NCBI GenBank assembly: GCA_012519655.1
Contig: JAAYPS010000142.1
Coordinates: forward strand, 1 to 41,980
Length of the DNA stretch: 41,980 bases
Source of the DNA: Clostridiaceae bacterium
Lineage (GTDB): Bacteria > Bacillota > Clostridia > DSM-8532
Direction of reading: 5' to 3'
The position numbers and the translations under genes were made by a program. Shown piece by piece: positions 1 through 41,980 of the stretch; the stretch's first letter is position 1, and the number at the start of each line of letters is the position of its first letter. The notes under the pieces were generated by a model, which was given only the letters and a program-made list of their open reading frames with translations, did not search any database and was not told the origin of the DNA.

Positions 1-83
1 AATAAATTGTTAAATTAAGTCTACACATGTAATACAAAAATAAATTGTACAATTGAGCCTAAGCATTTAATATCGCAAAATGC
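1..83. repeat. Right part of a dispersed palindromic element (left-edge copy, cut)
   Basis: Positions 71-83 read TATCGCAAAATGC, the reverse complement of the left terminal repeat seen at 16051 (GCATTTTGCGATG) except for one base. ATTGTACA at 44-51 matches the inner part of the copy near 16125. The other end would lie outside the window. It follows the minus-strand permease gene. Membership of the family is an inference from a short end plus the inner motif. Confidence 0.45.
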
Positions 84-93
84 CCTCTAAAAA

Positions 94-1002
94 CTATCCT
101 TTGATTGCGCCTATCATAACACCCTTAACAAAGTATTTCTGTATAAATGGATAAACACATATGATGGGCAGAGTAGCAAACATAATGGTTGCTGCTTGAA
201 TGACTTCTGGAGTACTTTTCACCTCAGCACTTTCCGATAGGCTGATGGCATCCATACTTGATGATAGTACCATATTGCTTAAGATATACTGTATCGGCTG
301 TAAAGCCCTTTTGGTTATATAATATTTGGCATCTGCATAAGCATTCCATCTTCCAACCGCATAAAAAAGTGAAAGAGTAGCAATAATCGGTTTGGAAAGG
401 GGCAGAATTATCTTAAAAAGAATCTGAAAATCCGTGGCACCATCAAGAAAAGCTGATTCTTCCAAGCTTTCTGGAATAGTTGACTGTAAAAAGCTTTTCA
501 TAATTAACATGTTGTATGGTGAGAACATTAAGGGGAGAATCAATACCCACATTGTGTTCAATAATCCCAGTTTTTTCATCAATAAATACTCCGGAATAAG
601 CCCTGCACTAAAATACAGTGTGAACAGGATGAAGAATGATAAAAAGTTCCTTCCCTTAAGCCTTTTTTTAGTTAGAGGATATGCACCACAGATTGTTACA
701 ATCATACCAAATACAGTGAATATGAGCGTCATATAGACGGTATATACCATGGAGCGGGTTAACGTTCCATCTCTAAAAATAGATCGGTATGCGCTGAAAT
801 CGATCTCCTTAGGAAGCAAATAGACCGACTTCGACATGACCGCAGTATTACTGCTAATGGACTTTGATGCAATATGCATAAATGGAAGGATACAAGTCAA
901 ACAAAGTATGGAAATAACCAGCATGATAATAATATCAGCCAACTTAACCCTATTCCCTCCAAAATATGTTTTATGTTTATTTACAGATTTCAATTCACTC
1001 AT
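94..1002 (-). CDS. Carbohydrate ABC transporter permease, LplC/MalG type
   Basis: Inner-membrane subunit of a sugar ABC importer; it forms the translocation channel with the LplB-type partner encoded just upstream (1053-1997). The 302 residues hold about six hydrophobic segments (first at about 22-45, next at 86-108 and 119-140). The cytoplasmic EAA loop at about 181-205 (EESAFLDGATDF followed by LPLSKP) is the docking site for the ATPase. The C-terminus ends in the GVMIGAIKG form usual for this family. The ATG is preceded by AAGGAGATAGACA. No ATPase gene is nearby, which is normal for this class, since such systems share an MsmX-like ATPase. The binding protein would be expected beyond the left edge. 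The substrate cannot be read from the sequence. Confidence 0.93.
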   Translation of the reverse strand: MSELKSVNKHKTYFGGNRVKLADIIIMLVISILCLTCILPFMHIASKSISSNTAVMSKSVYLLPKEIDFSAYRSIFRDGTLTRSMVYTVYMTLIFTVFGMIVTICGAYPLTKKRLKGRNFLSFFILFTLYFSAGLIPEYLLMKKLGLLNTMWVLILPLMFSPYNMLIMKSFLQSTIPESLEESAFLDGATDFQILFKIILPLSKPIIATLSLFYAVGRWNAYADAKYYITKRALQPIQYILSNMVLSSSMDAISLSESAEVKSTPEVIQAATIMFATLPIICVYPFIQKYFVKGVMIGAIKG

Positions 1003-1052
1003 TGTCTATCTCCTTAACATCGTTGAGCAAATACCTCATATGTTTTCATTAA

Positions 1053-1997
1053 TTAAATCAGCCCATCTTCACCAAGCATTTTCGCAAAACGGTCGGATGC
1101 AACGACCAACAGCAAACCGACTAATGCCTGGAACAAACCAACTGCTGTTGCTCGGCTGAAATTACCTGCACTCAATCCTTTTTCATAAATATAAATTGCC
1201 AGTTGATACTGGAATTCCTTGACCTGAACATTCCCGAAAGAATCAAGCCTTTCGAAATTACTGCCCATTATTCTTCCAAGATTCATAATCAATAAGGTAA
1301 TGGTGGTTCCCTTAATACCTGGGAGTGTAATATACCAGATATTCTGCCAGCGATTTGCACCATCCAGATACGCTGCCTCGTAAAGCTCTCCGTTGATGCC
1401 TGTTATGGCAGCTAGATAAATAATTGTTCCCCATCCCATGCTCTGCCAGACGCCTAACAGCAGGTAACTGGCCGCCCAATGCCACTTTTCGGTAAGGAAC
1501 GGTATACCAGTTTCAATAAGTCCAATATTGGTTAGCCATACATTTATTAAACCTGTTTGTGGCTTTAATAGAGTATATGCTACGCTGGCCACAATAACCC
1601 AGGACAGAAAGTGAGGTAGATATAAAATGGTCTGAACTGTTTTCTTAAATCGAGGGTATTTTAGTTCATTGAGCAGGAGTGCAAGGATGATTGGCATCGG
1701 AAAGCCAATCGCAAGATCAAGAAAGTTAAATACCAAAGAATTTCTCAATGCTCGTAGGAAGTCGGCATCGGTAAAAATCTTCCTGAAAGTGTCAAACCCG
1801 ACCCATTCGCTGCCGGCATAACCCCTTGCGGGCTTGTAATCCATAAATGCCATACGAAGTCCTGGATATGCTGCATACTTGAACACAATAACACATATCA
1901 CAGGAACCATTACGAGCAAATACAACCGCCAATCCCTTTTTATGTAGTACAATATTCCTTTTTTTCTAATGCGTTGATTTACTTTACCTTCCGTCAC
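1053..1997 (-). CDS. Carbohydrate ABC transporter permease, LplB type
   Basis: Partner permease of the gene at 94-1002, 50 bp upstream of it in the same orientation, so the two should be co-transcribed. The 314 residues begin with a basic tail and a membrane segment at about 24-45, then further segments. The EAA loop lies at about 205-230 (ELYEAAYLDGANRWQ, then ITLPGIK). WVGFDTFRKIF near residue 65 is typical of LplB/YtcP-group permeases for oligosaccharides from plant polysaccharides. The start is a GTG preceded by AAGGA at a 9-base spacing. The divergent AraC gene at 2312 is the natural candidate regulator. Confidence 0.93.
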   Translation of the reverse strand: MTEGKVNQRIRKKGILYYIKRDWRLYLLVMVPVICVIVFKYAAYPGLRMAFMDYKPARGYAGSEWVGFDTFRKIFTDADFLRALRNSLVFNFLDLAIGFPMPIILALLLNELKYPRFKKTVQTILYLPHFLSWVIVASVAYTLLKPQTGLINVWLTNIGLIETGIPFLTEKWHWAASYLLLGVWQSMGWGTIIYLAAITGINGELYEAAYLDGANRWQNIWYITLPGIKGTTITLLIMNLGRIMGSNFERLDSFGNVQVKEFQYQLAIYIYEKGLSAGNFSRATAVGLFQALVGLLLVVASDRFAKMLGEDGLI

Positions 1998-2311
1998 ACC
2001 TATGTATCCTTCCTTTGTACATCTTTAAGAGGAACCCCCCTTAATTTAAGTATAGACAGGTCAGTGGGCAAATTCTATTCATTTTGCATAAAAGGATGTG
2101 CATTTTTGACCATTTATTCTGTTACCTTAACAAAATTGTCCATGTCAAACGTTTACATTTTTCGAATTTTAGTTCTTTTCGCTCATAAATCCGTTGATTT
2201 GATGCTTACTTTGATGAATTTATGCTATATGTTCGAGAAAAGCTATGGTTGAAATTCGTTGATAGCGATGCTATACTAAATATGCAAATATGACCAGAAA
2301 GGACTTTCATT
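1998..2311. promoter_or_regulatory. Divergent control region between permease operon and araC
   Basis: This 314-bp gap must hold the promoters of both the permease operon and the AraC gene. Plus-strand boxes TTGACCAT (2106-2113) and TTGTCCAT (2136-2143) start 30 bp apart; the second is identical to the two boxes in front of the GH3 gene. AAACGTTT (2147-2154) lies at the centre of a weak cre-like or LacI-type site that overlaps a TTGACA read on the minus strand (2143-2148). No good -10 follows that TTGACA, so the permease promoter itself is not identified. Confidence 0.35.
2249..2277 (+). promoter_or_regulatory. Sigma-A-type promoter of the araC gene at 2312
   Basis: TTGAAA (2249-2254), a 17-base spacer and TATACT (2272-2277) lie 35 bp upstream of the ATG at 2312, giving a short leader with AAAGGA as the ribosome binding site. 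Confidence 0.65.
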
Positions 2312-3244
2312 ATGGCACGTCCAAAGAAAGACATTGTTGAATATCGGAACTACGACTTACCTGTAAATTTTCCTGTCCTTGTACTCGCGGGTGAAAGATG
2401 GCACATATCAGATGTCAGAAGTAATCGCCTACATTTTCATAATTGCCTTGAAATTGGAATATGCCATAGTGACGAGTCAATTATGGAATTCCATGGTAAA
2501 CCTGTCAGGATAAAGGCAGGAGATATAACATGCATACCAAGAAACCTTCCACACACTACATATAGTGCACCGGGCTTGTCTTCTTTGTGGAGTTATATCT
2601 TTTTAGATCCTGAGGAGCTGTTCAGGGATTATATGTACTACCAAGAGTTACCTTTATCTTTTATGCAGAATTTTCCGTTTCTTATTATTAATAAAGAAGA
2701 AAACCCAAAAATTTATTTCTTGCTAACCGCAGTTCTTGAAGAGGCCGAGCATAGAAAAACAAGTTTTCAGGCAAGTGTCCGAGGGTTACTTCTACCATTA
2801 TGCATTGAGTTTCTGCGACTAAAGAAAGACCCACAGCATGAGGTTTTGGCTGCCCCACCAGAAAATGCTCTGGTAATTGCGCCTGCTCTTGATTATATTC
2901 GCAACAACTATTCAAATCATTTTCCAATTGATACCCTAGCCGATTTATGTCATCTAAGTGGTACTCATTTCAGAAGAATGTTTAATAGTATTATGGGCAC
3001 AAGTCCCCTTGATTATCTTAATAATTTTCGTATTTATAAAGCTTGTATACTGCTACGTAGCACCGAAACAACAATCCTTTCTATATCAGAACAGGTAGGA
3101 TTTCGTTCGGTATCCAGCTTTAACCGCTATTTTTCAAAAATAATGGGGATGTCACCAAGGGACTGGAAAACCCAAATGCTTCAATCAGAATCAAAGGATG
3201 GATGGAAAAAACAATCCATTCTGGAGTTCAGTGGCTGGCTGTAG
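2312..3244 (+). CDS. AraC family transcriptional regulator with N-terminal cupin domain
   Basis: A 310-residue sugar-responsive regulator. The N-terminal part (about 30-120) is a cupin-like ligand pocket: HFHNCLEIGIC, then IKAGDITCIPRNLPH. The C-terminal part (about 188-290) carries two helix-turn-helix motifs, the second with VGFRSVSSFNRYFSKIMGMSP, the usual AraC signature. The start ATG has AAAGGA at a 9-base spacing. The protein opens with MARPKK, a short basic tail. It diverges from the ABC permease operon, so control of that operon is the likely job; the ligand is unknown. Confidence 0.92.
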   Translation: MARPKKDIVEYRNYDLPVNFPVLVLAGERWHISDVRSNRLHFHNCLEIGICHSDESIMEFHGKPVRIKAGDITCIPRNLPHTTYSAPGLSSLWSYIFLDPEELFRDYMYYQELPLSFMQNFPFLIINKEENPKIYFLLTAVLEEAEHRKTSFQASVRGLLLPLCIEFLRLKKDPQHEVLAAPPENALVIAPALDYIRNNYSNHFPIDTLADLCHLSGTHFRRMFNSIMGTSPLDYLNNFRIYKACILLRSTETTILSISEQVGFRSVSSFNRYFSKIMGMSPRDWKTQMLQSESKDGWKKQSILEFSGWL

Positions 3245-3284
3245 TGAAATAAATGTCGTATTGTGAAGTATAATGCGATGAAAG

Positions 3285-3307
3285 AAAGGCATTATGATGC
3301 CTTTTTT
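3285..3307 (+). terminator. Rho-independent terminator after araC
   Basis: AAAGGCAT (3285-3292), loop TATG and ATGCC followed by six T form a short intrinsic terminator about 40 bp after the araC stop codon. Confidence 0.75.
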
Positions 3308-3309
3308 GT

Positions 3310-3339
3310 TTGACAAAGCTCGAAGGTAAAAACTATAAT
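3310..3339 (+). promoter_or_regulatory. Consensus sigma-A promoter for the 135-aa gene
   Basis: TTGACA (3310-3315), an 18-base spacer and TATAAT (3334-3339) lie about 70 bp before the GTG start at 3412. This supports the small downstream gene as a real, separately transcribed unit. Confidence 0.75.
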
Positions 3340-3411
3340 AGTACATATAGTATATAAATAACAACTCCTACAATTATTTCTGATAACGTAAAGAAATGGG
3401 GTGCGTATTAA

Positions 3412-3819
3412 GTGACAAAACTGAAAGATACCATCCTGGATGAGCTTCAGTATACATCCCAGGATCTTCTTATTCGCAATAAGAGTATACTTGACTCAAC
3501 GACAAAAATGTTAGATTCTAGTGCAAGAATATCCAGAACTCTATCCAAGGCTGCAACTCAATGTGGTTGTATAAAAATATACGCTGAGAAGCAGCAAATT
3601 CCTAAACTAACAGAAAACCTCGAAGAAATGCAGTCTCATATGCAAACTCATATAGAGGGAGCGCTATGCGACAATTGCCGTGAGCTTCTTGAAAAAGATA
3701 TTGGACGCAATCTCTTCTACCTTTCCGCAATATGTAATACCCTTGATTTGAATTTATACGATATCATTATTAAGGAGTTAAAAAGGCTAAAACTTTTGGG
3801 TAAGTACAGTTTACGGTAA
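3412..3819 (+). CDS. Conserved-looking small helical protein, function unknown
   Basis: I do not recognise this 135-residue protein with certainty. It has no signal peptide or membrane segment and looks all-helical. The N-terminal 45 residues are rich in Ser/Thr/Leu. A central segment contains CGCIKIYAEKQQIP, and CDNC lies at about 90-93. The last 40 residues (EKDIGRNLFYLSAICNTLDL and on) faintly resemble the second half of a MazG-type fold (E..LGDLLF.I...), but the metal-binding acidic set is incomplete. The start is GTG with GGGG upstream. It has its own consensus promoter and converges with radA. A structural or nucleotide-binding role is only a guess. Confidence 0.7.
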   Translation: MTKLKDTILDELQYTSQDLLIRNKSILDSTTKMLDSSARISRTLSKAATQCGCIKIYAEKQQIPKLTENLEEMQSHMQTHIEGALCDNCRELLEKDIGRNLFYLSAICNTLDLNLYDIIIKELKRLKLLGKYSLR

Positions 3820-3884
3820 TGGAAAAAGTTATAATACACTCGTTTAAAGACCACAATGCGTATGGTAGAGTATTTGGTCAAATG

Positions 3885-5237
3885 TTAAAATAAATGCCCC
3901 AATGCTTCTTCCACAGTCGCAACATATGAAACCTCAATTCCATCAAAACCTGCCATAGAATTGCTTTTGTTTCCAAATGGCACCAGGCATTTCTCAAAAC
4001 CAAGACGTGCTGCTTCACTAATTCTCTTGTCCACTTGATTCACCGGTCTTATTTCTCCAGTAAGACCCACTTCACCCATAACAACAACCTTAGAGTCTAT
4101 GGGCTTATTTTTATAACTTCCAGCAACACTTGCAATAATCCCCAGATCGCACGCTGGCTCATCAATTCTTATTCCACCGACAACATTTACATAAGCATCT
4201 AGATTATATAACTGCATTCCAACCTTTTTCTCTAAAACTGCCATAAGCATAGTTAGTCTGTTGTAATCTATCCCTGTTGCCATACGCCGCGCTATACCAA
4301 AGCTGGTTGGCGATACGAGTGCCTGGATTTCAAGCAGCATGGGCCTTGTCCCTTCTAAGCTTGCAACTATTACCGATCCCGATTGATTTTTAGCACGACT
4401 ATCTAGTAACAATGCTGATGGATTACCCACTTCCAACAAACCTTGTTGTGTCATCTCAAACACACCTATTTCATTTGTAGAACCAAAACGGTTTTTAACG
4501 GCTCTTAGAATTCGATAATTTTGATGTCTCTCACCTTCAAAATACAAAACTGTATCAACCATGTGCTCAAGCACTCTCGGCCCTGCGATGGCTCCTTCTT
4601 TTGTAACATGCCCCACAATAAAAACAGTTATTCCTTGAACCTTTGCAATTCGCATCAGTTTCCCAGTAACTTCGCGAACCTGGCTTACACTTCCGGGGGC
4701 TGAAGTAAGTGCCTCACTATATACAGTTTGAATTGAATCGATAACTACAACTTTCGGTTCTATTTCATCAATTAGCGCATCTATATTTTCAAAATTCGTC
4801 TCAGAGATCATAAGTATACTCTCTTTATTAACTGAAAGTCTGTCAGCTCTAATTTTTATTTGCCTTATGGATTCCTCTCCTGAAACATAAAGCATTTTTA
4901 GTTTGTCTGATAACAAACCGCATATTTGTAGCAGCAGTGTGGATTTCCCTATTCCCGGATCCCCTCCTACAAGTATCATCGAACCTTCGACAATTCCCCC
5001 ACCTAAAACCCTGTCCAATTCTTTCATACTGGTTTTAAGCCTATCTTCGGAATCTTTTGTTACTTCACTTAGCGGTACTGCTTTTGGTAACACAGCTGTG
5101 GAAATATTCCTTTGCTGCTTCTCCTGGATTTCCTCCGTAAAAGTATTCCACTCCATGCAAGCAGGGCATTTACCTAACCATTTACTTGTCTCGTAACCAC
5201 ATTCAGAACAAACAAACTTTGTTTTCGACTTCGCCAA
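3885..5237 (-). CDS. radA: DNA repair protein RadA
   Basis: RadA (Sms) is a RecA-like ATPase that helps branch migration and processing of recombination intermediates. The 450 residues begin with a four-cysteine zinc finger (C10, C13, C24, C27), then Walker A GGDPGIGKST at about 91-100, a Walker B VVVIDS near 170, the RadA signature KNRFG near 250, and a C-terminal Lon-like domain. I place the start at a TTG (5237) giving MAKSKTKFVC, because AAAGGTGG sits 8 bases upstream and family members begin this way; an in-frame GTG four codons earlier lies inside that ribosome binding site. It is downstream of the GH15 gene on the same strand with a 63-bp gap. The frequent neighbours disA and clpC are absent. 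Confidence 0.97.
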   Translation of the reverse strand: MAKSKTKFVCSECGYETSKWLGKCPACMEWNTFTEEIQEKQQRNISTAVLPKAVPLSEVTKDSEDRLKTSMKELDRVLGGGIVEGSMILVGGDPGIGKSTLLLQICGLLSDKLKMLYVSGEESIRQIKIRADRLSVNKESILMISETNFENIDALIDEIEPKVVVIDSIQTVYSEALTSAPGSVSQVREVTGKLMRIAKVQGITVFIVGHVTKEGAIAGPRVLEHMVDTVLYFEGERHQNYRILRAVKNRFGSTNEIGVFEMTQQGLLEVGNPSALLLDSRAKNQSGSVIVASLEGTRPMLLEIQALVSPTSFGIARRMATGIDYNRLTMLMAVLEKKVGMQLYNLDAYVNVVGGIRIDEPACDLGIIASVAGSYKNKPIDSKVVVMGEVGLTGEIRPVNQVDKRISEAARLGFEKCLVPFGNKSNSMAGFDGIEVSYVATVEEALGHLF

Positions 5238-5300
5238 TACAAGAACCACCTTTATTTATAATACTTAAGAGCAAATACATATTAAAAGTTTCAAATATGC

Positions 5301-7244
5301 CTAAAATCCCCCATGCTTCATTAGACCTTTTAATACTAACACATACATCGCATGAGACCAAGTTAGTGGAATAACCCAGCATGGTTTTCCACTATTTTTA
5401 TCAACTTGTTCTGGAAGAAACCCCAGGCTAGTTGCACTTTTTACACTCCATCTAAAATACTCTCGTGCTTTAGTTATGTTACCTATTTCAATATAGTATA
5501 GCGCAAGCCAAAGAGTGGATACAATCCATGGATTTCCGCCTGCATAATTATCTGCTTCATAGCGGTATATTCCACCAACATTATTGCACAAGAGAGTTTC
5601 TTCTATTTTTCTAACGGTATTACGAACTATAGTGTGATCAGGCTTATAAATATTAAATGGTACCACTGTTCCTAAAAGACTAATGTCAGTTTTATCATCA
5701 ACCATAGAAACTTCTCGTGAATAGCCCTTTGGATTTACATTAATTACAACGGTGTTTGAAGATGGCTCACTGCCCCAGGGATTGAGCTTAACACGTACAC
5801 TTCTTAAAAAGATTTTGTTTTCGCTATCTGCGTTATCCGTAAGGTTTACTTCGAGTGACTTTTTCATACTCTCTGCAATATTACGCCACTGATAGACTTT
5901 TTGTGTTTCAATACCCAACTGCTCAGCGATATTTGCAGCCGCATAAAAACCAGCTACAACAGCAGCTGTAGAATAAGTGTGCTCCCCCATTCTCTCTTCC
6001 CAAAGGTCAAAGGATGGTAGCGGCAATCCAGTATCACTGTCAATAAACCTTTCAAGAAATTTAGCGGCTTTATAAACATAAGGCCACACTTTCTCCAAGA
6101 AATGCATGCTTTTGACATGTAAAAAGTGTTGCCACATACCAAATATTATGCTTCCAGTCTCGTCAATCTGTATCCCCCATGAAGGTGCAAGATTACCGTT
6201 CATATGATATCGCTGATGCCAAAAGCCTTCACTATCCTGTGTTTTTAAAGCCCAGTCATAAAACTTCTCAGATTCTTTGAAAAGTCCTGCTTCATCAAGA
6301 GCACTTGCAATAAACGCTGCATCCCGACCCCAGCAATAAGCATATCTGCCGCATTGCGTAAAACCTTCATCTATCTCGGGTGAAGCTAAAAGTCCACCTG
6401 TATTTTTATCCGACATAAGTTTAAACAGAAGCAGAGACCTTTTATAAACCTTGTTGATTTCTTCATCACCACTATCAATATTTAAAGTTATATTTAAAAA
6501 ATCCAACCAATACTGTTTTGTAAAACCTAAAAGCTCGTTATACCCAATATTTTTAACATCCTGTATTAAATCCTTTAATGAATTCATACTATGTGAGAAA
6601 ACCAAATGAACTGTTATACATTTCTCTTGTCCAGGCGCGATGGTGCCAAAATCCCACAATAAAGCTCCATCCGGGGACAATCCAATACTGTCAATTCCAT
6701 TTAGATATCCATCCCATAACGAACCAAAAGGGTTATTTCCAATCTGAAACTGTTTAACTTCCAAATCAGAGGCAATCGCCCAGTAGTTGCCATGTCTGTA
6801 ATGTATAAGTGTATCTGTACTAAAGTCAAACATAGTATTTCCCAAATCAAATGTATGGGAAATTGTATGAGATGCCAACCCCATTTTTATATGAGAGGAT
6901 TTTGCACCTATGTTTTTGACTGAATAATGGCGAACCAGTACATGTTTATCCGGAATACAAAAGTCTGTTTGAACAACCTCCAGCGACAGTTTGCTAATTT
7001 TCACAGTTGTTCTAAGTATATTAGTATCTTTTATGTAATTCTGTGTTGTTTCATGGTCACCTTCACTAAACCACATGGTGCTATTAGAAATATTTGCATC
7101 AAAAAAACCCGTCAGCATTTTTTCAATATGCTGAGGATGATCTATTTCAGGCCAATAAAGCCTAATAAGTTCCCCTGTTTCAGAGATACATCCTAGCATG
7201 CTGCCATTACCAACTACAGCATTATTTATATATGATTTGCCCAT
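5301..7244 (-). CDS. GH15 glucoamylase-like glycoside hydrolase
   Basis: A 647-residue family 15 glycosidase that should release glucose from alpha-glucans or related alpha-glucosides by inversion. An N-terminal beta-sandwich (about 1-250) precedes the (alpha/alpha)6 barrel (about 260-645). Barrel motifs are CWGRDAAF (304-311), QIDETG (359-364), DLWEE (413-417, general acid E416 by analogy with fungal glucoamylase) and LPEQVD (610-615, general base E612), then PLTWSHA. There is no signal peptide, so it is probably cytoplasmic and acts on imported oligosaccharides or stored glycogen. The ATG has GGAGG upstream. It diverges from a glycosyltransferase gene across 339 bp. Trehalase-like or isomaltose specificity cannot be excluded. 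Confidence 0.92.
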   Translation of the reverse strand: MGKSYINNAVVGNGSMLGCISETGELIRLYWPEIDHPQHIEKMLTGFFDANISNSTMWFSEGDHETTQNYIKDTNILRTTVKISKLSLEVVQTDFCIPDKHVLVRHYSVKNIGAKSSHIKMGLASHTISHTFDLGNTMFDFSTDTLIHYRHGNYWAIASDLEVKQFQIGNNPFGSLWDGYLNGIDSIGLSPDGALLWDFGTIAPGQEKCITVHLVFSHSMNSLKDLIQDVKNIGYNELLGFTKQYWLDFLNITLNIDSGDEEINKVYKRSLLLFKLMSDKNTGGLLASPEIDEGFTQCGRYAYCWGRDAAFIASALDEAGLFKESEKFYDWALKTQDSEGFWHQRYHMNGNLAPSWGIQIDETGSIIFGMWQHFLHVKSMHFLEKVWPYVYKAAKFLERFIDSDTGLPLPSFDLWEERMGEHTYSTAAVVAGFYAAANIAEQLGIETQKVYQWRNIAESMKKSLEVNLTDNADSENKIFLRSVRVKLNPWGSEPSSNTVVINVNPKGYSREVSMVDDKTDISLLGTVVPFNIYKPDHTIVRNTVRKIEETLLCNNVGGIYRYEADNYAGGNPWIVSTLWLALYYIEIGNITKAREYFRWSVKSATSLGFLPEQVDKNSGKPCWVIPLTWSHAMYVLVLKGLMKHGGF

Positions 7245-7583
7245 AATATCCTCCGATAAGAATGTTAACTGCTGTTAGAAAATTAACTCCGATAAAATTA
7301 TATCATTCCCAGTAGACAAGTTAAACTAAATATTTCCCATAAATTGTACTAAAGACTTCTTACGTTAAATCCTATCGTATTTACTTTTTATATTAGAATT
7401 ACTATTTGAATATTTAAAAGTTTGATACTAATAATATCTCTGATAAGGCAACGATTCATACATCTTTTCATAGACTCCTGGAAAAGTTTACTAATTTCAA
7501 ATATTGATTGATTTACCAATCATAATTTTAACCTTCATGTAGAAAATAAGTCTATAGACATTAAATGCTCGACGGAGGAACAT
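7245..7583. promoter_or_regulatory. Divergent intergenic region, GH15 / glycosyltransferase
   Basis: The 339-bp AT-rich gap holds a probable minus-strand promoter for GH15: TTTAAC (7320-7325, read on the minus strand), a 17-base spacer and TATAAT (7297-7302). On the plus strand only weak -10-like AT-rich stretches near 7425-7440 are visible. I see no riboswitch, repeat or small gene. Confidence 0.4.
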
Positions 7584-8843
7584 ATGAAAATTTATGCCCA
7601 TTTATTTCTATTTTCATTTTCATATATAATTCAATTGTTACTATTTATTTTAAGTGTATACTATTCAGTTATTATGATTTCGGGGTGGCTACCTCTTCCT
7701 AATAGAAAAAGAAAAAGTGACGATGTTGTATACTATAATAAATTCGCTATAGTTGTTCCTGCCCATAACGAAGAAAAGGTTATTAGAAGCATGGTTGGAA
7801 GTCTTCAAAAGCAACAATATGATAAAGAGCTGTTTCAAATTTTTGTAGTATGCGACAATTGTACAGATAATACCGAGTATGAAGCTAGTAAAACACAAGC
7901 AAGAATACTTGTACGTAATAATGACGAAGAAAAAGGCAAAGGATATGCACTGGAATGGGCTTTTGCAAGAATTTTCTCTTTAGAGGAAAATTACGATGCC
8001 ATATGCGTGTTTGATGCCGATAATGTAGTGTCAGGAACGTATCTTATCGAAATGAACAAAATGCTCAATGATGGACATGAAGTAATTCAAGGGTATATTG
8101 ACAGTAAAAATCCTTTTGATTCGTGGATCTCTATCTCGTATTCTATAGCCTTTTGGTTATCCAACAGAATATTTCAACAGCCCCGATATAATCTTGGTTT
8201 ATCAGGCAGTTTATGTGGAACAGGATTTTGCATACGTACCTTAGTTTTAAAAGAAATGGGCTGGGGTGCTACTTGCCTTACAGAGGATTTAGAGTTTACA
8301 ATGAAACTTTTGCTCAATGACAAGAAAGTAGCATATTGTAAAAATGCCATTGTCTATGACGAAAAGCCTTTGACCTTTGCACAATCATGGAGACAGAGAA
8401 AACGCTGGATGCAAGGGCATACAGACTGCGCAAAAAGATATTTACCAAAGCTGTTCAAAAAGTCATTTAAAGAAGCAAATTTGGCTGCTTTTGATGGAGG
8501 TATTTATTTGTTTCAGCCAATTCATTTTATATGTTTTGGATTGGCAGCTATTTTTTCATGGTCAGAAGTGGTTCTTCCATCAGTTCCGTTTTACATAATG
8601 GGGTACTCTTTTCCTACCGAAGTCTGGTCATTCATTGTCTTAATTCAGATTACATTTGGTCCATTAGTCGTGTTATTTGATAGAAAGTGGGATCTTAGAG
8701 TTCTGTTGGGTTTTGTCATCTATCCTTTCTATTGTTTTACATGGCTTCCAGTAACCATTGCAGGAATAAAGGATGCCGAAAAAAAAGAGTGGAACCATAC
8801 CACCCATAGTAGGGATATTTCCATTGATGAAATCGAAAGCTGA
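7584..8843 (+). CDS. Membrane glycosyltransferase family 2 (processive type)
   Basis: A 419-residue GT2 enzyme of the hyaluronan/cellulose/poly-GlcNAc synthase group, which joins sugars from UDP-sugars into a polysaccharide at the cytoplasmic membrane. It has an N-terminal membrane segment (about 8-33), then VPAHNEE (58-64), the DAD of VFDADN (144-146, nucleotide-sugar and metal binding), TED (233-235, catalytic base) and QRKRW (271-275, acceptor binding). Two or three C-terminal membrane segments follow (about 300-400). The ATG has GGAGG upstream. The product polymer cannot be read. There is no c-di-GMP PilZ domain and no clear operon partner. Confidence 0.92.
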   Translation: MKIYAHLFLFSFSYIIQLLLFILSVYYSVIMISGWLPLPNRKRKSDDVVYYNKFAIVVPAHNEEKVIRSMVGSLQKQQYDKELFQIFVVCDNCTDNTEYEASKTQARILVRNNDEEKGKGYALEWAFARIFSLEENYDAICVFDADNVVSGTYLIEMNKMLNDGHEVIQGYIDSKNPFDSWISISYSIAFWLSNRIFQQPRYNLGLSGSLCGTGFCIRTLVLKEMGWGATCLTEDLEFTMKLLLNDKKVAYCKNAIVYDEKPLTFAQSWRQRKRWMQGHTDCAKRYLPKLFKKSFKEANLAAFDGGIYLFQPIHFICFGLAAIFSWSEVVLPSVPFYIMGYSFPTEVWSFIVLIQITFGPLVVLFDRKWDLRVLLGFVIYPFYCFTWLPVTIAGIKDAEKKEWNHTTHSRDISIDEIES

Positions 8844-8886
8844 TTGTTGAGCCATTAAAGCTATATTGTTGGCGTTTAGCAAGATG

Positions 8887-8980
8887 GTTCGTAGCTCAAA
8901 ACGGGCTAATTTTAACATGCGAAGCATGACACTTCCATTGTTACAGTCAAAGTTCATAGCTCAAAACGGGCTAAATTTAA
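8887..8980. repeat. Pair of 29-bp hairpin repeats, 65-bp period, with a palindrome between
   Basis: Two copies (8887-8915 and 8952-8980) agree at 27 of 29 positions. Each contains TAGCTC-AAAAC-GGGCTA, which folds as a 6-bp stem (one G-U pair) with a 5-base loop. The spacer holds CATGC-GAA-GCATG (8916-8928), a third perfect small hairpin. The block lies between the glycosyltransferase and the chemotaxis gene. No known riboswitch pattern fits. Confidence 0.85.
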
Positions 8981-9006
8981 ATCTTAGGCTGGATTATTAG
9001 CGATAA
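8978..9006 (+). promoter_or_regulatory. Possible sigma-28 (SigD) type promoter for the chemotaxis gene
   Basis: TAAA (8978-8981) and AGCGATAA (8999-9006) resemble the flagellar/chemotaxis sigma factor consensus TAAA-N15-GCCGATAA. The spacer is 17, longer than usual, so this is tentative. It lies 89 bp before the ATG at 9096. Confidence 0.3.
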
Positions 9007-9095
9007 ACATATCAAAATTTCGTCTTTCTATAATTTAAATTCGCTTTTTGTCGACATATATTACAGGAAATATCATGCGTGGGAGGATTTACTCA

Positions 9096-10355
9096 ATGAA
9101 TAAGGATGAAAAGAAAGACAAAAAGAGTATGAGTCAACTATCATTAATAATTACTCCAATAATAGGTGCCATAATAGGACTTGCCTTAAGTATTAAGACA
9201 GGTGACGTTTTAGTATTTATTATTGTGGGAGCATTCTCTTTTATAGAGGCAATTGTAGTTAAGAAGCTATTTGAAATTGAAGTTAGAAAAATTGCAAATA
9301 CGCTTGCAGATAAAATGCAAAAAATTAAAGAAGGCGATTTCACAGTCATGATAGCATCAAAAGACTACGGTATTATCGGTCCTGTTGCTTCAACAATAAA
9401 CTCTGTTTTAAGTGACATTAGAAAACTAATCGATGGTTTTTTTCAACTTGCTCTTACTATTAGAAGTGCATCCTATACAATAAATTCTGTATCAAAAAAT
9501 GCAACAGAGGCTGTGCATGTAATCTCTCAAACTTCAGATGAAATATCAAAAGGTGCAATAAGTCAAGCTGAAGAGGCACAAAAAGGTGTTCTATCAGTAG
9601 AACAACTATCTAATCAAATAAACTCTGTTTATAATAGTTCTAATGAAATAATGGTAGAAACCGAGAAAATTGCGCAGGTTAACGTGGCAGGCGTTGAAGC
9701 AGTTCAATCTCTTAAGGAAAAGTCAGAAGAAAACTATAGTGCATCTGAAAAAATCTTCTCTGTTATTGAAAAACTAGTTAATGCAGTTCAAGAAATTACT
9801 TCTTTTACAGACTCAATTGAAAGCATCACCGAACAAACAAATCTTCTAGCTCTTAATGCAGCAATTGAAGCAGCACGTGCAGGTGAAGCCGGACTAGGTT
9901 TTGCTGTTGTTGCTGACGAAGTGCGAAAATTAGCAGACCAAAGTAGAAAATCAAACCTTGAAATCACTAATCTCGTTGAGAGTATCAGCGAAGATTCCAA
10001 AATGGCTACTGAAGTAATGGATACTTTGAGGAAAACTACCGAAGAGCAGACATTATCCGTTGATACAACACAACAGGCATTCGATGATATTGCTAACGCA
10101 ATCTATGCGATAGTGGACAAATTTAAGGGTGTTGACGAAGCAGTGAAAAAAATGGAGTCTGATAAGGATGAAGTAATTACAGCTATAGAACATATATCAT
10201 CAGTATCAGAAGAGACTGCTGCATCAAGTGAAGAAATGTCAGCAACTACTAGCTCACAATTAGATGCTTTTGAAGAATTACAAGAAGCATCTAAGAATCT
10301 CGAGAACCTTGTTGTTAATCTTGATGAAAGGTTAAAACGCTATAAAATTAATTAA
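9096..10355 (+). CDS. Methyl-accepting chemotaxis protein lacking an extracellular sensor domain
   Basis: A 419-residue chemoreceptor that signals to CheA/CheW. The start ATG at 9096 is chosen because GGGAGG lies 9 bases upstream; the reading frame runs open 16 codons further without another good site. Two membrane segments (about 14-35 and 39-58) are separated by only a few residues, so there is no periplasmic ligand domain. A short HAMP-like linker follows, then a long coiled coil with the hairpin tip [20 protein letters not shown] near residues 246-265, the CheA/CheW contact. Input may be membrane state, an internal signal or a partner protein. A strong terminator follows. Confidence 0.95.
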
Positions 10356-10375
10356 TATAAAAAACCAGTTGACAC

Positions 10376-10407
10376 AAAAGGTGTTGTCTTATAGACAACA
10401 CCTTTTT
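10376..10407. terminator. Bidirectional terminator between mcp and cysS
   Basis: AAAAGGTGTTGTC (10376-10388), loop TTATA and GACAACACCTTTT (10394-10406) form a perfect 13-bp stem with A and T tracts on either side. It can end both the plus-strand mcp and the minus-strand cysS transcript. A weaker T-rich hairpin (GTCTTT...AAAGAC) follows near 10449. Confidence 0.85.
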
Positions 10408-10509
10408 ATGTTTACCATCCTTTCACAACCATAATGCCACATCATAGTCTTTAGTTCAAAGACAATACCTTTTTATTTTCCAATTAATTAAGTTTCTAAA
10501 GCTTACCAC

Positions 10510-11910
10510 CTATAATTGAACCTTAACCGCCTTAACACCTTGGGGTGTATCTTGTAGTTCTATGCCCATTTCCTTTAGTTTATCGCGTATTTCATCGGCA
10601 CGCTTGAAATCACGTTCCGCCCTGGCTTTTTGACGTTCTTCAATCAAAGCCTCAACCGTTTCATCTAAAGTGTCATCATTTTCTTTGGTCATAATACCAA
10701 GTACTCCTGTTAGTTCTTTAAGCAAAACAAGGGCTTTACTTATCGTCTTTTTACCAACTTTTGAGGTAGTATTAATTTTGGTGTTTATATCTCTTACCAG
10801 GTCAAAAACAACAGCAAGAGCATCTGCCGTATTAATATCATCTTCCATAGCCTTTATAAATTTCTCACGATAAAGGTCTATCTCCTCGTAGATATGCTCT
10901 TCAAAAGTATCTTGCTCAGAGTTTGACAGTAGAAACTCCAGGTTATTCCTGCACTCGTATATCCTACTTAAGGCACTTTTAGCTTGTTCAAGCAATTTAT
11001 CACTAAAATTTATCGGACTTCTATAGTGAGCCGATAGCATAAAGAAACGAACTACTTCATAATCATAATGCTCTACAATGTCTCTGACTGTAAAAAAGTT
11101 GCCCTTGGATTTTGACATTTTCTCATTGTTAATATTTATGAAACCATTATGAAGCCAATATCTTGCAAAGGTTTTATCATTGCAGGCCTCACTTTGAGCT
11201 ATCTCATTTTCATGGTGTGGGAAAATTAAGTCTTGCCCACCACTGTGTATATCAATAGTTTCCCCTAAAAATCTATTTGCCATGGCCGAGCACTCAATAT
11301 GCCAGCCCGGTCTCCCTTTGCCCCAGGGACTTTCCCATGCAGGCTCACCGGGTTTTTGTGACTTCCACAGTACAAAGTCCATCACATTTTCTTTGCGCTC
11401 ATCCACTCCAATACGGGCACCTGCTTCAAGCTCTTCAATGTTGTATCCTGACAGTTTGCCATATTCCTCAAACTTAGATGTTTTAAAATAAACATCCCCA
11501 TCTACTTCGTAGGCATAGCCTTTGTCAATTAGGGTCTTTATCATGTCAATAATTGCATCCATATTATCTGTGGCCTTTGGTGCAACTGTTGCATCTTTAA
11601 TTCCAAGCCCTCGAGCATCAATAAAATATTCCTGTATAAACCTGTCGGCTACTTCGGGAACTGTTTTACCTTCTTCATTAGCTCTTTTGATCATTTTGTC
11701 ATCAATATCAGTAAAGTTTTGTACAAACTTCACCTTATATCCCCGATATTCCAAAAAGCGTCTTAATACGTCAAATACAATAAATGGACGAGCGTTGCCT
11801 ATATGAAAATAATTGTATACTGTGGGACCACAACTATACATTGTTACCTCACCAGGTTTTAAAGGAATAAATTCTTCTTTTGACTTTGTTAATGTATTAT
11901 ATAGTTTCAT
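10510..11910 (-). CDS. cysS: Cysteinyl-tRNA synthetase
   Basis: Class I aminoacyl-tRNA synthetase that charges tRNA-Cys. The 466 residues show C27 in [10 protein letters not shown] (zinc ligand), HIGN at 36-39 (the HIGH motif variant of CysRS), further zinc ligands in HIECSAM and [14 protein letters not shown] near 264-271, and a helical C-terminal anticodon-binding region ending PQGVKAVK. I start at the ATG (11910), 8 bases after AGGG, rather than at an in-frame GTG three codons upstream. It lies 37 bp downstream of epsC on the same strand, the cysE-cysS pairing known in Bacillota. There is no T-box leader before the pair. Confidence 0.97.
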
Positions 11911-11947
11911 AAAAATCACCCTTTACATTTTTTCTTATTAGCCTTTA

Positions 11948-12904
11948 TTATTTATACTTACTGGCTTGCTCAATCATTTCTTCAGGTTTTCCGTTTTTAA
12001 TGGTCGGCGAAGGTTGGGAATTATGAACTGTACTATAAGGTGGTACCGAGCGTGTTAACCACACATTACCGCCTATTACTGTATCATGGCCAATAACTGT
12101 ATCTCCACCTAAGATTGTCGCTCCAGCATAGATTATTACATTGTCCTCGATATCGGGATGTCGTTTTACACCCTTTACAGGATTCCCTTTTTCATCAAGG
12201 GTAAAGCTCTTCGCGCCAAGAGTTACTCCTTGATAAACTTTTACACGATTGCCTATAACACAAGTTTCACCAATAACAACACCTGTTCCATGATCAATGA
12301 AGAAATACTCTCCAATTGAGGCTCCAGGATGTATGTCAATTCCAGTTCTTCTATGTGAGTACTCAGACATTACCCTTGGAATAATAGGCACCCCTTGCTT
12401 ATAAAGAACATGGGCTAGTCTATGTATACTTAATGCTTCAATTGACGGATAGCTAAGCAGTATTTCTTCCCTGCTTCTTGCTGCGGGATCACCTTCATAT
12501 GCTGCATCAATGTCCTTATTAAGTAATTCGCGGATCCTTGGAAGCTCTTCCAAAAGCTCAATGGTTATTTGATTTGCTTTGTCTTTGCATTTTGTACAAG
12601 TTCCCTGTACGATATCTTTTATATCACATTCATTTATTAAACATCTTTCTATAAGGCTCTTTAACTCCAAAGCTGCGCTTCTAATATTATTACCCGCAAT
12701 TATGTTTATGTTTGCTTCATCTATTGGGTACTTTTCATATACACCTGGAAAAAGAGCAGATCTAAATTGATGTAATACTTTATATATTTGCTCCTTACCC
12801 GCAAGTCCTATGGTCTTATCATTAAGGAAATGGGTTTTATTTATATGTTCTAATTTATTTGCTATCTTTGGTAGCTCGTGGTTTAACCATTTATTCAGTT
12901 CCAT
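11948..12904 (-). CDS. epsC: Serine O-acetyltransferase (EpsC/CysE type)
   Basis: Makes O-acetylserine from serine and acetyl-CoA, the first step of cysteine synthesis. The 318-residue length is that of the EpsC-like group, with a long helical N-terminal domain (1-170). The C-terminal left-handed beta-helix has hexapeptide repeats from about residue 190: IHPGASIGEYFFIDHGTGVV carries the two active-site histidines, followed by YQGVTLGAKSF and ILGGDTVIGHDTVIGGNVWL. The ATG at 12904 has GGAGG 6 bases upstream; an open frame extends 18 codons further without a better site. It is placed with cysS, so free cysteine and its charging are probably supplied together. CysK is not in the window. Confidence 0.94.
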   Translation of the reverse strand: MELNKWLNHELPKIANKLEHINKTHFLNDKTIGLAGKEQIYKVLHQFRSALFPGVYEKYPIDEANINIIAGNNIRSAALELKSLIERCLINECDIKDIVQGTCTKCKDKANQITIELLEELPRIRELLNKDIDAAYEGDPAARSREEILLSYPSIEALSIHRLAHVLYKQGVPIIPRVMSEYSHRRTGIDIHPGASIGEYFFIDHGTGVVIGETCVIGNRVKVYQGVTLGAKSFTLDEKGNPVKGVKRHPDIEDNVIIYAGATILGGDTVIGHDTVIGGNVWLTRSVPPYSTVHNSQPSPTIKNGKPEEMIEQASKYK

Positions 12905-12966
12905 AAATATCCTCCGGTATATATGTAGTACAATAATTTTGTAGTATCTAACAGCCATAGTGAATT

Positions 12967-13258
12967 AGCATTTTGTGATTTCACACTATTCGTTTGGCTA
13001 TAAATGGTCAGTGAAAACTGTTTCATCAAGTTTATAATACATATTATAATGTAATAAGTAAAATTACATAGTATAATGTAAATAAATAAAATTCATTTAT
13101 GGTGCTTACTTAGTAAAGAATAATTATACTTATACATAGTTAACTTTACAATGTTACATAGTTTGAATTTTGTTGTGCAATATACTATGTTTATGGACGT
13201 AAGTTTGTCACCGCATGTTTTACAGCTAATTTGTTACTAAAGTTACATCACTAAAGCT
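12967..13258. repeat. Palindromic element copy (13144-13258), possibly nested in an older copy
   Basis: The inner copy runs from CTTTACAATGTTACATAG (13144) to AAGTTACATCACTAAAGCT (13240-13258), whose reverse complement matches the left-end consensus. Inner TTTTACAGCTAAT (13219-13231) matches copies at 16129 and 32988. A separate AGCATTTTGTGAT at 12967-12979 looks like a second left end, so two insertions or one decayed larger element may be present. It lies between epsC and glnS. Confidence 0.6.
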
Positions 13259-13264
13259 TACGAT

Positions 13265-13452
13265 ATCAATTATAATTGATTTACCAAAACTACACAAGTA
13301 ACATTGGGCATAGAAAAGTGTTTGCTCTAAATCGGGAAAGGTGCATTTAATATAACAAATAGTAACTATCAATGTAGTATCAACAGCGTAATTAGTTTTC
13401 TCAAAATTAGGAAAAGGTGCTGTGGCATTTAACAGCGTAATAAGTTTACTCA
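13265..13452. repeat. Degenerate tandem repeat in the epsC-glnS gap
   Basis: AACAGCGTAATTAGTTTTCT (13382-13401) recurs as AACAGCGTAATAAGTTTACT at 13431, 49 bp later; extended to TCA the match is 20 of 22. A GGAAAAGGTGC core at 13410 is echoed by GGGAAAGGTGC at 13334. The units are too diverged for CRISPR. Read on the minus strand they give a 75-codon frame, but it lacks a ribosome binding site. Confidence 0.6.
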
Positions 13453-13561
13453 CTATATCAAATGGGTTATTTTAAGGCTTATTCAAAGCCAGAATATATA
13501 TAATAAAAATAAATGTTCTAAAGTAAATGAACTGGGTATTTTGTGGCTAAACGCGAAATTG

Positions 13562-13590
13562 TTTACTTTGGAATTAAAATACCTTATAAT
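13562..13590 (+). promoter_or_regulatory. Sigma-A promoter of glnS
   Basis: TTTACT (13562-13567), 17-base spacer, TATAAT (13585-13590), then a 44-bp leader with GGAGGGG before the glnS ATG. Confidence 0.75.
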
Positions 13591-13634
13591 AAAGCAACAC
13601 AATATGGTAAGTAATAAAATTTGGAGGGGTAAAC

Positions 13635-15320
13635 ATGGATGAAACCAGTAAAGTATCCAACTTTATTCAAGATATTATTGAAGAAGATTTAAGAACTGGA
13701 AAGGTTAATAAAGTACACACTCGGTTTCCACCTGAGCCAAATGGCTATCTTCATATAGGGCATGCAAAAGCAATTTGCATTGATTTTGGTATGGCAGAAA
13801 AGTATAATGGGTTGTGCAATCTTCGCTTTGACGATACCAACCCTACCAAAGAAGATATCGAATATGTAGATTCTATCATTGAAGATATTAAATGGTTAGG
13901 TTTCGATTGGGAAGACCGCCTATACTACGCTTCGGACTATTATGATCAATTTTACGATTATGCTGTTACATTGGTTAAAAAAGGCTTAGCTTATGTAGAT
14001 GATCTAACCGCAGAGGAGATTCGTGAATATCGCGGAACTTTAACAGAACCTGGCAAAGATAGCCCTTATCGCAACCGTTCTATTGAAGAAAATTTAGATC
14101 TATTTGAACGTATGAAAAATGGAGAATTCGACAATGGGGAACGTGTGCTTCGCGCAAAGATAGATATGGCTTCTCCAAATATGAACATGAGAGACCCTGT
14201 AATTTATCGTATCCTCAAGGCACCTCATCACAGAACGGGAGATAAATGGTGCATATATCCGATGTATGACTTTGCTCATCCCCTTGAGGATGCAATAGAG
14301 AATATAACTCATTCTTTATGTTCCCTGGAATTTGAGGATCACAGGCCATTATATGATTGGTTCCTTGAAAAGTTAGAAATTGAAAACCCTCCACGTCAAT
14401 TTGAATTCGCACGATTAAATCTTACTTATACAATGATGAGTAAAAGAAAGTTACGGAATTTAGTTGAGAATAACATTGTGGATAGCTGGGATGATCCAAG
14501 AATGCCTACTCTTTCGGGACTCCGTCGTAGAGGATTTACACCCGCATCAATACGCAATTTCTGCGACTTGATAGGTGTCTCGAAAACTTATAGTGTTGTA
14601 GATTATGCATTTCTTGAACACTGTATCCGTGAGGATTTAAACAAAAAGGCTCTGCGTGTCATGGCTATTTTGGATCCTCTTAAAGTGATAATTGACAACT
14701 ATCCCGAAGATTTAACAGAAGAAATGGACGTGGAAAATAATCCTGAAGCACCAGAGACAGGCACACGTAAAGTTCCTTTCTCTCGTGAGTTGTATATTGA
14801 GCGCGATGATTTTCAGGAAAACCCGCCCAAAAAGTACTTCCGCTTAAAGCCAGGCGCAGAAGTGCGGCTTAAGAATGCTTATATTGTTAAATGCGAGAGT
14901 TTTGTTAAAGATGATGATGGCAATATTATTGAGGTACATTGCACATACGATCCTGAAAGCCGTGGTGGTAGCGCGCCTGATGGTAGAAAGGTGAGAGGAA
15001 CCATTCAGTGGGTCTCAGCACGACATGCAGAAGATGCTGAAGTTAGGCTTTATGACCACTTATTCACCAAGGAAAATCCGGATGATGTATCTGAGGATGG
15101 AGATTATATGGAAAACATTAATCCTGACTCTCTAATAGTTCTTAAAAATTGTAAGCTTGAGCCTTCATTGAAAGGTGCTAAACCCGGTGAAGCATTCCAG
15201 TTCATACGCACAGGTTATTTTTGTGTGGACAGTAAAGAGTATAAAAAAGGAAATCTTGTTTTCAATCGTACAGTCTCCTTGAAGGATACTTGGGCAAAAA
15301 TTGTTAAAAAACATTCATAA
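13635..15320 (+). CDS. glnS: Glutaminyl-tRNA synthetase
   Basis: Class I synthetase that charges tRNA-Gln directly. The 561 residues contain [16 protein letters not shown] (HIGH at 40-43), FDDTNP, the MMSKRKL form of the KMSKS loop near 268, and the two beta-barrel anticodon-binding domains (about 340-550). The length matches bacterial GlnRS and no N-terminal YqeY-like extension is present. The ATG is preceded by GGAGGGG. Many Bacillota lack GlnRS and use GatCAB instead; its presence here is typical of a subset of Clostridia and is thought to reflect old transfer. It has its own promoter and a downstream terminator. Confidence 0.98.
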
Positions 15321-15386
15321 GTTACTCGTATTAGCAGAAGACTTATATTAATAATAATAGAAGACTTAAAACTATTCCAAATATTT

Positions 15387-15420
15387 AAGGCAGTTTCAAT
15401 TCGAAGTTGAAACTGCCTTT
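15387..15420. terminator. Terminator between glnS and divIC
   Basis: AAGGCAGTTTCAA (15387-15399) pairs perfectly with TTGAAACTGCCTT (15407-15419) around a 7-base loop. T-rich sequence follows in both directions, so it can serve both convergent genes, though the T tract is short. Confidence 0.75.
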
Positions 15421-15517
15421 CTCATTATCCACCAAATACTATGCAACTAATAATTATAGTGGTCTGTTGAGTTTACATAAACATTACTAAGCCTTTCGCA
15501 AAACAGCATTTGACTTT

Positions 15518-15796
15518 TTAATCCATATCTATAAAAAGTCTTTCACCCTCTTTTACCATGCCAAGCTTTTCCCGCGCTATTTTTTCTACAAACTCGTCAG
15601 TTTCAATAATTGTTTGCTGTTCGAGAAGCTCATCTTGAATTGCTTCCTCTTTTGAAATCCTATGTTCCAATGCCTTTATTTGTGTTTGAATCATTAATAT
15701 TTCATCTTGTTGCTTAAAGTAGGTAACAACAAAGTATACAATAAGACCTGACATAAGAAACAGCATTATAATGTTCCACTTTTTCTTCTTTTGCAT
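15518..15796 (-). CDS. divIC: Septum formation initiator, DivIC/FtsB family
   Basis: A small bitopic membrane protein of the divisome. The 92 residues have a basic N-terminus (MQKKKKW), one membrane segment (about 8-26), a leucine/glutamine-rich coiled coil (about 30-62), and the family end EFVEKIAREKLGMVKEGERL. It should work with FtsL and DivIB at the division septum. In many Bacillota divIC follows yabQ; here an AEC transporter gene on the opposite strand lies between them. The usual downstream yabR and spoIIE are also missing, since glnS converges on it. Confidence 0.9.
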   Translation of the reverse strand: MQKKKKWNIIMLFLMSGLIVYFVVTYFKQQDEILMIQTQIKALEHRISKEEAIQDELLEQQTIIETDEFVEKIAREKLGMVKEGERLFIDMD

Positions 15797-15993
15797 ATAA
15801 ACTCAACCCTATCTTTTGTAAAATGTATGTAAAGTTCTTATCACGGGTTCGGGCCGTTTAGCTTGTTTGCCCCCATCTTAAAAGTAGTATGCTTAAAAAT
15901 AATCATAAAGTCAAAAAATAGCAATATCTAATAAATACATTTTACCATAAAACAGCGAAAACGCAATAACTAACTGATTTGGGCTTCCTACTA

Positions 15994-16022
15994 TTGCATT
16001 TAGTAGCAACTACCATTATAAT
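15994..16022 (+). promoter_or_regulatory. Sigma-A promoter upstream of the AEC transporter
   Basis: TTGCAT (15994-15999), 17-base spacer, TATAAT (16017-16022). The palindromic element at 16051-16164 lies between this promoter and the start codon at 16191, so it would be transcribed as the leader. The rest of the gap back to 15797 shows only AT-rich sequence. Confidence 0.6.
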
Positions 16023-16050
16023 ATGAGTAGTTTGCATCCATAGTTACTAG

Positions 16051-16164
16051 AGCATTTTGCGATGTTATATATTTGAATATCGTTGAACAATATATTGTAG
16101 TTATGCATATATGCCACTCATCACATATTGTACAGCTATATTTAATAGTTGCATCGTGAAAGCG
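16051..16164. repeat. Palindromic MITE-like element, 114 bp
   Basis: The left end AGCATTTTGCGATGTTATAT (16051-16070) and right end TAGTTGCATCGTGAAAGCG (16146-16164) are imperfect inverted repeats. Inner TTGAACAATATATTGTAG and CATATTGTACAGCTA are shared with the other copies. It contains no open reading frame and ends 26 bp before the AEC transporter start. Confidence 0.75.
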
Positions 16165-16190
16165 TTTACAAGAAAGACGGCGAGAATTTT

Positions 16191-17159
16191 ATGAATGTTT
16201 TCTTATTTATACTTACTAATAACCTTATTCCCATTTTTACATTAATTTTCATTGGTATCTTAGTTGATAGGAAGTTTCAGCTTAACGTATCAACTCTCTC
16301 AAAACTAAACTTGTATGTTTTCGTACCTGCTTTTATTTTCGTAAACGTATATACTACTCAAATACCTTTGGAAATGCTAAAAGCGCTGGCAATAGCACTT
16401 TTAATTCTTTTTACTAACTGGCTCCTTAGCCTATTGATAGGCAAAATACGAAAGTTCGATGCGAGTATGACCAACGCTTTTGCAAGCTCAATTATGTTTT
16501 ATAATTCTGGAAACTTTGGTATCCCCTTAATTACACTCGTATATTCAAGTAAACCGTTTTTAATAAATGGCGAAACACCCTATCTTGACTTCGCCCTAAC
16601 TGTACAAGTAATAGTCTTGATAGTTCAAAATGTGTCATTGAATACTCTTGGGGTTTTCAATGCTACTAGAGGCACCTCGGGGAGCATCAAAACTGCGTTA
16701 AAAAAATCCCTATCACTACCAGCAATATATTTTGTAATAGCTGCATTTATATTTAAGTTTATACCATATGACTTAACTCAATTTCCTTTGTGGCCTGCAC
16801 TTAATTATGCAAAAAACGGTTTGATATCAATTGCACTGATAACTTTAGGTGTTCAATTATCACATACAAAATTCAAACTAAAAGATCCAAATGTTTACCT
16901 TTCGGTGTTAACAAGACTACTATTAGGTCCAGTAGTTGCACTATTTCTGGTCTTTGTTTTCGGTTTGGATGGTATTATAGCTCAAGTTATGATTATTTCT
17001 GCAGGTTTGCCTACAGCAGTTAATACTGCATTAATTGCAGTGGAGTTTAAAAATAAGCCAGATTTTGCATCCCAGACTGTTATGGTAGCTACACTTATGT
17101 CGTCTATAACGTTGACTGGGGTAATATACTTTGCCACAAAAATGTTCCCGGTGTTTTAG
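16191..17159 (+). CDS. AEC family transporter (auxin efflux carrier-like permease)
   Basis: A 322-residue secondary transporter with about ten membrane segments in two five-helix halves. Bacterial AEC members move organic acids such as malate or malonate, but the substrate here is unknown. The start MNVFLFILTNNLIPIFTLIF places the first segment right at the N-terminus. Family features are SGNFGIPL near residue 106 and GLPTAVNTALIA near 275. I use the ATG at 16191; an in-frame TTG 14 codons earlier lies inside the repeat element. The ribosome binding site (GGCGAG) is weak. It sits on the opposite strand between divIC and yabQ, so it looks inserted. Confidence 0.88.
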   Translation: MNVFLFILTNNLIPIFTLIFIGILVDRKFQLNVSTLSKLNLYVFVPAFIFVNVYTTQIPLEMLKALAIALLILFTNWLLSLLIGKIRKFDASMTNAFASSIMFYNSGNFGIPLITLVYSSKPFLINGETPYLDFALTVQVIVLIVQNVSLNTLGVFNATRGTSGSIKTALKKSLSLPAIYFVIAAFIFKFIPYDLTQFPLWPALNYAKNGLISIALITLGVQLSHTKFKLKDPNVYLSVLTRLLLGPVVALFLVFVFGLDGIIAQVMIISAGLPTAVNTALIAVEFKNKPDFASQTVMVATLMSSITLTGVIYFATKMFPVF

Positions 17160-17198
17160 GTTAGTTAACGGAAATATGCGGACTTGAAACCATTAGTT

Positions 17199-17663
17199 CT
17201 ATACTTTTCGCATTATGTTTTTTAAGGATTTTAGTCTGCGCCTAGCCTTCACGCTGTAATTTTTCAGTCTTTTACTGGTTTTTTCTTTGCCCATCCCTAT
17301 TAATTTCATTAGCCATCTGATCGGAGGCTTTAACAGCTTTATTAGCTTAGCAAAAGGCCATATTATTAGCTTAACAATAAAAGTTAGGATTTGTGTCACC
17401 CAGCGTGAGAACAAACAATTATATACGATTATACCCAATAGCATTGATATAAAAAAATATAGTCTAATTTCACCTTGATTACTTAAGTAGGCTGCTATAA
17501 AAACCAACATAGCAGTAAACACCCAAAAAACAATGTCCTCTATGCAAACTAAAAAAGGACGTGTTTTTAGAGCTTTTCTTTTCATCCTGAACAAATCATA
17601 GATAAAACCCGTGATAATGCCGGCACCTATGGCGCTTAAGAAAACATATACTTCATGCAACAT
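17199..17663 (-). CDS. yabQ: Spore cortex biosynthesis protein YabQ
   Basis: Membrane protein needed for spore cortex formation in Bacillus subtilis. The 154 residues begin with two to four membrane segments (about 5-25, 42-64, 68-88 and 98-112) and end in a strongly basic tail (KTSKRLKNYSVKARRRLKSL). The family signature is the GIITGFIYDLFRMKRK stretch after the first segment. It follows yabP by 11 bp, so the two form one operon, presumably switched on in the mother cell as in Bacillus. Confidence 0.93.
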   Translation of the reverse strand: MLHEVYVFLSAIGAGIITGFIYDLFRMKRKALKTRPFLVCIEDIVFWVFTAMLVFIAAYLSNQGEIRLYFFISMLLGIIVYNCLFSRWVTQILTFIVKLIIWPFAKLIKLLKPPIRWLMKLIGMGKEKTSKRLKNYSVKARRRLKSLKNIMRKV

Positions 17664-17674
17664 ATATTATAACC

Positions 17675-17965
17675 CTATTTAAACAGACTTGAAAAAAATC
17701 CACCTTTTTGCTGTGGCGCAGTTGTATCCAAGTATTCTATAAGAGCAATCTCTCCTTCTACATCTAAAGCAGCGCTTTCTACATCCAGCTTATTGATATG
17801 CATATTAGCACCACGAACAATTACCAGGCCCAGCAAAGTATCAACTACAATACATTCCTCATTGAAGCTTTCAACATTTTGCACACCAGTAATTATCATT
17901 TTTTTTCTATCTCTAAGCGTAATATTTTGATGCTCACGCTCAAGTAGCTTCTTTTCCTCAGCCAT
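17675..17965 (-). CDS. yabP: Sporulation protein YabP
   Basis: A 96-residue sporulation protein of the YabP/YqfC family, needed for early spore coat or cortex steps. It shows the conserved beta-rich core ITGVQNVESFNEECIVVDT followed by LGLVIVRG and LNVESAALDVEGEI-like residues. The last residues (KGGFFSSLFK) are typical. I start at ATG 17965 with GGTGGTGA as the binding site; the five upstream codons (GTG GTG GTG ATA ATC) are part of that leader. It precedes yabQ by 11 bp. Its usual upstream partner rqcP is displaced by the DUF975 gene at 18227. Confidence 0.94.
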   Translation of the reverse strand: MAEEKKLLEREHQNITLRDRKKMIITGVQNVESFNEECIVVDTLLGLVIVRGANMHINKLDVESAALDVEGEIALIEYLDTTAPQQKGGFFSSLFK

Positions 17966-18226
17966 GATTATCACCACCACTCATATATTCCAACGGTTCC
18001 TCATACATTACAACAGCATTTTTTAGTAGATGACTGCCTATACACATCTAATACAAAGTAAGTCCATGTATTGGAATTCTATGAAACTAAAAAGGACAAT
18101 ATGCTTATTATTTGCACACTTCTTATAGCCAGAAGACACACAAAACTTTGTTTTTGTAGTATAATGGAAAAGAATTTACAGTTTTCATCTAAGTAGTATA
18201 GGGAAAAGTTTAAGGGGGGGTTTTAT

Positions 18227-18838
18227 ATGGAATACATGCCAGGCAGGTTTCGCCCGACAATTACAAGAAGTGATATAAAACTCAGAGCAAAGACATCCTT
18301 GTCCGGCAGGTGGGGTTCTGCTATTTTAGTTTTAATTATTTACGTTTTACTAGGGTTAGGATGCGGATTAATACCAATACTTGGAGCAATACTCCTCGTA
18401 CCACCTTTAGAGTTTGGATTAAGTGTCTTTTACTTAAAGTTCTATAGAGAGCGTGATACTCAGATAGAAAACCTCTTCTGTGGTTTTAACATGTTTGGTA
18501 AAGTGCTCGCAGTATATTGGCTTACTACTTTATATGTTTTTCTTTGGTCATTGCTTTTTATTATTCCAGGCATTGTGGCTTCTTATAAATATTCACAGGC
18601 AATGCTCATATTATATGACAATCCTGAGATTACAGCCTCTGAAGCCATTCGTAGAAGTGGTGCCATGATGTACGGCAATAAGCTCACATTATTCATACAA
18701 GATTTAAGCTTCATTGGTTGGTTCATTCTATCGGTTTTCCCGGGCTTTTACATAGGTTTTTTGTGGTCAATTCCATACTATTACACCGCTCGAGTAGCTT
18801 TTTATGAAGACCTCGTATATTCAGCATTTTATGCTTAA
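18227..18838 (+). CDS. DUF975 family integral membrane protein
   Basis: A 203-residue protein with about four to five membrane segments (roughly 30-48, 52-75, 95-120, 160-185). The DUF975 features are visible: an RSDIKLRAKTSL opening, GFNMFGKVLAVY, LLFIIPGIVASYKYSQAMLIL, and NPEITASEAIRRSGAMM near residue 130. No biochemical role is established for this family. The ATG has a long G-run (AAGGGGGGG) upstream and a TATAAT at 18160-18165 without a clear -35. It lies opposite to its neighbours between yabP and rqcP, and its stop is followed within 25 bp by a perfect long palindrome. Confidence 0.85.
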   Translation: MEYMPGRFRPTITRSDIKLRAKTSLSGRWGSAILVLIIYVLLGLGCGLIPILGAILLVPPLEFGLSVFYLKFYRERDTQIENLFCGFNMFGKVLAVYWLTTLYVFLWSLLFIIPGIVASYKYSQAMLILYDNPEITASEAIRRSGAMMYGNKLTLFIQDLSFIGWFILSVFPGFYIGFLWSIPYYYTARVAFYEDLVYSAFYA

Positions 18839-18860
18839 CAACACAGGCAACACAGGGGGA

Positions 18861-18922
18861 CCAACACAGGGGGACGGTTCTTTTGTGTCAAATAACACAA
18901 AAGAACCGTCCCCCTGTGTTGG
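18861..18922. repeat. Perfect 28-bp inverted repeat (REP-like palindrome)
   Basis: The arms 18861-18888 and 18895-18922 pair perfectly around the loop CAAATA; the core reads ACAGGGGGACGGTTC. A partial copy of the arm start (AACACAGG, CAACACAGGGGGAC) precedes it from 18839. This GC-rich motif is unlike the AT-rich surroundings. From memory, very similar palindromes are scattered in many Clostridia. It lies between two convergent genes and could end both transcripts, though it lacks a T tract. Confidence 0.9.
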
Positions 18923-18924
18923 GT

Positions 18925-19164
18925 CTAGAGAATTTCAATCATTTCAGGGGCTTCTTCCTTGCGAACATGTTCGGTAACCTTCTTTACCCGAAATTTTGTT
19001 GAGCTCTCACCAAAACTTATTTCAATAATATCGCCTTCTTTTACAATTGAGCCGGGTTTGGCCACTTTGCCATTAATAGTTACCTTTTGTCTATTGCATG
19101 CTTCTTGGGCAAGAGTTCTTCTCTTTATCACACGACTTACTTTCAAAAATTTATCAATCCTCAT
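18925..19164 (-). CDS. rqcP: RQC P-site tRNA stabilising factor RqcP (S4 domain, YabO)
   Basis: A 79-residue S4-domain RNA-binding protein. In Bacillus YabO/RqcP binds stalled 50S-peptidyl-tRNA and assists RqcH in adding alanine tails during ribosome rescue. The S4 core is MRIDKFLKVSRVIKRRTLAQ, followed by GKVAKPGSIVKEGDIIEI. The start codon overlaps the mazG stop (ATGA), which implies translational coupling. In many relatives hupA lies between mazG and rqcP; here it does not. The stop codon is only 2 bp from the large palindrome. Confidence 0.95.
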   Translation of the reverse strand: MRIDKFLKVSRVIKRRTLAQEACNRQKVTINGKVAKPGSIVKEGDIIEISFGESSTKFRVKKVTEHVRKEEAPEMIEIL

Positions 19165-19961
19165 TCTCTCTCTCCTTTAAATATTACCTTTGCTTCATCC
19201 CACAAAACATCCATTTCTTCAAGTGTCATGTCTGTAAGTTGTTTGCCATTTTCAGAGCTTTTGGTTTCAATATATTCAAACCTTTTAATAAATTTGTTTA
19301 TCGTCTTTGTTAAAGCCAACTCGGGCTCAATCTTTAAAAACCTCGATACATTAACTATTGCAAATAAAAGATCGCCTAACTCCTCTTCGGTTTTCTGCAT
19401 GTCCATGCTCTCATACGCCTGTTGAAGTTCATCCTTCTCTTCCTCTACTTTTTTCCATGCATCCTTTACATCATCCCAGTCAAATCCTACTTTTGCAGCT
19501 TTTTCTTGAACTTTATAACTTCGTATCAGAGCTGGAAGTATTGACGGAATATCTTTGAGAATTTCAGTTTGGGTTCCAGCACCCTTTTCCTTCTTCTTTA
19601 CTTTATCCCACAAATCAATAACATCATCTGCAGTTTCTGCATGACCTTTGCCGAATACATGCTCATGCCTGTGTACCATTTTTTTACTTACACCATCAAT
19701 AACGTCGTGGATAGTAAAATGGCCTTCCTCTTCAGCAATTATTGCATGAAATACAACTTGTAAAAGTACATCACCCAACTCCTCACAAAGCTTATCGGGA
19801 CGTTTTAAATCAATTGCTTCAAGAACTTCATAGGTTTCTTCAATAAAAGATTTTTTTAGTGATTCATGACTCTGTTCTCTATCCCAAGGACACCCATTTG
19901 GGCCTCTAAGTGTTTTCATGATTTCTATGAAATCTTCAAGACTATACCGTTTCTTTTGCAA
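19161..19961 (-). CDS. mazG: Nucleoside triphosphate pyrophosphohydrolase MazG
   Basis: Hydrolyses NTPs or dNTPs to monophosphates and pyrophosphate, a house-cleaning role. The 266 residues contain two MazG domains. The first has GPNGCPWDREQSHESLKK, then EETYEVLEAID and EELGDVLLQVVFHA with the metal-binding acidic residues, then HRHEHVFG. The second has EKDELQQA and EEELGDLLFAIVN near residue 210. The size is that of the standalone two-domain enzyme; the extra N-terminal methylase domain of Bacillus YabN is absent. It is the first gene of the mazG-rqcP pair and lies 77 bp after the gene at 20039-20815. Confidence 0.96.
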   Translation of the reverse strand: MQKKRYSLEDFIEIMKTLRGPNGCPWDREQSHESLKKSFIEETYEVLEAIDLKRPDKLCEELGDVLLQVVFHAIIAEEEGHFTIHDVIDGVSKKMVHRHEHVFGKGHAETADDVIDLWDKVKKKEKGAGTQTEILKDIPSILPALIRSYKVQEKAAKVGFDWDDVKDAWKKVEEEKDELQQAYESMDMQKTEEELGDLLFAIVNVSRFLKIEPELALTKTINKFIKRFEYIETKSSENGKQLTDMTLEEMDVLWDEAKVIFKGERE

Positions 19962-20038
19962 TTTATCACTCCATTCAATGCATTTGATGTATCGTAATAA
20001 AATTTAGCATTTAGCCAAGCTATTTATGGTGTAGAGTT

Positions 20039-20815
20039 CTATCTATTTAAATCACATGGCCCACATATTTTTTCTATACTTCTTGGAATAGCATCCCGTG
20101 AGTTCTTCCATGGAGCATCCTGGTTCTTGTAATCAAACTTCAGTGTGAACCAGTTTACTTCTTCTTTTATTCTGTCCAAATGAATTAATTCCATTGACAT
20201 TAATGTCATCACAAACTCACTTCTTTGTTTCCTGTTTAAATGTTTCAATGAGCCTTCAAGTAACATCTTTAGATGAGGCAAACAAAATCCTTTCTTTGAA
20301 ACAAAAAGCTCCTTGAAGTCCGGCTCTTTGAAAAAAAGATATAGTATAACATCTGTAAACTTACCCATATTAAAACTTATCTTTTCACATATTGTACAAC
20401 TTTTTTCAAGTTCATTAAGCTTGTCTATCATGCAGTTAACGAAATTTACTGATGCATCTTTATTCTTAAAGCCCTTTTTTATATGCTCTAAAGTACCAGT
20501 TTCCATTTCTTTTTTAAGGTTTGACTCTTCTTTTTCATACATTTTACGTAAAATCTCATTTTGCTCCATAAGGTGAGTATCAATTACAAGACCTAATGGC
20601 AGGCGATTTTCCTGTGTGTTGTACAACTTTGTAAAATGGAGATTACAAAAACCCTTTTTATTGGTTTCAATTCTGCTATCTGGCTCCATCATTGACGGTC
20701 CTAATGTGTACTTTAGTGCATCATCCTCTAGTCTCTTTTCAAGAATACACATTGGGCATTCACAATCTTCTCTAAATGCTTCACTTACAGGTATTGTATA
20801 AATACGTTCCTTCAA
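20039..20815 (-). CDS. Cysteine-rich protein, DUF6062-like, function unknown
   Basis: A 258-residue soluble protein with no signal peptide. Four short cysteine/histidine clusters are visible: CECPMC (about 18-23), CNLH (about 57-60), CTICEK (about 140-145) and CLPHLK (about 177-182). They form two repeats of a CxxC...C-xx-H pattern, which suggests two zinc sites in a duplicated fold. The opening MKERIYTIPVSEAF and the pattern fit the family I know as DUF6062, but this is from memory. The binding site is AAAGGTGG. It lies just upstream of mazG in the same direction. Confidence 0.7.
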   Translation of the reverse strand: MKERIYTIPVSEAFREDCECPMCILEKRLEDDALKYTLGPSMMEPDSRIETNKKGFCNLHFTKLYNTQENRLPLGLVIDTHLMEQNEILRKMYEKEESNLKKEMETGTLEHIKKGFKNKDASVNFVNCMIDKLNELEKSCTICEKISFNMGKFTDVILYLFFKEPDFKELFVSKKGFCLPHLKMLLEGSLKHLNRKQRSEFVMTLMSMELIHLDRIKEEVNWFTLKFDYKNQDAPWKNSRDAIPRSIEKICGPCDLNR

Positions 20816-21026
20816 AAAAATACCACCTTTCGCAAGTGTTTTTATCTACTTGGGATTTATATAGCAAATTATCCAATGGTTTCTGCTATACCATTGAACA
20901 CAAATCATGATATAATTCATTTTAACACTAGTTTGTAAAAAAAGATATCTTCTAACAAAATCAAGTTGTATAATAAGTATCATATAACAGCTGTGTAACT
21001 ATACTTACATAGTATTGGGGGAAATT

Positions 21027-21899
21027 ATGTATCGCATTATATCTACAAAGAATAATAACTTAAAAGTTAAAATTAATGACTTTAATCCTTTTCATACATT
21101 TTTATGTGGACAATGTTTTCGTTGGAATTATGATGGCGAACGTTTTTGGACAGGTGTGGCTCTCGGGCGCTTTGTAAGGTTGGAATGGGATGGCGAAGTA
21201 TGTTTATTTTATGATATGGATGAACAGGAATTTGTAGATAAATGGGTAAACTATTTTGATCTAAACACAGACTATAGCTCAATAAAAAAAAGACTTGCCA
21301 AAAAGGATGAACACTTAAAAGAAGCAGTATCCTATGGTTACGGAATACGTCTTTTACGTCAGGATTTATGGGAAGTAATTTTATCATTTATCATATCTCA
21401 AAACAATGGTATACCAAGGATTAAAGGAATCATCGAAGCACTAAGCAGCAGTTATGGAAAAAAAATAAACAAAGAATATGGAGCCTACGCATTCCCTGAC
21501 TTTACAGTGCTTGCTAACACCTCTTTACAGGATTTAAACACTTGCCGAGCAGGTTACCGCTGTAAATATATATTATCAACCGCACAAAGGTTGGATGACT
21601 CTCCTTCACTGTTAAGTAATATTAGAAAACTCCCCGCTAAAGAAGTTAGAGATATTTTACTTTCTTTTATAGGTATAGGAGAAAAAGTGGCTGACTGTAT
21701 TCTTCTTTATAGTGGCATTGACAGAACGGCATTTCCTATAGATCGATGGGTTAAGCGTGTTATGGAAGAGTTATACTTTAAAAAGGAGACAAGTGTGAAA
21801 GATATACGCGATTTTTCCCACAGTTATTTTGGTGATTTAACTGGAATCTCTCAACAGTATCTTTTCTATTATGCCAGAGAAAACAAAATAGGAGTTTAG
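21027..21899 (+). CDS. 8-oxoguanine DNA glycosylase/lyase (OGG1-like)
   Basis: A base-excision repair enzyme that removes 8-oxoguanine and nicks the strand. The 290 residues have the OGG N-terminal domain (about 1-100, with CGQCFRW at 27-33). The HhH-GPD domain follows, with QDLWEVILSFIISQNN near 112-127, the hairpin IGIGEKVADCILL with catalytic lysine K220, and FPIDRWVKR with the conserved aspartate D239. Both catalytic residues are present, so it should be bifunctional. I start at ATG 21027, after GGGGG, rather than the in-frame TTG four codons earlier. It stands alone with its own upstream gap. Confidence 0.94.
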   Translation: MYRIISTKNNNLKVKINDFNPFHTFLCGQCFRWNYDGERFWTGVALGRFVRLEWDGEVCLFYDMDEQEFVDKWVNYFDLNTDYSSIKKRLAKKDEHLKEAVSYGYGIRLLRQDLWEVILSFIISQNNGIPRIKGIIEALSSSYGKKINKEYGAYAFPDFTVLANTSLQDLNTCRAGYRCKYILSTAQRLDDSPSLLSNIRKLPAKEVRDILLSFIGIGEKVADCILLYSGIDRTAFPIDRWVKRVMEELYFKKETSVKDIRDFSHSYFGDLTGISQQYLFYYARENKIGV

Positions 21900-21970
21900 G
21901 TTTTGGGTCAATTCCAAAAGTAAATTAGACTTTTAGTTTAGGTTTTGTTAAGTGAGGTTTTTGCTAAATA

Positions 21971-21999
21971 TTGAAAAAAGCAATTTAGCCGTGTATAAT
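21971..21999 (+). promoter_or_regulatory. Sigma-A promoter of the lipid kinase gene
   Basis: TTGAAA (21971-21976), a 17-base spacer and TATAAT (21994-21999) lie 61 bp upstream of the ATG at 22061. Confidence 0.7.
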
Positions 22000-22060
22000 G
22001 TTAAATATTGCATAAATATATTGATAATTCAAGTTAAGATTTTTGGCGAAGGATACTGAT

Positions 22061-22948
22061 ATGAAACATCTATTTATTGTTAATCCTGTAGCAGGTAAAG
22101 GCAAAGCCTTAAAGCTTGTCCCACATATAAATTCATTAATGGAAAAGCTGTCACTTTCCTATGATGTAGAAATAACTAAAGCGCCGAAACATGCTACAGA
22201 AATTGCAAGAGAGTACATACAATTAAACAAGAATTTAAGAATATATGCTGTCGGCGGAGACGGTACCCTCAATGAAGTTTTGCAGGGCGTAGCGGGTAGT
22301 CATGCTGCTATTGGAAATATTCCAGCTGGCACAGGTAATGATTTTTTAAAAAACTTTAGTAAATTGTCCGATCCCGTCAAATGCCTTTCTGAGATTATCC
22401 ATACTCAGCCAGAACCTGTTGATTTGTGCAAAATGAATGATCTATACTTTATAAATATTGCATCTGCAGGGTTTGATGCTGATGTAGTTGCAAATACACA
22501 GTACGTTAAGCGCCTACCTTTACTAAAAGGGAAAGTAGCCTATATTGGAGGTATTTTGCTGTCTCTTATCAGACTTAAAAACTACACAGCCACTTTTTAT
22601 ATTGATGATGAAGAAATACATATGCCAAGTGTCCTGTTGTCAGCGTTTGCTAATGGCAAATATTATGGGGGCGGTATGAAGGCGGTGCCTTCTGCCCTGA
22701 CAGATGATGGATTTCTTGATATATGTCTTGTAAAAGGTTTGGGAAGGTTAAAGATATTACGCTTCTTCCCAAAATTTATTAAAGGAAATCACATTCACAT
22801 GGATGAGGTTACAATTAAACGCTGTCGTTCGTTTAGAATGGTAAGCCCATCACCTGTACATGTAAATGCTGATGGTGAATTGTTCGAGTTAAGTGAAATC
22901 AACATAGAGCTTATAGAAAAAGGTGTTAACTTTATTAAACCAAATTAA
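22061..22948 (+). CDS. Diacylglycerol/lipid kinase family protein (YegS/DgkB type)
   Basis: A soluble lipid kinase, probably recycling diacylglycerol into phosphatidate at the membrane face. The 295 residues show the NAD-kinase-like fold: IVNPVAGKGKA at 5-15, the nucleotide loop GGDGTLNEVLQG at about 68-79, PAGTGNDF at about 91-98, and NADGE near 275 with the acidic active-site residue. The ATG at 22061 has AAGGA 8 bases upstream; the frame is open six codons earlier from a TTG that has no site of its own. A sphingosine- or ceramide-kinase-like role cannot be excluded. Confidence 0.93.
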   Translation: MKHLFIVNPVAGKGKALKLVPHINSLMEKLSLSYDVEITKAPKHATEIAREYIQLNKNLRIYAVGGDGTLNEVLQGVAGSHAAIGNIPAGTGNDFLKNFSKLSDPVKCLSEIIHTQPEPVDLCKMNDLYFINIASAGFDADVVANTQYVKRLPLLKGKVAYIGGILLSLIRLKNYTATFYIDDEEIHMPSVLLSAFANGKYYGGGMKAVPSALTDDGFLDICLVKGLGRLKILRFFPKFIKGNHIHMDEVTIKRCRSFRMVSPSPVHVNADGELFELSEINIELIEKGVNFIKPN

Positions 22949-22957
22949 TAAATTAAT

Positions 22958-23551
22958 TCATAATGTAGTAACTGTAAGTATTTTTTTTACCAGTTGTTCA
23001 ACACATTCATTCAAAGTTGAGGATTCTGTATCCAAAGTAATGTCTGGATTTTCAGGTTCTTCATAAGGTGCAGAAATGCCAGTGAACTCTTTTATCTCCC
23101 CCACTAAAGCTTTTTTATATAACCCCTTTGGATCTCTTTTTATACAAGTTTCCACATTTGTCTTAACATAAACCTCAATAAATTTACCTTTTGATTTCTC
23201 TCTTGCCATATGTCTCATTTTAGCCATAGGAGATATGAATGAAGCTATAACTATAAGACCTGCATCCTGAAACAATGCACACACTTCTGAAATGCGCCTG
23301 ATATTTTCCATTCTGTCTTCTTCTGTGAATCCCAAGTCACTATTTAGTCCAAACCTTATATTATCCCCGTCAAGTCGATATACTGCCTTTCCTATACTAT
23401 TGAGTATCTTTTCGACTTCTACAGCAATAGTAGATTTCCCAGAGCCTGAAAGACCTGTGAGCCAAACAACAACCCCCTTTTGACCTAGGACTTTAAATCT
23501 GTCCTGCTCTGTTACCTTACCAGAATGATAGGTAATATTATTACATTTCAT
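22958..23551 (-). CDS. cysC: Adenylylsulfate (APS) kinase
   Basis: Phosphorylates adenylylsulfate with ATP to make PAPS. The 197 residues have Walker A GLSGSGKST (33-41), DGDNIR (61-66, APS binding), the FISP loop (105-108) and the lid region KRDPKGLYKKA with GISAPYEEP. The preferred start is the ATG at 23551, 12 bases after GAGAGG. It overlaps the end of the araC gene by 11 bp, so translation is probably coupled. No ATP sulfurylase, PAPS reductase or sulfotransferase is in the window, so its place behind a sugar regulator and a GH3 enzyme is odd. PAPS for a sulfated glycan, or sulfate assimilation, are both possible. Confidence 0.93.
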   Translation of the reverse strand: MKCNNITYHSGKVTEQDRFKVLGQKGVVVWLTGLSGSGKSTIAVEVEKILNSIGKAVYRLDGDNIRFGLNSDLGFTEEDRMENIRRISEVCALFQDAGLIVIASFISPMAKMRHMAREKSKGKFIEVYVKTNVETCIKRDPKGLYKKALVGEIKEFTGISAPYEEPENPDITLDTESSTLNECVEQLVKKILTVTTL

Positions 23552-24422
23552 TGGATTCATCAACCTCTCTAACAATATGATTTAATTGCATTTTCCGGTA
23601 TTGCGAAGGAGAACAGCCTTTTATTTCGCGAAACGTTCTATTGAAGGTTGAAAGACTGTTAAACCCACTGCTATAAGCTATGTTTGAGATACTTTCTTTA
23701 TTTAGTACAATACTTTCTTCAGCATGTTTAATTCTAATTTCATTAAGGTATTGACGAAAAGGAGTATCAAAAACACTGTTAAATAGTCTGGATAAATAAT
23801 ACTCACTAAATCCAAACTTTTCAGCAGTCTTCTTCAATGTTATCTGCTCATGGTAATTATTTTCAATATACTGGGCGACTTGCCCAACCTTATAGAGTAA
23901 ATCTTTTCTGCATGTGCTTGCAAGAGTCTCTTTACCATCTGTTTCTTTTACTATTACTGATAAAATATCATATATTCGCGCCAATAATGTAAAACGTGAA
24001 CCTGGCTCTATGTTATTTACCTCATTGATCATTTTTTCAATATGTTGGTAGATATTAGAATGAAGGTTGTTATTCATTTGCTTTTTAATGAGAATGGATT
24101 TTGATAGGTAAGGAAAATCCTCATCAAATATGTTGCCACCGTTTATAGCATGTAAATCAAATATAATGAAAATACGTTCGCTTCCCGGTGATAGTGGAAA
24201 ACTATGTATATCTCCACCAGAAATGAACACAATATCTCCCTGTTCCAGATCATATTTGCGATTGCTAATAACAAGCTTAGAACTTTTTTTTGCTGCAACA
24301 ACAATCTCAATAGCCTTATGCCAATGGGATGGATATGTAAATGCTCTATCTTTGTTATTTATGACCCTTACGGGAAAGGGCCCAGAGAACATATTCATTT
24401 CTACAAGATTTTTGATATGCAT
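23541..24422 (-). CDS. AraC family transcriptional regulator
   Basis: A 293-residue regulator with an N-terminal cupin domain (about 20-110: YPSHWHKAIEIVVAA, LEQGDIVFISGGDIHSF) and a C-terminal pair of helix-turn-helix motifs (about 190-285, ending IAYSSGFNSLSTFNRTFREI then GCSPSQYRKMQ). It lies 64 bp downstream of the GH3 gene, with a terminator-like hairpin between, and overlaps cysC. Two TTGTCCAT boxes in front of GH3 are its likely targets, which would make it a self-amplifying activator if read-through occurs. Ligand unknown. Confidence 0.93.
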   Translation of the reverse strand: MHIKNLVEMNMFSGPFPVRVINNKDRAFTYPSHWHKAIEIVVAAKKSSKLVISNRKYDLEQGDIVFISGGDIHSFPLSPGSERIFIIFDLHAINGGNIFDEDFPYLSKSILIKKQMNNNLHSNIYQHIEKMINEVNNIEPGSRFTLLARIYDILSVIVKETDGKETLASTCRKDLLYKVGQVAQYIENNYHEQITLKKTAEKFGFSEYYLSRLFNSVFDTPFRQYLNEIRIKHAEESIVLNKESISNIAYSSGFNSLSTFNRTFREIKGCSPSQYRKMQLNHIVREVDESNEM

Positions 24423-24431
24423 ATAAATAAA

Positions 24432-24466
24432 CCCCTATCTCATTTTATATGAAAATGAGACAGGGG
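24432..24466 (-). terminator. Terminator-like hairpin after the GH3 gene
   Basis: Read on the minus strand, CCCCTGTCTCATTTT pairs with AAAATGAGATAGGGG around CATAT (one mismatch), followed by TTTATTTAT. It sits 21 bp after the GH3 stop and directly before the araC start, so it probably attenuates transcription into araC-cysC. Confidence 0.75.
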
Positions 24467-24486
24467 ACAAGTGAAAGGGTATTTTA

Positions 24487-26634
24487 CTATTCAACTGTTA
24501 CTAATGCCTTCAATGGCGCTTTACCCATAAGCTCTATACTTCTTTTATCTGGCTGTGAACCGCCAACATACACTTCAAAATCACCAGGCTCGATAATGTT
24601 TTGACCATCTTCATTCACAACTGCAAGCTGCTCGGGTAATATATCAAAGGTTACCTCTGTGGACTCTCCTGGGGCAAGCTTTATTCTCTTCATTCCCGAA
24701 AGTTGCCATGTGGGTACCACACAGCTTGCTTCTAAGTCCTTAATATAAACCTGGGCCACTTCTTCTCCAACCATATTACCCGTATTCGTAATATTTACTG
24801 ATATTGTAAAGCCTTCACCTGCTTTAATTTTAGTTGTTGAAACATTCAAACTACTATAATCAAATTGAGTATAGCTTAAACCAAAACCAAATGGATATAG
24901 GGCTTCATTTTTCATATATCTGTAGGTGCGGTTTTCCATGGAATAATCAGTAAATTCGGGTAGTTCTTCTGTGGTTCGGTAAAATGTAATTGGGAGTTTT
25001 CCCGATGGGCTAGTTTCTCCAAACAACACCGATGCTATTGCTCTTCCACCCTGCGCTCCAGGGTACCATGCATTCAATATAGCAGAAACATTTTCATCCG
25101 CCCAGTTAACTGATAATGCGCTACCCGTTAACAAAACTAGTATAACTGGTTTCCCAGTGGCACAGACCTTTTCCATTAGCTCCTGCTGTTGTCCAGGTAG
25201 ATTCAAGTCATATTTGTCACCCGAGCCATATGCGTTACTTTTATGCATCTCCTCGCCTTCAATGCTGGAATCCAGACCTAGGCAAAGTACAACAACATCA
25301 GAATTTTCAGCACATATAACGGCTTCTGCTAATCTGTCTCCTGGTTCACCAAGTCCTTGTATTCTGTCTTCAAACAAGTGGCAGCCCTCTGAATAACGAA
25401 GTCTTACATCATCCCCAACCACTTCTCTTATACCATCGATAACTGTGATATATTCAGATGCTCTTCCCTCGTAATTACCAATTAGTGCCTGACGACTGTC
25501 GGCATTTGGTCCAATGACTGCAATAGATTTAATACCATCTTTATTAAGCGGCAATATTCCATCATTTTTCAAAAGTACCATTGATTTTTTTGCTGTCTCT
25601 AATGCAAGTTCGTTATGTTCTTTGCAATCCACCACATCATATGGTATGGATGCATAAGGCACCTGCTCATCTGAATCAAACATTCCCAGCTTCATCCTGG
25701 TAACCATTAAGCGTATAACAGATGTCTCTATTTCTTCTTCGGTAATTAGACCTTCTTCAAGAGCAATTAACAAATTTCCATAGAGATTTCCACAGTTCAG
25801 GTCGCAGCCATTTCTCACTGCTAGGGCAACTGACTCGGGTGCAGTTGTTGTAACATGGTGTTTAAGATGGAAGTCTGAAATAGCCCAACAATCAGATACA
25901 ACATGACCCTTAAAGCCCCAATTATCTCGAAGAATATCTGCAAGAAGAGTTTTACTTCCACAGCACGGTTCCCCATTTGTTCGGTTGTATGCGCCCATCA
26001 CTGCTTCAACATCTGCCTCTTGTACACATGCTTTAAATGCAGGTAGGTATGTCTCATACATATCCTTTTTAGATGCAATTGCATCAAATTCATGCCTTAT
26101 CGCCTCTGGTCCACTATGGACAGCAAAATGCTTAGCACATGCAGCTGATTTTAGGTATTTCGGGTCATTTCCCTGTAAGCCTTTTATAAAAGCAACACCC
26201 AATCTACTTGTCAAATACGGATCCTCTCCGTAAGTTTCGTGCCCACGACCCCATCTGGGATCTCTGAAAATATTAACGTTAGGAGACCAAAAAGTTAAGC
26301 CTTTATATATCCCTCTATCATTCTTCTTGGAATTTTCATGATATTTGGCTCTTCCCTCTGTCGAAACAACATCCGCTACTTCATAAAGCAGCTCTTCATC
26401 AAATGTTGCAGCCAATCCAATGGCTTGGGGGAACATAGTCGCAGTACCAGCCCGAGCTACACCATGAAGTGCTTCATTCCACCAGTTGTAAGCTGGAATA
26501 CCAAGTCTGTCTATAGAAGGCGATGCATGCAGCATTTGTGAAACTTTTTCCTCTGTAGTCATCCTGGATACAAGATCTTTCGCTCGTTCTTCAAAGCTAT
26601 AGCTTTGATCTAAATAAATGGCTTTCTCTTTCAT
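24487..26634 (-). CDS. GH3 family glycosidase (beta-xylosidase or beta-glucosidase)
   Basis: Retaining exo-glycosidase, 715 residues, without a signal peptide, so it acts on imported oligosaccharides in the cytoplasm. The TIM-barrel domain (about 10-340) shows YNWWNEALHGVA, FRDPRWGRGHETYGEDPYLT and KHFAVHSGPE; the nucleophile is D248 in HVVSDCW. The alpha/beta sandwich domain (about 350-570) and a C-terminal fibronectin-III-like domain (about 600-705) follow. WNEALHG and GRGHETYGEDP resemble the bacterial and plant beta-xylosidase branch, so xylo-oligosaccharides are a good candidate substrate. The binding site is a perfect AAAGGAGG. Confidence 0.95.
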   Translation of the reverse strand: MKEKAIYLDQSYSFEERAKDLVSRMTTEEKVSQMLHASPSIDRLGIPAYNWWNEALHGVARAGTATMFPQAIGLAATFDEELLYEVADVVSTEGRAKYHENSKKNDRGIYKGLTFWSPNVNIFRDPRWGRGHETYGEDPYLTSRLGVAFIKGLQGNDPKYLKSAACAKHFAVHSGPEAIRHEFDAIASKKDMYETYLPAFKACVQEADVEAVMGAYNRTNGEPCCGSKTLLADILRDNWGFKGHVVSDCWAISDFHLKHHVTTTAPESVALAVRNGCDLNCGNLYGNLLIALEEGLITEEEIETSVIRLMVTRMKLGMFDSDEQVPYASIPYDVVDCKEHNELALETAKKSMVLLKNDGILPLNKDGIKSIAVIGPNADSRQALIGNYEGRASEYITVIDGIREVVGDDVRLRYSEGCHLFEDRIQGLGEPGDRLAEAVICAENSDVVVLCLGLDSSIEGEEMHKSNAYGSGDKYDLNLPGQQQELMEKVCATGKPVILVLLTGSALSVNWADENVSAILNAWYPGAQGGRAIASVLFGETSPSGKLPITFYRTTEELPEFTDYSMENRTYRYMKNEALYPFGFGLSYTQFDYSSLNVSTTKIKAGEGFTISVNITNTGNMVGEEVAQVYIKDLEASCVVPTWQLSGMKRIKLAPGESTEVTFDILPEQLAVVNEDGQNIIEPGDFEVYVGGSQPDKRSIELMGKAPLKALVTVE

Positions 26635-26686
26635 ACTTAACCTCCTTTGGAAATCTTTTTATTTACGTTCTTTAGTCCTTATCTTT

Positions 26687-26752
26687 ATTTTATCGGAAAA
26701 TATTAGAAACTTCCAATCATCATTTGTCCATATTTAGTCATATCTTGTCCAT
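26687..26752 (-). promoter_or_regulatory. GH3 promoter with paired AraC-type boxes
   Basis: On the minus strand TTGGAA (26711-26716), 18 bases, TAAAAT (26687-26692). Upstream of the -35 are two identical direct repeats, TTGTCCAT on the plus strand at 26724-26731 and 26745-26752, spaced by exactly 21 bp (two helical turns). That is the layout expected for an AraC-type activator beside the -35. Confidence 0.65.
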
Positions 26753-26784
26753 TACAGCTCATATCTTCTTTAACAAAAAGTAAA

Positions 26785-26810
26785 GGTGTGTTTCCATACA
26801 GAAACACACC
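26785..26810 (-). terminator. Terminator after the cold-shock gene
   Basis: GGTGTGTTTC (26785-26794) and GAAACACACC (26801-26810) form a perfect 10-bp stem around a 6-base loop. Read on the minus strand it is followed by TTTACTTTTTG; on the plus strand by a long T run too. Confidence 0.85.
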
Positions 26811-26859
26811 CCTTGGTTTTTTTTGCTATATATTTTCTTCTAATAAAAGAAACATATGC

Positions 26860-27057
26860 TTATAAAGGTACTACATTTGTTGCCTGAGCTCCACGTTGAC
26901 CTTCCTCAATATCGAACTGAACACGCTGACCCTCATCCAGAGTTTTATATCCATCGACACTTATTGCAGAGTAATGAACGAAAACATCCTCTCCGCCTTC
27001 TTGTTCAATGAACCCGAAGCCTTTCTCTGCGTTAAACCATTTAACTGTTCCAACCAT
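26860..27057 (-). CDS. Cold-shock protein (CspA/CspB family)
   Basis: A 65-residue single-stranded nucleic acid chaperone with one cold-shock domain. RNP1 is KGFGFIEQ (12-19) and RNP2 is VFVHYSAI (25-32). The ends [12 protein letters not shown] and [11 protein letters not shown] match the family along its whole length. The ATG has GGAGGTG upstream. The leader can form alternative stems next to this binding site (see the entry at 27065-27130). A strong terminator follows, so it is a one-gene unit, and it diverges from trkA. Confidence 0.98.
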
Positions 27058-27064
27058 TTTAACA

Positions 27065-27130
27065 CCTCCAACATTGAAACACTATTATTATGTGAGCATT
27101 TCTATAAAGTTATGCAATACATAATGTTGG
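27065..27130 (-). promoter_or_regulatory. csp leader with alternative stems at the ribosome binding site
   Basis: In the minus-strand leader, CCAACATT (27123-27130 on the plus strand as AATGTTGG) can pair with AATGTTGG (27068-27075), which directly abuts the GGAGG. A second pairing, ATTATGT (27119-27125) with ACATAAT (27087-27093), uses some of the same bases, so the two are mutually exclusive. The rest of the 375-bp gap up to 27432 is AT-rich, including an A/T palindrome near 27292-27325. No certain promoter is seen. Confidence 0.4.
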
Positions 27131-27432
27131 TAAAATCCAAATCACAAAACTAAATTAGTAAATTTTAGCTTATCCTTTAGAGTTTACTTATTCAGCTTAC
27201 CAAATATGCTTGATAATTGCAACACATTGATATATAATTCCAATACTATATTTTTTGTATAAGCCACTAATGTTATAGAACACAAATAAAAAAAATTATT
27301 TTTTAACTAAAATAATTTTTTGAGGAACTACGAGGATACTATTTTTATTCACTTTACTGTTGCATGTACTTTGTAGCGCAAACACCTCTACGATGCATAC
27401 GATGCAATGATTTTATTTTTAGGAGGCTCTTT

Positions 27433-28812
27433 ATGAAAGTCATAATAATTGGCGATGGAAAAGTTGGATACAGTCTTGCTGAGCATCTTTCTAAAGAGGA
27501 CAACGATGTAACCATTATAGATAAAAATCCCGATGCACTAAAAAAAGCAAATGAATATCTTGATGTTATGTGTATCAAGGGAAATGGCGTGAGTACAAAA
27601 ATACTATTAGAGGCTGGTGTAAGGGACACTGATTTACTCATCGCTGCCACTGCAAGCGATGAGATGAATATGGTATGCTGCCTTACTGGGAAAAAACTTG
27701 GCGCAAAACATACAATCGCTCGTATTAGAGACCCAGAATACGCTGATGAGTTGTCATTGCTTAAAAAAGAACTAGAACTTGATATGATTATCAATCCTGA
27801 AAGAGCCGCCGCACGTGAAATCGCAAGGATTTTAAGGTTTCCTCAGGCAGTAAACATAGAGGTTTTTGCAAAAGGACTAGTTGAGATGGTGGAAATAAGA
27901 GTTACAGATCTTATGCCAATTGTCAATATGAAGCTAATGGATATATCTAAATATTACCCATCATCCATATTAATTGCAGCTGTGTTGAGAGATAACGAAG
28001 CTATTATCCCAAGAGGAGACTTTCAAATTAAGACAGACGATATAATTTATGTCATCGGCCAACCCTCCAGCGTAACCAACTTTTGTAAAAAAATCCGGCT
28101 CTATGTTCAGAAAGTCAAATCAGTCATGGTAATCGGTGGTGGACGAATAGCATATTACCTTACGAAATCACTCGAAGAAACTGGCATGAGAGTTAAAATA
28201 ATTGAGCTGGATTATGATAAATGTGTTTCACTCACTGAGCTCCTTCCCGAAACGCTCATTATCAATGGCGATGGTTCGGATGAAAAGTTACTGGAATCTG
28301 AGAACCTTTCGGAAATGAGCGCTTTTATATCCCTTACAAATCGCGATGAAGATAACTTTATGTCTGCGCTTCTTGCAAAGCAAGCAAATGTTCCAAAGGT
28401 TATTACAAAAATCAGTAAAAATAATTACCTTAATCTGATTAAAAATTTGGGCATTGACAGTATTATCAATCCAAGTCTAATTACAACAAACCTTATTCTT
28501 AAGTTTGTTCGTGGCCTGAAAAATGCACTGGGTAATCAAATTGAATCACTCTATAGAATAATCAATAATCAAGCTGAAGCTGTGGAGTTTACAATTAAAG
28601 AAAAGGCCGATTTTTTAGATGTCCCTCTCAAAAACCTAAAAATACATAGGGATATACTTGTTGCAGTTATAGTTCGAAAAAATGAGATAATCATACCCCA
28701 TGGAAATGATTCTATACATTTAGGAGACAGCGTAATATTTATTGCTAAAAATAAACAAATCTCCGACCTGAGCGATATTATTACAACCGGGGGTGTAAAC
28801 CTTGAACTTTAG
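27433..28812 (+). CDS. trkA: Trk potassium uptake regulatory subunit TrkA
   Basis: Cytoplasmic gating subunit of the Trk K+ importer. The 459 residues have two RCK modules, each with an NAD-binding Rossmann fold: IIIGDGKVGYSLAEHL at 3-18 with IIDKNPD, and a second near residue 229 (VMVIGGGRIAYYL, with IIELDYDK). Each is followed by a TrkA-C domain (about 140-220 and 370-455). The duplicated form separates it from single-RCK KtrA. The ATG at 27433 has AGGAGG upstream; the open frame starts 23 codons earlier without such a site. The stop codon overlaps the start of trkH. Confidence 0.96.
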   Translation: MKVIIIGDGKVGYSLAEHLSKEDNDVTIIDKNPDALKKANEYLDVMCIKGNGVSTKILLEAGVRDTDLLIAATASDEMNMVCCLTGKKLGAKHTIARIRDPEYADELSLLKKELELDMIINPERAAAREIARILRFPQAVNIEVFAKGLVEMVEIRVTDLMPIVNMKLMDISKYYPSSILIAAVLRDNEAIIPRGDFQIKTDDIIYVIGQPSSVTNFCKKIRLYVQKVKSVMVIGGGRIAYYLTKSLEETGMRVKIIELDYDKCVSLTELLPETLIINGDGSDEKLLESENLSEMSAFISLTNRDEDNFMSALLAKQANVPKVITKISKNNYLNLIKNLGIDSIINPSLITTNLILKFVRGLKNALGNQIESLYRIINNQAEAVEFTIKEKADFLDVPLKNLKIHRDILVAVIVRKNEIIIPHGNDSIHLGDSVIFIAKNKQISDLSDIITTGGVNLEL

Positions 28813-30253
28813 GATGATTTTGAAAAGCCTTGGAGTTGTTATACTTATAGAGGGATTGTGCATGGTACCTCCTCTGATTGTAAGTTTTGTCTATGGGCAG
28901 GACGATGCAGCAGCTTTCATAATTTCGATAATTCTCTGTGCTGTAATCGGATTTTCACTCTATACTATACACATAAAAAACATCAATTTTTATGCGCGAG
29001 ATGGCTTCGTAATGGTTGCACTTGGCTGGGTTTTTATTTCATTATTGGGCTCAATCCCTTTTATACTAAGTAACACCATATCATCACCCATAGATGCATT
29101 TTTTGAGACGGTTTCAGGTTTTACAACAACGGGCTCAACAATATTACAAGAAATCGAAAGTCTACCTAAGGGTATTTTGTTCTGGAGAAGCTTCACACAG
29201 TGGATTGGGGGCATGGGGGTTCTGGTACTGACTTTAGCAGTTCTGCCTTCTGTCGGTGCAAGTTCTCTGCATATAATCAAAGCTGAATCAACAGGACCTA
29301 ATGTTGAAAAGTTAGTTCCTAAAATCGGTCAATCAGCCAGAATACTGTATACAATTTACACAGTTATGACTACTATTCAAGTAATACTACTATTGTTCGC
29401 AGGAATGCCACTGTATGACTCTTTAATACATGCATTTGGAACTGCTGGTACAGGCGGATTTTCATCTAGAAATTTAAGTGTAGGGGCATATGGAAATGTA
29501 TATGTAGAAGTCGTCATAACTGTGTTTACTATACTTTTTGGTGTAAACTTCAGTCTTTACTATCAAATCCTAAAAGGCAACATAAAATCTGCCATTGAAG
29601 ATGAAGAATTTCGTTTTTATATTGGAACTATTACCATCTCAATTATATTTGTAGCTATTAACTTGTATTCGAATGGACTTTTCTCATTTAGTGATAGTAT
29701 AAGGCATTCTTCTTTTCAGGTTGGAACCATAATTACAACAACAGGATATTCAACAACGGACTTTAATCTTTGGCCCACTTTTAGTAAAATGATCCTCATT
29801 ACTCTTATGTTCTTCGGAGGTAGCGCTGGTTCAACAGCTGGTGGAATAAAGTTCCTGAGAATAGTACTGCTGCTCAAGACAGTAAAGCGTGGAGTTACGA
29901 AAGCTTTACATCCCAGAGCAGTGCACACAATAAAATTAAACAAGAAAGTTGTTGATGATAACACAATCAGTAGAACTTTAACTTTTTTCTTTGCATACAT
30001 GTTAATATTTTTAGTATCATTACTACTAATTACTCTTAATGGAAAAGATCTAATTACTTCTGCAACAGCTGTTTTATCAACATTATCTAATGTAGGTCCC
30101 GGATTTGAAGTAATTGGTCCAATGGGTAATTTCTCGGATTTTTCACATGGTAGTAAGCTTGTTCTCTGTTTTAACATGATAGCAGGAAGACTTGAATTAC
30201 TTCCCATGTTATTACTTTTTTCTCCCACTGCTTGGAAAAAAGCAAGCATATAA
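28802..30253 (+). CDS. trkH: Trk potassium uptake channel subunit TrkH
   Basis: K+-translocating membrane subunit, 483 residues, with four M1-P-M2 repeats. Pore-loop segments are TGFTTTGSTIL (about 105-115), GTAGTGGFSS (about 215-225), TTTGYSTTDF (about 315-325) and LSNVGPGFEV (about 425-435), each with the central glycine of the selectivity filter. I keep the TTG start at 28802 because GGGGGTG lies 6 bases before it; an ATG four codons later has no such site. It overlaps trkA by 11 bp, so the pair is translationally coupled. Confidence 0.96.
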   Translation: MNFRMILKSLGVVILIEGLCMVPPLIVSFVYGQDDAAAFIISIILCAVIGFSLYTIHIKNINFYARDGFVMVALGWVFISLLGSIPFILSNTISSPIDAFFETVSGFTTTGSTILQEIESLPKGILFWRSFTQWIGGMGVLVLTLAVLPSVGASSLHIIKAESTGPNVEKLVPKIGQSARILYTIYTVMTTIQVILLLFAGMPLYDSLIHAFGTAGTGGFSSRNLSVGAYGNVYVEVVITVFTILFGVNFSLYYQILKGNIKSAIEDEEFRFYIGTITISIIFVAINLYSNGLFSFSDSIRHSSFQVGTIITTTGYSTTDFNLWPTFSKMILITLMFFGGSAGSTAGGIKFLRIVLLLKTVKRGVTKALHPRAVHTIKLNKKVVDDNTISRTLTFFFAYMLIFLVSLLLITLNGKDLITSATAVLSTLSNVGPGFEVIGPMGNFSDFSHGSKLVLCFNMIAGRLELLPMLLLFSPTAWKKASI

Positions 30254-30263
30254 ATTGTAAGAT

Positions 30264-30354
30264 AAAATTAGCTGTACAACATGTATGTTATGCTTCCGCA
30301 TATAACAACAATATTGTACAGCAGAACTTAAAGTATGCAACATCGTGAAATGCT
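30264..30354. repeat. Palindromic element copy, inverted and one end worn
   Basis: The end GCAACATCGTGAAATGCT (30337-30354) is the reverse complement of the family left end. GCTGTACAA (30271-30279) and TTGTACAGC (30314-30322) are perfect inner arms, with TGTTATGC-TTCC-GCATATAACA inside them. The other terminal repeat is not recognisable. It lies just after trkH. Confidence 0.65.
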
Positions 30355-30438
30355 AAGTTTATTGAAGTAGTATAGCTACACAAAGTAGAATGGTTTTACT
30401 ACTAATCAAGTAAAAGAACCGAGTTGTAAGCAAGATGT

Positions 30439-30474
30439 AGGGACGAGCAACAAACAATGTTTGTGCAAGCCCCT
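30439..30474. repeat. Imperfect inverted repeat before the GH2 stop
   Basis: AGGGACGAGCAACAAAC pairs imperfectly with GTTTGTGCAAGCCCCT (ending 30474), 7 bp from the GH2 stop codon. It could act as the 3' end hairpin of the GH2 mRNA, but no T tract follows on either strand. It resembles short REP-type palindromes. Confidence 0.5.
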
Positions 30475-30480
30475 AAGAAC

Positions 30481-32880
30481 TTAAACATTCTCAATTTTGC
30501 AAGGAATTTCGAGTTCAGCACCTACTAACCCTTCTGCTTTAGCTGTAACCTTTATAGTACCTTCACATCTAGCTGATTCTATATAAATCAGCAATCTTCC
30601 ATTATATGCAGTTCTGAAATGATTTGAATATGGCGTTGTATCTCTTAAGTTACCATTCTCAAGCCCTAATAGAGAACCCCCGCCTTCTACCACTACATGA
30701 ATTTCATCTTGAGCAGAGCTTACAAGCTGACCCTTAGAATCGGTAATCTCGGCTATAACATGTGTTATATCTTTTCCGTCAGCTTTTAGGCATTCGTCAA
30801 TGCTCACCAATCTTATATTTGATGCAGAACCTACTGTTGATAAAACGTTAGTGACCTTATCTTGCTTCTCATTTCTACCAACAGCTTTTAATTCACCTTC
30901 AGTAAAGGGTACAATCCAAGTTAAATAGCCCTCTGGACAATCTTTTAACTGTTTAATACCATAGGATTTGTCGTTAATAAACAGCTCTGTTTCGTCACAG
31001 TTGGTAAAACAAATAACATGGATCATATCTTGTTCGGAGTAATTCCATGAACAGGATATACCATCGGTGTATGAGAAGTTTTCGCCTTTAGGTTCTACAT
31101 GTGATGTAAAGAGCTGAATCATTGGCGCATCCGACCATAAACTCTTACGGAAGTAGTATATTGGTTTTTTAAACCCAGCTACATCCAAATGCCCGGATTC
31201 AGAACCATGGCTTGGCCAACCCTGTGTTTCTCCAAGGAAGTCGATTCCAGTCCAAAGAAACTGTCCTGATATGAAGTCGTAATCTAGAACGGTCTGCCAT
31301 TCTTTTATGCCTCTTGTGTTTTCACTACCTAAAATAATATTTGCTGGATATTTAGCATGATCTTCTTCATACAAGTGTTCTTTATAATTGTATCCGACAA
31401 CATCGAGACAGTCAGCAAGACCTGTAATATTTGACACTTCAGGAAATGCCAGTCCAGCAGTCACTGGCCTTGTTTTATCCCACTTCTTAACAATCTCCCT
31501 TAGTTTTTTTGCAACAACTACAAGTCTTTCTGCCCTCGGTCTGTTAGGATCATAAAGTCTTTCATTAATAGGTTTATTGGCATCATTGTTCCCTGTAGCT
31601 AATTGATGTGAGGGATGGCAATAAGGATCATTTGGATAATCAATCTCATTTCCTATACTCCACATTATAATAGATGGGTGGTTTCTGCCCCGCAGTACTA
31701 ACTGAGTTAGATCTGCCTCATGCCATTGTGGAAAATCCTCATAGTAGCCGTAATGGGCAGGAGGATATACATTATGGCCTTTTACCCATTTGTTTTTTAC
31801 ACCTTCCCACTCGTCAAAAGCTTCATCTATTACAAGAAAACCCATTTCATCACACAAATCATATAATTCTGGCATATGAGGATTGTGGCTCATACGAATC
31901 GAGTTGCATCCCATTTCCTTTAAAGCATTAAGTCTTCTTTCCCATACTTTTTTCCTAACAGCTGCTCCAAGACAACCAGCATCATGGTGTATGCAAACTC
32001 CCTTTAATTTCATCCCTTTGCCATTAAGGAAGAAGCCTTTGTCGGGATGGAAATTAAAAGTTCGTATACCGGTATTTATTATTTCACAATCAATAACTAC
32101 TCCATCTTTTTTAATCTCTGTGATGCATTTATATAAAAAAGGATCCTCAGGTGACCATAGTCTTGGAGAAGTTACATTCAATGTTTGCATATCGACAGCT
32201 TCACCATCACCATATATTTTGCATAAATTCTCTGTTGAAGCCACTATATCTTCTCCGGAATAAAAAGTATGGCTAATTGAAACATTTGCATTAGTATTGG
32301 TTGTATTTTTCACAGTAGTTTCTATTTCTATTAGTGCACTTTCCTTACTAGCGCTTTTAGTCGATACGAACACACCGTTTATTGGTGCAAATACTTTGTT
32401 TTTTAATACTACTGTTACTTTTCGATAAATTCCAGATCCAGTATACCACCTTGAATCTGCAATATATCTGTGATCAACTTTTACCGTTAAAACATTTGGC
32501 GTATCTCCAAAACATGCAAAATCGGTAATATCATAAATAAATTCAGTATAACCATATGGCCTCTTCCCAAGATAATAACTATTACACCACACCATACTGT
32601 TATTGTATACACCATCGAAAACTACATAAACACGCATGCCTTTGTACTCTTCAGGAAGATAAAACATTTTTCTGTAATAACCAGTACCGCCAGGAAGATA
32701 TCCTGTACCACTCGAATTTGAAATTGAAAACGGATGCTCCACAGCCCAATCATGGGGTATATTCACAGTCCGCCACGAACTATCATCATAACCTTTAAAC
32801 CATGCATACTGCTCCTCACCCAAATAAAACTTCCAATCCAAACATAAATCAATTTTTTTATGTGCAATTTTTGTATTCAT
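30481..32880 (-). CDS. GH2 family beta-galactosidase-like glycosidase
   Basis: Retaining beta-glycosidase of 799 residues without a signal peptide. It has a sugar-binding jelly roll (about 10-160, with NIPHDWAVE, GTGYYRK and RWYTGSGIYRKV), an immunoglobulin-like domain (about 165-275), a TIM barrel (about 285-590) and C-terminal beta domains. The acid/base is the Glu of WSIGNE (residue 412) and the nucleophile is the Glu of LGSENTRG (residue 520). HHDAG and RMSHNPH are typical. Beta-galactosidase is most likely; related members act on galactans or glucuronides. An ATG (32880) or a GTG two codons earlier can serve as start, both after AAGGA. It follows the transporter operon behind a terminator. 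Confidence 0.93.
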   Translation of the reverse strand: MNTKIAHKKIDLCLDWKFYLGEEQYAWFKGYDDSSWRTVNIPHDWAVEHPFSISNSSGTGYLPGGTGYYRKMFYLPEEYKGMRVYVVFDGVYNNSMVWCNSYYLGKRPYGYTEFIYDITDFACFGDTPNVLTVKVDHRYIADSRWYTGSGIYRKVTVVLKNKVFAPINGVFVSTKSASKESALIEIETTVKNTTNTNANVSISHTFYSGEDIVASTENLCKIYGDGEAVDMQTLNVTSPRLWSPEDPFLYKCITEIKKDGVVIDCEIINTGIRTFNFHPDKGFFLNGKGMKLKGVCIHHDAGCLGAAVRKKVWERRLNALKEMGCNSIRMSHNPHMPELYDLCDEMGFLVIDEAFDEWEGVKNKWVKGHNVYPPAHYGYYEDFPQWHEADLTQLVLRGRNHPSIIMWSIGNEIDYPNDPYCHPSHQLATGNNDANKPINERLYDPNRPRAERLVVVAKKLREIVKKWDKTRPVTAGLAFPEVSNITGLADCLDVVGYNYKEHLYEEDHAKYPANIILGSENTRGIKEWQTVLDYDFISGQFLWTGIDFLGETQGWPSHGSESGHLDVAGFKKPIYYFRKSLWSDAPMIQLFTSHVEPKGENFSYTDGISCSWNYSEQDMIHVICFTNCDETELFINDKSYGIKQLKDCPEGYLTWIVPFTEGELKAVGRNEKQDKVTNVLSTVGSASNIRLVSIDECLKADGKDITHVIAEITDSKGQLVSSAQDEIHVVVEGGGSLLGLENGNLRDTTPYSNHFRTAYNGRLLIYIESARCEGTIKVTAKAEGLVGAELEIPCKIENV

Positions 32881-32900
32881 ACCCACCCAAATCCTTAATT

Positions 32901-33020
32901 AGCATTTTACGATGTTACATATTATGAGTTTCTGCTGTATAATAAATTTGGTTTACATATAAGCGTTTCCAATACTCTATTCAACAGCTAATTATTGTTA
33001 AGGTTACATCGCAAAAACCT
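32901..33020. repeat. Palindromic MITE-like element, about 120 bp
   Basis: Left end AGCATTTTACGATGTTACAT (32901-32920) and right end AGGTTACATCGCAAAAACCT (33001-33020) are imperfect inverted repeats. Inner GCTGTATAATA and TCAACAGCTAATTATTG match the other copies. It fills the gap between GH2 and the transporter terminator, so GH2 may be transcribed from within or through it. TTGGAAACGCTTATA read on the minus strand is one base off a cre-like site. Confidence 0.75.
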
Positions 33021-33030
33021 TTAATAAATT

Positions 33031-33059
33031 GACAGGCTATCACTGACAGATAGCCTGCC
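33031..33059 (-). terminator. Hairpin after the binding-protein gene
   Basis: GACAGGCTATC (33031-33041) pairs with GATAGCCTGCC (33049-33059), one mismatch at the base, 12 bp after the stop codon of the binding-protein gene. The T tract on the minus strand is poor (AATTTATT). Confidence 0.65.
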
Positions 33060-33070
33060 AATTCAGTTTT

Positions 33071-34678
33071 CTATAGAGAATTCTTAAATTCTGTTAGTTG
33101 CTTCTGTACTTCATCAAGTACCTTTTGGTATCCAGCCATTTCAAGTTCGGCGCGGAATTCTTTCACCACAGTTTCAGGATCTCCTGCCTTACCAACACTA
33201 ATGGCAGGTAGATATCTGTTCACAACATCACTCAATGCTGCAAGTTCACTCTCAACTGGTGACTTATCAAAAACAAATCTACCATATCTGTATGGTTTTG
33301 CATATGTTTCGAAATCAGCATATAGTTCTTCATAGTTATCAATCCAAGTAGTACTTGGGAATGCCAATTCAAATTTGTCCATACGTCCACCCCAGAAGTT
33401 GGATGAAAAACCGTGCTGGTCTGTTACAAATCCTTCTGGAAGGTCTCTTTGTCCTTTATCATTAATAACATACTGAACTCCTTCAATACCCCAGTTGAAG
33501 AGTTTATACATTGTTTCGTCATTTCTGATTAAATCATATACCATAAGAGCTCTCTCAGGATTTTTACAGTTTGCAGCAATGGCTGTAGCTCCGTGTGTAA
33601 TTGACATCTTGGTTAAGTTTTTGCTTTCTTCAGCCCATGGGAAAAACTGTAAATCAGCACCTGGAACTTCTCTTTCTAATTCTTTGTAAGCAGATACATA
33701 CGTCTGAGTATGATGTTGACGTACTCCTGTTAAGCCAGCCTTAAATTGAACCCAGGTATCAGCGGTATTGTTGAGAACGTCCTCTCTCCAATATCCTGCA
33801 TCTCCCCATTCCTTCATTTCTTTAGCAAAGTTAAGAAGCATATCCGTACCATCATCAAGAGGTAAGAAACGTGATCTAACTTCCCACCATTCATCGTCGG
33901 ATTTTCCAAATGCAAGTCCCTCTGGTACAGGATCTATACAGATATAGGATGATTTAGAGTTAGTCCAACCATCATATAGTGCTTTCATGTTGGATGCACC
34001 AGCAATATCAAAGGGTATAACACCCTGACTGCCAAAATTATCTTTTACTCCCTGTAAATAAACTTGGAAGTCATCCCATGAATCTATTTTCTCAGTAATA
34101 CCAAATTGTCTTGCCCAATCACCTCTGTACATATAACCATGATTAATCCATTGTGAATACATATCCTCTGGGATAGCAATAATGTCACCTTTAAATGTAA
34201 CTTCTGCCCAACTTGATTCGGGAACTGTTTCCCATGTAATAGGTGCGTATGTAGGCAAAAGGTCGTTAAGTTCAAGGAATGCTCCCCTTTGTGCATTCGG
34301 CCACATTTCTAACCAGTCAGAAGCTGAATTTATCATATCAAGTCCTTCACCTGTTGCAAGGAGCAAATTATACTGTGTCATGTAGTCTGTCCAGCCTATG
34401 TACTGAACTTCAAGAGCGCAATTTAGTTTGTCCTTTAAATATTTGTCCCATTCAGCTTTAACGGCTTCATATTGTCCGTTGGTAGGTTTATTCCCTAAAG
34501 ACAGATGTGATATAGTAACAAACTTCGATGTGTCTATTCCTTTAGCGTCGCCACTTGATGTGCCTGTTGTGCCAGTACTTCCGCCTTTTCCACCTTGCGT
34601 TGTTGTACACGATACCATTGTCACAGCCAGCATAAGTGCGAAAATGAGCGCAAGAATTCTAGTGAGTTTGCTTTTCAT
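33071..34678 (-). CDS. Sugar ABC transporter substrate-binding lipoprotein (LipO/LplA type)
   Basis: A 535-residue extracellular solute-binding protein. The signal peptide is MKSKLTRILALIFALMLAVT and the lipobox ends at C24 (MVSC), followed by a Gly/Ser/Thr-rich linker (about 27-45). The mature part has the two-lobe fold of large oligosaccharide binders: LAGTGEGLDMINSASDWLEM-like residues near 110-130, and aromatic residues (WTNSKSSY, WEVRSRF, FNWGIEGVQYV) fit for stacking on sugars. It lies 69 bp after its permease partners. The GH2 gene just downstream points to a galactose- or other beta-linked oligosaccharide, but this is inference. Confidence 0.94.
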   Translation of the reverse strand: MKSKLTRILALIFALMLAVTMVSCTTTQGGKGGSTGTTGTSSGDAKGIDTSKFVTISHLSLGNKPTNGQYEAVKAEWDKYLKDKLNCALEVQYIGWTDYMTQYNLLLATGEGLDMINSASDWLEMWPNAQRGAFLELNDLLPTYAPITWETVPESSWAEVTFKGDIIAIPEDMYSQWINHGYMYRGDWARQFGITEKIDSWDDFQVYLQGVKDNFGSQGVIPFDIAGASNMKALYDGWTNSKSSYICIDPVPEGLAFGKSDDEWWEVRSRFLPLDDGTDMLLNFAKEMKEWGDAGYWREDVLNNTADTWVQFKAGLTGVRQHHTQTYVSAYKELEREVPGADLQFFPWAEESKNLTKMSITHGATAIAANCKNPERALMVYDLIRNDETMYKLFNWGIEGVQYVINDKGQRDLPEGFVTDQHGFSSNFWGGRMDKFELAFPSTTWIDNYEELYADFETYAKPYRYGRFVFDKSPVESELAALSDVVNRYLPAISVGKAGDPETVVKEFRAELEMAGYQKVLDEVQKQLTEFKNSL

Positions 34679-34747
34679 ACGAAAATCCTCCTTTTTACAG
34701 TTAAATTATTGAATTATTTTCATATAACCGCCAGGTTATTTGAATGC

Positions 34748-35698
34748 TTAACCCTTCACTGCGCCTACTGTAATTCCTTGAATAAAGTATTTTTGGACAA
34801 ATGGATAAACAAAGATGATTGGTCCTGTAGCTACTACAGCTGTTGCCATTTTCATTGACTCCATCGGGATGTCCACTGCAGGAATATTCGAAGCAGCCGC
34901 TGAATCCCTAATGTAGCGTGCCTCATTAATAGTGTTGTATAAGAATAGTTGTAATGGTCGATATTTTACATTACTCGAAAGAAATAACATTGCATTATAC
35001 CATTCATTCCAATATGTTAATGCAAGAAACAAACCAACCGTTGCGAGAGCGGGCTTTGCTGTAGGAAGTATGATTTTTATGAATATATAGAAATCACCAG
35101 CTCCATCAATTGTTGCCGATTCAGTGATCGAGTGTGGGATGGATTTTAGAAAATTTTTCATAAGAATTATCAGCCATGGTGACATAAGCAAAGGTAAAAG
35201 CACCGCAAGATAGTTGTCTTTTAGCTTTAAAGTTTGTGTTACCATCATATAAAATGGTATAAGTCCCCCTGAAAATAAAGTGGTAAAGTATATGTAAAAA
35301 GATATAATATTCCTAAGTGGGAAGTCGGGTCTTTGCAACGCATATCCAGTCATTGATATGATAAATAAACCTACTAAGGTACCTATAACTGTCATTGATA
35401 TTGTCAATGCATAAGAGCCCAGGATCTGTTCGGGATTATTAAATATCAAATTGTATGCATCGAGGCTCAATTCTTTTGGAATTATAGAAAACCCCTGAAG
35501 TACTATACTTCTCTCAGACGAGAAAGAAGCAGAGATAATAAGAACAAAAGGAAGTATACACAATATACTGAGGAGCCCTGTAAAAGCAACACCTACAATT
35601 TGTATGAACCTTTGTGTCTTATCTACAACTTTTTGCCCACCTGTAGATTTTCTCATATCAATTTTTGAAATCACATCGGTCTGTAAACTATCCTGCAT
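34748..35698 (-). CDS. Carbohydrate ABC transporter permease, LplC/MalG type
   Basis: Channel subunit of the importer, 316 residues, about six membrane segments beginning near residue 38. The ATPase-docking EAA loop reads ITESATIDGAGDFYIF followed by ILPTAKPALATVG, and the C-terminus is QKYFIQGITVGAVKG, close to the permease at 94-1002. I start at the ATG (35698), which has GGGGGTG 7 bases upstream; the open frame runs 13 codons further and would overlap the previous gene. It lies between the LplB-type gene and the binding-protein gene in one operon. A shared MsmX-like ATPase is expected elsewhere. Confidence 0.94.
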   Translation of the reverse strand: MQDSLQTDVISKIDMRKSTGGQKVVDKTQRFIQIVGVAFTGLLSILCILPFVLIISASFSSERSIVLQGFSIIPKELSLDAYNLIFNNPEQILGSYALTISMTVIGTLVGLFIISMTGYALQRPDFPLRNIISFYIYFTTLFSGGLIPFYMMVTQTLKLKDNYLAVLLPLLMSPWLIILMKNFLKSIPHSITESATIDGAGDFYIFIKIILPTAKPALATVGLFLALTYWNEWYNAMLFLSSNVKYRPLQLFLYNTINEARYIRDSAAASNIPAVDIPMESMKMATAVVATGPIIFVYPFVQKYFIQGITVGAVKG

Positions 35699-35711
35699 TA
35701 CTGGACACCCC

Positions 35712-36650
35712 CTAAAACAATGAGTATTCCGGCTCAATTTTCTTAACTATCGTATTTACAGTCATAACGAGAACAAAACCAAACAGTGATTGGAAAAGTC
35801 CCACAGCACTTCCCATGGAGAAATTAAAATTAACATTTAAAGACCGGAATACGAATGTTTCTATGATGTCAGTTTTCTCAAAAAGCGCCATGTTGTTTGC
35901 ACCTGTTAGGTTATAGAATAGCCCAAAATTACCTTTCATTATCCCCCCTAAAGCAAACAATAATAGAATAATAAATGTTGGTTTTAAACAAGGAAGTAAG
36001 ATATATCGAATACGCTGGAAAGCATTTGCTCCATCTATTTCACTAGCCTCCATCATTTCGGCGTCAATTCCCATAATGGCTGCAAAATATACAATGGAAC
36101 CATATCCTGTAGATTGCCAAAGATAAGCCAAAACAATAATTATAGGCCATAATTCGGGTATAGAATAGAAATTGATTGTATTTGCGTCTAACTGTTTTAG
36201 TAGAGAATTAATAAAACCCGTCTGAACATTGAGTAAGTTATAGGCAAATACACCTATAACAACCGCAGAAATGAAATAAGGCAAAAACATAACACTTTGA
36301 GAGAACTTCTTATAAATGTTTAGCTTTTTGCCCACCATCTCATTAAACAATATAGCTACTGTAATTTGTAGAATATTTCCCGTTACAATAAAAGCAAGAT
36401 TATAAAGAACTGTATTTCGTGTTAAAGTCCACAACTGCCCCGATAATGCCAGAAATCGAAAATTCTCAAGCCCTACAAACTCGCTTCCGAATATCCCATC
36501 TCTATAGTTAAATCGAACAAACGCGAGCCAGGCACCTGGCATGGGAAGATAAGAAAAAATAAAAAAGAAAACTATAGCTGGTACACACATAAACAGAAGA
36601 GTTCTCTTCTTGTTAATCTTTTTAAAAACTTCAGCAATTCTACCTTTCAT
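35712..36650 (-). CDS. Carbohydrate ABC transporter permease, LplB type
   Basis: First gene of the transporter operon, 312 residues, six or so membrane segments starting at about 17-35. The EAA loop reads EMMEASEIDGANAFQRI followed by LLPCLKPTF. The opening SYLPMPGAWLAFVRF with EFVGLENFRFL is typical of oligosaccharide permeases of the LplB/YtcP group. GGAGGGG lies before the ATG. The consensus promoter and LacI-type operator at 36670-36717 sit directly upstream, so this is the best supported regulated gene in the window. Confidence 0.94.
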   Translation of the reverse strand: MKGRIAEVFKKINKKRTLLFMCVPAIVFFFIFSYLPMPGAWLAFVRFNYRDGIFGSEFVGLENFRFLALSGQLWTLTRNTVLYNLAFIVTGNILQITVAILFNEMVGKKLNIYKKFSQSVMFLPYFISAVVIGVFAYNLLNVQTGFINSLLKQLDANTINFYSIPELWPIIIVLAYLWQSTGYGSIVYFAAIMGIDAEMMEASEIDGANAFQRIRYILLPCLKPTFIILLLFALGGIMKGNFGLFYNLTGANNMALFEKTDIIETFVFRSLNVNFNFSMGSAVGLFQSLFGFVLVMTVNTIVKKIEPEYSLF

Positions 36651-36669
36651 AAAACCCCTCCGTTCTTTA

Positions 36670-36717
36670 TGTAACCGGTTACACTGATATTATAATTCTC
36701 ACTGTATAATTTGTCAA
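36670..36717 (-). promoter_or_regulatory. Transporter promoter with LacI-type operator
   Basis: On the minus strand TTGACA (36712-36717), exactly 17 bases, TATAAT (36689-36694): a perfect consensus promoter. The 14-bp perfect palindrome TGTAACCGGTTACA (36670-36683) starts 5 bp after the -10 box and so covers the transcription start, a classic repression site. Confidence 0.85.
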
Positions 36718-36800
36718 GAGTTTTGAGTAAATTTACTGGTTTACTGTGCAAATTCACCATTCGACAAGCATAAAACTCTTATAGTAACTGAATTCTGTAC

Positions 36801-36814
36801 TGTAACTGGTTACA
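36801..36814. promoter_or_regulatory. Second LacI-type operator
   Basis: TGTAACTGGTTACA differs from the site at 36670 by one base and lies 131 bp from it, in the tail between lacI and the transporter operon. It could be an auxiliary site for looping. A plus-strand TATAAT at 36824-36829 follows, with no gene to drive. Confidence 0.7.
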
Positions 36815-36902
36815 TAATTCGGGTATAATATGTGTGCCAAAGACATACTAAAACCATTTTTAGAGATTTTTTCCCGTTCTAAGATGGGATAATTAAGGGT
36901 TT

Positions 36903-37958
36903 TTATAATGCAGCTTCTGTTATTTTTCCACAGGAGCCCCTCTCAACAAAGTTCATTTTTAAACTAATATTAGTTACATCTTTCATTGGTTTCTCATCGA
37001 TCATATTGTTTAGAAATTCAACAGAAAGTGAACCTAGTTTTTCATATGGATGCGAAATAGTTGTTATAGACGGCATAGTTATGGTAGAAATAGAGCTATC
37101 GTCAAACCCTAAGACAGAGAAATCACCTGGAACGCTATATCCTTTTGAAATACAAGTGTTTACTATACCAGCTGCTGCCTCATCATTAATTGCAATTATT
37201 GCTGTGGGGAGTTCTTTTTCTTTTAAAAGTTCAAGAATGGATTGTACTCCACCCTGATAATTATATGTGCTTAATTTAATCCATTCATCTTTCATGGTAA
37301 AGTCAAAAACACTTTTTGCCTCATCCAAAGCTTTTAGTTTTATGTCAGTTGACATGATACCTCTTTGGCCACCTAAGAAGCCTATTTTCTTATGTCCCAA
37401 TGAAGTTAGGTATGATACGGCTTGAAACATAGCCTCATGCTCGTCCGAACTAACTGAAGCACAATTATCATAGTAATTCTCCAATTTTCCATTGATAATA
37501 ACAACAGGTGTTGGATAAAAATTGTTCTTCAACAAGTTAACATATTGTACATCGGTCTTTGTTTCATTCACCCGTCCACCTAATAATATTAAACCGTCAA
37601 CCTGTTTTTCACTAAGACGCAAAGTATAGAAGTCCTGCAATTTATTATCACTTAGTGTATTACACAAAAAAACAGTTTGCTCATATTCGGTAGCAGACTT
37701 TTCTATTTCAATAAAAACTTTCGCAAAAAAATGGCTTGTTACTTCAGGCATTATTACTCCTATCGTTTTAGTACGTTGAGTATATAAGCCCCTTGCCAGT
37801 TCGTTGGGTCTATAATTATACTTGTCTATAACATTTTGAACGAGAATTCTCGTATCCTCTTTCACTGCATCACTGTTGTTTAAAACTCTTGAAACAGTTG
37901 CAACTGAAACATTACACTCTCTCGCTATATCACGTATTGATACTTTATTTCTTCTCAT
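36903..37958 (-). CDS. LacI family transcriptional repressor
   Basis: A 351-residue repressor. The N-terminal helix-turn-helix (VSIRDIARECNVSVATVSRVL, about 6-26) and hinge helix RPNELARGL (about 50-58) are followed by a periplasmic-binding-protein-like core (about 65-340). The core has IGVIMPEVTSHFFA, the VDGLILLGG loop and GFDDSSISTITMPSIT. The three palindromes TGTAAC-NN-GTTACA nearby are its probable operators, one at its own promoter, so it likely represses itself and the adjacent transporter until an inducer sugar arrives. The ATG has AGGAGG at a rather long 11-base spacing. Confidence 0.95.
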   Translation of the reverse strand: MRRNKVSIRDIARECNVSVATVSRVLNNSDAVKEDTRILVQNVIDKYNYRPNELARGLYTQRTKTIGVIMPEVTSHFFAKVFIEIEKSATEYEQTVFLCNTLSDNKLQDFYTLRLSEKQVDGLILLGGRVNETKTDVQYVNLLKNNFYPTPVVIINGKLENYYDNCASVSSDEHEAMFQAVSYLTSLGHKKIGFLGGQRGIMSTDIKLKALDEAKSVFDFTMKDEWIKLSTYNYQGGVQSILELLKEKELPTAIIAINDEAAAGIVNTCISKGYSVPGDFSVLGFDDSSISTITMPSITTISHPYEKLGSLSVEFLNNMIDEKPMKDVTNISLKMNFVERGSCGKITEAAL

Positions 37959-38167
37959 AAATCACACTGCCTCCTAAAATACCGCTATATTCTCAAAACT
38001 CAATATACATGCTTATAAAAAATACATATTCCTTATAAAATGTAGAATACGCTTTCAATAATTACAAAATGAATGCTGCCTGATAAACTTCATTAAGAAA
38101 CACAGGCATATAAACGCCTTACAAAACTATTGATTACTATACTTAATGCAATATAACTAAGCAAAAA

Positions 38168-38220
38168 ATGTAACGCGTTACATCCTATTTCATATTACTT
38201 TTTTACTTGGCTTGTGTCAA
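38168..38220 (-). promoter_or_regulatory. lacI promoter with autoregulatory operator and long leader
   Basis: On the minus strand TTGACA (38215-38220), 17 bases, TAATAT (38192-38197). The perfect 16-bp palindrome ATGTAACGCGTTACAT (38168-38183) begins 8 bp after the -10 box, the same layout as the transporter promoter. The resulting leader to the lacI ATG is about 225 bases; apart from the operator nothing distinctive was found in it. Confidence 0.8.
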
Positions 38221-38243
38221 ATAATTAATGATATAGACAAATT

Positions 38244-38284
38244 AAAAAACAGTACTTCTTATGGATATGTAAAAAGAAGTACTG
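38244..38284 (-). terminator. Terminator after the HAD phosphatase gene
   Basis: CAGTACTTCTT (38250-38260) and AAGAAGTACTG (38274-38284) form a perfect 11-bp stem; on the minus strand it is followed by TTTTTTAATTT. It separates the HAD unit from the lacI promoter. Confidence 0.85.
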
Positions 38285-38319
38285 CTGTCTATGTCTTAAT
38301 GCGGACAAGAGCTCTTAGT

Positions 38320-38943
38320 TTATTTCATAACAATTGTCATAAACTCTCTCATGGATTTTACACGAAACTCCACCTTACAATGCGGAAAAAAATTATCCGG
38401 ATCAAAAAGACAACCAACCACTCCTGCATTATGTCCAGCAAGAATATCAATATCCCGATCACCTACCATAATAGCGTCATCCTTGTTCATATTATGTTTT
38501 TTTATGAGATGGTTAATTGCATCGGGTGCAGGCTTTGATAAAAACCCATCCTCGCTTGTTATGAAGTCAGCAAAAAGGTCATCCAGATGGTATTTGCTTA
38601 GATAGTCAATTGCAACATGATCTCTGTGTGTGTATAAATAGTTCCTTCCGCCTAATTCAGTTATTTTTGTTAATACCTCATTTAAGAATGGATATGGTTC
38701 TATTGGAATAAATTCTACGTTACGTTCGTAGGACCTATATATTCTACGCAACTCCTCACCCAAGTTGTGTTTTTCCTGATAATACTTTATACAAGTAGAA
38801 ACGGATATTTTCAAATGCGATAATATTTCATTGCTTGTATGGCTATAGCCAAGATCACTTAGTGCTTGTTGAAATGCCCGAGTCATTTGTGGATAAGAAT
38901 CAAATAATGTTCCGTCAAAATCCCATATATAATGTGAATACAT
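38320..38943 (-). CDS. HAD superfamily phosphatase (phosphoglycolate phosphatase-like)
   Basis: A 207-residue haloacid dehalogenase-type hydrolase. Motif I is WDFDGTLFDS (8-17, nucleophile and acid aspartates), motif II is YLYTHRD near residue 100 (Thr in place of the usual Ser/Thr), the lysine of motif III is in SKPAPDA, and motif IV is MVGDRDIDILAG near 160. A helical cap domain lies at about 20-85. It probably removes phosphate from a small sugar or metabolite. It lies 51 bp after the MBL-fold gene, in one series with it. The binding site is GGGAG. Confidence 0.88.
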   Translation of the reverse strand: MYSHYIWDFDGTLFDSYPQMTRAFQQALSDLGYSHTSNEILSHLKISVSTCIKYYQEKHNLGEELRRIYRSYERNVEFIPIEPYPFLNEVLTKITELGGRNYLYTHRDHVAIDYLSKYHLDDLFADFITSEDGFLSKPAPDAINHLIKKHNMNKDDAIMVGDRDIDILAGHNAGVVGCLFDPDNFFPHCKVEFRVKSMREFMTIVMK

Positions 38944-38994
38944 AAATTAGCTCCCTTCAAGTCAATTTTAAGAATCAACAACTACTTCTTTTTT

Positions 38995-39870
38995 TTATTT
39001 CGCAGCATAAGAATCATAAAGCTCTGTCCGGTAACTACCATTTTCTATAACTATTTTATATGTTCCGTCTTTAGCGATAATATGGTCTTTTACATTTAGT
39101 TTATCTAGCCAAGATCTCGTCTCATCGATTCTCCAAGGACCTGTACCGGCCCCTTTTGAACCCCAATTGTTCTCCCAAAGCCATAGTGGAGTACACCACA
39201 TTGCAAGAGATGGTGAGATCGCTTCATAAACCTCAAATCCAACGCCGCTTTGCCCATGATGTGCAAGTGCAACAATATCGGATTTTATTTTATCTATTGA
39301 ATTGGTTCTTATCAACTTTTCTCCACCCTCAATACCAAGATCCCCGAGGAAAAGTACTGAAACATCCTCTGCAATCATTCTTATTACAGTAGAACTGTTA
39401 TTTACAGCATTTTGGGTAAATGAGGGATCAGTTGTATAAAGTACTTCAAAGCTAATGTTATCTACCGTTACTATATCTCCCTTTTCAACAACTGTAATTT
39501 TATCTTGAAATGCTGGTAATAACTCAACAAAATCTTTTATGGTATGATAGGAATTCGGTTCATTCTCCCTTATAAAATGCGGGTCAGGAAAATGGTGATA
39601 TATCCTATCTATACTGAAATATGTGGACTTATTCCTGAACATTTCTAAAAAAGCATTTATATGGTCGGAATGAGCATGTGTCAGAAACCATGCTGATATA
39701 TGTGGCTTTTTACATCCTGAGACTTTCTCAATAAGATTTAGCAAATAATCAGCATCTGATTTTGTGCCACCATCTATTATGATAATACTTCCATCCCGTG
39801 ACACAATAAGATATGACATCATTTGAGTATGGGACTGCTGTGCAATTTGGTACATATAAGTTTTTTTCAT
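38995..39870 (-). CDS. MBL-fold metallo-hydrolase
   Basis: A 291-residue beta-lactamase-fold hydrolase. The metal motif is LTHAHSDHINAF (HxHxDH) at about 65-76, with VLFLGDLGIEG near 180 and ALAHHGQSG near 210 giving further ligands. It resembles the ComEC-like or competence-type MBL hydrolases more than RNases or beta-lactamases; the substrate is unknown. I start at the ATG (39870, AAAGGA 10 bases upstream), not at the GTG 12 codons earlier. There is no signal peptide. The AraC-type gene at the right edge is 91 bp upstream in the same direction. Confidence 0.87.
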   Translation of the reverse strand: MKKTYMYQIAQQSHTQMMSYLIVSRDGSIIIIDGGTKSDADYLLNLIEKVSGCKKPHISAWFLTHAHSDHINAFLEMFRNKSTYFSIDRIYHHFPDPHFIRENEPNSYHTIKDFVELLPAFQDKITVVEKGDIVTVDNISFEVLYTTDPSFTQNAVNNSSTVIRMIAEDVSVLFLGDLGIEGGEKLIRTNSIDKIKSDIVALAHHGQSGVGFEVYEAISPSLAMWCTPLWLWENNWGSKGAGTGPWRIDETRSWLDKLNVKDHIIAKDGTYKIVIENGSYRTELYDSYAAK

Positions 39871-39961
39871 ATGTATAGAATCCTTTCGTTCATATCCTTC
39901 GCGCACAATTATAGCTCATATAAAAATTTGATCAATATGCGGTTTTTTAAATAAGCGTAAT

Positions 39962-41980
39962 TTATGTTTTTATAGTAACATTACCTTTAGCCTGCTTTCG
40001 CTTCTCACTACGGTATTTTCCCGGGCTAATGCCGTAAATTTGCTTAAATTTCCTCGAAAAACTAGCCAAATCAATGTACCCTACTTTCTCCATAACATCC
40101 CTCACAAGCATATCAGTTTCAATCAATAATCTACATGCTTCATCCATTCTTTTTTTTGTTAAGTAGTCAATGAAGTTCACACCAGAATTATTTCTGAAAA
40201 ACCGGCTTAAATATGAATCCGTCATGTCAAATTGACTGGCAATACCCTTAAGGCTCAGGTTGCGATCCTTATAATTCTTATCAATATAAGACAGGATATC
40301 CTCATATACTGCTTTTTCCTCGTTTTTATTCTGACTTTCTATAATACTAATAATATTAAAAGATAACTTTTTAAGTCGACCCAGAAACTCATTTATGCTT
40401 GTATAGTGAATGAGTAAATCTATTTCTTTTTCTCCTTCATCTAACTTTATTTTTTCTACTATTGGCCACAGGTCCTGAACAATTCCATACACTATAAAGC
40501 GTAGACTAATAGCATCTGAACTATGCTTTTGAGTGTGAAGTAATTCAGATAGTTCGGCAATAGACTCTTCCACAGTAATTATGTTACATTGATTTATGCC
40601 CTGAATAAGCCTCAATTGAGACTTCGATGGATACCAATATGGACTTGAATGTCGCTGAGTTTTTAACTCATCAAAAAACGCTGTAAGATTACCACTATAA
40701 ACAGTAGCCTCTGCAGCCGACACAGCTTCTGTAAAAGAACGGCTGATCATAGAAACATTTTCATATGTATGACCTACCCCCAATATGGGTTCAATGTTCA
40801 GAACATTGTAAAGGGTTTCTCTAATGGTATTGCTTATCTTGGGTATATTGTTATCATTCATATCAGTATTTAGTATTATTGCGAAATAACCTTGATAGTC
40901 CATTTCGATGCAATAATGAGTATAACCCAAGTCTAATGTTCGGATTGATTCAGTTGCTGTCTGTCTTTCAGTAAGTAGAAGCTTACGAGGTGGTTTAAAT
41001 ACTATCACACAAAAATGTGGTCCTGAAAGATCGATTCGAAGGTTTTTCATTTCTTCAGAGAATTTCTCACTACCAAAATTTGCACTATTGGTCAGTATCT
41101 TATGTAGGAAACGCTCGGTAAGCATAGCACGATTTTCCTCAATTTGATTTTTCATTCCCTGATTGCTATCTATTATGGTTTGAATTGAGCTGCTTATCTG
41201 CTTAAGTTCATCTTTATCTTTTGTATTATCTTTCACAGGTGTCATTTTCCTAAGAACCGTATTAATTCGAAGAATTGGTATGTAGTTTCTGAAAGCAAGT
41301 AAAACACCAGAAACAATGCATATAAGTAAAATTACACTAAGAAAAGTAATAACTGGCCTTTTAACGCTAATAAGTCTTCCCGCAAATTGTGAATTGGGAA
41401 ACACAGATACATACGTCCAGTTATTTACATCGGAGCGCATTGCAATTATCGAATGTTTTTCCATACCTATTCTTTTTGTGGTAATTCCGTTATTATCCGA
41501 TATTAGCCTAGAGAGTTCTTCATTACTATATTCGACATTGTTCTGACTGCTAAAAAGAATCTCACCTTTCTGATTCAATATAAAAAACGCATTATCAATT
41601 TCACTATCAATATCGGATAAAAGGTTTTCAAAGAAAGTTGCATCTATTAGCCCTATTATTGTTCCAAAACGACCCGTTTTATTTCCCCAGGGATACGTTA
41701 TTACAGCCATTCTCTGTGTTCCATTTATAGTTAGGAAGCGCTCTGGAGGACTATGCCCAAAACTCGGAGTATCATAAATTAGATCATAGAACTCGCCGTA
41801 GCTCCAATCTCCTACAAGTTGATAGTGAGTATTAAGAAAATAGTCAATTGGCATTACACCTTTGTCGGAATATAATGTCGTATCTCCGCGTATGAACAAT
41901 ATCATTTCATCTAAAAAGTTGGCATGGGAGTGATATGTTTTTAACCTGCTAATGGCTTTATATCTTCCGTATTTTGATTC
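39962..41980 (-). CDS. Membrane-anchored AraC family regulator, N-terminus beyond the window
   Basis: The frame is open to the right edge: the 25 codons before the first internal ATG (41905) have no stop, so the gene is cut at its 5' end. The visible 672 or so residues hold the latter part of an extracellular Cache-like sensor (GKTGRFGTIIGLIDATFF), a membrane segment (VITFLSVILLICIVSGVLLAF), a HAMP-like and linker part, and a C-terminal AraC double helix-turn-helix (IASQFDMTDSYLSRFFRNNS, then VGYIDLASFSRKFKQIYGIS). Such regulators sense an external sugar or its binding protein and usually sit beside LplABC-type transporters; its target may lie to the right. Confidence 0.9.
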   Translation of the reverse strand, partial: ESKYGRYKAISRLKTYHSHANFLDEMILFIRGDTTLYSDKGVMPIDYFLNTHYQLVGDWSYGEFYDLIYDTPSFGHSPPERFLTINGTQRMAVITYPWGNKTGRFGTIIGLIDATFFENLLSDIDSEIDNAFFILNQKGEILFSSQNNVEYSNEELSRLISDNNGITTKRIGMEKHSIIAMRSDVNNWTYVSVFPNSQFAGRLISVKRPVITFLSVILLICIVSGVLLAFRNYIPILRINTVLRKMTPVKDNTKDKDELKQISSSIQTIIDSNQGMKNQIEENRAMLTERFLHKILTNSANFGSEKFSEEMKNLRIDLSGPHFCVIVFKPPRKLLLTERQTATESIRTLDLGYTHYCIEMDYQGYFAIILNTDMNDNNIPKISNTIRETLYNVLNIEPILGVGHTYENVSMISRSFTEAVSAAEATVYSGNLTAFFDELKTQRHSSPYWYPSKSQLRLIQGINQCNIITVEESIAELSELLHTQKHSSDAISLRFIVYGIVQDLWPIVEKIKLDEGEKEIDLLIHYTSINEFLGRLKKLSFNIISIIESQNKNEEKAVYEDILSYIDKNYKDRNLSLKGIASQFDMTDSYLSRFFRNNSGVNFIDYLTKKRMDEACRLLIETDMLVRDVMEKVGYIDLASFSRKFKQIYGISPGKYRSEKRKQAKGNVTIKT

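Follow-up and report, generated by a model that had tools for sequence, protein, structure and literature searches.

A LacI/GalR-family repressor very probably governs a local, autoregulated circuit consisting of its own gene and the neighbouring transporter operon, acting through the palindrome TGTAAC-NN-GTTACA. The window, which is the whole 41,980-nucleotide stretch of Clostridiaceae DNA analysed here, carries a conserved putative operator in front of both the regulator gene and the adjoining operon, and this operator occurs nowhere else in the genome; one relative, G016, is without the lacI site. This interpretation is largely supported because the sites are unique, are conserved together with the repressor orthologue, and were recovered by a comparison that was blind to the motif. 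As read from the sequence, the system appears to be a local LacI regulon of the usual kind, well supported and with a single minor peculiarity, the centre of the operator. It provides a candidate operator for an uncharacterised repressor and would place a transporter, and probably a glycosidase, in one regulon.

Layout of the locus and its promoters

The genes lie on the minus strand and follow each other in the direction of transcription as lacI, permease B, permease P, solute-binding protein and family 2 glycosidase (GH2), an order that is retained in G001 and G002. The features are:

38215..38220, minus strand: -35 box TTGACA of the lacI promoter, invariant in 4 genomes
38192..38197, minus strand: -10 box TAATAT of the lacI promoter (sequence, relatives)
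38169..38182, no strand: putative operator TGTAACGCGTTACA before lacI, GC centre, at about +4 to +17 of an inferred start; exact in 4/4 genomes of the genus
36903..37958, minus strand: LacI-family repressor, 351 residues, recognition helix VATVSR (sequence, domain search)
36801..36814, no strand: third operator-like site TGTAACTGGTTACA (as read on the plus strand), TG/CA centre, weaker, 131 bp from the transporter operator
36712..36717, minus strand: -35 box TTGACA of the transporter promoter, invariant in 5 genomes
36689..36694, minus strand: -10 box TATAAT of the transporter promoter; TATAAT, TACAAT or TAGAAT in relatives
36670..36683, no strand: putative operator TGTAACCGGTTACA, CG centre, at about -1 to +13 relative to the inferred start of the transporter operon; exact in 5/5 genomes
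36655..36661, minus strand: ribosome-binding site GGAGGGG of permease B (sequence)
35712..36650, minus strand: ABC permease B, gene 1 of the predicted regulated operon (domain search)
34748..35737, minus strand: ABC permease P, start codon uncertain (domain search)
33071..34678, minus strand: solute-binding protein (domain search, homologues)
30481..32886, minus strand: GH2 glycosidase, probably of the same operon (domain search, solved homologues; order kept in G001 and G002)

A sequence-only reading of this DNA had described two minus-strand promoters, each with TTGACA, a 17-base spacer, a -10 box and a following TGTAAC-NN-GTTACA, and this arrangement is confirmed. At the transporter, TTGACA-17-TATAAT is followed by a 5-base gap and TGTAACCGGTTACA, and at lacI, TTGACA-17-TAATAT is followed by a 9-base gap and TGTAACGCGTTACA. 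The gap between the -10 box and the palindrome had been given as 5-8 bp; the lower value holds for the transporter, but the upper one should be 9. The promoters had also been called mirror images, which is wrong, as both are on the minus strand, in tandem, and face the same way.

The transporter promoter has 12/12 consensus bases and is the best among 28 promoter-like matches in 34500-40500; the lacI promoter has 10/12. By itself the promoter scan is weak, with 28 matches in that region versus 28.0 in shuffles. The promoters are credible because their hexamers are conserved in relatives, where TTGACA and a -10 box are kept at both promoters alongside the operators.

A structured RNA leader before lacI was considered and rejected. 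An Rfam search of 30000-41980 gave no match, the fold z-score of the leader was -1.86 with 8/200 shuffles equally good, and the distance from the operator start to the lacI gene is 224 bases here versus 76-111 in congeners. Upstream of lacI, window positions 38320-41905 encode a HAD hydrolase, a metallo-beta-lactamase-fold protein and an AraC-type regulator; these three genes had no match in the orthologous stretches of G001, G002, G003 and G016, the last of which is short.

Distribution of the sites in the genome

The exact pattern TGTAACNNGTTACA has three copies in the 2,627,768 bases of the genome, all of them inside about 1.5 kb at this locus, compared with 0 copies of the reversed control pattern. 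The genome scan with the consensus, which the sequence-only reading had proposed as a check, thus gave no exact site at an unrelated gene. Allowing up to one mismatch adds six places, and the resulting total of 9 versus 15 for the control indicates that the one-mismatch sites are background. Five of these six are inside open frames of at least 120 codons. Further regulon members elsewhere in the genome are therefore rejected, and the predicted regulon comprises lacI and the adjacent operon, without further exact sites in the 2.63 Mb genome, in line with the small regulon originally claimed.

The sites could alternatively be catabolite-responsive elements (cre) of the global regulator CcpA instead of operators of the adjacent repressor. 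Among solved structures CcpA is closest to the repressor, and the CG-centred transporter site TGTAACCGGTTACA fits the cre consensus TGWAANCGNTWNCA. However, the lacI site and the third site do not fit it, and the genome shows no enrichment of the cre pattern (8 matches forward and 5 reverse versus 6 and 7 for the control). The repressor scores 228.2 bits with the NCBIfam CcpA model TIGR01481, below the cut-off of 442.35, and even the best protein of the genome obtains 278 of 442 bits, so that none reaches the cut-off. Moreover, the TGTAAC sites track this one repressor gene across genomes, and a CcpA regulon is global whereas the regulon here is a single locus. On score, missing enrichment and phylogenetic pattern CcpA control is rejected, and we regard it as highly improbable. 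It is harder still to believe that the palindromes are accidental or have a different function, for example as RNA hairpins or terminators. The third site of G001 does lie within a perfect 14-base inverted repeat that is followed by a T-rich stretch and, by eye, looks like a terminator after lacI. Yet the two main sites are located at promoters and have no terminator T run, they remain exact in 4 and 5 species despite diverging flanks, and three exact copies at one locus are set against none for the control. Binding by the adjacent repressor remains the preferred explanation.

Some cre-like sequences occur elsewhere. Two such palindromes, 55 bp apart (L057 and L058; contig C81, 4305-4318 and 4360-4373), immediately precede the LacI gene that comes nearest to CcpA in this genome, a gene whose own score falls short of the CcpA cut-off. 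In the window, the cre-like TGAAAGCGTTTACA at 16157-16170 is near the first codons of the open frame 16149-17159 on the plus strand, the product of which resembles a membrane transporter by eye.

Conservation among relatives

Orthologues were searched in 61 genomes, comprising the window's own (G000) and 60 relatives. Close repressor orthologues are present in four, of which G001, G002 and G003 (80%, 81% and 83% identity) belong to the same genus and G016 (73%) to another genus of the family. The exact-pattern search covered all 31 family members among the 60 relatives. Each of the four orthologue-bearing genomes contains exactly two exact sites, and every one of these is at the orthologous locus. 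Among the 27 other family genomes, nine have one exact site and 18 have none, which is near the control level (one copy in 7/27). The operator consensus that had been proposed for the adjacent repressor is supported here, since the sites accompany the lacI orthologue in 4/4 relatives.

The motif-blind comparison asked for blocks of at least 8 bases common to all sequences, in the 350 bases before lacI (G000-G003) and in the gap between lacI and the permease gene (G000-G003 and G016; the G003 gap stops at a contig end). Each region gave one block: the 16-mer GATGTAACGCGTTACA before lacI in four species and the 14-mer TGTAACCGGTTACA before the transporter in five. The longest common block in 1000 resamples from a first-order Markov model was 8 bases for the lacI region and 7 for the transporter region. 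Both main operators are thus exact while the neighbouring intergenic DNA diverges.

In G016 no site within 2 mismatches was found near the lacI start; therefore this species may not autoregulate its repressor. Its two transporter sites have starts 33 bp apart, near the 32 bp at which paired LacI sites peak according to the part of PMC4052901 available to us.

A class-wide draw of 391 genomes, to which G016 did not belong, returned the repressor only from the window's genome, the three congeners and, at about 38-39% identity, G372. A scan of genome contigs for more orthologues gave one locus, matching G016, and 12 plasmid records contained none at 60% identity or above. The LacI gene found in G372 (L083), a member of another family, adjoins a 63% identical GH2, and no TGTAAC site within 2 mismatches was found at that locus; the same kind of enzyme stands there beside a different repressor. 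A literature search with five forms of the operator sequence gave no match under a LacI-family-regulator title in the text that could be searched; 'LacI family', TGTAAC and operator co-occur in a Lactobacillus sakei transcriptome paper, as far as its accessible text goes.

Repressor and recognition class

The repressor consists of a LacI helix-turn-helix domain (PF00356, residues 7-52, 61.5 bits with a cut-off of 27) and a periplasmic-binding-protein-like effector domain (PF13377, residues 181-343, 91 bits with a cut-off of 26.5). In the numbering of PMC2978694 the hinge residues Ala-51 and Leu-54 are present, in the context ARGLY in G000, G001, G003 and G016 and ARGLF in G002. The protein falls in the TVSR class with Ala-16, with V-A at AA-15/16, Leu at AA-54 and Tyr (Phe in G002) at AA-55. 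By our own count from the centre the operator has T-A at NT-5/NT-4. The available portion of PMC2978694 states that in the TVSR class residues AA-15/AA-16 set bases NT-5/NT-4, that AA-54 inserts into the central CG, and that NT-2 correlates with AA-55.

Outside the genus, TGTAACCGGTTACA occurs at 11 exact places in the 391 genomes. Eight are in open frames of at least 150 codons, two are at a LacI gene of G265, and one is neither in a long frame nor near a LacI gene. G265 belongs to another family; its LacI gene (S-A/TVSR, Ala-16) and the next gene, which reads as ribokinase-like, are each preceded by exact TGTAACCGGTTACA. A V-A LacI gene in G031 also has TGTAACGGGTTACA upstream. A separate upstream scan took in LacI loci with a recognition helix readable by the search expression; in the 400 bases preceding the V-A genes L005 of this genome and L035 of G035 it found no site of this kind, which argues against a simple rule. 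As a separate observation, TGAAAGCGCTTACA lies outside long open frames in this genome (L056; contig C32, 54612-54625) and also upstream of I-A-class LacI genes in two other family genomes (L043 and L048); this genome has an I-A LacI gene on contig C187.

Operator centres and the third site

All three sites are even palindromes, and one of them has a CG centre. The sequence-only reading had noted that the centres differ, and this is conserved: the transporter operator has CG in 5/5 genomes, and the lacI operator has GC in the 4/4 that possess the site. These cases are not independent events because the sequences share recent ancestry. The accessible text of PMC4052901 lists, for 1251 even-palindrome LacI regulators, a CG centre in 1173, another pair in 49 and a degenerate pair in 29; a GC centre is on these figures uncommon but not unheard of. 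Both the GC of the lacI operator and the TG of the third site depart from this prevailing CG, a point that counts against the preferred reading. The GC centre of the lacI operator is a real oddity. It may mark a weaker autoregulatory site. More speculatively, and with rather less than an even chance of being right, one repressor could use two grades of operator that evolution has kept apart, namely strong CG sites on the target operon and a weaker or differently bent GC site on lacI, 3-4 bases further from the -10 box, giving separate thresholds for repressor supply and target shut-off. The conserved difference in centre offers a natural experiment on how a LacI-type hinge reads the middle of its site.

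The third site, between lacI and permease B, had been reported at 36801, and it is indeed present and exact at that place; the weight given to it was too high, as it is the weakest in relatives. It could act as a genuine auxiliary operator, forming a loop with the transporter operator, and its occurrence at 133 bp from the transporter site in all three congeners fits this. On the other hand, it has 1, 1 and 2 mismatches in these congeners and was not found in G016, which instead has its closely spaced transporter pair. Furthermore, a spacing of 131-133 bp amounts to about 12.5 helical turns, and the extra C-terminal tetramer helix of E. coli LacI appears to be absent from this repressor. Looping is therefore unlikely, and as an auxiliary operator the third site would be weak at best.

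Proposed mechanism

In view of the above, the 351-residue repressor would bind TGTAAC-NN-GTTACA as a dimer. One operator would cover about -1 to +13 of the promoter of the transporter operon, which encodes the solute-binding protein, both permeases and probably also the GH2, and a second, at about +4 to +17, would lie at the promoter of the repressor gene itself. When sugar is absent, bound repressor could block promoter opening or escape, so that the effect would be repression and not activation. The inducer that releases the repressor may be the sugar brought in by the transporter or a product of GH2 activity. The third, weaker site, which lies 131 bp upstream of the one at the transporter, may make a local contribution. 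Both the transcription starts, predicted near 36682 and 38185, and the placement of the GH2 in the transporter transcript are presumed; the 184-base gap between the solute-binding protein and GH2 genes leaves room for a separate GH2 promoter.

Control of an ABC sugar transporter by the adjacent repressor is largely supported by these comparisons, and the GH2 would probably be included. With the GalA and GalB beta-galactosidase models the GH2 scores 582.8 and 566.5 bits, below the 900-bit cut-offs, and it matches solved GH2 enzymes, several of which are named beta-galactosidase. The solute-binding protein matches generally named solute-binding proteins and, weakly, AlgQ proteins. An oligosaccharide with beta-linked galactose or uronate is our guess for the substrate.

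Comparison with known systems

The E. coli lac operon, in which LacI is the repressor, LacY the transporter, and TG occupies operator positions 5 and 4, resembles the present locus in having a LacI-family repressor beside sugar transport and a beta-galactosidase-related family 2 glycosidase. It differs in that an ABC importer takes the place of LacY here, the repressor gene has an operator of its own, and the operator is an even palindrome with TA at positions 5 and 4. The ribose-type locus of G265 shares the exact TGTAACCGGTTACA before the LacI gene and the next gene, but its recognition pair is S-A whereas V-A is found here, and both of its sites are CG-centred.

Another close parallel is with the local autoregulated LacI sugar regulons surveyed in PMC4052901 and PMC2978694, as far as the available parts of these papers describe them. 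These share the LacI helix-turn-helix with a sugar-binding domain and an even palindrome that overlaps or closely follows the promoter, before the regulator and the next operon, and more than three-fourths of the local LacI regulators are autoregulated in the available text of PMC4052901. Differences are that CG is the rule there whereas the lacI site is GC-centred in four species here, and that the transporter and autoregulatory sites of the present system differ consistently in centre and in distance from the -10 box.
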